Shown one piece after another: positions 1-48,699 of a stretch of DNA of 48,699 nucleotides. Under the pieces are notes generated by a model. It made no database searches. It was not told the DNA's origin and saw only the letters and a program-made list of their open reading frames with translations. A program made the translations under genes and the position numbers. The first letter of the stretch is position 1, and every line of letters begins with the position of its first letter. The stretch is from Bacteroidota bacterium. GTDB taxonomy: Bacteria > Bacteroidota > Ignavibacteria > Ignavibacteriales > SURF-24. The DNA lies in the NCBI GenBank assembly GCA_030706145.1, contig JAUZPB010000023.1, forward strand, positions 1 through 48,699, written 5' to 3'.

Positions 1-1409
1 AGGAATTCTTTAACTTCCAAAGGGTCCTGATAATGAGACCAGACATTATCAGTAGATAATTTACTAAGAGGTTGCCTTTGTCCTGATTGATAATTAAGAA
101 CCCAGAGATTACCCTTTGTATCTGTTTTAACTCCATCTACAACAATATAATTTGGAGCTTTAGCAATGCCTACCATTCCAGTATTAGATGCGTTGAAAAT
201 TGTTGTATCTTTGTCTGTTATTTTAATAAACCCATTGCCCCAGGTACCTAGATAAAGAGCATTATCAGGAGAAACATAAGTCTTATAGATCGCATTGTAT
301 CCCAGTTTGGGATTATTTGCTGTAGAAAAATTAGTCCAGTTGCTTCCATCAAACTTATAGTATCCAAGTAATACCCTATCAGTTCCACTTGCTATATATA
401 GATTTCCGCCTTTATCTACTGCCATATCGGAAAACAAGTTAGCCCTTGGCCCGTTGGGTGGAAGGAAATTAGTTCCTTTCTTAAGGCTAAGAATTCCATT
501 GTCAGTTATAACATATATGTCGTTTCCAGAAGAATTCCCCGCAAATTTTTTATAAATCTTACCTGGATAGGGAGCAGAGACGACTCCTTTTGTATAAAGA
601 ACCAATGAGTATTCATTTGTAATTAAATAAAGAGAATCATTACGGCTAAGTAAATCAGTATAGTTAGCTGACAGTGATGAAGTCTTCAGAAGCCAAGTAG
701 AGCCGTTAAAGAAATACAGTCCTTTGTCAGTTGCTGCAACTAAAGTATCGCGGTATTTAAGTATCCTATTTACAGAAGAAGCAGAAATTGAAGAAGAAAC
801 AGAATATGTGTTCCATGATTCAGGGGCCGAGAAGTTCGTAGAGTTTTGTTTTTGGACTGCAATGCCAGCTTCAGTACAAGCAAAAACAACATTATCCTTA
901 AAAGAATTTAATACTTTAGTGTCGAGTGTAAAATTTCCAAATTTAGTTGCTGATTCATAGAATGAATAATTACTAGAATTAATTAATGATAGACCAAACT
1001 CAGTAGAAGCAAAGATTGTATCGTTTCTTGAGTAAAGTTCATTTATATTTTTATTTATTCTATTTGTATTTTTTATTTCAAGTATTCTCTTAAATTCCTT
1101 TGAAGAAGGGCTATAGACATCAATTGTACCATCTTCACTTCCTATCCAGACCTTTCCCTGTGGATCGACTGTAACAGTAGTCAACTTGTTATTACTTAGG
1201 CCTTCAGCTTTATTTAGGATAGAATAAGAGCCATCTTCAAAATTGTAATAGAAAGCACCTCCCAGACAAACGGCCCATAGTCCATTTTCTGTAACATAAG
1301 CATCATTAATCTTCTGAAGACTGGAATAGTTTTTCCAAATGCCAAGTTGTTGTGGGTATATTGAAACGGCAATGAATAGGAAAAACAACAGGTTTCTTAG
1401 GATTTTCAT
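1..1409 (-). CDS. Partial secreted beta-propeller protein, PorZ-like (3' end outside window)
   Basis: The reading frame is open from an ATG at 1409 to the left edge, so 469 residues are visible and the C-terminus is missing. It begins with a signal peptide (MKILRNLLFFLFIAVSIYPQ), then repeated blades of the two-component-regulator-propeller kind such as GLSNNKLTTVTVDPQGKVW and GSEDGTIDVY. This N-terminal layout resembles PorZ, the surface component of the type IX secretion system, which has two seven-bladed propellers before a C-terminal domain. A T9SS cargo protein elsewhere in the window supports the idea that the system exists here. Other secreted proteins share such propellers, so the PorZ identity is tentative; the propeller and the export signal are clear. 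Confidence 0.65.
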   Translation of the reverse strand, partial: MKILRNLLFFLFIAVSIYPQQLGIWKNYSSLQKINDAYVTENGLWAVCLGGAFYYNFEDGSYSILNKAEGLSNNKLTTVTVDPQGKVWIGSEDGTIDVYSPSSKEFKRILEIKNTNRINKNINELYSRNDTIFASTEFGLSLINSSNYSFYESATKFGNFTLDTKVLNSFKDNVVFACTEAGIAVQKQNSTNFSAPESWNTYSVSSSISASSVNRILKYRDTLVAATDKGLYFFNGSTWLLKTSSLSANYTDLLSRNDSLYLITNEYSLVLYTKGVVSAPYPGKIYKKFAGNSSGNDIYVITDNGILSLKKGTNFLPPNGPRANLFSDMAVDKGGNLYIASGTDRVLLGYYKFDGSNWTNFSTANNPKLGYNAIYKTYVSPDNALYLGTWGNGFIKITDKDTTIFNASNTGMVGIAKAPNYIVVDGVKTDTKGNLWVLNYQSGQRQPLSKLSTDNVWSHYQDPLEVKEF

Positions 1410-1632
1410 TTAGATACTTTTCCTTCAATTTATGTTTTTATATTAATGATAGTACAATTTGAACTCAAAAATCCAGAAAGATTTTCACAAATATAATACT
1501 TTTGGACCAATCAAAAAGTATAATTTGAAAGCAACTGAAAAAGTTGAAGAATTTACAGGTCTGCTAGCAGTAGATGTTTATATCGATAATGAATACCTGG
1601 AAATAAGGTGAATAGATCTCTGAAGTAAAATA

Positions 1633-1673
1633 AAGAGTATAGCAGATAAAACCAAGTTAGTCTCTATACTCTT
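1633..1673 (-). terminator. Rho-independent terminator after ribH
   Basis: A perfect 10-bp inverted repeat AAGAGTATAG / CTATACTCTT encloses a loop of about 21 nt. Read on the minus strand it is followed by TATTTTACTT. It lies 27 bp past the ribH stop and would end the crp-PHP-ribH transcript. Confidence 0.7.
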
Positions 1674-1699
1674 CAACAAATTAATATACAAAATTTCTA

Positions 1700-2176
1700 T
1701 TATTCTTTAAAAGGCAGGTTTTTCAGAAGATCTGCCATTTCAATAGCACTTAGTGCAGCATCCCAGCCTTTGTTGCCTGATTTTGTTCCAGCTCTTTCAA
1801 CAGCCTGGTCAATTGTATCAGTTGTAAGGACGCCAAATATAACAGGTACACCATGTTTTAGTGAAGTCTGGGCGATTCCTTTTGAAACTTCTGAGGCAAC
1901 GTAGTCGAAATGAGGGGTGGCGCCTCTAATAACAGCTCCAAGACAAATTATGGCGTCATATTTCTTTGATTCAGCCAGTTTGGAAGCAACAAGAGGGATT
2001 TCAAATGCTCCGGGTACCTTAAAGACTGAGATATTATCGTTTTCTGCATAGTGTCTTTCCAGGCAATCTAAAGATCCTTCAAGAAGTTTCTGGCTAATAA
2101 AGTCATTGAATCTACTAACAATTATACCGAATTTATAATCTTTGGCAGAAAGTTTGCCTTCAATAGTTTTATACAT
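1700..2176 (-). CDS. ribH: 6,7-dimethyl-8-ribityllumazine synthase
   Basis: This is the beta subunit of riboflavin synthase. It condenses 5-amino-6-ribitylaminouracil with dihydroxybutanone phosphate in the penultimate step of riboflavin synthesis, normally as a 60-mer or pentamer in the cytoplasm. The 158 residues match the family length. Visible signatures are [10 protein letters not shown] near the N-terminus, VPGAFEIPL, and the catalytic-loop region [16 protein letters not shown] with its histidine. An upstream ATG at 2230 is open, but the start at 2176 has an AAGGA ribosome site about 10 bp ahead and matches the family N-terminus. It is last in a minus-strand operon behind the PHP and Crp/Fnr genes; no other rib gene is nearby. 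Confidence 0.95.
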
Positions 2177-2248
2177 GTATAAGAATTCCTTTGAAAATTT
2201 GTTAATTAAATTAAGAAAGTTTCCAAACAAATTAAATAAGAGTGGTTA

Positions 2249-3073
2249 CTATTTTTTCACCAGCATTTTTCTCATAGTATCAATATTAGAAGAAGGGATA
2301 TAATATTTCCCGAGATTTTGCTCATCGTCTCTTTTCCCACCATGAAAATCTGATCCGCCGGAAGCCAGGAGGCAATATTCGTTCGTAATACCTCTATAAT
2401 AATTGACCTGACTTTGGTTATGAGAGGGATGGATTACTTCAATACCATCAATGCCGAATCTGATAAGGCTAATTAAGAACTTTTCACTAATGTATCCAGG
2501 ATGAGCGACAAAAGAGAGTCCACCAGCATCACTAATAAGTTTTAGTGCACTTTGTGGAGAAACGTGGATTTTTCTTTCAAAAGCAGGGCAGTGATTACCT
2601 ATAAACTTATCAAAGGCTTCATAAAAGTTATTTACATAGCCAGCTTCAAGAAGAGCCTGTGCAATGTGCGGTCTTCCTACGGCGCCATTTTTAGCCTTTG
2701 AAATAACGTTATCAATCGAAATAGAAATACCCAGATTATTTAACTTCTTAACGATTCTGCAAGCTCTGTTAAATCTTTCCTGTCTGAAGAAGCTCAAATA
2801 CTTTTGAAATTCATCGTGATAAATATCTATAAAATAACCCAGTAGGTGCACTTCTTTATCTTCTATATCGGTGCTAATTTCGACTCCAGGGATTACTTCA
2901 ACATCGACCTGTTTGCCGAATTCAACAGCAGCTTCAATTCCAGCAAGGTTATCATGATCAGTAATGCTAATGATATTTAACCCGGCAGCTTTTGCTTTAT
3001 TAACAACCTGAATAGGAGTATAAACGCCATCAGAGCAAGTAGTATGAATATGTAAATCAACCTTAGCTGTCAT
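2249..3073 (-). CDS. PHP-domain phosphoesterase (RNase AM / nucleoside-bisphosphatase type)
   Basis: The 274-residue protein has the PHP metal site: HIHTTCSDG near residue 10, ITDHDN near residue 38, later GVEIST, a histidine in FVAHPG and a final SDFHG motif. PHP phosphatases of this size (YciV/RnmM class, also Trp-linked proteins) hydrolyse phosphate esters of nucleotides or short RNAs using two or three metal ions. Substrate cannot be fixed from sequence, but the arrangement fits the 3',5'-nucleoside bisphosphate phosphatase/5'-3' exonuclease group. It lies 39 bp after the Crp/Fnr gene and 72 bp before ribH, probably in one transcript. Confidence 0.88.
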   Translation of the reverse strand: MTAKVDLHIHTTCSDGVYTPIQVVNKAKAAGLNIISITDHDNLAGIEAAVEFGKQVDVEVIPGVEISTDIEDKEVHLLGYFIDIYHDEFQKYLSFFRQERFNRACRIVKKLNNLGISISIDNVISKAKNGAVGRPHIAQALLEAGYVNNFYEAFDKFIGNHCPAFERKIHVSPQSALKLISDAGGLSFVAHPGYISEKFLISLIRFGIDGIEVIHPSHNQSQVNYYRGITNEYCLLASGGSDFHGGKRDDEQNLGKYYIPSSNIDTMRKMLVKK

Positions 3074-3112
3074 TTAGCATTCACGGAAGTAAAAAAACAT
3101 AGAAAAAAAAAT

Positions 3113-3805
3113 TCAACCAAAATTTTCCTTAAATTTTTCATAATTAAGAATTCTGAGTTTTGAACCATCTAGTTCAAGTAAACCTTTTCTTGCAAAAGAA
3201 TGTATTGTTCTGGAGATTGTTTCTCTGGAAGTACCGGCCATATTAGCCAGGTCCTGTTGTAAAGGAAGTCTTTCAATTTCAACAATACCTTGCTTAATTT
3301 TTCCAATTTCATCTGCAATCTGAAGTATAACAGCAGCAACTTTGCCTTCGGCATCCTTTAGTGAAAGAGATTTAATCTTCATATCAGCTGCTCTAAGTCT
3401 TGAGGTCAACTCCTGCAGAAGTGAAATAGAAACTTCAGGATGGCTTCTCAAGAGATTAGTAAAATCGTTTCTCTGTATAATAAATAGTTCCGAATCCTCA
3501 ATAGCAGTAACACTAGCAGAGCGTTTAAGTCCATCAAGTATTGCCATTTCTCCAAAGAAATCACTTTCGCTAAGTATTGTCAGTATTACTTCCCGTCCGT
3601 CATTACTAGTTCTAGAGACTTTAACTTTTCCGCTTATAATAACAAAAAAAGCTGAACCGGAGTCCTCTTCCATCAAAATCACGCTTTCTTTTTCGTAAAA
3701 TTTTCTCTTACCAACATTACTAATTTTCTCGAGAGTTTCAGCGTCGAGGTCAGCAAAAATTGGAACATTGAGCAAGAATTCCGATAAAATAGTAGCAGTA
3801 GACAT
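3113..3805 (-). CDS. Crp/Fnr family transcriptional regulator
   Basis: The 230-residue protein has an N-terminal cyclic-nucleotide-binding-type beta roll (IISGKVKVSRTSNDGREV, then FFGEMAILDGLKRSASVTA) and a C-terminal Crp-type helix-turn-helix (DLANMAGTSRETISRTIHSF). The beta roll carries GEMAILDG followed by RSASV, similar to the cAMP-binding PBC of CRP, and there is no N-terminal cysteine cluster of the FNR type, so an iron-sulfur oxygen sensor is unlikely. An ATG at 3871 is in frame, but the start at 3805 follows a strong AGGGGG site and matches the family. It is divergent from gap and first in the operon with the PHP gene and ribH. Confidence 0.92.
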   Translation of the reverse strand: MSTATILSEFLLNVPIFADLDAETLEKISNVGKRKFYEKESVILMEEDSGSAFFVIISGKVKVSRTSNDGREVILTILSESDFFGEMAILDGLKRSASVTAIEDSELFIIQRNDFTNLLRSHPEVSISLLQELTSRLRAADMKIKSLSLKDAEGKVAAVILQIADEIGKIKQGIVEIERLPLQQDLANMAGTSRETISRTIHSFARKGLLELDGSKLRILNYEKFKENFG

Positions 3806-4013
3806 AGGGCCCCCTGAATAATTTAAGTTGATCATATTCCATAAAATCGGCGTTGATAAATCTGACAACATGTAAATGCTAATATAATAATTTTTTGATA
3901 AAATTCTATTTTTTTGGGATATTAGTTCTTTGAGCAGATATATATAATTTTATATTAAAGTTTATTTTAAGTATTAAAATACTGACAAATTTAAATTAAA
4001 ATAATAAGGCAAA

Positions 4014-4042
4014 TTGATAATAAAAGGATAATGAGGTATATT
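4014..4042 (+). promoter_or_regulatory. Predicted gap promoter
   Basis: TTGATA and TATATT are separated by exactly 17 bp, which fits a classical -35/-10 promoter. Transcription would begin near 4049, giving a leader of about 38 nt that holds a strong AAGGAGGAG ribosome site (about 4070-4078). The -10 segment followed by TG also reads TATATTTG, which matches the Bacteroidota TAnnTTTG -7 motif, so the two models overlap here. Confidence 0.6.
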
Positions 4043-4068
4043 TGTAGTGCAAAATTAACTAAAATTGA

Positions 4069-5082
<1,014 letters not shown>

Positions 5083-5101
5083 CTTTATTTAGAGTTCTTT
5101 G

Positions 5102-5146
5102 AAGACGCAGTCCTCCTATTTTCTGTGAGCTGCGTCTTTTTTTTTA
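5102..5146 (+). terminator. Rho-independent terminator after gap
   Basis: AAGACGCAG pairs with CTGCGTCTT around a 19-nt loop and runs into nine or more T residues. It begins 20 bp after the gap stop codon, so pgk probably depends on read-through or a separate promoter. Confidence 0.85.
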
Positions 5147-5267
5147 TTTGCTTTAAAAATCCAAATCTTCAGCCTGTTCACTTGCAAAATGCCCTTTATG
5201 GAAACCTAGGATGGAGAAGGATTGTAGAACAGACAAAATTAAAATTATATATAGTTTAGGAGGAAGA

Positions 5268-6467
5268 ATGAAAAAATTAACTATTGACCAGGTAGATCTG
5301 AAAGGCAAAAGAGTATTAGTAAGAGTTGATTTTAACGTACCGCTGGATGAAAACCTGAATATTACAGACGATATCAGGATAACATCTTCTTTGCCTACAA
5401 TAAAAAAGATAATGAATGAGGGTGGTAAAGCAATTTTAATGAGCCATCTTGGAAGACCCAAAGGAACTCCAAATCCAAAATATAGCTTAAAACCAGTTGC
5501 AAAGAGACTTTCAGAATTATTAGCAAAAGAAGTTAAATTTGCTCCAGATTGTGTTGGTGCCGAAGTTAAGTCTTTAGTTGATTCTATGAAAGACGGAGAT
5601 GTTTTATTGCTCGAAAATCTTAGATATCATGCTGAAGAAGAAAAGAATAATCCAGAATTTGCAAAGCAATTGGCAGAATTTGGTGATGTTTATGTTAATG
5701 ATGCTTTTGGCAGTGCTCACAGGGCTCATGCCTCAACTGAAGGGGTTACAAAGTACATAAGTACTTCAGTTTCCGGTTATTTGATGAAAAAGGAATTGGA
5801 TTACCTTGGTAAAGCAATAACAGATCCTGAAAGACCATACTGTGCAATATTAGGTGGTGCAAAGATATCAGGTAAAATTGATGTTATAGAAAACCTTTTC
5901 AGTAAGGTTGACACACTGATCATTGGCGGTGGCATGGCATATACATTCTATAAAGCAATGGGATATGAAATTGGAAAATCATTGCTTGAAGAAGACAAAA
6001 TTGAGATGGCAAAACAGATACTTGAAAAAGCAAAGAGTTCAAAAGTTAATTTTGTCCTTCCTGTAGATGTAGTTGTTGCTCCGGAATTCAGTAATGATTC
6101 ACCTTCAGAAGTAGTCTCAATTCAGGCTATACCAGCAGACAAAATGGGACTCGACATAGGTCCAAAGACAATCTCACTCTTTAGAGATGAGATACTGAAG
6201 AGCAAGACAATTGTTTGGAATGGTCCAATGGGCGTTTTTGAATTTGATAACTTTGCAAAAGGAACAAATGCAATTGCAGAGACCTTAGTTGAAGCTACAA
6301 AGAAAGGTGCAATTACAGTTATTGGTGGTGGAGACTCGGCTGCAGCAATAAAGAAAGCCGGATTAGATGATAAGGTTTCTCACGTTTCCACAGGCGGCGG
6401 AGCTTCATTGGAATTTCTTGAAGGGAAGATACTTCCAGGTGTAGCTGCATTGAATGATGCAAAATAA
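5268..6467 (+). CDS. pgk: Phosphoglycerate kinase
   Basis: This 399-residue enzyme transfers phosphate between 1,3-bisphosphoglycerate and ADP, the step after GAPDH. Motifs are [12 protein letters not shown] at the N-terminus, SHLGRPKG, the hinge region [12 protein letters not shown], and GGGDSAAA plus [13 protein letters not shown] in the nucleotide-binding lobe. The frame is open from 5211, but the ATG at 5268 has an AGGAGGAAGA ribosome site directly ahead and matches the family N-terminus. It stands downstream of gap, separated by a terminator. Confidence 0.98.
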
Positions 6468-6489
6468 TTTGTATTATTGAATATTAAAG

Positions 6490-6513
6490 GGGGTATCATT
6501 TCTATGATATCCC
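6490..6513 (+). terminator. Hairpin after pgk, probable terminator
   Basis: GGGGTATCAT and ATGATATCCC form a 10-bp stem with one G-U pair and a 4-nt loop, 22 bp after the pgk stop. A run of eight T residues lies about 15 nt downstream rather than directly at the stem, so termination efficiency is uncertain. Confidence 0.5.
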
Positions 6514-6578
6514 TGTTTAATTGAATTATTTTTTTTGCCATTTTGTTTTTATATTAGATAACACAAAGAGGGTAAATA

Positions 6579-7487
6579 ATGTATTCCGACAGAGATTATT
6601 ATAGGCCGACAGGACTAGGAGGGTTTAGTTTTTTCCCCCCAGTGATTAAGAACCTTTTAATAATAAATATTGCGGTTTTCCTGGTAAACAACCTGTTGCT
6701 CGGCAATGTTATAGTCGATGAAGTTCCAGCTAGTACTATCATTGACCATTACTTTGCATTGCAGCCATTGGGGCATGGATTTTACGTCTGGCAGCTGATA
6801 ACATATCAATTTATGCATGCCGGGTTTTCGCACATATTTTTTAATATGCTTGTTCTTTGGATGTTTGGCATGGAGATAGAAAATCTCTGGGGATCAAAGA
6901 AGTTCCTTTTTTATTATCTGACTTGTGGAGTTGGCGGGGGGCTTGTACATATACTTTTTTCACCACTTTTTACAGGAACACTAGCTGCTACAGTAGGAGC
7001 TTCAGGGGCTATTTATGGAGTTATGGTTGCCTTTGCGATGATGTTTCCCGACAGATATATCTTTTTGTGGTTCTTGATCCCAATAAAAGCAAAATACCTG
7101 ATTGCCTTCTTTGTTGTTCTTGAGTTTCTATCGGTCGGAAGTATGGATTTTGTGGCTAGATTTGCTCACATAGGAGGAGCAGTAGTAGGCTTTATTTTCA
7201 TTTTACTTGATACAAGAAGCCAGTTTAGCTTTAGGAACTTTCTGGGTTCATTCAAGAAAGGGGGGAGCTCGGCTAGCAGCAGAAATGCTTTCCAGTTCAG
7301 GAGGCGTCCTTTATCTTCTAGCAAAGAAGTAGAAGATGCAGAGTTTTATGAAATTAATAAGAAAGAGAAATCTGAAGTCACACAGGAAGAAATTGATAAA
7401 ATACTGGATAAGATAAGTCAAAGCGGTTATCAGAACCTTACCGAAAGGGAAAAGAAAATATTATTTGAAGCCAGTAAGAGAAGCTAA
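6579..7487 (+). CDS. Rhomboid-family intramembrane serine protease
   Basis: The 302-residue protein has a six-helix rhomboid core of about 210 residues. The catalytic serine is in GASGAIYG near residue 142 and the catalytic histidine in FAHIGG near residue 196; HAGFSHIFFNMLVLWMFG is the conserved second-helix segment. Such proteases cut transmembrane helices of other proteins inside the bilayer. A soluble charged tail of about 90 residues follows, ending in EEIDKILDKISQSGYQNLTE, a helical extension common on Bacteroidota rhomboids (DUF6576 type). Its stop overlaps the start of the next gene by one base (TAATG), implying translational coupling. Confidence 0.93.
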   Translation: MYSDRDYYRPTGLGGFSFFPPVIKNLLIINIAVFLVNNLLLGNVIVDEVPASTIIDHYFALQPLGHGFYVWQLITYQFMHAGFSHIFFNMLVLWMFGMEIENLWGSKKFLFYYLTCGVGGGLVHILFSPLFTGTLAATVGASGAIYGVMVAFAMMFPDRYIFLWFLIPIKAKYLIAFFVVLEFLSVGSMDFVARFAHIGGAVVGFIFILLDTRSQFSFRNFLGSFKKGGSSASSRNAFQFRRRPLSSSKEVEDAEFYEINKKEKSEVTQEEIDKILDKISQSGYQNLTEREKKILFEASKRS

Positions 7488-7804
7488 TGCCGAAAACGAG
7501 ATATGCAAAATACCTCTTGGCTTTGCTACTACTAAGCCTTGATATATCCTGCTTTGAAAGTAAGATAATATCCGATAAAGAGAAATTTGCTTCCATATAT
7601 ATTGAGTTACAGATCAGCTTTGAGAAGAACAGGGGAAATTTGAGTAAACTTGTTGCCGAGAGAGGGCAGGTATTTAAAAAATACAATGTAACAGAAAAAC
7701 AATATAATGCGACACTAGATTACTATGGACAAGATAAAGAGAAATGGGAAGAATTTTTCAATCTGGTTAGTGCAAGGTTAAATAAAATGAGGAGTAGAGT
7801 CTAG
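7487..7804 (+). CDS. Small DUF4296-like lipoprotein
   Basis: The 105-residue protein starts with a short hydrophobic signal ending in LDISC, a plausible lipobox, followed by a helical mature part. The segments ISDKEKFASIYIELQISF and KYNVTEKQYNATLDYYGQ resemble the DUF4296 lipoproteins of Bacteroidota, whose function is unknown. It overlaps the rhomboid stop codon by one base and is followed at once by a terminator, so it is the last gene of a two-gene operon. A role next to the rhomboid protease is only suggested by position. Confidence 0.7.
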   Translation: MPKTRYAKYLLALLLLSLDISCFESKIISDKEKFASIYIELQISFEKNRGNLSKLVAERGQVFKKYNVTEKQYNATLDYYGQDKEKWEEFFNLVSARLNKMRSRV

Positions 7805-7822
7805 GTTAGTGACTCTCTTTTT
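7795..7822 (+). terminator. Terminator after the rhomboid operon
   Basis: AGAGTC (7796-7801) pairs with GACTCT (7811-7816), then CTTTTT follows. The stem begins inside the last codons of the lipoprotein gene. No T-run exists on the other strand, so it serves the plus direction only. Confidence 0.65.
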
Positions 7823-7823
7823 A

Positions 7824-10430
7824 TTATTTCATTGTTTTATATTTTGCCAGGGCTATTCTCAAAAAAGGATAGCCAATGTGCTCTGGCAGGCGACTTTTTA
7901 GATCCTTCAGTCCGGTATTTCCAAGTTTGATCTCTTCAATTATCTTATTATAATCATCTTCATCAAACATATACTTTACATCTGTTTCAGGGTAATATTC
8001 GAGCAATGTTTCAACCTGCATTGAAATAACTGCTTCGGTAAGTTTTCTGAGAGATGCGATATCTGTGATTTTATACCCTTTTTTTATGAGATTAAATGTC
8101 TCTGATATATTAGCAGGAAGATTTCTCCCTTTATCTATTTCCTGTTCTTGTTTATTCTCCGTTTTCAGGAATTCTTTAACGACAAAGAGTACCTCTTCTC
8201 CAAGTTTATTGAACATTCTTTGTGTAAAGCCTTTAATCTTTAGAAGATCGGCGGCTTTGTTGGGTCTTAACTCAGAAATACTCTTTAGGATCTCATCTGG
8301 ACAGATCATGTTCTCTGACTGTTGGAAACGTTTGGCTGCTTCATTGCGAGCTTCACGAAGGAGGTTATAAAGTTCAAGGTTAGATTCATATGAATTCTTA
8401 GTCTCAGCAGGTTTGAAAAATTCAAGCTCCTTATGTTTAATAAAGTCGAATCCTTTTTCAGTAAGGACGATCCTTCTTTTTGATCTTTCTTCTCTTTGAA
8501 GCATACCGCGCGAAAAGAGTTGTTCTAAGATTCCTTTAATTTCATTTTGTGAGTAATTTGAGCAGCAGCCAAAAGTAGAATAAACTATCTTATCTTCACC
8601 TGAAGATTCTCCATGCAGGACACAAAGAAGTCTTTTTTCAGAAATGCCAATACTACTCTCAGAGACAGTTTTAATTATGATCTCCGAAAGATAGTCTGTA
8701 ATAGCCGAAGAGTAGCCTAATTCTTCGACGCAATTGTCACATTTGCCACATTTGAACTCATTTTGCTCCTCACCGAAATAGTTGATAATGAATTTCATTC
8801 TGCAATCACCAGAATAAGCATATTCAACCATTGAATCGAGTTTGGATAGAGCATTTTGATAATTTTCAGTGATCTTTTTATAATCCAGAATAATGTATTG
8901 CTCTTTAATTCTGGTCCCTTTAAGCCTTACTGAGTTACCGATTGGTGGTTTTATATAATCAGCAATTCCGATATTATCTAGCAAAATCAGTCCATCTTCG
9001 ATATATTTTTCGGAGACACCATTTGAGGAAGCTAACTTTTCGAGAGAGATCTGAGTCTTTAAGTTAATAATATTGTTACCATATTCTCTTAAAAGCATCA
9101 TCATAACATCTTTTATAAGGTCATTAGCTTTTTTTATGTAATCTCTTAGTCTTTCTGCGGGCAAGTTAAACTGGAAATAATGCCTTTTCTCATATTCACT
9201 GACAGTTCTTAAATATCCAGCTTGTTCTAAAGCATCTATAGCAGAAAAAAGAAGAGTTTTTGATACATCTCTCTTCAAATAAGAGGAAATATATGCAAGG
9301 TTCAGTTCTATTTCTTTGTCGTAAGCCGATCCAAGGGCAACTCTTCCATAGTCACAAATGGCATTATAGACATTAATTATTAAGTCTTTATCAGGCAAAG
9401 AGTTAGAGATAAAGTAGTTATGGATTTGTTTATCAGAATCATCATATAAAAGAAATGCATAAGCATCTAAACCATCGCGTCCAGCCCGACCGATTTCCTG
9501 ATAATAATTTTCAATAGACCCAGGCATATTATAATGGATTACAAGTCGAATATCTTTTTTATCAATACCCATTCCGAAAGCATTTGTAGCAGCTATAATA
9601 CTGATTTTGTCCTGTATGAAGCTTTCCTGTATATATTTTCTTTGTTCAGTAGGAAGACCGGCGTGATAATAGGCGGCATTCATTTTATAAAGATTCAGAA
9701 ATTCTGAGATCTCTTCAGCTTTTTTTCTTGAAGCAGTATAGATTATTGCAGGGGTTTTATAATGGCTTAACAGGTCAAAACACTCAAACTTTTTCTTATT
9801 TGTCTTAATGACTCTTACAGTAAGGTTTTCACGCTCAAATCCCTTTACAAATATCTTAGGATCATTCATACCAAGTTGAAGTGTAATATCCTTTATAACT
9901 TCAGGAGTAGCAGTAGCTGTAAAAGCTGAAATTTTAGAGATTTGCAGGAACTCACAGAACTGAGAGATTTTCCTATAGCTAGGGCGGAAATTATGCCCCC
10001 ATTCACTTATACAATGAGCTTCATCGACAAAAATGTATGACGGGGAAAGATTTTTAATCCTTTCGGCAAAGCTAAGGTTTTCAAGTTTTTCAGGTGCAAG
10101 ATAAAGTATTTTAATAAGCCCTGACTGAATGTCTCTGAATGTTTCTTCTGTTTGTCTATAATCAATTGTGCTATTAATGAAAGCTGCTGTTTTTCCATTT
10201 TTGTTCAAAGCATCAACCTGATCCTTCATAAGAGCGATCAATGGCGAGATTACGATTGAAAAACTATCAGAGATAAAAGAAGGGATCTGGTAACATAAAG
10301 ATTTACCCCCTCCGGTTGGCAGGACAGTAAGGACATTTTCACCATTAATTATTGCGTTAATAATTTCTTTTTGGCCTGGACGGAAATTTTTATAGCCGAA
10401 ATATTTCTCTAATGCTTCTTCAGGAGTCAT
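7824..10430 (-). CDS. recQ: RecQ-family ATP-dependent DNA helicase with long C-terminus
   Basis: RecQ unwinds DNA 3' to 5' during recombination and fork repair. At 868 residues it is much longer than E. coli RecQ (609). In order it shows motif I GGGKSLCYQIP, motif II VDEAHCISEWGHNFRP, the IGRAGRDG motif VI, the zinc-binding RecQ-C region with CGKCDNC after SGDCRMKF, a winged helix, an HRDC domain (about residues 690-760) and a C-terminal helix-turn-helix-40 type domain with KKGYKITDIASL near residue 790. A TTG five codons upstream (10445) could also initiate, but the ATG at 10430 is preferred. The gene is convergent with the rhomboid operon and monocistronic. Confidence 0.93.
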   Translation of the reverse strand: MTPEEALEKYFGYKNFRPGQKEIINAIINGENVLTVLPTGGGKSLCYQIPSFISDSFSIVISPLIALMKDQVDALNKNGKTAAFINSTIDYRQTEETFRDIQSGLIKILYLAPEKLENLSFAERIKNLSPSYIFVDEAHCISEWGHNFRPSYRKISQFCEFLQISKISAFTATATPEVIKDITLQLGMNDPKIFVKGFERENLTVRVIKTNKKKFECFDLLSHYKTPAIIYTASRKKAEEISEFLNLYKMNAAYYHAGLPTEQRKYIQESFIQDKISIIAATNAFGMGIDKKDIRLVIHYNMPGSIENYYQEIGRAGRDGLDAYAFLLYDDSDKQIHNYFISNSLPDKDLIINVYNAICDYGRVALGSAYDKEIELNLAYISSYLKRDVSKTLLFSAIDALEQAGYLRTVSEYEKRHYFQFNLPAERLRDYIKKANDLIKDVMMMLLREYGNNIINLKTQISLEKLASSNGVSEKYIEDGLILLDNIGIADYIKPPIGNSVRLKGTRIKEQYIILDYKKITENYQNALSKLDSMVEYAYSGDCRMKFIINYFGEEQNEFKCGKCDNCVEELGYSSAITDYLSEIIIKTVSESSIGISEKRLLCVLHGESSGEDKIVYSTFGCCSNYSQNEIKGILEQLFSRGMLQREERSKRRIVLTEKGFDFIKHKELEFFKPAETKNSYESNLELYNLLREARNEAAKRFQQSENMICPDEILKSISELRPNKAADLLKIKGFTQRMFNKLGEEVLFVVKEFLKTENKQEQEIDKGRNLPANISETFNLIKKGYKITDIASLRKLTEAVISMQVETLLEYYPETDVKYMFDEDDYNKIIEEIKLGNTGLKDLKSRLPEHIGYPFLRIALAKYKTMK

Positions 10431-10667
10431 TGTAATGGGGATCAATCTTGCAGTTTCTTAATAATTCTATATAATATTATTCACAATATGTGTCTGTTCG
10501 AGGCAAAATGCAATAAGTCAGGGATAAAAAAGCTGCTACTGATATATTTTTTCTTTTACTTGGAATTGGCAAGCGAAAATTTGGCTATTTTGGGTAAAAA
10601 ATAACTATATTTCCACACTAATTATTAAAAAAAATGGAAAAGCATAATTCCCCGGAATCTAGTATAA

Positions 10668-11879
10668 TTGGAATCTCTAAAAGAACATATCAAGAAATTC
10701 TGGCACCTTGAAATTCCGTTTCTAATCTGGCTTTCTCATTTGCTGATCATTCTATTTTTTCTTCCTTCTGAAGCTCTTAAAGATGAGAGAGTGTTTTATT
10801 ACACAGCACTGCTTTTTAAGAATATTCCAGCAACACTGAATCTTAACTTTCTAAGGATATATGACTCACCACAAACGCCCATAAGCTTTTATTTTGCAGG
10901 GATAGTTCTAAATATTCACCAGTCAATTACAGCTCTTAGAATCTCAAATTCAGTAGTAGTAATGCTTACTGTATATATCTTTTGTAGTTCAGTAAAGTAT
11001 CTTCTTAAAAATGATATAAAGACTTCAATATTCTTAGTGTTAGTTTTCTTAATAAATCCCTATTTGCATTTAATTAGTATTTTATTCTATACAGATTCGC
11101 TTTATTTATTATGCGTGGTTATTCTGGTCTATGGGTTTATAAGGGAAAAAGAATCCTTTATGTTTTATTTTGCGATGTTTTTAGCTCCATTGGTAAGACA
11201 ATTTGGTGTTATATTTGCCTCAGGAAACGCTTTAGGGGAAATAAAAAGAGAGCCGCCATATATAAATAAGAATTTTGTGTATTCAATACTCTCTCTTGCA
11301 GGACTATGTTTCTTTTTAGTATTATGGCAGGGGACAATGCCAAATAATTCATTTAGGGAGAGTATGAACCATATAAGAGAAGTCTATGGGTTTGTATATC
11401 CCTATATTCCGGCTTATCATCTTACGGCATTAGGGTTTTACATGTCTCCTCTTCTGTTTTATTATTTGAAAAAGGTTTACAGGGAAAAGTCCTTTGCTAT
11501 TGGGGCAATATTGGGTGGAATATTTTACGCTTTATTTCCAGCCCGTCAGAACTATTCAACAATTATTGTTCAGCCGTACAATAAAACACTCGGATTTTAC
11601 CATAAGATAATGCTTATGGTTTTTCATGATCCATATTACCACATAATACTAATACTGTTTGCAATGTTAGCAGGTGGCTGGATCTTATATATATTACGAT
11701 CTGCAAAAGTACCAAGGAATTTTAAGATCTGGAGCATACTATTTTTCATGATGAGTTTTGGAAATTTGCAGGCATGGGATAAATATCTTCTGGATATAGA
11801 AGCAGTAATCATAATTTCTTTTATATACTTACTTCCTTTATTTAGGGGAATTCGTTTAGAGACCAAAGCTTCTCAGTAA
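10668..11879 (+). CDS. GT-C-like multi-pass membrane protein (possible glycosyltransferase)
   Basis: The 403-residue protein is almost entirely hydrophobic, with roughly nine to ten transmembrane helices. Three features recall GT-C glycosyltransferases such as ALG10: an acidic pair after the first helix (ALKDERVFYYTA), a proline segment YDSPQTPISFYF and an RQFG motif after helix five. GT-C enzymes transfer sugars from lipid-phosphate donors outside the membrane. Sugar and acceptor cannot be inferred. The only in-frame start near the N-terminus is TTG at 10668, directly after an in-frame stop and with a weak ribosome site. A separate ATG frame begins at 10634, so a sequencing or natural frameshift at the 5' end is possible. 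Confidence 0.6.
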   Translation: MESLKEHIKKFWHLEIPFLIWLSHLLIILFFLPSEALKDERVFYYTALLFKNIPATLNLNFLRIYDSPQTPISFYFAGIVLNIHQSITALRISNSVVVMLTVYIFCSSVKYLLKNDIKTSIFLVLVFLINPYLHLISILFYTDSLYLLCVVILVYGFIREKESFMFYFAMFLAPLVRQFGVIFASGNALGEIKREPPYINKNFVYSILSLAGLCFFLVLWQGTMPNNSFRESMNHIREVYGFVYPYIPAYHLTALGFYMSPLLFYYLKKVYREKSFAIGAILGGIFYALFPARQNYSTIIVQPYNKTLGFYHKIMLMVFHDPYYHIILILFAMLAGGWILYILRSAKVPRNFKIWSILFFMMSFGNLQAWDKYLLDIEAVIIISFIYLLPLFRGIRLETKASQ

Positions 11880-12012
11880 AAAGTCACACAATTATTATTT
11901 TTAATAAAAAGCAGAAAAATTGTGTTGAAATTGAGGGATTTTGGAGGGAATTTTGAATGGAACATTATTTGTTCTTATGCAAATCAAAGATTAGACAAAA
12001 AGATATTATTTA

Positions 12013-12040
12013 ATGACAATTACTGTCAAATATATACAAT
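12013..12040 (+). promoter_or_regulatory. hbd-ackA promoter with an overlapping palindrome
   Basis: ATGACA and TACAAT lie 16 bp apart and fit -35/-10 elements about 20-50 bp before hbd. The perfect inverted repeat TGACA-ATTAC-TGTCA (12014-12028) covers the -35 box, the usual position for a repressor or class II activator site. Which regulator binds is unknown. Confidence 0.5.
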
Positions 12041-12061
12041 TAAATAGGTGTAAAATTTATC

Positions 12062-13009
12062 ATGAGTGAAGAAAAACTTAAACTAGAGGATCTCTTAAAT
12101 ATCTCTCCTCAAAAAAGCGATGAAGAAAGAATTGAGTATGTTGCGATAATAGGCGCTGGAGTTATGGGACAGGGAATAGCCCAGAGCATAGCTTCTTCGG
12201 GGATAGATGTTTTGATTGTCGAGAAAAACGAAGAAAGGCTTAAATGTGCAAAGGAAAAGCTTTCCGAGGCTATGGAGCGTGAGATAGGTCGCTGGGCAAT
12301 GACAAAAAGCGAAATGAAATCCATATTAAGCAGGATTAAATGGACACTGGAGATTCAGGAAGCAGAAGACTGCGACCTGATAATTGAAGCAGTTGACGAA
12401 GATTTTGAGTTAAAAAAGGAAATAGTCAAAAAATTAGATTCAATTGCAAAACCAAATACAATAATTGTTTCAAATACCTCTACTCTTAGTCTTACAAAGA
12501 TAGCCGAAATGACAAAAAGGAGAGACAAAATTGTAGGTATGCATTTTCTAAATCCAGTTCCCAAGGTACCATTAGTAGAGCTTATAAAGGCTTTTGATAC
12601 ATCAGAAGAGACTGTAGAAAGAGCAAAAGCTTTTGCAAAAAGAATTGGTAAGACATCAGTCGAAGTATATGAGTATCCTGGATTTGTAACAACAAGAGCA
12701 ATAGTTCCACTATTAAATGAAGCTATGTATATTCTAATGGAAGGAGTAGCTACAGCAGAGGGAATAGACACAGCAATGAAGTTGGGTTACAATTTCCCTG
12801 TTGGCCCGCTTGAAATGGCTGACTCGATGGGACTAGATGAAGTATTGGCCTGGATGGAGACATTATGGAAGACTTTAGGTGAGCCAAGGTACAGAGCATG
12901 TCCAATATTAAGGAAGTTAGTTCGTGAAAAGAAACTTGGCAAGAAAACAGGAGAAGGATTCTATAAATACAACAATGAAGGGAAAATTTTTTCACAGGAG
13001 ATTCAATAA
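12062..13009 (+). CDS. hbd: 3-hydroxybutyryl-CoA / 3-hydroxyacyl-CoA dehydrogenase
   Basis: The 315-residue enzyme converts acetoacetyl-CoA and NAD(P)H to 3-hydroxybutyryl-CoA or the reverse. It has a Rossmann fold with VAIIGAGVMGQGIAQSIA, the catalytic region VGMHFLNPVPKVPLVE containing the active-site histidine, and the C-terminal dimerisation domain PGFVTTRAIVPLLNEA through YNFPVGPLEMADSMGLD. An N-terminal extension of about 25 polar residues precedes the fold. It has the length of stand-alone fermentative or PHB-type dehydrogenases rather than the large FadB fusion. It lies 4 bp before ackA, suggesting joint use in acyl-CoA fermentation or oxidation. Confidence 0.92.
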   Translation: MSEEKLKLEDLLNISPQKSDEERIEYVAIIGAGVMGQGIAQSIASSGIDVLIVEKNEERLKCAKEKLSEAMEREIGRWAMTKSEMKSILSRIKWTLEIQEAEDCDLIIEAVDEDFELKKEIVKKLDSIAKPNTIIVSNTSTLSLTKIAEMTKRRDKIVGMHFLNPVPKVPLVELIKAFDTSEETVERAKAFAKRIGKTSVEVYEYPGFVTTRAIVPLLNEAMYILMEGVATAEGIDTAMKLGYNFPVGPLEMADSMGLDEVLAWMETLWKTLGEPRYRACPILRKLVREKKLGKKTGEGFYKYNNEGKIFSQEIQ

Positions 13010-13013
13010 ATAA

Positions 13014-14234
13014 ATGAAAGTATTAGTCATAAATAGCGGAAGTTCTTCCATAAAGTATCAGTTTATTGATACTGAAAACAAAGTTCCATTGGCAAAAGGT
13101 CTGGTTGAAAGGATCGGAATGAGCAGTGCAATACTTACACATGCTCCTGCCGGGAAAGAGAAAATCAAGATAGTCGGCGAGATACTCGACCATTCAATTG
13201 CAATAGAATATGTAATTGCAGTCCTATTAAGTAAGAATCACGGTGTGATAAAAGACAAAAGTGAAATAGATGCTGTAGGACACAGGGTAGTACATGGTGG
13301 GGAAACCTTTTCAGGTTCTGTTTTGATAAATGAAGAAGTAATGCAAGCCTTAAAAGACAATATCGAGCTGGCACCGCTTCACAATCCACCTAACATAAAG
13401 GGTATCGAGGCAGTAACAAAGCATCTGCCTGGTACACCACAGTGCGGCGTTTTTGATACTGCATTTCATTCACAAATGCCTGCTTATGCTTATATATATG
13501 GAATTCCATATGAACTGTACAAGAAATATAAAATAAGAAGATACGGTTTTCATGGTACTAGCCATCTCTTTGTATCTAACAGGGCTGCAGCTCTTATAGG
13601 TAAACCCCTCGAGGACCTGAAAATAGTAACCTGTCATTTAGGCAATGGTTGCTCGATTGCAGCAGTTGATCATGGACATTCAATTGATACATCGATGGGT
13701 TTTACGCCACTTGAAGGGCTGTTAATGGGTACCAGAGGAGGAGATATGGATCCTTCCTTGATCTTGTATGTAATGAGCAAAGAAGGCCTGTCGCTAGCTG
13801 AAGCTAATACCTTAATGAATAAACATAGCGGTTTGATAGGTATTAGTGGTGAGAGCAGTGATATGAGAGAGATTGAAAGCGCTTTGGCAGAAGGGAATAA
13901 AAAGGCAAAGCTTGCTTTCGATATTTTCACATATAGAATAAAGAAATATATAGGCGCTTACATTGCTGCTATGGGAGGAATTGATGCCCTGGTATTTACT
14001 GGCGGTATTGGTGAAAACTCAGAATTAGTAAGACAAGCTGTTTGCGAGAATATGGAATATCTAGGGATTGAACTTGATGTTGAAAAAAGCGGCAGCAGGC
14101 CTGATGGAGAGGTATTAATATCACAGCCAAACAGCAGGGTCCAGATATATAAAATACCTACAAATGAAGAATTAGTAATAGCTTTGGATACAGAGAAAAT
14201 TGTTTCAGAACAATTTTCAAATGTAGCAAAATAA
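13014..14234 (+). CDS. ackA: Acetate kinase
   Basis: The 406-residue enzyme transfers phosphate between acetyl phosphate and ADP, giving ATP during acetate formation. It shows the ASKHA-fold motifs LVINSGSSSIKYQ, AVGHRVVHGGE, FDTAFHSQMP, RRYGFHGTSH, CHLGNGCSIAA, GLLMGTRGGD and GISGESSDMRE. It follows hbd by 4 bp in what looks like one operon and is closed by a strong terminator. No phosphotransacetylase is present in the window. Butyrate kinase is a relative, but the length and motifs favour acetate kinase. Confidence 0.96.
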   Translation: MKVLVINSGSSSIKYQFIDTENKVPLAKGLVERIGMSSAILTHAPAGKEKIKIVGEILDHSIAIEYVIAVLLSKNHGVIKDKSEIDAVGHRVVHGGETFSGSVLINEEVMQALKDNIELAPLHNPPNIKGIEAVTKHLPGTPQCGVFDTAFHSQMPAYAYIYGIPYELYKKYKIRRYGFHGTSHLFVSNRAAALIGKPLEDLKIVTCHLGNGCSIAAVDHGHSIDTSMGFTPLEGLLMGTRGGDMDPSLILYVMSKEGLSLAEANTLMNKHSGLIGISGESSDMREIESALAEGNKKAKLAFDIFTYRIKKYIGAYIAAMGGIDALVFTGGIGENSELVRQAVCENMEYLGIELDVEKSGSRPDGEVLISQPNSRVQIYKIPTNEELVIALDTEKIVSEQFSNVAK

Positions 14235-14262
14235 AAAGCTATTATACATAAGAGTAATTTAG

Positions 14263-14308
14263 AAAAACCTTTACCTTGAGAAATAATCGGGTAAAGGTTT
14301 TTTTTGTT
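14263..14308 (+). terminator. Strong Rho-independent terminator after ackA
   Basis: A 13-bp stem AAAAACCTTTACC / GGTAAAGGTTTTT with a 14-nt loop runs into eight T residues. It begins about 30 bp after the ackA stop. Confidence 0.9.
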
Positions 14309-14426
14309 ATGGAATTTTCAGAGACAATGTTTCTTAAGACTTGAAAATTTTGTATAATAAATCAAACTGAAAGATGGGCGAATTTTGTTTTTGTTTGAAT
14401 TTACTCAATAAAGGTGAGGATACAAG

Positions 14427-15218
14427 ATGGATTTTCAGTTAAAAGGAAAAATAGTGTTAGTTACTGCCTCAAGTATGGGAATTGGAAGAGCAGTAGCTGA
14501 ATCTTTTATACAGGAGGGGAGCAGTGTTGCAATTTGTGCCCGTTCCAAAAACCAGCTAATTCAGACTGCAGAGGAGATAAAGGCTACTTATGGAGTAGAG
14601 CCTCTTTGGTGTGTCTGTGATATAAATGTAGAGAAAGATATAAATAATACTATAGAAGTAGTTCGCAGGGATTTGGGGGAAATAGATGTACTGGTTAACA
14701 ACTGTGGAGGGCCAGTATCGGGAGTTTTCGAAAATCTGAATGATGAGAATTGGCAGAATGCCTTTGAGCAGGTACTTCTTAGCAGTATCAGGTTTTCAAG
14801 AAACGTCATACCCCATATGAAGGAAAAGAGGTGGGGAAGGATAATTAACATTACCTCAATTGCTGTAAAACAGCCAATTGAAAACCTAATGCTTTCAAAC
14901 TCTTTAAGAAATGGTGTAGTAGGTTTTGCAAAGACATTAAGCAATGAGGTAGGCAAGTACAACATAACAGTAAATAATGTCGCTCCGGGATATACACTCA
15001 CAAAGAGATTGTATGAACTTTCAGTCTCAAAGGCCAAAGTAACCGGTGAAAGCCATGAGCATACACTGGCAGAAATGGCCAAGGAAGTTCCGCTTCAAAG
15101 GTTAGCAAGGCCCGATGAAATAGCAGCTGCAGTTGCATTTTTAGCCTCAGAACAGGCTGCATACATTACGGGGAACACTATTCAGGTTGATGGTGGTCTC
15201 TTTAAGGGGCTCTTTTAA
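14427..15218 (+). CDS. SDR-family oxidoreductase with a non-canonical active site
   Basis: The 263-residue protein is a classical-length short-chain dehydrogenase/reductase resembling 3-oxoacyl-ACP reductase. The cofactor motif reads TASSMGIGRA instead of TGxxxGIG, the structural motif reads VNNCGG, and VNNVAPGYTLT follows the active site. The YxxxK pair is absent: alignment around LSNSLRNGVVGFAKTL puts Ser157 where Tyr and Arg161 where Lys are expected. SDR proteins with a Ser/Arg pattern form a known variant group of uncertain activity. It has a candidate -10 box TATAAT at 14353-14358 and a GGTGAGGA ribosome site, and appears monocistronic. Confidence 0.88.
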   Translation: MDFQLKGKIVLVTASSMGIGRAVAESFIQEGSSVAICARSKNQLIQTAEEIKATYGVEPLWCVCDINVEKDINNTIEVVRRDLGEIDVLVNNCGGPVSGVFENLNDENWQNAFEQVLLSSIRFSRNVIPHMKEKRWGRIINITSIAVKQPIENLMLSNSLRNGVVGFAKTLSNEVGKYNITVNNVAPGYTLTKRLYELSVSKAKVTGESHEHTLAEMAKEVPLQRLARPDEIAAAVAFLASEQAAYITGNTIQVDGGLFKGLF

Positions 15219-15329
15219 CCTGCTTTGCTAAAAATTATACAGAAATGAGGTCTCATTTATACTTTGAAGAAAAATTCTCCTTGAATAAAACCATCATTTC
15301 GTTTAAGTTTCCAAGAAAAAAAGCAACTT

Positions 15330-16610
15330 ATGTATAGAACTATAAGAATATTTGTAGTAGCTATTTTCCTGGCCTGTCCTGTTTTTGCACAGCCAAAGGG
15401 ACAACCCAAGTTTGAAGCTTCGATTCGTAGAGGTTTTATTTTTGAAGCTGTTCAGATACCGGCAGATTCAGGAGCTGAGTGCTACGTTACATATAGAGTA
15501 GAGTATAACAAACTTGTTTTCCTAAAGGAAGAATCGAAATTTGTATCAAGATTTTCTGTTTCAGTGGAAGCAGTTGATTCAGCCAGCGGCAAGATATTCC
15601 GCGATAGTCAGAAAAAGGAATTTTCGGTTGATAATTATGAATTAACAGATGCTCCTTACAAATATGTGCAGGGGTTAATAAAGTTCAAATTAAATCCCGG
15701 GAAATACAAGATATTTTCGACTGTTTATGATGAAAACTCAGGCAGCGAAAGCCGTTTTCCCCCTAGCAATGTTGTTATTACTGCTAAAGGAGAAAAAAAT
15801 ATTTTCCTTAATCCTTTAGTTGTCCAAAAAGAAACAGATAAAAATAATCAGAGTTATTATTTAGCTAATTATGAAGGGAATATACCTTTTCTTAAAGACC
15901 CATTAGATCTGATAATTCCTGTAAAAGATACATCTTTGACCTCCCTTAACGTGGAAATATGGAACGAAGACACACTTTTGATAAAAGATGTTCTTCATGA
16001 ATCCTTTGTTTCATCTCTAGATCTTCTTCAAGATGGGAATGATATAAAGGTTTCTACAACGTCTTCCAATCTTTTGACCAGGAATTTCGTAATAAGGGGA
16101 TTTAATAAGCAGTTACAAGAAGGTGGAGTTAGGATAAAACTTTCCTATGGAAATGAAACTCGTACTATTGTTAAAAACGTAGTATGGTATAATAGACCTT
16201 TTGTGATGTTTAATACTGAATATGCAATAAAGATGCTGAAGTATATTGCATCTGAAAGTGAAATTGAAAAAATCACACAGTATTCAGGTATAAAACTTTA
16301 TTGGGCTTTACTTAGTTACTGGAAAAAGTATGATCCGACTCCAGAGACAGCATTTAATGAGATAATGGAAGAATACTACCAAAGAGTTGATTATGCAATA
16401 AACAATTTCTCACTAGTTTCGACAAAAAATGGTGCAGAAACCGATAGAGGAAAAATTTTTATAAAGTTTGGACAGCCGCAGAACATTGAGAGGACATATT
16501 CTTCTTCAAAGGATGTAAAAGAAATATGGCATTATAATGCCCCCCAAAAAGAATTCGTCTTTATCGATAAAACAGGTATGGGAAATTTTGTCCTTAATCA
16601 GAGCTTATGA
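15330..16610 (+). CDS. Secreted GWxTD-domain protein
   Basis: The 426-residue protein has a signal peptide ending in CPVFAQ, a middle part rich in beta strands and a C-terminal GWxTD-type domain (about residues 320-426) with ETDRGKIFIKFGQPQNIE and EIWHYNAPQKEFVFID. The family is restricted mainly to Ignavibacteriota, Acidobacteriota and relatives, and its function is unknown. The tryptophan of the name-giving motif is missing: the sequence reads GAETDRG. Its stop overlaps the pdxA start as ATGA, so it heads a tightly packed four-gene chain. No ribosome site is obvious. Confidence 0.8.
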   Translation: MYRTIRIFVVAIFLACPVFAQPKGQPKFEASIRRGFIFEAVQIPADSGAECYVTYRVEYNKLVFLKEESKFVSRFSVSVEAVDSASGKIFRDSQKKEFSVDNYELTDAPYKYVQGLIKFKLNPGKYKIFSTVYDENSGSESRFPPSNVVITAKGEKNIFLNPLVVQKETDKNNQSYYLANYEGNIPFLKDPLDLIIPVKDTSLTSLNVEIWNEDTLLIKDVLHESFVSSLDLLQDGNDIKVSTTSSNLLTRNFVIRGFNKQLQEGGVRIKLSYGNETRTIVKNVVWYNRPFVMFNTEYAIKMLKYIASESEIEKITQYSGIKLYWALLSYWKKYDPTPETAFNEIMEEYYQRVDYAINNFSLVSTKNGAETDRGKIFIKFGQPQNIERTYSSSKDVKEIWHYNAPQKEFVFIDKTGMGNFVLNQSL

Positions 16611-17599
16611 AAAAGTTTGTTTTTACTTGTGGTGATATAAATGGTATTGGTCCTGAGATAGTTATTAAGACTTTAAACAGGATTTATGAAACTGGCGATA
16701 AATTTATTTTTTTGTGTCCGGGAAATGTTTTTGAGAATGCCATAAAGTATACTAAATGCAAATTCGAATTTTGCCTTAGTAAAAAAGTATCCGCAATAGA
16801 TGATCCCGGTATAATAGATGTCATTGATATTGGTTCTAGCCGGCAGAACATTGGAATACCAACAAGGGGCTCAGGTATAGTTAGCTTTAAGGCAATACGA
16901 AAATCATTTGAACTTGCCTCGAAAGGTAAAGTTGATGCCATAATAACTGCACCTATATCAAAACATGCTCTTGAACTGGCCAATATAAATTACCCCGGAC
17001 ATACAGAAATGTATGCAGAATGGTCTGGAGCAAAAGACTTTGTAATGATGTTCATTTCCAAAAAAATGAATTGTTCATTACTTACAATACATGAACCTTT
17101 AAGGGCCGTCTCAAAACTTATAACAAAACAGCTTCTGAGAAAAAAACTTGGGGTGATATACAATAGTCTTAGAGAGGACTTAGGAAAAACAAGTCCCAGA
17201 TTAGCACTGCTTGGCCTTAACCCGCATTCAGGGGAAAGTGGGAGGATAGGGAAAGAGGAAGTAGAAATATTTTCTCCAATATTAAAGGAAGAGCCATTCA
17301 ATAAGTTTCTTTCGGGTCCATTTGTACCTGATGCATTCTTTGCAAACAAGCTTTACAAAGAATTTGATATGGTTATTGGGTCGTATCACGATCAGGTCCT
17401 TATACCGTTTAAGCTTCTTAATTTTTCGTCAGGGGTTAATTACACTGCCGGACTGCCAATAATCAGGACATCTCCAGATCATGGGACGGCATTTGATATT
17501 GCAGGCAAAGGTGTGGCTGATGAAAGCAGCATATTTGAGGCATTTAAATTATCTGATAAAATTGCCAGTAACAGGAAAAAGTGGAAGCACAAAAAATAA
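16607..17599 (+). CDS. pdxA: 4-hydroxythreonine-4-phosphate dehydrogenase
   Basis: The 330-residue enzyme oxidises 4-phosphohydroxy-L-threonine in the DXP-dependent route to pyridoxal 5'-phosphate. Signatures are CGDINGIGPEI at the N-terminus, the metal-binding histidines in GHTEMYAEW, GSYHDQVLIPFK and SPDHGTAFDIAGKG, and LGLNPHSGESGRIGKEE. Length is normal. It overlaps the preceding gene by four bases and the following methyltransferase gene by 19, so the three are translated from one message. No pdxJ is nearby. Confidence 0.96.
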   Translation: MKKFVFTCGDINGIGPEIVIKTLNRIYETGDKFIFLCPGNVFENAIKYTKCKFEFCLSKKVSAIDDPGIIDVIDIGSSRQNIGIPTRGSGIVSFKAIRKSFELASKGKVDAIITAPISKHALELANINYPGHTEMYAEWSGAKDFVMMFISKKMNCSLLTIHEPLRAVSKLITKQLLRKKLGVIYNSLREDLGKTSPRLALLGLNPHSGESGRIGKEEVEIFSPILKEEPFNKFLSGPFVPDAFFANKLYKEFDMVIGSYHDQVLIPFKLLNFSSGVNYTAGLPIIRTSPDHGTAFDIAGKGVADESSIFEAFKLSDKIASNRKKWKHKK

Positions 17600-18324
17600 A
17601 ACCATATAAAGCTGTCTCTGAGATTTATTCTTACCTTATGCGCTTTATTAATTACAGCGATTGGGCAGAGTATTACTTTTTACTTAGTAAAGGCTATGTG
17701 AACAAAAAAGCAAAAGTGCTTGAACTTGCAGGAGGAAATTGCCAGCTTTCAACCTATCTGAAATCGTATTATAGAAATATAATAGTTACAGATCTCTCAG
17801 ACGAGATGTTAAAGCAGTCAAAAGTAAAGAATATTGATAGAGTATGCTGTAACATGGAAGCCTTACCTTTCAGGAACGAATTTGATCTGGTTATCTCAGC
17901 CTTTGACAGTGTTAACTATTTATTGACTAAGAAGTCCATTAACAATCTCTTTTCGGGAGTTTATAATATACTCTCCAGTGGTGGAATATTTTCTTTTGAT
18001 GTAAGTCTGGAAAGCAATAGTCTGAAGAACCTAAAATATCTAAATAGAAGTGGATATTATAATGGAATAAACTATTTCCAGAAAAGTGAATATGACAAAG
18101 AAAAGAGAATCCATACGAATAAATTTAAGATAATAACATCTGAAGGAGATACATTTGTTGAAGTTCACAGACAAAGGATATTTCCAGTTGAGATATACTT
18201 TGAATTGCTGGTAGATAATGGTTTTGTTATAAAAGAATGTTATGAAGCCTTTTCGTTTAATGATGCAGGACCCGATTCTGAAAGGGTACAGTTTATAGCC
18301 GCCAAGGAGAAAAAAGATGCTTGA
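17581..18324 (+). CDS. Class I SAM-dependent methyltransferase
   Basis: The 247-residue protein has the Rossmann-like methyltransferase fold: motif I VLELAGGNCQLS near residue 45, the acidic end of strand two in IIVTDLSDEMLK, and FDLVISAFDSVNYL for motif IV. Motif I is unusual in having AGGN instead of GCGxG. A GTG at 17581, inside the pdxA end, is used as start because the segment YSYLMRFINYSDWAEYY typical of this family follows it. Substrate is unknown; the closest general pattern is the small-molecule methyltransferase-25 group. The 3' end overlaps ftsE by 8 bases. Confidence 0.82.
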   Translation: MEAQKIKPYKAVSEIYSYLMRFINYSDWAEYYFLLSKGYVNKKAKVLELAGGNCQLSTYLKSYYRNIIVTDLSDEMLKQSKVKNIDRVCCNMEALPFRNEFDLVISAFDSVNYLLTKKSINNLFSGVYNILSSGGIFSFDVSLESNSLKNLKYLNRSGYYNGINYFQKSEYDKEKRIHTNKFKIITSEGDTFVEVHRQRIFPVEIYFELLVDNGFVIKECYEAFSFNDAGPDSERVQFIAAKEKKDA

Positions 18325-19000
18325 AATAAATGACGTTGAGTTTAGTTATCAGAATCAGGAAGTGTTCACTGGGTTAAATTTTAAGCTTTTACCAGGTGAG
18401 TTTACCTTTTTAATTGGGAAGAGTGGTGCTGGGAAAAGTACATTTCTGAAACTCATCTATATGGACCTGCTTCCGCAGAAGGGATATGTAAGATTTGAGA
18501 AGTATGATTCTTCGGTTATAAAAAACCGTGATATTCCTTTTTTAAGAAGAAAAATGGGAGTTATTTTTCAGGATTTCAAGCTTTTGAGGGATAGGACAGT
18601 CTACGATAATCTTGCATTTGTCCTTGAGGTAACAGGAACACCTGGAAAGGAAATAAGGAAAAGAGTATTTGATTCCCTTACAGAGGTAGGGCTTCTCCAT
18701 AAACAGAAAAATTATCCTCATGAACTCTCCGGTGGAGAGCAGCAAAGAGTAGCCATAGCAAGAGCAATAATAAATCATCCAGTACTTTTGCTGGCAGATG
18801 AGCCCACGGGTAATTTAGATCCTGAAACATCAAATGAAATACTGGAGATTTTGAAGAAAATAAACTCCCGTGGTACCTCAGTAATTTGTGCAACACACAA
18901 CTATGATCTTGTGCGCAAATTTAATACACGAATAATAAAACTTGAACACAACAAAGCTGTAAAGGTTGTAATAAAACCAAAGGCAGTTCTATACACCTAA
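18317..19000 (+). CDS. ftsE: Cell-division ABC transporter ATP-binding protein FtsE
   Basis: The 227-residue ATPase has Walker A GKSGAGKST, a Q-loop in IFQDFKLL, the FtsE-typical stretch DRTVYDNLAFVLEVTG, the ABC signature LSGGEQQRVAIARA, Walker B LLLADEPTGNLD and the switch histidine in CATHNYD. FtsE works with the membrane protein FtsX to drive peptidoglycan hydrolases at the septum. No ftsX follows: the next gene is convergent. In Bacteroidota-related genomes the two genes are often separate, so this is not necessarily a loss. The stop region overlaps the adk stop region by 12 bp on opposite strands. Confidence 0.92.
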   Translation: MLEINDVEFSYQNQEVFTGLNFKLLPGEFTFLIGKSGAGKSTFLKLIYMDLLPQKGYVRFEKYDSSVIKNRDIPFLRRKMGVIFQDFKLLRDRTVYDNLAFVLEVTGTPGKEIRKRVFDSLTEVGLLHKQKNYPHELSGGEQQRVAIARAIINHPVLLLADEPTGNLDPETSNEILEILKKINSRGTSVICATHNYDLVRKFNTRIIKLEHNKAVKVVIKPKAVLYT

Positions 19001-19633
19001 TTTAGACAGAACATTTTCTGCTACCTTATCTACAGGAAGGCTGCCATCGACAAAGATCATTTTGTTTTGCTTGCCATAGTAGTCCAAAACCGGTTGAGTG
19101 GTCGAGTGGAAGACTAAGAGTCTGTTACGGATTACACCTTCATCGTCATCTTTTCTTTTGTAAAAACTGTTAACTCCATTACATTTAGGACAGATTGTAG
19201 TATCATTTAGATCACTAATATTAAAAATGCTTCCGCATACTTTGCAGGTTAGTCTGTTTGTAAGTCTTCTAACGATTTCCTCGTCATTTACTTCAATAGC
19301 GATATAATATTCATTATCCGGTTCGAGTTGCTGCATTATATTATCGAGCAGCTTAGCCTGATCGAGGGTTCTTGGATAGCCATCGAGTATAAATCCATTT
19401 TGACAGAGTTTGTCTGAGAGAGCGTCTTTCACAATTCCAGCCATAATATCATCGGGTACAAGATTACCCGCTTCGACAATCTTTTTAGCTTCAAGTCCAA
19501 GGCGTGTCTCATTTTTAATTGCATTTCTGAGAATATCACCAGTGGAAATGTGTGGAATGCCAAGTTTTGTGGCTATGATTTTTGCTTGTGTCCCTTTGCC
19601 AACTCCCGGGGCGCCAAAAATTACTATACGCAT
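18989..19633 (-). CDS. adk: Adenylate kinase with zinc-type LID
   Basis: The 214-residue enzyme equilibrates ATP, ADP and AMP. It has the P-loop GAPGVGKGTQA, the AMP-site DGYPRTLDQA, and a long LID domain with the four-cysteine pattern CKVC...CPKC that binds zinc, as in Gram-positive and many other bacteria. Length is typical. It lies 48 bp downstream of tadA on the minus strand and ends convergently with ftsE. Confidence 0.97.
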   Translation of the reverse strand: MRIVIFGAPGVGKGTQAKIIATKLGIPHISTGDILRNAIKNETRLGLEAKKIVEAGNLVPDDIMAGIVKDALSDKLCQNGFILDGYPRTLDQAKLLDNIMQQLEPDNEYYIAIEVNDEEIVRRLTNRLTCKVCGSIFNISDLNDTTICPKCNGVNSFYKRKDDDEGVIRNRLLVFHSTTQPVLDYYGKQNKMIFVDGSLPVDKVAENVLSKLGV

Positions 19634-19681
19634 TGTTTATCTCGTTAATTATTTATTAGTTAAAGTCGTGTTAAAAAAATA

Positions 19682-20155
19682 TTATTTACTATTCCCATTT
19701 CTGGTTTTACTAAAAAATTCCTTTAGAAGCTTTGTGCTTTCTTCTGCATAAATGCCGCTAAAGATCTTTATTTTATGGTTTAGTTTTCCTTCTTCAGCAA
19801 TGTTATATAAAGAACCGCAAGCTCCGAACTTAGGTTCATATATAGAAAAGAATATATTTCTTATTCTTGCTGCAATTGCTGCTCCAGTACACATAACACA
19901 AGGTTCCAGAGTTACATACAGGTCACATTCAGAAAGGCGCCAATCATTCAGATGATTAGCAGCTGCAGTAATAGCAAGCATTTCTGCATGTGCTGTTGGA
20001 TCCTTCAGCTTTTCTGTCTGGTTATAGCCTCTGCCAATTATTCTATTTTTATGAACAACAACAGCTCCAATTGGGATCTCATCTTCCTCTAAAGCTTGTT
20101 CTGCTTCACTGAGGGCTGCATACATAAACCTATAAGTGTCTTCTGAAAAAAGCAT
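19682..20155 (-). CDS. tadA: tRNA-specific adenosine deaminase TadA
   Basis: The 157-residue zinc deaminase converts adenosine 34 to inosine in tRNA-Arg(ACG), allowing one tRNA to read CGU, CGC and CGA. The active site shows HAEM (zinc histidine and proton-shuttle glutamate) and EPCVMCTGAAI with the two zinc cysteines. IPIGAVVVHKNRIIGRGYN is the family N-terminal segment. The ribosome site is weak. It is upstream of adk on the minus strand, and a tRNA-Arg(ACG) gene lies 367 bp further upstream on the same strand. Confidence 0.96.
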   Translation of the reverse strand: MLFSEDTYRFMYAALSEAEQALEEDEIPIGAVVVHKNRIIGRGYNQTEKLKDPTAHAEMLAITAAANHLNDWRLSECDLYVTLEPCVMCTGAAIAARIRNIFFSIYEPKFGACGSLYNIAEEGKLNHKIKIFSGIYAEESTKLLKEFFSKTRNGNSK

Positions 20156-20468
20156 ATAAAATTATAATATTCCAAAATATTTTAATAAAGTAAAAATACC
20201 AAAATATAAAATAAAATCTAGTTTTAATTAAAAATGAATTTTCAAGGAGAGTTATTACATAACATTTAAAGGTAAAAGGTAGTAGTTGCCTTAGTTTAAT
20301 GAATGGGGTTTACAAGATATTTGGACAGCAATACTGTTTGTATAGAAAGTTATTAAGCAAAGAAGTATTATAAAATAAGAAAAGAAGAAGTAGAACTTGT
20401 GAATGTAGTATTGGAGAATAAACGCATAATTTATATGCTGCAATATCTACTACACCCAAAAAACAAAA
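20156..20468. other. Intergenic stretch without a recognised gene
   Basis: These 313 bases are strongly A/T-rich. Short open frames are present (a 24-codon ATG frame from about 20300, and a start-less frame 20357-20488 on the plus strand), but none has a ribosome site or recognisable similarity. The tRNA terminator begins at its right end. Confidence 0.5.
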
Positions 20469-20497
20469 TAGCCAAAATTATGATTTAATTTTGGCTA
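20469..20497 (-). terminator. Terminator of tRNA-Arg
   Basis: A perfect 12-bp inverted repeat TAGCCAAAATTA / TAATTTTGGCTA with a 5-nt loop lies 26 bp past the tRNA 3' end. On the minus strand it runs into TTTTGTTTTTT, so it fits an intrinsic terminator for the tRNA transcript. Confidence 0.85.
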
Positions 20498-20522
20498 AAA
20501 ATTTCTTGTTCTGCAAAATTTG

Positions 20523-20596
20523 TACACCCGGAAGGATTCGAACCCTCAACCTTTTGATCCGTAGTCAAACGCTCTATCCAGTTGAGCTACGGGTGC
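20523..20596 (-). tRNA. tRNA-Arg (anticodon ACG)
   Basis: The 74-nt minus-strand sequence folds as a cloverleaf: acceptor GCACCCG/CGGGTGT (a G-U pair at position 1-72), D-stem GCTC/GAGC, anticodon stem TTTGA/TCAAA with loop CTACGGA giving anticodon ACG, and T-arm GAGGG-TTCGAAT-CCTTC. The discriminator is A, and CCA is not encoded. ACG is decoded as ICG after A34 deamination by TadA, whose gene lies just downstream. It has its own promoter and terminator. Confidence 0.95.
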
Positions 20597-20624
20597 ATTG
20601 TTTTACTGTCAAATTCAGTACACT

Positions 20625-20653
20625 AATATAATGTCTTATTAGGTTATTTTCAA
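20625..20653 (-). promoter_or_regulatory. Predicted promoter of tRNA-Arg
   Basis: On the minus strand TTGAAA and TATATT are separated by 17 bp, with the -10 ending 28 nt before the mature tRNA 5' end. This fits a classical promoter with a leader of about 20 nt. Confidence 0.65.
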
Positions 20654-20859
20654 TATCAATGTGAATTTAATATTTCTTCGCTCGTTATTAATTTATTATA
20701 ATGTGGAATTTTTCAAGTAAAAAATGTATTAAAAATATTTCTTTTGTTAAAAAGAGAATATTTATATCTTAATATCATATTTAATAAAGATCAAGTCTTT
20801 TTTTTTTAATTTTGGTAGAGTGTATGTTAAATACGCTTTAGTGGTAGGGTAGTAGTAAC

Positions 20860-21633
20860 TTGCAAAAAAAAGTATTAATAATAGATGATTGCTCTGAAAA
20901 TCTTGAGGAGTTAAAGTGGGTATTTGAACAGGAAAATTATGAGGTGTATGCGGCCCTAAATGGTAAGTCAGGGTTAAAACTTATAACTGAGGTATTGCCG
21001 GATATGATTTTATGCGACGTTGCGATGCCAGAAATGAATGGATATGAGGTAAAGGAGTTATTAAGTTGTAATAGAGACACTTATTACTTACCATTTGTTT
21101 TTGTTGCCGATAGTGCCAGCATAAAAGAAATAAGATATGGAATGGAACTAGGAGCGGATGATTATATAGTCAGACCATTTAATAATAAAGAAATTGTAAG
21201 AATTGTCAATACCAGGTTAAAAAGAATTGATGAGCTTGCAAAATGGAAGCTTGTCAAAAGCTCCAGATTCGAGTCCAAAAACGTTGAGATACCTGAAGAA
21301 AAGGACCATATTATTGTTAATACAGATCAGAAACCGGTATTTCTCAAGACGACAGATGTTGTTTATGTTGATGTTCAGAGCAAGTATTCTACACTTCATC
21401 TTGCTAGCGGTGAAGAATTTCAAGTTAAAAAGCCAATAAAAGAATGGGAGGAAGTTCTACCAAAAAAACTATTTTTCAGAATACACAAGTCAGTAATTGT
21501 AAATTTACATTACATTACAAGTTTGGACAAACTATATAAAAGATCTTTTATTGTACACTTAAAAGGAATAGAAATTCCATTTATTGTAAGTCAAAGATAT
21601 TCAGCAAAGCTGCGTTCAAATCTGATGGTCTGA
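20860..21633 (+). CDS. LytTR-family response regulator with altered receiver
   Basis: The 257-residue protein has an N-terminal receiver (about 1-120) and a C-terminal LytTR DNA-binding domain (about 150-255) with KTTDVVYVDVQSKYSTLHL and FRIHKSVIVNLHYI. The acidic pocket (Asp9, Asp10) and phosphoacceptor Asp53 are present, but the switch Thr/Ser is Ala83 and the conserved Lys is Arg105. Translation must begin at TTG 20860, because the upstream ATG frame is closed by a stop; the ribosome site is poor. No histidine kinase is adjacent. A porin-like gene and a chemoreceptor gene follow on the same strand. Confidence 0.88.
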   Translation: MQKKVLIIDDCSENLEELKWVFEQENYEVYAALNGKSGLKLITEVLPDMILCDVAMPEMNGYEVKELLSCNRDTYYLPFVFVADSASIKEIRYGMELGADDYIVRPFNNKEIVRIVNTRLKRIDELAKWKLVKSSRFESKNVEIPEEKDHIIVNTDQKPVFLKTTDVVYVDVQSKYSTLHLASGEEFQVKKPIKEWEEVLPKKLFFRIHKSVIVNLHYITSLDKLYKRSFIVHLKGIEIPFIVSQRYSAKLRSNLMV

Positions 21634-21871
21634 TAATGCTATAATTTAAAAATAACTGCCCGGTTTCACTTCTTTTGTCGCGGTTCTTCCAGGAAAAATT
21701 GCGATTATTCCTGCTTTATAAACACAATTCTTGCTTTTACCGATACTAGACCAGAAAATCACAAAAAGATGATGATAAAAGATGAACAAAATTCGTCTTG
21801 ATCATTTCTTTTTTGAAGTGAGCTCTAGATGCAAGAGTTCTGCTTCGATTCCATAAATAAAAAAAAGGAAA

Positions 21872-22624
21872 ATGATGAAGTCTATACTAAGCGTACTATT
21901 CATAATTGTTATTCTATCTATTAACTCACATTCTCAGCAATCAGAAAAAAATATTCATCTAAATTCGGGTGTTGATCTGGTAAGCAGTTATAACTGGAGA
22001 GCAATTGATTTTGGAAATTCACCTGCAATTCAACCCTACATTTCATTAAGTGCATTCAATTTCGAACTTAGTGGATGGGGATCTTATGCCCTAATAGCTC
22101 AGGAAGAACATGATGGAAAGTCAGTTCCATTTTCAGAGATTGACCTGTCTGCAAAATATTCAATTCCAACATCAATTGGAACATTTTCTCCTGGTGTTGT
22201 AGACTTCTTTTATCCATATGAACATATGAGATATTCAGACTACAAGGGAGTAGATAGTGGAGAAAGTAAAGGAGCTCACTGGGTTAATGTAGGCCTTACA
22301 TATACAGGTAGTGAATCATTTCCTATTTCTTTAACGATAGATTATGCAATTCATAATGATCCGGATAAGCCTATATACTTTGAAGTAGGTTATCCAGTAA
22401 AGATTGAAGAGACAAACTTAAACCTCTTTGTAGGAGCAGCAAAAGGAAGCAATAAGGCTTCTCTCTATGGAATTGAAGACAGCAAGTTTGGTATTGTTAA
22501 TGCTGGAGTTACACTTTCAAAAAGTCTGACAATAACAAAAGATTTTTCGATACCATTAAGCACTTCTTTTGTTATGAATCCATATCTCAGCAAAGCATTT
22601 ATTGTATTCAAGGCCAGTTTTTAA
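21872..22624 (+). CDS. Secreted beta-barrel protein, TorF-like putative porin
   Basis: The 250-residue protein has a signal peptide ending in INSHSQQ and then alternating amphipathic strands typical of an outer-membrane barrel, ending with the barrel-type C-terminus KASF. The N-terminal SGVDLVSSYNWRAIDFG followed by PAIQPYISLS resembles the Gcw_chp/TorF group of putative porins. Ligand is unknown. It is followed with almost no gap by the chemoreceptor gene, so the two are likely co-transcribed. The 238 bp upstream show no clear promoter. Confidence 0.65.
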   Translation: MMKSILSVLFIIVILSINSHSQQSEKNIHLNSGVDLVSSYNWRAIDFGNSPAIQPYISLSAFNFELSGWGSYALIAQEEHDGKSVPFSEIDLSAKYSIPTSIGTFSPGVVDFFYPYEHMRYSDYKGVDSGESKGAHWVNVGLTYTGSESFPISLTIDYAIHNDPDKPIYFEVGYPVKIEETNLNLFVGAAKGSNKASLYGIEDSKFGIVNAGVTLSKSLTITKDFSIPLSTSFVMNPYLSKAFIVFKASF

Positions 22625-22651
22625 TTGATGAAAAAATACAAGGGAGTAAAT

Positions 22652-25132
22652 ATGAAATTTGAATTGAATACCATAAAAGGGAAAATGCTCTGCTATATAC
22701 TTGGAGCTATCACAGTTTTATTTATTGGTTTATCAATCATAATATTGTCGATTGTAAGTGGAGAGCAAAAGAAAATAGCTTATGAAAGCACTCAGCGTAT
22801 GGCTGAAAAAATTGCTACAGAAATCACCTCGGATATTTTAAGTGAAGACAACAGTATAAAAGCATTTAATAAAGTTGTTGAAAACTATAAAAGTAAGAAT
22901 AGAAGTGAATTAAGTCTTTTGACAAAAGAATATTTCCTGGATAATAATCAATTTGCAGGTGTATATACCATATTTGAGCCAAATGCTTTTGATGGGAATG
23001 ATAATGCATTTAAGGATAATGCTGAAATGGCAAGTAATGAAAGTGGAAGGTTTACTGCTTATTGGAATAATCTAAAAGGGAGCGTTGAATTAAAAAGATC
23101 CACAGATAAATCATTTGAGACAGGTGATTATTATCAGGTTCCGAAGAAATCGTGTAAGGAAGTTATAATGGAACCATATTTATATGATGGTATACTAATG
23201 ACTTCTATTGTTTATCCAATAATTAAGGATGGACAATTCAAGGGAATAACAGGGGCAGATATTTCGATAAGTTACTTGGATAAAAGTATTTCACAGCAAA
23301 AAGTTCTTGAATCAGGTTACGTTGAGCTTGTAAGTGGAGATGGAGTTTATATAGCAAGCAAAAACAAGGAATACCTTGGGAAAAAGAATATTTATTCATT
23401 AGCAGAAGAACAAAAATTTGATGCACTTAAAGAAGCAGGGATAAAATTAAAAAGCAAGGAAACAGGGTTTGTAAGTGGTTATGATCCTATAAAAAAGGAA
23501 GATATAACTATGTTTTATGCACCAGTAAAGAAAGCAGGCTGGGGAGTAATTGTAACTGTTCCGAACGATGAAATACTTGCAGGAGTATATAGTTTAAGAA
23601 ACACACTTATAATTGTTGAAATTTTGTTTATTCTGATTATTGCATTGATTGTTTACTACATTTCAAAAAAGATTACTGTTCCGATAAATCAGCTGACAAC
23701 ACTTGTAAAGGAACTTGAAAGAGGACATGTAAAGTACAGGATGGAGATTAAATCAAACGATGAAATTGGGCAAATGAGTGAGCAACTAAATCGATTTGCA
23801 AATCAACTAGAGAAATTTTCAAGTGAGATGTACAAAATCGCACAAGGGGATGTGTCGGTTCGTATAGAAAGGATTGATGAAGCAGATGAACTTTCTCCAG
23901 CCTTAAATGCAATTCCAATTACTCTTAGTGAATTGATTGCCGAGACTGATAGCTTAATAGAAGCTGCTGTTAATGGTGATCTCAGTAAAAGAGGTAACAT
24001 TGATAAGTTTAGCGGAGGCTATAGGCGTATAATTGATGGAGTAAATAACACATTAAATGCCATAGTAGATCCAATCAAAGAGAGTGGAGAAATACTAGAA
24101 AAAATGGCAAGTGGTGATTTATCAGTTAGAATGGCAGGCAATTACAAAGGAGACTACCAGTTAATAAAGAATAACATTAATCAATTTGCCGATTCTATGA
24201 GTGCTGCTCTGGCAGAAGTAAATGAAGCTGTCCAGGCAACTGCAAGTGCTGCAAGTGAAATATCCTCAAGTTCTGAACAGATGGCCGCAGGCTCTCAGGA
24301 ACAGAGTCAACAAATAAATGAAGTTGCCTGCGCTGTAGAGCAAATGACAAAGACTATTTTAGAAAGCACAAATTATGCAAGTAATGCATCTGAGAATTCA
24401 AAAAATGCAAGCAATAAGGCTTTAGAAGGGGCAAAGAAGGTTGATGATACAAATGATGGAATGCTAAAGATTGTGGAATCAACAAAGGAAACAGGAGAAA
24501 AAATTACATCTCTTGCAAATAAAACTGAGCAGATAGGTCAGATTACACTGGTAATAGATGAGATAGCAGATCAGACAAATCTTCTTGCTCTTAATGCTGC
24601 AATTGAGGCCGCAAGGGCTGGCGAGCAGGGGCGCGGCTTTGCTGTTGTTGCAGATGAGGTTAGGAAACTTGCCGAAAGGACAACAAAAGCAACTAAAGAA
24701 ATCGCAGAGACTATAAAGCAGATACAAGCCGAGGCAAAAGAAGCGGATCTATCAATGGATTCAGCCGAGAAGGCAGTTGCTAAGGGTATGGAACTGACCA
24801 AGGAGGTTTCGGCTGCTTTGACGCAAATACTGGAAGTAAATAAAACAGTTTCTGACCATGTTAATCAGTTAGCTAGTGCAAGTGAAGAACAATCATCCGC
24901 TGCTGAACAGATAAGTAAAAACATGGAAGGGATATCTAGTGTTACACAGCAGAGTGCTGCAGGAACAGAGCAAATAGCAAGAGCTTCTGAAGATCTGAGC
25001 AGACTTACAGTAAACCTTCAGAATCTTGTGACAAAGTTCAAGTTAAAGGAAGGCACTTACAACTCATCTAAGGTTCGTCAGCACGATAGAAATCACTATA
25101 GATTGAGAAGTAGTGAGAATTTTCCTGAATAA
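22652..25132 (+). CDS. Methyl-accepting chemotaxis protein with periplasmic Cache-type sensor
   Basis: The 826-residue receptor has TM1 (about 11-34), a periplasmic sensor of about 280 residues that looks like dCache_1 ([15 protein letters not shown], then [11 protein letters not shown] and [17 protein letters not shown]), TM2 (about 316-336), a HAMP domain, a further HAMP-like segment around [20 protein letters not shown], and a long cytoplasmic coiled coil. The hairpin tip that contacts CheA/CheW is [19 protein letters not shown]. The frame is open from TTG 22625, but the ATG at 22652 has an AAGGGAG site 5 bp ahead. No che genes are in the window. Confidence 0.93.
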
Positions 25133-25166
25133 AACAAAAAAGAAATCTATTTAATTTAGAAAAATT

Positions 25167-25215
25167 CACTTAAGGGAAAGTGCATCCATATAAAAGCGGG
25201 TGCACTCCTTAAGTG
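25167..25215 (+). other. Large intergenic hairpin after the chemoreceptor gene
   Basis: CACTTAAGG (25167-25175) pairs perfectly with CCTTAAGTG (25207-25215), and inside it GTGCATCC pairs with GGGTGCAC with one G-U pair, leaving a 10-nt loop. No T-run follows, so it is not a typical terminator; it may be a 3' stability element or a structured leader for the next gene. Confidence 0.6.
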
Positions 25216-25274
25216 TAAAGAAATTTTGGCCTACCCAATCTTGCATTTCCACAATGAAAAATATAGTTTTGTAG

Positions 25275-25301
25275 TAGATTTTACCAATCGGTAAAAATCT
25301 A
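25275..25301 (+). other. Second intergenic hairpin before the S74-like gene
   Basis: TAGATTTTACC and GGTAAAAATCTA form a stem with a single bulged A and an AATC loop, 60 bp after the first hairpin and about 60 bp before the next gene. No T-run follows. Confidence 0.5.
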
Positions 25302-25361
25302 AGCATCCATATTTTGATTGACTGATAATTAATAAAATAATTTATGAGGTAGGATAAAAAA

Positions 25362-26645
25362 TTGTCGTATGATATATCTCCTGGTCAAAAAAATCTAAGC
25401 TGTTGTAAAGTAAAGTTTTTCTGCTTATTGCTAGTCAATCTCCTATTTTTTGCAAATAAAGTTCAATCTCAAACATCAAATATACTTTTGCCCTCATTGA
25501 ACCTAAAAAACAGCAAAAATGCCTCAGTATTTTATGTTCAGGAAGATGGAAAGATAGGGATCGGGCTTACATCTCCAGCAGCCAGTCTGCATGTGCTTGG
25601 AAACGATGGAATGGTTTTTTCAGGCAATTTTGGATCAGGGATACAATTAAATCCAGGTGCCGGAGTCAATATGATATGGTATCCTAGGAAAGGGGCTTTC
25701 AGGGCTGGTGGAGTTGAAGGTTCACAGTGGGACGACAAGTCGATTGGAGTATATTCACTTGCCACAGGATATATGACGATAGCAAGTGGAGATTATTCAG
25801 TAGCATTAGGGACAAACAGCATTGCCAGCGGGCAGTCTTCAATTGCAATGGGGCGAAATTCTATATCGGATAATTTTTTCTCAACGGCTATTGGATTTTA
25901 TGCATCGGCTCTTGGTGAGAGTTCATTTTCATTGGGTTATCATACACTTGCAAGCGGAAAGTATTCATTTGCAATGGGATATAAGGCTTCTACAAATGAG
26001 CATGAGGGATCTTTCTGTTTTTCAGATGCTTCCAGCCAAAGGGATATGGCATCTGAAGCAAACAATGAAATGACAATGAGGTTTGCAGGGGGCTACAGGC
26101 TATTTTCAAATAAGACAGCTAGCCTTGGAGTTATACTTAACAAAGAAAGTAATTCATGGGCCTCTGTATTAGATTCTAAAAAGATGGAAAATTTTACACC
26201 TGTTAGTGCTGAAGATGTCTTAAAAAAAATAAGTTTAATAAAAGCAGGAAGTTTTAATTTTAAGGGAAGCGGCAATAAGGAAAAAAGGCATTATGGCGCA
26301 TCTGCCCAAGAATTCTACCGCTATTTTGGAAAGGATACACTTGGAATTGTAGGCAGCGATACTACAATCAGCACAGGTGATTTTGATGGCATTACATTAC
26401 TTGCTCTTCAGGGACTTGAAAAGCGTACAACTACAGTAAACTCTTCTTTGGCACAGATAGATACACTAGTGCAGGAATTAAAAAATAAAGATTCATTGAT
26501 AACAAAGCTTAAAGATGATGTTGATTTCTTACAGAATAAAATGAAGGAAAAGGAAGAAGAGTATCAGAAATTAAGTGAAAAACTGGACCTTTTGGAAGAG
26601 ACAGTAAATTCACTTCATGGTGTAAAAGGAAGAAAACCTGAGTAA
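25362..26645 (+). CDS. Surface protein with YadA-head-like repeats and degenerate S74-type chaperone domain
   Basis: The 427-residue protein has an N-terminal signal (hydrophobic stretch ending in KVQSQ), then head-type repeats (about 125-225) of the form SIASGQSSIAMGRNS and TLASGKYSFAMGYKA, as in trimeric autotransporter heads. A C-terminal tail-fibre/S74-like domain follows (about 265-360) with HYGASAQEFYRYFG and DGITLLALQGLEKR, and then a coiled coil to the end. The dyad of autocleaving S74 proteins (SDxxxK) is replaced by Leu270 and Met275. The start is TTG 25362 with AGGTAGGAT ahead. It probably assembles as a trimeric fibre at the cell surface; the export route is unclear. Confidence 0.75.
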   Translation: MSYDISPGQKNLSCCKVKFFCLLLVNLLFFANKVQSQTSNILLPSLNLKNSKNASVFYVQEDGKIGIGLTSPAASLHVLGNDGMVFSGNFGSGIQLNPGAGVNMIWYPRKGAFRAGGVEGSQWDDKSIGVYSLATGYMTIASGDYSVALGTNSIASGQSSIAMGRNSISDNFFSTAIGFYASALGESSFSLGYHTLASGKYSFAMGYKASTNEHEGSFCFSDASSQRDMASEANNEMTMRFAGGYRLFSNKTASLGVILNKESNSWASVLDSKKMENFTPVSAEDVLKKISLIKAGSFNFKGSGNKEKRHYGASAQEFYRYFGKDTLGIVGSDTTISTGDFDGITLLALQGLEKRTTTVNSSLAQIDTLVQELKNKDSLITKLKDDVDFLQNKMKEKEEEYQKLSEKLDLLEETVNSLHGVKGRKPE

Positions 26646-26694
26646 TTTTTCTTAAAGGAAAAAGATAAATCAAGATTAAGCTATTATAGTATAA

Positions 26695-28053
26695 ATGTAT
26701 AAATATTCCATTAGTAAAATAAAAATACTTTTTATCTTTGTCGCTTATTTTTTGATAACCGAGCAAACTTACGCCCAGATTTCTATGGAAATTGGAACAG
26801 GAAGTACTATGGAGATCAAAAAGGAGATGAACATTGATATTGATGGAAATTGGACCAATATGGGGAATTTTATTCCCGGCAAGAGTACCGTGACCTTTAA
26901 TGGCGCAACTAACCAAACGGTAAATGTCAGCAATACAGAAAGGTTTTACAACCTTAGTATTGATAAATCCCATGGAGATTTGATACTGCTTACTGATATA
27001 ATAGTCAAAAACTATCTGGGACTAAGTAATGGCAAAGTAAATGCAACAGAGAATATTGTTACATTAGTTGGCGATGGTTCACTTGAAAGAGGTGCAGGAT
27101 ATATAATGGGCAGCCTTAGGAAAAGTTTTACTTCTCAGGGAGTAAAAACCTTTGAAGTCGGGACACTTAATGGATATACACCTGTTGATGTAAAAGTAAG
27201 TTCAGATACGGGACAGATGACAATAACTTCTCTAGCCGAGAGTCATCCCAGGGTTGAGGGGACTAGTGTATTGCAAAGATATTGGACAGTTCAGAGCAAA
27301 GATATAAAAAAAGCTGACATGACATTCCATTATCTTCCACAAGATATATCAGGCTTAGAGAACTGCTTTGTTGCTGGGAATTATAAAGAAAGATGGAGTT
27401 TTCCACAAAGCGATATAGATCCAATTTTGCATATAATGAGTGTTTCAGGAGCAAATCCTTCAGGAGATTGGACATCAGGGCAAAGAGATGCACTCTCATC
27501 AGCACAGGTTGCCTTGAATTATACACTAAATGCAAACAAGGTAAATCTTGCATGGCAAGTAAGATCAGGAAGTGAAGGATCCAGCTATTTTTTAGAAAGG
27601 GCTGATTACTGGTTAAAGAATTGGACAACTATTGCGAATATGGATGATCTTAGCAAACATTCTATGGGAAGCGGATATTTGTTTACTGATAATCCTCCTT
27701 CTGGCCGGTATTTATACAGGTTAAGACAAGTAGATTCCGATAACAACTCTCTTTTTTCAAACGAAGTAGAAGTTGCAATTGAACAGCCTGGTTCATTTAC
27801 TCTGGAACAAAACTATCCAAATCCTTTTAATGCACAGACAAAGATATCTTATACAATTCCTGTAGATTCAAGAGTGAATATAATAATCTTCAACGTTACA
27901 GGACAGATAATTACCCGTCTGGTAGATGAGTATCAATCAGCTGGGCAGTATACGCTATACTTTGATGCTTCAAATTTGGCAAGTGGGACATATTTATACA
28001 AAATGGTTGCAGGCAGTTTTGTACAGACAAAAAAAATGGTTGTGCTAAGATAA
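26695..28053 (+). CDS. T9SS cargo protein with type A C-terminal sorting domain
   Basis: The 452-residue secreted protein has a signal peptide ending in TEQTYAQ, a beta-rich body, and a C-terminal type IX sorting domain of about 85 residues: LEQNYPNPFNAQTKISYTI, then IIFNVTGQ, FDASNLASGTYLYKM and the end QTKKMVVLR. Such proteins cross the outer membrane through the type IX system and are cut and attached to the surface. The body function is not recognised; its first part (GNWTNMGNFIPGKSTVTFNG) is a motif often seen in filamentous surface proteins. It follows the S74-like gene by 49 bp, so the pair may form one surface-structure operon. Confidence 0.88.
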   Translation: MYKYSISKIKILFIFVAYFLITEQTYAQISMEIGTGSTMEIKKEMNIDIDGNWTNMGNFIPGKSTVTFNGATNQTVNVSNTERFYNLSIDKSHGDLILLTDIIVKNYLGLSNGKVNATENIVTLVGDGSLERGAGYIMGSLRKSFTSQGVKTFEVGTLNGYTPVDVKVSSDTGQMTITSLAESHPRVEGTSVLQRYWTVQSKDIKKADMTFHYLPQDISGLENCFVAGNYKERWSFPQSDIDPILHIMSVSGANPSGDWTSGQRDALSSAQVALNYTLNANKVNLAWQVRSGSEGSSYFLERADYWLKNWTTIANMDDLSKHSMGSGYLFTDNPPSGRYLYRLRQVDSDNNSLFSNEVEVAIEQPGSFTLEQNYPNPFNAQTKISYTIPVDSRVNIIIFNVTGQIITRLVDEYQSAGQYTLYFDASNLASGTYLYKMVAGSFVQTKKMVVLR

Positions 28054-28063
28054 ATACTAAGAG

Positions 28064-28102
28064 AAAAAAAGCTGACCTAAGAAAAAGGTCAGCTTTATTT
28101 CA
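28064..28102. terminator. Bidirectional terminator
   Basis: AAAGCTGACC and GGTCAGCTTT form a 10-bp stem with a 9-nt loop between two convergent genes. The minus-strand side has a run of seven T residues after the stem, the plus-strand side TTTATTT, so it can end both transcripts. Confidence 0.8.
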
Positions 28103-28117
28103 ATAAAAGAGAATATA

Positions 28118-28477
28118 TTATTCGATATCCCAATATGGACGATAACCATAGTAGCTGTAAATATCGGAGACGAACTGCTGATCAGGATTATCTGGCCAGT
28201 TATCCTTATCAAATCCTGGAGCATTTTCCAGCTTTTCCTTTGGGACATCTAGATAGAAAGCATGTTCTTCTGGTGAGAGTCGTAAAGATTCCCACGGAAT
28301 AGCAAAATATTTATCGCCAATACCCAAAAATCCGCCGAATGAAAGCACAACATAAGCGATTCTTCCGGAATTTACATCAATCATTATCTCCTCTATTTTC
28401 CCTAAATCCTCGCCCATCGTGTTTTTTACATCATCACCTGTAATAGTACTAGCAGATAACAAATTATATGATTTCAT
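28118..28477 (-). CDS. PRC-barrel domain protein
   Basis: The 119-residue protein has a PRC-barrel: GDDVKNTMGEDLGKIEEIMID, then GRIAYVVLSFGGFLGIGDKYFAIPW. Such barrels occur in RNA-processing factors, photosynthetic reaction-centre H subunits and many small stand-alone proteins that are often induced by stress. The C-terminal part (PGFDKDNWPD) is the common tail of this stand-alone group. An AAGGAGGAAAG ribosome site lies just upstream. A 15-bp tandem repeat is in its 5' region. Confidence 0.88.
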   Translation of the reverse strand: MKSYNLLSASTITGDDVKNTMGEDLGKIEEIMIDVNSGRIAYVVLSFGGFLGIGDKYFAIPWESLRLSPEEHAFYLDVPKEKLENAPGFDKDNWPDNPDQQFVSDIYSYYGYRPYWDIE

Positions 28478-28547
28478 CTTTCCTCCTTGTTATGAATTAT
28501 TTTTACTTCAATTTGTGCGCGCGGTGTGTTTGGAAATGATTCTCCCA

Positions 28548-28607
28548 GAAATATAGTCCTAAGGAATATAGTCCTAAGAAATATAGTTCCAAGGGAAGTC
28601 GCTCTAA
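28548..28607. repeat. Tandem 15-bp repeat, three good copies and one degenerate
   Basis: GAAATATAGTCCTAA, GGAATATAGTCCTAA and GAAATATAGTTCCAA follow each other without gaps, then GGGAAGTCGCTCTAA as a decayed copy. The array lies 71 bp before the PRC-barrel start, in its probable promoter or leader. Confidence 0.8.
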
Positions 28608-28640
28608 AACGCTGTTCTTGTAGTCGGATTAAATGAGTAA

Positions 28641-28790
28641 TTATAAAACCCGCCGTCCACTAAAAAGCCTGACCAATGCAACTATTACAGCAACTACTAA
28701 TAACAGGTGAATAAGTCCACCGGCAGTAAATTTAAGAACTAGACCTAAAAACCAAAGTACTACTAATACACCAATAATTGCCCAAATCAT
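28641..28790 (-). CDS. 49-residue lmo0937-family membrane protein
   Basis: An ATG at 28790 with an AAAGGAG ribosome site about 6 bp ahead opens a 49-codon frame on the minus strand. The protein has two hydrophobic segments (IWAIIGVLVVLWFLGLVL and HLLLVVAVIVALVRLF) joined by KFTAGGLI, the pattern of lmo0937/DUF5670 membrane proteins, which are commonly found with stress-response genes. Function is unknown. It is upstream of the PRC-barrel gene on the same strand. Confidence 0.82.
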   Translation of the reverse strand: MIWAIIGVLVVLWFLGLVLKFTAGGLIHLLLVVAVIVALVRLFSGRRVL

Positions 28791-29128
28791 GATGCACTCC
28801 TTTGATTACTTTACTGTAATAATGTTTGCCACAAAAAAGCAGAATCATTTTCAGACTCTTTCTCTCTCCAAAAGGGGAAAAAAATAGCCAATTGGGGAGA
28901 TAGCGAGTGACCTTTCTTATTATAAGATAAGTATTTGCTTAAAATTGTCAATGTTAAACGCGATATAAACCAGTAATAATTTAGAGAATATACATTAGAG
29001 AAAAGAAAATGGATCTAAATAAAAATCGGCGAAAAAAGTGGGATATTTTCAGGATAAAAAAATATAAATCGTTATATTTACCAGCAAATCCAGTTTTTTT
29101 TTGAGAAAGGTCGAATATTTATTTAACA
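28791..29128. other. Divergent intergenic region
   Basis: The 338 bases between the small membrane-protein gene and the MutS-like gene hold no recognisable gene. The sequence is A/T-rich with no clear palindrome. Divergent promoters for both neighbours are expected here, but none can be placed with confidence. Confidence 0.5.
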
Positions 29129-30973
29129 ATGGAAACAAACAGGCTAGCAGAACTAGAGAATATAATCTTCAGGTTAGAAGGAAGAGCAAGAGCCATAGAA
29201 GGCCGAATAAAAAGGATATCAGCTGCAAGGTTAGTAGTTTTTCTGATCAGCATAGTTGTTTCTTTTATTATATTCTTCAGTTTAGATACATTTTCTACAA
29301 TTGCTGCAATTGTTTTTAGTATTGTTTTGCAGATAGTTTTATCCTATCCTCACAACCGGCTGCTTAATAGCCTTCAGCGTCATAGAGTTTATATAATGAT
29401 TAAAAAATCATATGTAAATCGAATTAAGCTTGATTGGGATAAAATTCCTGTACATTCAATAGAAGAAAATGGAGGTGATCCTGAAGGAATTGATCCTATA
29501 GGAATTGACTTAAATATTACTGGAAAGCATTCCTTGCTTCAGCTTATTGATCTTACAGCTTCAGAGCAGGGGAGAAAACTATTAAAGAATTGGCTGATAA
29601 ATAGTTTACCTGATTACAATGAAATTTATAACAGGCAAAATATTGTTAAAGAACTAATTCCGCTTAACCGCTTCAGGGATAGACTACTCCTAAATGCAAA
29701 GATTGCAACAAAGAAAGATCTGAATATAAATGGGCTACTAAACTGGCTTAATCTGCCCTCTGATATATTAAAGCTTCGAAAAGTTTTTACTATCCTTAGT
29801 ATAATGGCACCGTTAAATATTATATTAATGATACTGGGATTTAGCGGAATAATTTCAGGAATCTGGGTAATTCCAGTTTTTATATATGTCGCAATATATT
29901 TTCTAAATCAGAATCTTGTAAAGAATACATATGAGAATGCTGTATTTATAAAGGATGAACTTGGGAAATTTAGTCAGTTAATGTATTTTCTGGAAGGGTA
30001 TAATTATAAGGGCAACAAAAATTTAAGAGAACTCTGCTCTCCATTTTTAGAAAAAAAATCAGCTCCTTCGGCTGAGCTTAAAGGTCTGAAGGGTATTATT
30101 TCCGTTCTTAGTATTCAGAAAAATCCCTTTATCTGGTTTCTTTTGATTTTGATATTTCCTTTGGATTACTTTTATAGCATTAAGCTTGAAAAATATAAAA
30201 ACAATATTTCATATAGCCTGCCTGAATGGCTTGAAGTTTGGGCAAAACTGGAAGCGCTAATATCACTGGCAACATTTTCTTATTTAAATCCCGAGTATAC
30301 TTTCCCTCATCTTTCAGATGCAAAGCCTTCAGAAAAACATTTCGGACTGAAAGGCAATAAAGTTGGCCATCCTCTAATACCAAAATTGCAAAAAGTGACA
30401 AATGACTTTAATATGGGAGCAGAAGGAGAGATAGCCATAGTTACCGGGTCAAATATGTCGGGGAAGAGTACATTTCTTAGATCCCTGGGGATAAATGTAA
30501 TGCTAGCTTACTCGGGCGGACCGGTAAATGCAGAGTTCTTTGAACTTCCACTTCTCAGGACATTTACATGTATAAAGGTAAGTGATTCAGTAGTTGATGG
30601 CATCTCATACTTTTATGCAGAGGTAAAAAGATTGAAACTTCTTCTGGACGAACTAGCTAGAGAAGATAAAAGGCCAGTATTATTTTTTATAGATGAGATC
30701 TTTAAGGGAACAAATAATATAGAAAGGCTGGTTGGAAGCCGCTCTTTCATCAAAGCTATTTCAGGTAGAAATGGACTTGGATGTATTTCAACACATGACC
30801 TGGAACTTGTTATGCTTGCAGATGAAATCAAGACAATTACAAATTATCACTTCCGTGACGAAGTAAAAGATGGGAAAATGCATTTCGATTATATCTTAAG
30901 AAATGGGCCCTGTCCTACGACAAATGCTTTGCGAATCATGGAAAGCGAAGGTTTGCCAATAATTAAAAACTAA
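29129..30973 (+). CDS. Membrane-anchored MutS-family ATPase
   Basis: The 614-residue protein combines transmembrane helices with a MutS-type ABC ATPase. Two helices lie at about 34-74, two more at about 222-262 and a hydrophobic stretch near 335-352. The C-terminal ATPase has Walker A GSNMSGKSTFLRSLG near residue 440, Walker B PVLFFIDEIFKGTNN near 520, and the trans-acting CISTHDLELV. The mismatch-recognition and connector domains of MutS are missing, while a core/lever-like region (TASEQGRKLLKNWL) remains. Its role is unknown; DNA mismatch repair is unlikely for a membrane protein. No clear ribosome site precedes the ATG. It is followed 32 bp later by a secreted phosphoesterase. Confidence 0.85.
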   Translation: METNRLAELENIIFRLEGRARAIEGRIKRISAARLVVFLISIVVSFIIFFSLDTFSTIAAIVFSIVLQIVLSYPHNRLLNSLQRHRVYIMIKKSYVNRIKLDWDKIPVHSIEENGGDPEGIDPIGIDLNITGKHSLLQLIDLTASEQGRKLLKNWLINSLPDYNEIYNRQNIVKELIPLNRFRDRLLLNAKIATKKDLNINGLLNWLNLPSDILKLRKVFTILSIMAPLNIILMILGFSGIISGIWVIPVFIYVAIYFLNQNLVKNTYENAVFIKDELGKFSQLMYFLEGYNYKGNKNLRELCSPFLEKKSAPSAELKGLKGIISVLSIQKNPFIWFLLILIFPLDYFYSIKLEKYKNNISYSLPEWLEVWAKLEALISLATFSYLNPEYTFPHLSDAKPSEKHFGLKGNKVGHPLIPKLQKVTNDFNMGAEGEIAIVTGSNMSGKSTFLRSLGINVMLAYSGGPVNAEFFELPLLRTFTCIKVSDSVVDGISYFYAEVKRLKLLLDELAREDKRPVLFFIDEIFKGTNNIERLVGSRSFIKAISGRNGLGCISTHDLELVMLADEIKTITNYHFRDEVKDGKMHFDYILRNGPCPTTNALRIMESEGLPIIKN

Positions 30974-31005
30974 CTAATATTGAAAAATAGAACTATTAAG
31001 GAATC

Positions 31006-32871
31006 ATGAAAAAAATAACTACAGTTCTTATCATTTTAATCCTTTCATTTTATCAGGATGCTATATATTCGCAGGTTAAGCGACCGGTACATTTTGCATG
31101 GCTAAGTGATATTCATGTTGGCAGCACAAATGCTGCAGAAGATTTATCCAGATCGGTTCACGATATTAATTCTTTAAGTGGCGTCGATTTTGTTATTATT
31201 TCTGGTGATATATCTCAAAGTGGAAAAACTTCTGATTTAAGGCTGACAAAGTCGATATTAGACAGTCTTAAAATGCCATACTACATAATTCCAGGCAACC
31301 ATGATGCAAAGTGGTCTGAATCCGGAGCAACAATGTTCTCCAAAATTTGGAAGAGTGACAGATTTGTTTTTGAGCGTTCGGGCATAAAGTTTATCGGATT
31401 ATATGAAGGGCCTTTGATGAGAATGGCAGATGGGCATTTTGCTCCTGAAGATTTAAGATGGCTAGATAAAGTAATTTCCCAGCAGAAGAATAAATTGCAG
31501 CCAGTCATCTTCGTTACACATTATCCTGTTGATAACGAAATTGATAACTGGTTTGAGTTTATTAAAAGAGCAAAGAAGTTAAATACTCAGGTTGTGCTTG
31601 TTGGACATGGGCATGCAAACAGAGAGATGAATTTCGAAGGAATTCCAGGAATAATGGGAAGATCAAACCTTCGGGCAGGTAAAGCAGTTGGCGGCTATAA
31701 TTTAGTAGAAATAAAAGATGATTCTATCTTCTTTTCAGAAAGAATACCAGAAAGCACAACAAAGCCTGTGTGGGCAAAAGTGGCCTTAGGTATGAAGTCT
31801 TATAAAACCGATACAACAAAATATGAAAGGCCTGAATTCTCGATAAATAAAAAGTATCCTGAAATTAAGGAAAAGTGGAGAGTAGAAACAAATTATGTAA
31901 TTGCATCGGCTCCATTGGTTTGGAAAGATGTTGTTATATCCTGTGATTCAAAAGGAGAGGTTAATGCTTTTTCTTTGAATAATGGCAGCAAGAAATGGAC
32001 CTTCAAAACTGGCAGTGGCGTATACTCATCACCGGATGTTTATAATGACAAGGTAGTTTTTGCTTCTACAGATGGTAATATATATTGTATTAACCCAAAG
32101 TTTGGAAAGCTTTTATGGAAATTTAAGACTGGATCACCCATAGTTGCAGCTCCCAAGATTGATAGTGGCATAGTATATATTGGAAGTAGTGAAGGTAAAT
32201 TCCGCGCAATTGATCTAAAAACGGGAAAGCTGGTATGGACATTTGACAAACTTGGTGGGTTTGTTGAAACCAGGCCAATTATTTATGAAGGGAAAGTTAT
32301 TTTTGGGGCATGGGATAGTTATCTTTATGCTTTAGATAAGAATAATGGAAATCTAGTCTGGAAATGGTCTAATGGGAAATCGGAAATCTTGTTCTCACCA
32401 GCGGCATGCTGGCCTGTAGCAACTAATGAGAAAGTTTTTGTTGTTGCTCCAGACAGATACATGACAGCAATTAATGTTTCTACAGGCGAGACAATCTGGC
32501 GCACTAATAAATACCAGGTAAGAGAGGCTATTGGTATTTCAGAAGATGGAAATACAATTCATACAAGGACAATGAACGATACTGTACTTGCATTTTCTTC
32601 AAAGTCCAGTGATCCAGAGACTATTTGGGTAAAGAATGCTAAATATGGCTATGATTTTGACCCATCCATGACAATTGAGAAACAAGGCACGGCCTTTTTT
32701 GGAACAAGGAACGGGTTTGTATATGCAATAGATGCAAAGACAGGAGAAACAAACTGGATATACCGGACAGGTACAGGTTCAGTAAATACAGTTTTTCCTT
32801 TAAGTAAAGACAAAGTAATAATTTCTAATATGGATGGAAGCTTGATGCTCCTGGAAAAAGGAAATAAATAA
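31006..32871 (+). CDS. Secreted metallophosphoesterase fused to a PQQ-type beta-propeller
   Basis: The 621-residue protein has a signal peptide ending in AIYSQ, a calcineurin-type phosphoesterase domain (about 28-250) with all metal motifs (WLSDIHVG, ISGDIS, IPGNHD, VTHYPVD, GHGHAN), and a propeller (about 285-620) made of PQQ-like blades such as GEVNAFSLNNGSKKWTFKTGSG and GNIYCINPKFGKLLWKFKTGSP. The propeller probably binds a partner or substrate rather than PQQ. It is expected in the periplasm or outside the cell. The stop overlaps the next start by one base (TAATG). Confidence 0.88.
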   Translation: MKKITTVLIILILSFYQDAIYSQVKRPVHFAWLSDIHVGSTNAAEDLSRSVHDINSLSGVDFVIISGDISQSGKTSDLRLTKSILDSLKMPYYIIPGNHDAKWSESGATMFSKIWKSDRFVFERSGIKFIGLYEGPLMRMADGHFAPEDLRWLDKVISQQKNKLQPVIFVTHYPVDNEIDNWFEFIKRAKKLNTQVVLVGHGHANREMNFEGIPGIMGRSNLRAGKAVGGYNLVEIKDDSIFFSERIPESTTKPVWAKVALGMKSYKTDTTKYERPEFSINKKYPEIKEKWRVETNYVIASAPLVWKDVVISCDSKGEVNAFSLNNGSKKWTFKTGSGVYSSPDVYNDKVVFASTDGNIYCINPKFGKLLWKFKTGSPIVAAPKIDSGIVYIGSSEGKFRAIDLKTGKLVWTFDKLGGFVETRPIIYEGKVIFGAWDSYLYALDKNNGNLVWKWSNGKSEILFSPAACWPVATNEKVFVVAPDRYMTAINVSTGETIWRTNKYQVREAIGISEDGNTIHTRTMNDTVLAFSSKSSDPETIWVKNAKYGYDFDPSMTIEKQGTAFFGTRNGFVYAIDAKTGETNWIYRTGTGSVNTVFPLSKDKVIISNMDGSLMLLEKGNK

Positions 32872-34046
32872 TGGAACTATTTAATAGCAGAAATAAAATA
32901 CTAATTAGCTGCCCACAAAGGATCTCGGCATATTTAAGAAAGGAAGTTGAGTCATTCGGATATACCGTTATTACTGAAAAAGACACATATATAGAAACCG
33001 AAGGCACGATGGAAGATGTAATGCGGCTAAATCTTTTAGTCCGCACTGGACACAGGGTGCTTTTTTATTTAAGCGAGTTTGAGGCAAATACGCCAGAAAA
33101 ACTATATAAAGGCATTTATAAGATAGAATGGGAAAAATATTTGGGGAAATTAGACTACTTTAGTGTCTCTTCACATGTTGAACATGAGTCGGTAAATGAC
33201 TCCAGATTTCCTAATCTGAAGGCAAAAGATGCAATAGCAGATAGATTTCGTGATAAGTATGGTGTACGCCCTGATTCAGGTAGCGAAAGAAAAGGAGTAA
33301 TGATATTCTTCTATTGGGTTAATAACAAATGTACCGTGTATTTTGATACCTCTGGAGTAACTTTATCGAAGAGAAACTATAGAAAAATACCATATAAGGC
33401 TCCAATGCAGGAATCTTTAGCCTCTGCAGTTTTAATGGCCGCAGGCTGGGATGGAAGCGCAAATTTTGTAAACCCAATGTGCGGAAGCGGAACTCTTGCA
33501 ATAGAAGCTGCTCTTATGGCACTGGACAAAGCTCCTGGACTATTAAGAAGCAATTATGCATTTATGCATCTGAAAGGCTTTGATGAGGAGCAATGGAAGA
33601 AAATAAGACAGGAGATAAGAGTTAAGGGGAAAAAGTCTGTAGCAGGGAAAATAATTGCAACAGACATAAGCCACAATGCTATTGATGCTGCAAAACAAAA
33701 CGCAAAGACTGCAGGAGTAGATCATCTTATTGATTTTAAGGTTTGTGATTTCCGGCAGACAGAAGTTCCAGATGGAGGTGGATTTGTAGTGCTTAATCCA
33801 GAATATGGAGAAAGACTTGGCGAGGAAAGGCAACTTGAAGAAATATACAAAGAAATCGGCAACTTCTTTAAGCAAAAGTGTAAAGGTTACAGGGGGTATG
33901 TATTTACTGGTAATCTAAATCTGGCAAAAAAAATAGGCCTAAGGAGTAAAAGACGGATACCATTTTTTAACAGCAAAATTGACTGCCGCCTTTTGGAATT
34001 TGAGTTATACGAAGGAAGCAGAAAACCATCAAAGCAGGCGGAATAA
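32871..34046 (+). CDS. THUMP-domain 23S rRNA guanine-N2 methyltransferase (RlmL-like)
   Basis: The 391-residue protein has an N-terminal ferredoxin-like/THUMP region (about 1-165) and a C-terminal UPF0020 methyltransferase domain with the SAM motif FVNPMCGSGTLAIEAAL and the adenine-binding ATDISHNAIDAAKQNA. E. coli RlmL makes m2G2445 in 23S rRNA; this single-domain length matches the non-fused homologues. The catalytic NPPY motif reads NPEY here (309-312). It is translationally coupled to the phosphoesterase gene, which has no evident functional link. Confidence 0.88.
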   Translation: MELFNSRNKILISCPQRISAYLRKEVESFGYTVITEKDTYIETEGTMEDVMRLNLLVRTGHRVLFYLSEFEANTPEKLYKGIYKIEWEKYLGKLDYFSVSSHVEHESVNDSRFPNLKAKDAIADRFRDKYGVRPDSGSERKGVMIFFYWVNNKCTVYFDTSGVTLSKRNYRKIPYKAPMQESLASAVLMAAGWDGSANFVNPMCGSGTLAIEAALMALDKAPGLLRSNYAFMHLKGFDEEQWKKIRQEIRVKGKKSVAGKIIATDISHNAIDAAKQNAKTAGVDHLIDFKVCDFRQTEVPDGGGFVVLNPEYGERLGEERQLEEIYKEIGNFFKQKCKGYRGYVFTGNLNLAKKIGLRSKRRIPFFNSKIDCRLLEFELYEGSRKPSKQAE

Positions 34047-34158
34047 CTGTAAAAGAAAAAACCTGTTTTATTTTGGAATATTTCTATATCTTGCGAGTGG
34101 TTTATTGAATATTAAATTCAAGCAGAAAACTTTTTAGAAAGATTTACTGTATAACAAC

Positions 34159-34187
34159 TTGGTAAAACTAACATTACATATTTATAC
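34159..34187 (+). promoter_or_regulatory. Candidate upp promoter
   Basis: TTGGTA and TTATAC are 17 bp apart, ending 24 bp before the upp start. The match is moderate. Confidence 0.4.
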
Positions 34188-34211
34188 GATCGATTAAAAT
34201 ACAGGGTAAAA

Positions 34212-34838
34212 ATGAAAAACTTTCATTTGGTTGATCATCCCTTGATAAAAAGGGATTTAACAATATTACGCAATAAAAATACGGACCAGAATTTCTTCAG
34301 GATGGCATTAAAAAGAGTTTCTTCAATACTGGCATTCGAGGTTAGTAAGAATTTTAAGCTTAATTCATTTGAAATTGAAACACCGCTTGAAAAAACGACA
34401 GGTTATGATCTGGCTCAGGATGTAGTTTTAGTTCCTGTTTTAAGAGCAGGGCTAAGCATGGTAAATGCATTTTTGGAGATAATTCCTGAGGCTAAGGTTG
34501 GACATATAGGAATTCAGAGGAATGAAATTACTTTAGAACCGATAGATTATTATTACAAGACTCCAAAAAACATAGATATAGCAAAAGTTATATTGCTTGA
34601 TCCTATGCTTGCAACAGGAGGAAGCGGGGCTGCTGCTTTGAATTTTTTGAAGAAAAGGGGAGCAGTTGAATGCATTTTTGCATGCCTGGTGGCTTCTCCG
34701 CAGGGAATAGAGAGAATAGAAGCTGAGCATCCAGATGTTAGGGTATATTCGGCTGCTTTAGATAGGACTTTGAATGAGAAAGGGTACATTTTACCTGGGT
34801 TAGGAGATGCAGGTGACAGAACATTTGGTACGTTATAA
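34212..34838 (+). CDS. upp: Uracil phosphoribosyltransferase
   Basis: The 208-residue salvage enzyme makes UMP from uracil and PRPP. It shows VLVPVLRAGLSMVNAFLE, the PRPP loop ILLDPMLATGGSGAAAL and the C-terminal uracil site GYILPGLGDAGDRTFGTL. Length is typical. Its last 32 bases overlap the start of the following TPR gene. Confidence 0.96.
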   Translation: MKNFHLVDHPLIKRDLTILRNKNTDQNFFRMALKRVSSILAFEVSKNFKLNSFEIETPLEKTTGYDLAQDVVLVPVLRAGLSMVNAFLEIIPEAKVGHIGIQRNEITLEPIDYYYKTPKNIDIAKVILLDPMLATGGSGAAALNFLKKRGAVECIFACLVASPQGIERIEAEHPDVRVYSAALDRTLNEKGYILPGLGDAGDRTFGTL

Positions 34839-35847
34839 ATTTTTCTTAATAATTATATTCTTATTTCCGTTGGTGTTATTGAAAGCACAGCAGTATCCAA
34901 ATTCTAAGGTGGATATGCTGTTAAAAGGTGGTATTGAAGACATTATGTCTCAAAACTACCAGGATGCAGAAAAGAAATTTCAGCGTTTAAAGGAAGGTTA
35001 TCCTGAACTTCCGTTAGGGAATATCTACCTTGCGGCGCTGAAAATTGCAAAGACAGTTGATGTTGAAGATAGGTTTGATGAAAACTATATTTTAGGCAAG
35101 CTTTCTGAGGCTGACAAGCAGTGTACAAAGCTGCTTGAGAAAAATGACAAGGATCTCTGGAGTCAATACTTCATGGCATTAGAAAAAGGATATCTTGCCT
35201 ATTACCACGCTCTTGAAAAGAATTATATTTCGGCTTTCTCAAATGGATTATCTTCAATGTCCCGGTTTGAAAAGTGTTTGCAGTATGATTCATCTTTTTA
35301 TGAAGGATACATTGCAATAGGAACATACAAATACTGGAAAAGCGAAAAGACGAGGTTTCTACACTGGATCCCTTTCGTAAAAAATGAGAAGGAGACGGGT
35401 ATAAGGCTGTTAAAAAAGGCCACAGAAAGATCCTCATATAACCGTCATCTGGCAATATATTCGCTGATCTGGATATATATAAATGAAAAGGAATCAAATC
35501 TAGCTGTTCAGGAAGCTGAAAAGGCTTTAAAGAAATATCCGCATAGCAGATATTTTATGTGGGCCCTTGCAAGGGCATATCAGGATATAGATAAGCGAAA
35601 AGCAATTAGTGTTTATAAGGATCTTTTAGACTCGTATTTAGATCTAAAGGACAATAATCATTATAATGAAATTGTCATAAAGCATAAGATTGCAATGCTT
35701 TATCATGATATAGGGGAAAACAAAAAAGCCTTAAAGCTGTGTGATGAGATCTTAGGGACAGGTTCACTTTCAGCTTATGTGGCAGACAAGCTTGATGAGA
35801 GAATAACTAGGGTAAAGAAGCTAAAAAGCGAACTACTAAACCTTTAA
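34807..35847 (+). CDS. Secreted tetratricopeptide-repeat protein
   Basis: The 346-residue protein has a hydrophobic N-terminal signal (YKFFLIIIFLFPLVLLKAQQ) followed by helical TPR-like repeats, for example SQNYQDAEKKFQRLKEGYP near the start and IGENKKALKLCDEILG near the end. It is likely periplasmic or outer-membrane associated and may act as a scaffold; function is unknown. The ATG at 34807 lies inside the upp end; a TTG at 34825 would give an equally good signal peptide, so the true start is uncertain. Confidence 0.72.
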   Translation: MQVTEHLVRYKFFLIIIFLFPLVLLKAQQYPNSKVDMLLKGGIEDIMSQNYQDAEKKFQRLKEGYPELPLGNIYLAALKIAKTVDVEDRFDENYILGKLSEADKQCTKLLEKNDKDLWSQYFMALEKGYLAYYHALEKNYISAFSNGLSSMSRFEKCLQYDSSFYEGYIAIGTYKYWKSEKTRFLHWIPFVKNEKETGIRLLKKATERSSYNRHLAIYSLIWIYINEKESNLAVQEAEKALKKYPHSRYFMWALARAYQDIDKRKAISVYKDLLDSYLDLKDNNHYNEIVIKHKIAMLYHDIGENKKALKLCDEILGTGSLSAYVADKLDERITRVKKLKSELLNL

Positions 35848-35923
35848 TTTTGTTTGATTAGTTAGGAAAAATAAAGCAATCCGGTGGATTATTTTTACCA
35901 TTATAGTTGGGTAAACTAAAATT

Positions 35924-38104
35924 ATGGCTATTAGTATTACAAAAAACAAAAGAATAATGGAAGAGTTACTCGAAACTTGCAGAGCAAATCTTCCTAATGT
36001 AAACGAAGAGATGATAAAGAAAGCTTTTGAATTAAGCTTTGAAGCGCATAAAAATGATTTTCGTGCATCCGGAGAGCCATATTTTAATCATCCCTACGAA
36101 GTAGCAATGATTGTTGCCCGGGAGATCCCTTTAGACGACGTCTCTGTAATTAGCGCTCTTCTGCATGATGTTGTTGAAGATACGGAGTTTGATCTTCAAT
36201 TCATAATGAAGGAATTTGGTAAGGAAGTTGCTGAGATTGTAGATGGCGTCACAAAGATGGGGGGAGTATTTAAGGGCCAGGATATTACTCAGGCCGAGAA
36301 CTATAGGAAATTACTCCTTTCGATGGTAAAAGATGTTCGTGTTATACTTGTCAAGTTTGCTGACAGGCTTCATAATATGAGAACTCTGGAATTTGTTAAT
36401 CCAGAAAAGCAGAGGAGAATAGCAAGAGAAACTCTGGAGATATATGCTCCTTTTGCACACAGATTTGGTCTAGCAAGGGTAAAATGGGAGCTGGAGGATC
36501 TTTCATTCAAATATCTGAACAAAGAAGCCTATGAAGAGATTGCCCGAAAGATAAAGAACAAAAGGCGAGAGCGTGAAGCATATATAAACAGGTTTATTTC
36601 CCCAATTGTTGAAAAGCTTAAAGAGCACGAAATTAAATTTGAGATCAACGGAAGGCCTAAGCATCTTTATAGCGTTTACCGCAAAATGATAAAAAGGAAC
36701 AAACCTTTTGAAGAAATTTATGATCTTTTTGCAGTACGTATTATTTTAGATAGTAATGACTCAAATGAATGCTATTATGTTTTAGGTGTAATAAACCAAA
36801 TTTACATTCCAGTACCTGACCGTTTTAAGGATTATGTGTCGATACCAAAGACAAACAACTACCAATCAATTCATACTACTGTAATTGGCCCTGAAGGTAA
36901 GTTAGTTGAAGTTCAGATACGTACCCGGCAGATGCACGAGGTTGCAGAGAAAGGTGTAGCTGCACACTGGAAATACAAAGAAAACAAGTTTACTTCAGAT
37001 GCTGACCTGGAGAACTGGGTAAACTGGATACGTGATGTCTTTGAGAATGCTTCAAGAGATGAGGCAAGCAAGGAGATTTTAGCCAGCTTTAAGCTAAATC
37101 TTTATCAGGACGAGATCTACGTTTTTACGCCAAAAGGGGATCTAAGGCGCCTTCCAGTTAATTCTACTCCGGTTGATTTTGCTTTCGATATTCACAGCAA
37201 AGTCGGTTACCATTGTATTGGTGCAAAAGTAAATGGAAAGATTGTACCGCTAGATACTATACTTCATAGTGGCGACCAGGTAGAGGTAATTATATCAAAG
37301 AATCAGCATCCTAACAGAAACTGGTCGATGTTTGTTACGACTCATAAGGCAAAGGCTGCAATACGAAAATGGATCAATAAAGAAGAAGATATGTTGATCC
37401 AGAATGGAAAGGACATTTGGGAGAAGAAATTAAAAAAACTTAAGATCTCAATGAATAGTGATGATCTTATCAAACTATCAAAGTCCTTAAAATATGATGG
37501 AAGCGGGCAGTTCTTTAAGGCCGTTGCAATGGAGAAAGTAGATCTTGATGAGGTCCTTACTCCTAAAAAAGAAAAAGAAGCCAAAGATGCAATAAATGAG
37601 TTAGGTTTTGATAGTTTTGCAAACATTGCCCGAAACGATGCAGGTGGGATCCTTGTCGATGGTAAGAGTGAAAATGTAATGTACAGCTTTGCAAAATGCT
37701 GTAATCCAATTCCAGGAGATCCAATTGTTGGATATATTACTATAGGAGAAGGAATCAAGATTCATAGAAAGACTTGTGATGATCTGATAAACTTAGTAAA
37801 GAAGGGAGAAAATCGTTTAATCCCTGTTCAGTGGCCAACGACAGATGCAAATCTTTTTGTCGCAGGTATTACTATAGTAGGAGAGGATGTTCCAGGAATT
37901 CTAAAGGATATATCGCATAGTATTACATCTTATCAGAATACAAATATAAAAACAGTTAATATTGCAGCTAATAATTCGATGTTCAAAGGGACTATTACTC
38001 TATATGTAAAAAACCTGGATCATCTTTCAAGGATAATTGAAAGGTTAAAGAAGAACAAAGGAATATATACAGTCGAAAGGTTTGACAGCACAAATTTAGT
38101 ATAA
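35924..38104 (+). CDS. rel: Bifunctional (p)ppGpp synthetase/hydrolase (Rel/SpoT)
   Basis: The 726-residue stringent-response enzyme has an HD hydrolase domain with LLHDVVEDTEF near residue 80 and FADRLHNMRTL near 147, a synthetase domain with RPKHLYSVYRKM and the RFKDYVSIPK sequence, a TGS domain from about 395 (DEIYVFTPKGDLRRLP), a zinc-finger/RIS region with AKCCNPIPGD, and a C-terminal ACT domain. RFKD in place of the EFDD of RelA-only enzymes, together with the intact HD motif, points to a bifunctional enzyme that makes and degrades (p)ppGpp at the ribosome. ruvX follows 69 bp later. Confidence 0.96.
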   Translation: MAISITKNKRIMEELLETCRANLPNVNEEMIKKAFELSFEAHKNDFRASGEPYFNHPYEVAMIVAREIPLDDVSVISALLHDVVEDTEFDLQFIMKEFGKEVAEIVDGVTKMGGVFKGQDITQAENYRKLLLSMVKDVRVILVKFADRLHNMRTLEFVNPEKQRRIARETLEIYAPFAHRFGLARVKWELEDLSFKYLNKEAYEEIARKIKNKRREREAYINRFISPIVEKLKEHEIKFEINGRPKHLYSVYRKMIKRNKPFEEIYDLFAVRIILDSNDSNECYYVLGVINQIYIPVPDRFKDYVSIPKTNNYQSIHTTVIGPEGKLVEVQIRTRQMHEVAEKGVAAHWKYKENKFTSDADLENWVNWIRDVFENASRDEASKEILASFKLNLYQDEIYVFTPKGDLRRLPVNSTPVDFAFDIHSKVGYHCIGAKVNGKIVPLDTILHSGDQVEVIISKNQHPNRNWSMFVTTHKAKAAIRKWINKEEDMLIQNGKDIWEKKLKKLKISMNSDDLIKLSKSLKYDGSGQFFKAVAMEKVDLDEVLTPKKEKEAKDAINELGFDSFANIARNDAGGILVDGKSENVMYSFAKCCNPIPGDPIVGYITIGEGIKIHRKTCDDLINLVKKGENRLIPVQWPTTDANLFVAGITIVGEDVPGILKDISHSITSYQNTNIKTVNIAANNSMFKGTITLYVKNLDHLSRIIERLKKNKGIYTVERFDSTNLV

Positions 38105-38127
38105 AAACAATTTGATAAGTAATAAAA

Positions 38128-38159
38128 ACTTAGCTTATATTAATTGATATTGGCTAAGT
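38128..38159 (+). other. Hairpin between rel and ruvX
   Basis: ACTTAGC and GCTAAGT pair around an 18-nt A/T-rich loop, 14 bp before the ruvX start. No T-run follows, so it may be a processing or attenuation structure. Confidence 0.4.
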
Positions 38160-38173
38160 GATACAGTAGAGGA

Positions 38174-38611
38174 ATGGACAATAACAGCTTTAAAGAAGAA
38201 AGGGTGCTAGCGATCGACTATGGATCAAAAAGAGTAGGTTTAGCCCTTTCCGACCCACTTAAAATATTTGCCTATCCATATAAAACAATTGAGAACTCTA
38301 CAGATCTGATCGATAAATTGATTCTGGTCATAAAGGAAAGTTCAGTTACCAAAATAATATTAGGTTACCCGCTGAAGGAAAATGGCCAAAAATCAGACAG
38401 TACACTTATGGTCGAAAAATTCAAAGAAGAGTTAGAGGCCAAGGTATCTATACCAATACAGTATTGGGATGAAAGGTACAGTTCAGAACTAGCAAAAGCC
38501 AATATCCTTGCAAGTGTAAAAAGCAAAAAGAAAAGAAGAAATAAAGGATTAGTAGATCAAAATGCAGCTTCAATAATTCTTCAGGAATATCTTGATGAAG
38601 CTGGCAAATAA
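38174..38611 (+). CDS. ruvX: Putative pre-16S rRNA nuclease / Holliday-junction resolvase RuvX (YqgF)
   Basis: The 145-residue RNase H-fold protein has AIDYGSKRVGLALSDP at the N-terminus, ILGYPLKENGQKS in the middle and YWDERYSS near the C-terminus, the three acidic-site segments of YqgF. In E. coli it is needed for 16S rRNA 5'-end processing and is also described as a Holliday-junction resolvase. AGAGGA lies directly before the ATG. Confidence 0.94.
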   Translation: MDNNSFKEERVLAIDYGSKRVGLALSDPLKIFAYPYKTIENSTDLIDKLILVIKESSVTKIILGYPLKENGQKSDSTLMVEKFKEELEAKVSIPIQYWDERYSSELAKANILASVKSKKKRRNKGLVDQNAASIILQEYLDEAGK

Positions 38612-38693
38612 ATGCAAAAAGAGAGTCTAAATAGCCTGAAATAAGTTGGCCGGGACTCTGAGTCTGAAGGAAATTATCCTGAAGATAAACAGC

Positions 38694-38722
38694 TTGACAT
38701 TTGTATCTTTAAGAACTATTTT
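38694..38722 (+). promoter_or_regulatory. Predicted promoter of the BMC shell genes
   Basis: A consensus -35 TTGACA and TATTTT are separated by 17 bp and end 36 bp before the first shell gene, which has AGGAG as ribosome site. A short inverted repeat GACTC-T-GAGTC (38654-38664) lies 30 bp upstream and could be an operator. Confidence 0.6.
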
Positions 38723-38758
38723 CGATCTACAATAAAACGAAAAATAGGAGCATTCTTT

Positions 38759-39040
38759 ATGACGCTTGATGCACTCGGAATGATTGAGACCAAAGGTTTA
38801 GTTGGTGCAATCGAAGCTGCTGATGCTATGGTAAAGGCAGCTAAAGTTGAGTTGATTGGTAAAGAAACAATCGGCGGCGGATATGTAACAGTCATGGTCA
38901 GAGGTGATGTTGGTGCTGTTAAGGCAGCAACTGATGCTGGTGCAGCTGCTGCGCAGAGAGTTGGGGAATTGGTTTCTGTTCATGTAATTCCACGGCCACA
39001 TAGTGACGTTGAATTGATCCTTCCTAAAAGAACGAATTAA
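38759..39040 (+). CDS. Bacterial microcompartment hexameric shell protein (PduA-like BMC-H)
   Basis: The 93-residue protein is a single BMC domain over its whole length: [19 protein letters not shown], then [20 protein letters not shown] and [17 protein letters not shown], very close to PduA. BMC-H proteins form hexagonal tiles that build the facets of protein organelles. The pore loop reads IGGGY (Gly39-41), where PduA has GSG, so a small backbone-lined pore is expected. It has its own promoter and is followed 11 bp later by a second shell gene. No enzyme, signature or vertex gene of a compartment is in the window. Confidence 0.97.
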
Positions 39041-39051
39041 AGTTTTATGTT

Positions 39052-39648
39052 ATGCAACTAGCGTTGGGTCTGATTGAAACAAAAGGACTTGTTGGTGCAA
39101 TTGAAGCTGCCGATGCTATGGCTAAGGCAGCTGATGTTAAAATAGTTAACAAGGAAAAGATTACAGCGGCTCTTGTTACCATAAAGGTCATTGGTGAAGT
39201 AGCAGCTGTAAAAGCAGCTTTGGATGCAGGTGCAACTGCTGCTCAAAGAGTTGGGCAACTGGTTGCTGTTCATATTATTCCCCATCCTGATGATCAAATT
39301 GATTTCATAATAGGTAATGATATCCAGTCTGAAAAAGATATTCCTTCCGAAAAAGGTAATTTGCCAGATAATGATCCTAAAGTGGAAGAAAAACCTGCAG
39401 TTTGTTTGATGAGCGATATTTCCAGCTCAGAGAAAACAAATAATAACATGAATGCTGAAGGTACAGATGTCGATCATATTGACCTGAAAGACATTAATTT
39501 GCTCGAAATTGAAGAACTAAGTGTTCATAAGTTAAGAAGATTAGCCAGGGGCTTATCAGATTTTCCAATTAAGGGACGAGACATATCTACGGCAAACCGC
39601 CAGGTTTTGATAGCTCATTTTAAGGCATTAAAAAGTAAAACTGCATAA
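39052..39648 (+). CDS. BMC shell protein with long C-terminal extension
   Basis: The 198-residue protein has an N-terminal BMC domain (about 3-88; [30 protein letters not shown]), an acidic, low-complexity linker (about 90-141) and a C-terminal domain (142-198) with IEELSVHKLRRLARGLSDF and KGRDISTANRQVLIAHF. The pore loop is ITAAL instead of IGSGL. The C-terminal part looks like a small helix-extended-helix of SAP or Rho-N type, suggesting nucleic-acid or protein binding; by layout it recalls PduK/EutK-type extended shell proteins. The only cysteine is in the linker. It has no ribosome site and is probably coupled to the preceding gene. Confidence 0.93.
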   Translation: MQLALGLIETKGLVGAIEAADAMAKAADVKIVNKEKITAALVTIKVIGEVAAVKAALDAGATAAQRVGQLVAVHIIPHPDDQIDFIIGNDIQSEKDIPSEKGNLPDNDPKVEEKPAVCLMSDISSSEKTNNNMNAEGTDVDHIDLKDINLLEIEELSVHKLRRLARGLSDFPIKGRDISTANRQVLIAHFKALKSKTA

Positions 39649-39678
39649 CATTTATTTTATTTCAAGAACAAAAGCTTT

Positions 39679-39708
39679 TAACTCCTCAATTATTGTGGAG
39701 TTTTTTTT
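39679..39708 (+). terminator. Terminator of the BMC operon
   Basis: AACTCC and GGAGTT, with further pairing of CAAT and ATTG inside, form a hairpin that runs into eight T residues, about 30 bp after the second shell gene. Confidence 0.85.
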
Positions 39709-39809
39709 ATATTAATATTATATGGATTTTTATGCCTGTTTAAAAGACCTAAGCGAGATATTAAACTTAATATAATGGACACAGAGTTAGGCATGAGGAT
39801 ACAGCTAAA

Positions 39810-39875
39810 ATGGATCAGTTAAATAAATTGCAAAGAATGAAGAGTATCCAAACAAAGAGTATTCAAACAAAATGA
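39810..39875 (+). CDS. Possible 21-residue leader peptide coupled to ybbR
   Basis: An ATG at 39810 with GAGGA about 11 bp ahead opens a frame MDQLNKLQRMKSIQTKSIQTK whose TGA overlaps the ybbR start as ATGA. The downstream gene has no ribosome site of its own, so ribosomes finishing this frame could re-initiate there. The last ten codons come from a 15-bp tandem duplication. It may be only a fortuitous frame. Confidence 0.4.
   Translation: MDQLNKLQRMKSIQTKSIQTK
39841..39870. repeat. 15-bp tandem duplication before ybbR
   Basis: AGAGTATCCAAACAA is directly followed by AGAGTATTCAAACAA, with one mismatch, ending two bases before the ybbR ATG. Confidence 0.8.
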
Positions 39876-40786
39876 ATAAAAAAATTCTAACAATTATATC
39901 ATCAATTTTATTTTCAATTATACTATGGGGCTCAGTTACTCTTTCTAATTCCTATTTCACAACTATTTTTGTACCTGTAAAACTATCAAATATTCCTAAT
40001 GGATATGGTGTTGGGTATAAAACCTTAAAGGAAACAAGCCTAAGAATAAAAGGGGAAGGGTGGAAACTAATCTCAATTGCATTGGGAAATGAGGAGGATT
40101 TCTTAGTCCCAGCTGGTAATATAGATGGTGATTCCAAGTCTGTAAGATTGAGTAATGCTCTAGGAGATAATGCCTGGCTTTCGACAGGGCTTCAGGTATT
40201 TGATATCTCGCCAGATACAATGTCATACAAGCTAGAAAGGATACGGGAAAAAAGAGTTGTGATAAAGCCGGATGTTGAGCTGAATTTTAAGTCTGAATAT
40301 GGTTTAGTCTCCCCAATAAAGACCATTCCAGAATCGGTTGTTGTTTACGGCCCGGCGAGTTTATTACAGAAGCTGCAATATGTAAACACAGTCAATAAAA
40401 TTTATTCAAATCTGGATGAAGCAGTTAATGAAAAAGTTGAGTTACAGAAGCTAGAGAATATCAATTTTAACAGATATTCATGCGAAATAAAATTTGATGT
40501 TCAGAAAATAGTAGATAGAAGGTTTGACAATTTGCAAGTTGAGGTTATTAATGTTCCCAAAGATCAATCAATCATACTAATGCCTAACAGAATATCAGTG
40601 GTTTTGCGTGGTGGGATTAATCTTTTAGGGAAGTTAAAAGCTGAGGAAATTCGTCCTTACATAGATTACAGAGATATAATTAAAGATACTTTAGGACAAA
40701 TTGAACCGAAGTTGAAGATACCATTTTTCTCAACAATAGTTGATAAAAGTCCAGAAAAATTTCAATATATAATAAAAAAATTCTAG
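39872..40786 (+). CDS. YbbR-domain (CdaR-like) membrane-anchored protein
   Basis: The 304-residue protein has one N-terminal membrane helix (KILTIISSILFSIILWGSVTL) and then three or so YbbR repeats, seen as VPVKLSNIPNGY, KPDVELNFKSEYGLVSPIKTIPESVVVYGP and LQVEVINVPKDQ. In Firmicutes CdaR regulates the diadenylate cyclase CdaA; no cyclase gene is present here, and in Bacteroidota-type genomes YbbR is often next to other genes. It is followed 5 bp later by tmk. Confidence 0.85.
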   Translation: MNKKILTIISSILFSIILWGSVTLSNSYFTTIFVPVKLSNIPNGYGVGYKTLKETSLRIKGEGWKLISIALGNEEDFLVPAGNIDGDSKSVRLSNALGDNAWLSTGLQVFDISPDTMSYKLERIREKRVVIKPDVELNFKSEYGLVSPIKTIPESVVVYGPASLLQKLQYVNTVNKIYSNLDEAVNEKVELQKLENINFNRYSCEIKFDVQKIVDRRFDNLQVEVINVPKDQSIILMPNRISVVLRGGINLLGKLKAEEIRPYIDYRDIIKDTLGQIEPKLKIPFFSTIVDKSPEKFQYIIKKF

Positions 40787-40791
40787 GTAGT

Positions 40792-41409
40792 ATGTTTATA
40801 ACATTTGAAGGGTTAGATTTTTGCGGAAAATCTACGCAGGTTAATTTGCTTGAGCAGTATTTGAGTGCTCAGAATAAGAAGGTAAAACTAATAAGAGAGC
40901 CGGGAGGAACCAGCATTTCTGAAAAGATCAGAGGTGTTCTTCTTGATAAAAAAAATTGTGAAATGTTCATTGAAACAGAGATACTTTTGTTTTCAGCAGC
41001 GCGTTCACAACTGGTCAGGGAAATAATTAGACCTTTTTTAAAGGAGAATTATTATGTAATTTCTGATAGGTTCCATGATTCGTTAACAGCATATCAGGGA
41101 TTTGGCAGGTCAATTCCTTTAGATTTTGTACAGACCATTAACAGCTTTGCTATTGGAGAAACTATCCCAGACATTACTTTTTTTATTGATCTTCCGGTTG
41201 AGGAAACAGAAAAGAGAAAGGCTCTTAGGAGCCAAGGTGATCTGGATAGAATTGAAGTCTCTAAGAATAACTTCTATGAGAGGGTAAGAGAGGGGTATCT
41301 ATACCTTGCCGAAAGGGAAAAACGATTCAAGATAATAGATGGTATGTTGAGTATTCAGGAAATTCATGAGATAATAAAGGTTGAGATAGATAAAATGGAA
41401 ATGTTATGA
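40792..41409 (+). CDS. tmk: Thymidylate kinase
   Basis: The 205-residue enzyme phosphorylates dTMP to dTDP. It shows the P-loop FEGLDFCGKSTQ (DFxGKST as in Bacteroidota-type enzymes), REPGGTSISEKIR, the DRFHDSLTAYQGFGR motif and the LID-like SQGDLDRIE. Length is typical. It lies between ybbR and an S41 protease in a compact plus-strand run. Confidence 0.95.
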   Translation: MFITFEGLDFCGKSTQVNLLEQYLSAQNKKVKLIREPGGTSISEKIRGVLLDKKNCEMFIETEILLFSAARSQLVREIIRPFLKENYYVISDRFHDSLTAYQGFGRSIPLDFVQTINSFAIGETIPDITFFIDLPVEETEKRKALRSQGDLDRIEVSKNNFYERVREGYLYLAEREKRFKIIDGMLSIQEIHEIIKVEIDKMEML

Positions 41410-41425
41410 AAGGAGCGATAAAAAT

Positions 41426-43069
41426 ATGGATGCAAAATGGAAGTATTTGTTTATTCCACTTGTCCTGATTTTATGTTCTGGATTTTTCAGGACTGACGGG
41501 GATATATATTTTCAGGTTTCGCGTAGTATTGATGTTTTTGGGAAAGTATACAAAGAAGTTTCCTTTAATTATGTCGATTATTTAAATCCTGAAGAATTTA
41601 TGATTTCCGGAATCAACGGGATGCTTTCCTCATTGGATCCATATACAGTATTTATCGATGAAAAAAGAAAAAGTGATATTGATCTACTAACTAGCGGGAA
41701 ATATGGCGGCATAGGAATTTCTATAGGTTTGCGTAATGATAAAATTACAATTGTAGATATAATGGATGGATATTCAGCTCAGAGGCAGGGTATAAGAATA
41801 GGTGATGTAATTACAAAGATCAATAATGTTGAGATCAATAAGGATAATTTTGAAGATATTTCTTCCCTTGTAAAAGGTGAACCCGGTACAGAAGTTCAGC
41901 TTACAATTGGCAGGGAAGGAGATGAGGAATATGTTTTTAATCTTATCCGTGAAGAAATAAAAATTAAGAACCTGACCTATGGTAGTTTCGTTCCCGAAAA
42001 CAGTAATAATGTATTTCTCAAGCTTACTGGTTTTACAAGGACAGCAGGAGATGAAATTCAAAAGACTCTTACGGATCTTAAGTTGCAAAAAGGCGTATCC
42101 TCGATTATCCTTGACCTAAGGGGAAATCCGGGAGGATTGCTTGATGCTGCAGTTGACGTATGCGAGAAGTTCTTAAAAAAGAATCAGCTTGTTGTAACAG
42201 TAAGGGGAAGAGATTCATCATCAACAAAAGCATATTATTCTACAGAGGAACCTGTTGCAGGTGATTCTAAGCTGGTAGTACTTGTCGATAGCGGATCGGC
42301 TTCTGCTTCTGAAATAGTTGCAGCTGCCATTCAAGATCATGATAGGGGAATAATACTTGGCACAGATACATTTGGTAAAGGATTGGTTCAGACTGTAATC
42401 CCTCTTTCATATAATACCTCTTTGAAAATTACTACTGCAAAATATTATACACCAAGTGGCCGTTGTATTCAGAAAATCGACTATTCGCGTAATAATAAAG
42501 TATTTGTTTCAAGCAAAGGTACAACAAGTCAGGTATTTAAGACTGATCACGACCGGCAAGTTTTTGGAGCAGGAGGGATTAAGCCTGATACATTTGTTGT
42601 AAACGATTCGGAAATAAACGTTGTAAATGACCTTTCCTCAAAAGGCATGATATTTAAGTATGCAAATATCTTCACTAATTCGCATTCAAAAGATGATTTT
42701 TATAAGACAGGTAATGATTTCCTATTTAATAATTTTTTAGAGTTTCTGAAAAAAGAAAACTATAAGTATAAATCAGCAATTGAAAAACAGCTAACAGAAC
42801 TACTCTCTGAGGCAAAGAAAGAAAAATATAATAAAACATTCCTAAGTGATATAAATAGCCTTGAAGAAAAAATAAAAGGGACGCGGGATTTCGAAATAAA
42901 GAATCATAAACAGGAAATTCTAAACTCACTAAGAAGTGAAATGCTGACCAGGTATGAAGGGAGTAATGGGAGAATAAGAGAATTATTAAATAACGACAGG
43001 CAGTTTAAAATAGCTCTTGAAGTTGTAAATAATAATGATCTTTATAACCATTTACTTTATAATCATTGA
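41426..43069 (+). CDS. S41-family C-terminal processing protease (CtpA/Prc-like)
   Basis: The 547-residue protease has an N-terminal membrane helix or signal (YLFIPLVLILCSGFF), a PDZ domain (about 95-175) with YGGIGISIGLRNDKI and SAQRQGIRIGDVI, and the S41 catalytic domain with the serine in DSGSASASEIVA and the lysine in TFGKGLVQT. A long helical C-terminal region follows. Enzymes of this type cut the C-termini of periplasmic proteins. An AAAGGAG ribosome site precedes the ATG. Confidence 0.94.
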   Translation: MDAKWKYLFIPLVLILCSGFFRTDGDIYFQVSRSIDVFGKVYKEVSFNYVDYLNPEEFMISGINGMLSSLDPYTVFIDEKRKSDIDLLTSGKYGGIGISIGLRNDKITIVDIMDGYSAQRQGIRIGDVITKINNVEINKDNFEDISSLVKGEPGTEVQLTIGREGDEEYVFNLIREEIKIKNLTYGSFVPENSNNVFLKLTGFTRTAGDEIQKTLTDLKLQKGVSSIILDLRGNPGGLLDAAVDVCEKFLKKNQLVVTVRGRDSSSTKAYYSTEEPVAGDSKLVVLVDSGSASASEIVAAAIQDHDRGIILGTDTFGKGLVQTVIPLSYNTSLKITTAKYYTPSGRCIQKIDYSRNNKVFVSSKGTTSQVFKTDHDRQVFGAGGIKPDTFVVNDSEINVVNDLSSKGMIFKYANIFTNSHSKDDFYKTGNDFLFNNFLEFLKKENYKYKSAIEKQLTELLSEAKKEKYNKTFLSDINSLEEKIKGTRDFEIKNHKQEILNSLRSEMLTRYEGSNGRIRELLNNDRQFKIALEVVNNNDLYNHLLYNH

Positions 43070-43369
43070 AGAAGGCTTTTCACTAAAAACCAATATATGA
43101 AAATATTTTTAAAGTCTTATCTCTGCCAGTTAAGTCAGGGATAAGAAACCTTTAACACATAGGAAAACAGGAGGATGGGGACTTGAGGTCTTTTACCTGG
43201 TTACTGAGTTTTCCCCAAAGCTCACTCTTTACAAAAAAACGAATTTTAATTAGATTCAATTATTAAGTAATTTCATACTTTACAAGAAAGCTTTTCTCAA
43301 AATTAAAATAATACCTTATTAACCAAATATCTTTTTCAAACCTGCTTATTTAAACAAGGAAGGTAGTCT
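43070..43369. other. Intergenic region before the protease-barrel gene
   Basis: The 300 bases contain one hairpin, CTTATCTCTG / CAGGGATAAG (43116-43125 and 43136-43145, one G-U pair, 10-nt loop), with no T-run. Otherwise there is no recognisable gene. A GGAAGG ribosome site at its right end serves the TTG start at 43370. Confidence 0.5.
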
Positions 43370-46195
43370 TTGAAAGGTAGCATTGTTAAGTTAATAATCA
43401 TCTTTTCCCTGATCTTCCCACAATACATTTTCGGGCAATTTTACTTTTTTGGTAGAAATAAAGTTCAATATGATACATTTGACTGGAAAGTATTAAAGAC
43501 TGAACATTTCGACATATTTTATTATGATGATTTCGAAGAAATGGCTGAAATTGGGGCATCTTTTGCAGAAGAAGCTTTTGCCGATCTGAAAGTAAAATTT
43601 AATAACATAATAACTACAAGAATTCCTTTAATATTTTACAATACGCATCTTCATTTTCAACAAACAAATACTACACCTGGATTTATTCCCGAAGGAGTAG
43701 GCGGTTTTTTTGAATTTCTGAAAGGTCGTGTAGTAATACCCTACCTTGGTTCAATTGACCAGTTTCGCCATGTAATTCGACATGAATTAGTTCATGTTTT
43801 TATGACCAACAAAGTCTATCATGTACTTACGGATCATAGAGTGACGACTGACCGTTATCCGCCATTGTGGTTTACAGAAGGTTTAGCAGAATATTGGTCA
43901 ACAACATGGGATACTCAAGCTGAAATGGTAATGCGTGATGCCGTGCTAAATGATATGTTTGTTGGCCTTGGAGATATGTATCAGATATACGGTACTTTTC
44001 AGATGTATAAAGAAGGGCAGAATCTTCTGGACTTCATTTCAAAGACATATGGAGAAGAGAAGATCTTATACATGATGGAGAATCTCTGGCAATTCGAGAA
44101 TTTTAATGAACTTATTGAATATACAATAAATAAACCAATAGAAGAAATAGATAAAGATTGGCTTTTCTATTTAAGGCAGAAATATTTTCCCTTAATGGCA
44201 AAGGATATTCCTCCAGAAAATGGAGCAAAGAAACTTACAAATATGGGATTCAACTTTTCACCATCGGTGTACAAAAAAGATGGCAAACCATATGTTTATT
44301 TTGTTGCAAACCGCGATGGGTATTCATCGCTCTATGAAATGGAATTAAAACAATTTGAAAAAGAAAAAGACAGGCCAAAACCCGAAGTACTAATAAAAGG
44401 AGAAAAGGAAGACATATTTGAAGCTTTTCACCTTCTTGATGCCTCAGCTAATGTTTCAAAGACAGGACTAATTGCATTTGTAACGAAAACCGGTGCTACA
44501 GATGCCCTGCACATATACTCGATTAAGGAAGACAGAATACTAAAGACCTTTCAGAACAGTGAACTAATTACAATGACATCTCCAAGATGGTCTAACGATG
44601 CAACTAAGATTGTTTTCCAATCAATTGACAGGAGGGGGTATTCCGACCTTTTTGTATATGACTTTTATACTGAAGCGCTTACAAGAATTACAAATGATTA
44701 CTATAGCGATATAAATCCTGTCTTTGGAGAAAACGACAGTACAGTAGTCTTTGCTTCAGACAGAACAGATGGAGAATTTAAGAAAAAGTATAACCTGTTT
44801 GAGTATAGCTTTAAGGACCATTCAATAAATTACCTGACATATTGTAATGCCAACAATCAAAATCCTGTATTTTCTCCGGATTTCAAGTTCCTGTATTTCA
44901 TTTCAGATTATGATGGGATACAAAATATTTGGCGGTTAGGGCGGGATGGTAAGAATTCACAAAACAATATGCAGCAAGTAACGAATTTTATTACAAGTGT
45001 ATATGATTTTTCATTTGTAAACCGGGATTCAATTGTTGCTTCAGCTTTCGAGAAATTCTCATTTCAACTTTATGATATAGATGTCAATAAAGCCAGAGAT
45101 TCAATAAACAGATTTGCTGCATTTGATTTTGCTAAAATTGGAGAAAAATGGATCCCTAGCATACTAAAGTCCGGTTCAATAAAAGGGAAGCTAAAGTATG
45201 AAAATAAATATACACTTGACTATGCACAAAGTCAGGTTACAACTGATCCGGTTTATGGTACACAGGGTGGAGCACTCTTTTCGCTAAGTGATCTGTTTGG
45301 AAACGACAATTATTTTTTTCTAATATATAACACAGCCGAAGTACAAAGCGAGATACTAAAAAGCTTCAATATTGCGATCTCAAGAATTAATATTGGCAAC
45401 AGGGCAAATTACGCCTATGGACTCTTCCATTTTTATGGAAGGCGTTATGACATACAAGAGTCAGATGAGTATTTCTTTGAGCGAAGTTTTGGTGGTTACT
45501 TTACTATGTTCTATCCATTGTCAACATTTAGGCGTTTAGAGGCAAGCGTGACTGTTGCAAATTCTGATAAGCAGATAATTGAAAATGTGTATTCAAGAAA
45601 GGCACTTCTGGTATCCAATTCAATTTCATATGTATTTGATAATTCTTTATCTGGTCCGACTGGGCCTCTTGATGGGATGAGGTATAGGCTATTGGCTAGT
45701 TTTACGAACGATGTAAAGTTTAGTAATGTAAACTATTTTACTTTTATAGCAGATTTCAGAAACTACTTGCGCCTTGGTTACAAAAGTGCATTAGCCTTCA
45801 GGTCGGCAATATTTTATAATGAGGGAAAAGAGGCAAGAAGATATTTTATGGGAGGCAGTTGGGATTTAAGAGGGTATGACCGGTGGTCAATAAGGGGTGA
45901 AAAGATGTGGCTTACATCTCTTGAGCTCCGTTTTCCATTGATTGACCTGTTTTTCATCAGATTCCCGGTTCTTGACCTTGGCTTTCCAAATATCCGGGGT
46001 GCTCTTTTCTTTGACAGTGGTGGAGCATGGGATCAAACATACAGAGAAACTTTAGGAAGTGTTGGCGGAGGTATCAGGATAAATCTTTTTAATGTAATAG
46101 CTCTTAGATATGATATAGGTAAAAAAATTGAAAACAATTATACCACATTTCAGAAAGGGCTGTTTTATCAGTTCTTTATTGGGTGGGACTTTTAA
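43370..46195 (+). CDS. Outer-membrane fusion: HExxH metallopeptidase, TolB-like propeller and Omp85-type barrel
   Basis: The 941-residue protein has a signal peptide ending near YIFGQ. Residues about 30-280 look like a peptidase-MA/gluzincin domain with HELVH (138-142) and the third-ligand region WFTEGLAEY (Glu170). Residues about 290-600 hold TolB/PD40-like blades (SPRWSNDATKIVFQS, NPVFGENDSTVVFASDR, NPVFSPDFKFLYFISD). From about 640 the sequence is barrel-like with DLRGYDRW, the RGY-type motif of Omp85/D15 proteins, then FFDSGGAWD and an end in GWDF. A surface or periplasmic protease anchored by its own barrel is likely. Translation begins at TTG 43370, 6 bp after GGAAGG. A BamB-like gene follows 33 bp later. 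Confidence 0.85.
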   Translation: MKGSIVKLIIIFSLIFPQYIFGQFYFFGRNKVQYDTFDWKVLKTEHFDIFYYDDFEEMAEIGASFAEEAFADLKVKFNNIITTRIPLIFYNTHLHFQQTNTTPGFIPEGVGGFFEFLKGRVVIPYLGSIDQFRHVIRHELVHVFMTNKVYHVLTDHRVTTDRYPPLWFTEGLAEYWSTTWDTQAEMVMRDAVLNDMFVGLGDMYQIYGTFQMYKEGQNLLDFISKTYGEEKILYMMENLWQFENFNELIEYTINKPIEEIDKDWLFYLRQKYFPLMAKDIPPENGAKKLTNMGFNFSPSVYKKDGKPYVYFVANRDGYSSLYEMELKQFEKEKDRPKPEVLIKGEKEDIFEAFHLLDASANVSKTGLIAFVTKTGATDALHIYSIKEDRILKTFQNSELITMTSPRWSNDATKIVFQSIDRRGYSDLFVYDFYTEALTRITNDYYSDINPVFGENDSTVVFASDRTDGEFKKKYNLFEYSFKDHSINYLTYCNANNQNPVFSPDFKFLYFISDYDGIQNIWRLGRDGKNSQNNMQQVTNFITSVYDFSFVNRDSIVASAFEKFSFQLYDIDVNKARDSINRFAAFDFAKIGEKWIPSILKSGSIKGKLKYENKYTLDYAQSQVTTDPVYGTQGGALFSLSDLFGNDNYFFLIYNTAEVQSEILKSFNIAISRINIGNRANYAYGLFHFYGRRYDIQESDEYFFERSFGGYFTMFYPLSTFRRLEASVTVANSDKQIIENVYSRKALLVSNSISYVFDNSLSGPTGPLDGMRYRLLASFTNDVKFSNVNYFTFIADFRNYLRLGYKSALAFRSAIFYNEGKEARRYFMGGSWDLRGYDRWSIRGEKMWLTSLELRFPLIDLFFIRFPVLDLGFPNIRGALFFDSGGAWDQTYRETLGSVGGGIRINLFNVIALRYDIGKKIENNYTTFQKGLFYQFFIGWDF

Positions 46196-46228
46196 CATAG
46201 TGAAATAAAATTTTTCAAGAACAATCAT

Positions 46229-47374
46229 ATGAAGAAGTATTCAAAGTACATTTTAGTTTTTATTTCGTTTTTGCTTTTGGCAGGGTGTTCAAGTGATATT
46301 TCTATTAAAAATGCTACATACGGTGAGCCCTCATATAAAATGTTTGGGAGGACCCCGGAAAGGAATTTTTATGTTTCGCAAAGCATTGGTGATTCAATAA
46401 GATTAAAGTGGAGTGCTGATATTCACGGGAGCTTTGGAAATACTTCTATTACTGCGATGCAAAAATATATTTTTGCTCCTGATTTATCCGGAAGAATTTA
46501 TGTTTTTAACATAGAAAATGGCAAAGAGCTAGGAGAGGTAAAATATAAGGGAGCTATTAATACTACTGCTTTGATTGATCATTTGAGAATAATTTTCCCT
46601 GTTATGGAGTTTAAAGAACCAAAGACAACAATTTATAATTATAACTTTCAGACTGCAAAACATACATCTGAGATTGAAGTCGAGGGGAATGTAAGGTCAG
46701 AGATTGTAAATATTGGTGAAGATATTCTTTTTGTAACCGAACAGGGAAATGCGTATAGATATAGTCTTACAAATGAAAAGATATGGGAGTATGCATCTAA
46801 AAACTTTATACATAGTATACCTGTTTTATATAACGATGCATATATTTTTGGTAATGATAAGGGTGAGATAATCTCAATAAATGCACAAACAGGAAAAGTA
46901 AACTATGCAAAGAAAACCGGCAGTGGCTTTGAGTGTGGATTTTCTGTCTCGGATAATATTCTTTATTGTGCAGATAATTCAGGAATGATCTATGCAGTTG
47001 ATATAAGTTCAGGTGAAACTATCTGGAAATTTAATTCAAAATACAAGATAACGCTAACGCCTGCAGCAGACAAAGAATTTTTATATGTGGGAAATTTAAG
47101 AGGGGAGATATATAAACTTGATAAAAAGACAGGCCGGTTTCAGTGGAAAGTCAGCACGAATGGAATAATTGACACTACTCCCATAGTTTTTGATGACAAC
47201 CTGCTACAACCTGATCTTAACAAGAAGCTTCACTTCATCGATAAAAAAACAGGCGTGATTGTAAAAACAATGTCTCTTGAGAATCGTGCAAAACTATCTC
47301 CTGTATTTTATGAAAATATGTTATTTCTTGGTATTGACAACGGAAAGCTTCTGGCTTTTGAAAAGTTTCAATAA
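46229..47374 (+). CDS. BamB-like PQQ-propeller lipoprotein
   Basis: The 381-residue protein has a lipoprotein signal with lipobox LLAGC and a propeller of PQQ-type blades: YIFAPDLSGRIYVFNIENGK, GEIISINAQTGKVNYAKK, GMIYAVDISSGETIWKFN, GEIYKLDKKTGRFQWKVS. The layout matches BamB, the propeller lipoprotein of the barrel-assembly machine, and the neighbour upstream carries an Omp85-type barrel. Whether the two interact is inference. The propeller could also serve other scaffold roles. Confidence 0.82.
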   Translation: MKKYSKYILVFISFLLLAGCSSDISIKNATYGEPSYKMFGRTPERNFYVSQSIGDSIRLKWSADIHGSFGNTSITAMQKYIFAPDLSGRIYVFNIENGKELGEVKYKGAINTTALIDHLRIIFPVMEFKEPKTTIYNYNFQTAKHTSEIEVEGNVRSEIVNIGEDILFVTEQGNAYRYSLTNEKIWEYASKNFIHSIPVLYNDAYIFGNDKGEIISINAQTGKVNYAKKTGSGFECGFSVSDNILYCADNSGMIYAVDISSGETIWKFNSKYKITLTPAADKEFLYVGNLRGEIYKLDKKTGRFQWKVSTNGIIDTTPIVFDDNLLQPDLNKKLHFIDKKTGVIVKTMSLENRAKLSPVFYENMLFLGIDNGKLLAFEKFQ

Positions 47375-47396
47375 TCATAAATATTGCGATCAATCA

Positions 47397-48131
47397 ATGA
47401 AAAAAATAAGCATAAAACTATTAATAATATTGGCTATGTGGTCAACTATTCTTATTGCTCAGGATAATTGCATATCAAAGCTTATAATAAATTCTACTGA
47501 TTCATCGGCGGTAATATATATAGATGGGAAAATGATGGGCCATGGGGCAGTAAAGGCTGATGTCTCAAAAGGCAAGCATATGATATATTCGAAAAGCGAT
47601 GTAAGAAAATGGAATGCCCATGAGGTATACGATTCTGTTTTAATTGATGACTGTGGCATTGAAAAACTAGTAAATTTAAGTTTTAGCAGGCAAGTATATT
47701 TAAGCAGTGATCCTATAAATGCCCAAGTATATTACAAAGATTCACTCATAGGTACGACTCCATTATATTTGTCATCTGAAATTTCACAAGTTGATCTAAA
47801 AAAGAAAGATTACCGGACCGAAAAAGTTGGTTTGGAAAATCTTTTACACAATGGTTCAACCATAAAACTGGATTTTATTGGAAAAGGAAACAGGAACAAC
47901 TTTTTTAGAACTAATATGTTTAAAATATTACTAGGCAGTGCAGTTGTGCTTGGAGGGACAGCTGCTTATTATAAACTAAAAGCAAATGACTATTTTGATG
48001 ATTACAACAGGACAGGAAAGCCATCGGCATTAGATAATACAAATAAATATGATAAGATCAGTGGAATAGCCTTTGGTGCGCTTCAGGTCAATTTTGGTGT
48101 TATACTCTATTATCTGCTTACCGAAGAATAG
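47397..48131 (+). CDS. PEGA-domain protein with C-terminal membrane segment
   Basis: The 244-residue protein has a signal peptide ending in ILIAQ, two PEGA-like repeats (SSAVIYIDGKMMGHGAVKADV near the N-terminus and PINAQVYYKDSLIGTTPLYL in the middle) and two hydrophobic segments near the C-terminus (ILLGSAVVLGGTAAYY and AFGALQVNFGVILYYLL). PEGA domains are surface-layer-type beta domains of unknown role. The frame is open upstream to 47277, but only the ATG at 47397 gives an export signal. Confidence 0.8.
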   Translation: MKKISIKLLIILAMWSTILIAQDNCISKLIINSTDSSAVIYIDGKMMGHGAVKADVSKGKHMIYSKSDVRKWNAHEVYDSVLIDDCGIEKLVNLSFSRQVYLSSDPINAQVYYKDSLIGTTPLYLSSEISQVDLKKKDYRTEKVGLENLLHNGSTIKLDFIGKGNRNNFFRTNMFKILLGSAVVLGGTAAYYKLKANDYFDDYNRTGKPSALDNTNKYDKISGIAFGALQVNFGVILYYLLTEE

Positions 48132-48315
48132 CTCGCAAAAGAAAATATTACCCATCTTTTTGTGAAAAAAAAAGAAAAGGACAGAAAATCCCATTAAAGT
48201 TTAGTGGTAATACTTAATAAATATTTAACAAACAATGGAAATAAATTTATTGCTATAGATATTTTATATCATTATTTTTCCCTTCCCAAAAAAAGATTAT
48301 CAGCAATAAAGTTTA

Positions 48316-48699
48316 ATGAAAACAAAATATTTACTATTCTTAGTCTGTTCTATGTTTTTTGCCCAGAGTCTTAATGCCCAGGATAGCGGGAAAAAACTTC
48401 AAAAAGTGACAGATGATGATAATTCCAAGTATACAAATGTTGGAAACATAGGGCTTACGCTTACAAATTTCGGTATGTACGGAAATGGTTTTACTGGTCA
48501 GTGGCCAAAACAGCCGTCATGTGAATATCCTTTAGGCAGCGGGATTGAACATATTTTCGCTGGCGGATTGTGGGTAGGCGGATATTTAAGCCGGGATGCT
48601 AATGGAAATGGAAAGTCCGGTCCTTATGTAACAACAGGAGCAGTTGATAAATCCTCTGTTTCTTCAAGAGGTGGCGGATTTGAATATACAAATCTACCA
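48316..48699 (+). CDS. Partial secreted protein of unknown function (3' end outside window)
   Basis: The frame runs from an ATG at 48316 to the right edge, 128 residues. A signal peptide ends in SLNAQ, then follows a region with GNIGLTLTNFGMYGNGF and GIEHIFAGGLWVGGYL. Proteins with this kind of N-terminus occur repeatedly in Ignavibacteriota genomes and are often large secreted proteins with a T9SS sorting domain at the end, which would lie outside the window. Function is unknown. Confidence 0.7.
   Translation, partial: MKTKYLLFLVCSMFFAQSLNAQDSGKKLQKVTDDDNSKYTNVGNIGLTLTNFGMYGNGFTGQWPKQPSCEYPLGSGIEHIFAGGLWVGGYLSRDANGNGKSGPYVTTGAVDKSSVSSRGGGFEYTNLP

Follow-up and report, generated by a model that had tools for sequence, protein, structure and literature searches.

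The Locus and the Domain Order of the Chain

The window, a stretch of 48,699 nucleotides (contig JAUZPB010000023.1) from a Bacteroidota bacterium of the order Ignavibacteriales, carries towards its end a conserved trio of genes, all on the forward strand: an intact open reading frame encoding a chain of 941 residues (43370-46195), the gene of a BamB-like β-propeller lipoprotein (46229-47374) and that of a PEGA-domain protein (47397-48131; recognised by Pfam, with an inferred start). The start codon of the first gene is TTG, as the open frame between stops is just 942 codons long; a Shine-Dalgarno-like sequence (AAGGAAGG, 43356-43363, forward strand) lies 6 bases 5' of it. The chain opens with a signal peptide, assigned by inspection to residues ~1-22 (43370-43435), and its first 25 residues are poorly conserved; a peptidase domain, a TolB-type propeller and a BamA-type barrel follow in this order. 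The closest named relatives come from MAGs of Ignavibacteria and Ignavibacteriaceae.

A preliminary description of the locus had read the chain as an intact N-terminal zinc peptidase, a TolB-like propeller and an Omp85 barrel betrayed by an RGY-type motif and an aromatic C-terminus. This reading stands: matches to Peptidase_MA_2, PD40 and Omp85 in Pfam and to TolB in NCBIfam bear out all three domains in the order claimed, the HExxH site is conserved throughout the orthologues and the C-terminus models as a BamA-like barrel. As the zinc residues are invariant in all 84 homologues compared and the family comprises three ancient paralogues, the domain combination is not a product of chance.

The Zinc Peptidase Domain

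Residues 24-275 (43439-44194) constitute a zinc peptidase domain of the peptidase MA or gluzincin type, as judged from Pfam, profile comparison and predicted helices. It harbors the motif HELVH at residues 138-142 (43781-43795), with the presumed zinc ligands H138 and H142 and the presumed catalytic E139, and, within WFTEGLAEY (residues 167-175), the presumed third ligand E170 (43877-43879). The gluzincin signature, HExxH and a downstream Glu in an EGxAE motif, is present in 84 of 84 homologues; H138, E139, H142, E170, G171 and E174 are identical in every one of them, across the three paralogue clades, and the nine homologues that read WM where others have WF all keep the motif. Dead peptidase domains normally lose their active-site residues; the invariant zinc site argues for selection on catalysis.

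The window protein matches Peptidase_MA_2 (PF13485) at 1.9e-5, with 25-28.8 bits against a Pfam cut-off of 32.4; the same model is matched by 22 of 24 family members, and a paralogue on contig C291 of the same genome (paralogue B) scores 54.7 bits, over the cut-off. Weaker Pfam matches are to M61, M1, M9 and BSP. Compared with the PDB, the profile of the family’s N-terminal domain finds microbial collagenases and an M1 aminopeptidase, weakly (best 0.0034), in alignments that span both HExxH and WxxEGxAEY. The domain has this pair of motifs in common with microbial collagenases (M9) and M1/M61 aminopeptidases, but the similarity is weak and gives no basis for naming a substrate. In the structure model, HELVH sits on a helix of residues 129-155 and E170 on a helix of residues 166-175, the same placing as in gluzincins. 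The listed fold-search matches of the model include no metallopeptidase structure because the propeller fills the lists, and this absence is not evidence against the fold.

The Propeller and the Barrel

The TolB-type β-propeller spans residues ~287-577 (44228-45100) and is recognised by the NCBIfam TolB model TIGR02800 (2.4e-20), by Pfam PD40 (2.3e-8) and by its fold, residues 306-577 matching TolB with a Z-score of 25.7 over 243 residues (rmsd 2.4) against a Z of 21 for the best fold other than TolB. The likeness to TolB is limited to the propeller, which is here fused to a peptidase and a barrel.

After a gap of ~26 residues, the Omp85/BamA-type barrel occupies residues 604-941 (45179-46192), on the evidence of Pfam, profile comparison and a barrel model. 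The Omp85 family PF01103 matches residues 709-941 at 4.3e-10, over the Pfam cut-off, and a barrel profile of 23 homologues finds BamA chains at 5.7e-12, two of them across positions 18-343 of its 343. Alignment of homologues places the loop-6 motif LRGY at residues 833-836 (45866-45877), its RG being invariant across the profile set, and the chain ends in an aromatic residue, F941. When the barrel is modelled alone, with low confidence (pLDDT 57, the last two thirds being better), every one of its 50 best structural matches is to BamA or TamA, with Z-scores of 15.5-17.9; the model has 15 strands, and a 16th would fit in the first stretch, which is unmodelled. The full-chain AlphaFold model, built from nine sequences, has a pLDDT of 55 and falls mostly below 50 in the barrel, so that the packing of the domains cannot be read from it; its peptidase and propeller are usable. 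In comparison with BamA and TamA, the window chain has the same barrel fold and loop-6 motif but has its peptidase and propeller where those proteins have POTRA domains, for which Pfam gives no match anywhere in the chain. The POTRA before the barrel that marks the TpsB proteins of two-partner secretion is likewise lacking.

Three Paralogues across the Phylum

Each of 59 genomes searched within the order has at least one member of the family. Of 247 genomes from across the phylum, 163 contain the family according to a peptidase-domain profile, mostly in open frames of 940-1130 codons, and all 36 additional homologues from outside the order have both peptidase and barrel matches. The domain tree resolves three clades: clade A, on a starred branch, unites the window protein with its relatives and has ten entries from outside the class; clade B also has ten such entries; clade C is made up of five entries on a long branch. 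As A and B are both found in other classes, the duplication that separated them is older than the split of the classes, barring transfer. The window’s own genome has copies on contigs C146 (A), C291 (B) and C4 (C, by weaker matches); the third, at ~8525-10969 of C4 in a frame of 1044 codons with weak Omp85 and Peptidase_MA_2 matches, is probably of clade C.

Paralogue B (L032:8256-11474, from C291 and grouped with L032:1441-6057 and L062:6627-9149) lies in a cluster of envelope genes that runs uppS, bamA, two skp/OmpH-like genes, lpxD, lpxC-fabZ, lpxA, others, the gene of a 1538-residue protein, RNase R and paralogue B; apart from BamA, OmpH and RNase R, these names are presumptive, assigned by reading of the sequences. 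The BamA encoded there is canonical, with five POTRA domains in Pfam. For the 1538-residue protein, Pfam gives no hit below 0.1; among seven aligned orthologues, TamB is matched by two (best 1.9e-27), AsmA by four and DUF748 by six. The order of TamB-like gene, RNase R and paralogue B recurs in 16-18 of 20 loci, and the intervening RNase R means that the linkage of the outer two may be plain synteny.

A protein of 633 residues on the Salinibacter ruber plasmid pSR116 (L184:4944-6845) consists of a peptidase with intact HELVH and a propeller, with no barrel; the peptidase-propeller module can therefore exist without its anchor. It is annotated as “basic secretory protein-like” and its gene is followed by a serine carboxypeptidase-like one. 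Plasmid records gave this protein, weak partial matches and nothing further; the phylum-wide profile search covered the phylum of the window. Viral contigs gave two weak peptidase matches and no others; on viral contigs L102 and L103 (236 and 266 kb), a short stretch at 4001-4168 is 33% like the peptidase domain.

The Adjacent Lipoprotein

The lipoprotein gene begins 33 bases past the stop of the first gene, and its product has a lipobox, LLLAGC, with the cysteine at position 20 (C20), invariant in the 10 lipoproteins aligned. Like BamB (YfgL), the protein is a PQQ/BamB-type propeller (PQQ_2, PF13360, 6.4e-24; YfgL model, 3.5e-30), but at 104.9 bits it falls far below the equivalog cut-off of TIGR03300 (285.2 bits). 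No acidic run follows the lipobox cysteine in the lipoproteins of the order, which fits a location in the inner leaflet. Elsewhere in the window (31006-32871), a protein of 621 residues fuses a calcineurin-like phosphoesterase (PF00149) to a propeller of the BamB/PQQ type, and many of the order’s genomes encode PQQ proteins of similar length.

That a BamB-like lipoprotein gene follows directly had already been pointed out in the preliminary description, and the arrangement extends well beyond one genome: of the 27 clade-A loci in a first set, 26 have the two genes side by side, as do 16 of 17 more (seven from the class and ten from the wider phylum), and in a wider survey the PEGA-domain gene comes third in 25 clade-A loci. 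Upstream of the trio, most relatives have polyprenyl synthase and PTS genes and the window has S41 protease, tmk and YbbR genes; the trio has thus been kept together while its surroundings changed. The three upstream genes of the window were considered as parts of the system and rejected, not being conserved beside the trio.

Presence and absence point the same way. Among the 59 genomes, 49 have both the clade-A gene and the lipoprotein, ten have neither and none has one alone, the weak lipoprotein matches in these ten being other PQQ proteins. Mapped on the tree of paralogue B, this amounts to eight changes, five of them on starred branches and each of them joint, hence five to eight losses. 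Because adjacent genes could be lost together in one deletion and a sign test on five pairs can go no lower than 0.0625, the linkage is strong but is not proof. With assemblies 93-100% complete, gaps could also account for some of the absences. BamA is retained in all ten genomes that lack the pair; the lipoprotein is therefore not simply the BamB of the canonical BAM complex, which can do without it. On these sequence comparisons, the lipoprotein probably serves the clade-A chain rather than BAM.

Relation to Known Systems

Part of this architecture is already known. One of the ten Omp85 subfamilies of Heinz and Lithgow (2014; PMC4104836), WD40-Omp85, likened there to a BamA-BamB fusion, has an Omp85-type barrel and an N-terminal WD40/TolB-like propeller without POTRA, as does the window chain, and an expansion of Omp85 proteins in Ignavibacteria is noted in the same paper; its main text names neither an N-terminal peptidase nor a partner gene for WD40-Omp85, but its tables could hold prior notice. 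The “Omp85-metalloprotease” class of that paper (section 10) rests on PF00149, which according to Pfam is a calcineurin-like phosphoesterase; it is therefore a different protein, and its protease label looks mistaken. What is new here is the constant presence of an intact peptidase, the three clades, the partnership with the lipoprotein and the proximity of clade B to a TamB-like gene. The literature searched held nothing on PF13485 in connection with the outer membrane or on the three-domain combination, and the passages searched on the 2025 structures of Bacteroidota BAM complexes mention no peptidase-propeller-barrel component.

The nearest functional analogue, by proposed role, is BepA, a zinc metallopeptidase at the site of outer-membrane assembly; this periplasmic protein combines an M48 peptidase, with E201 as third ligand, and a TPR domain, and targets LptD and BamA, with the BAM complex as its probable site of action (PMC8423444). 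The peptidase domain of the window chain belongs to another gluzincin type and is fused to a propeller and a barrel. Identity with BepA was rejected, as the chain has no PF01435 match at E<=1 with a model that does find the genome’s own M48 proteins; there is no TPR match either, the C-terminus being a barrel. Identity with BamA was rejected as well, since the chain lacks POTRA domains and the genome’s true BamA has five. PlpD, of type Vd secretion, likewise fuses an enzyme to an Omp85 barrel, but has a lipase domain and POTRA where the window chain has a peptidase; in PlpD, POTRA stands between enzyme and barrel.

A Proposed Role at the Outer Membrane

The reading we favour, for and against which we see about equal chances, is that the chain is a periplasm-facing zinc peptidase, anchored in the outer membrane, which forms a unit with the BamB-like lipoprotein and serves in quality control or maturation. 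The BamA-type barrel would fix the chain in the outer membrane with its N-terminal domains beneath, the arrangement of BamA and TamA. Clients would dock on two propellers, the TolB-type one of the chain and that of the lipoprotein, which would stand in for POTRA domains; and the HExxH/E170 peptidase would trim or degrade outer-membrane or secreted proteins bound there. We infer the periplasmic topology, the catalytic activity, the physical complex and the nature of the clients by analogy and from sequence. The N-terminal domains of BamA and TamA are periplasmic; peptidase and both propellers are placed in the periplasm on account of this topology and of the lipoprotein’s lack of an acidic run. 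Catalysis is argued from the invariant site, and outer-membrane clients from the likeness of barrel and partner to BamA and BamB; the proteolysis of misfolded clients would follow the example of BepA.

The same barrel, with its invariant loop-6 motif, and the same partner could also belong to a second assembly or translocation factor, akin to BepA and BAM in one chain plus a lipoprotein, in which the propellers would capture particular clients for the barrel to insert or export, and the peptidase would only dispose of failures or serve as a holdase. The position of paralogue B, downstream of bamA, skp, lpxD and lpxA and behind the TamB/AsmA-like gene and RNase R, would suit such a factor, which we regard as possible but rather unlikely: the chain has no POTRA, a canonical five-POTRA BamA is present, and the loss of clade A in several lineages shows the chain to be dispensable and argues against an essential role in assembly. 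A broader version is a doubtful proposition: clade A and its lipoprotein would form a second, protease-equipped assembly line that proofreads barrel insertion alongside BAM, and paralogue B would take the part of TamA, working with the TamB-like protein.

It is less probable still that the barrel exports the N-terminal domains of its own chain to the cell surface, in the manner of the patatin-Omp85 protein PlpD. Enzyme-barrel fusions of Omp85 type that reach the surface are known (PMC4104836), and the Salinibacter module can exist on its own; against this, more than 550 residues would need to pass, just ~26 residues separate propeller and barrel, where PlpD has POTRA, and the partner lipoprotein looks periplasmic. 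That the peptidase fold is a structural or binding module of a pore or scaffold would agree with the sub-threshold Peptidase_MA_2 score of the window protein, but four active-site residues invariant in all homologues of three clades make this very improbable.

To our knowledge, quality control at the outer membrane is known almost only from Proteobacteria. With a protease and a BamA-type barrel in one chain, the proofreading of barrel assembly becomes testable outside E. coli. The link between paralogue B and the TamB-like protein bears on the replacement of TamA in this phylum: were the assembly-line proposal true, a peptidase and a propeller would there have taken the place of TamA’s POTRA domains.
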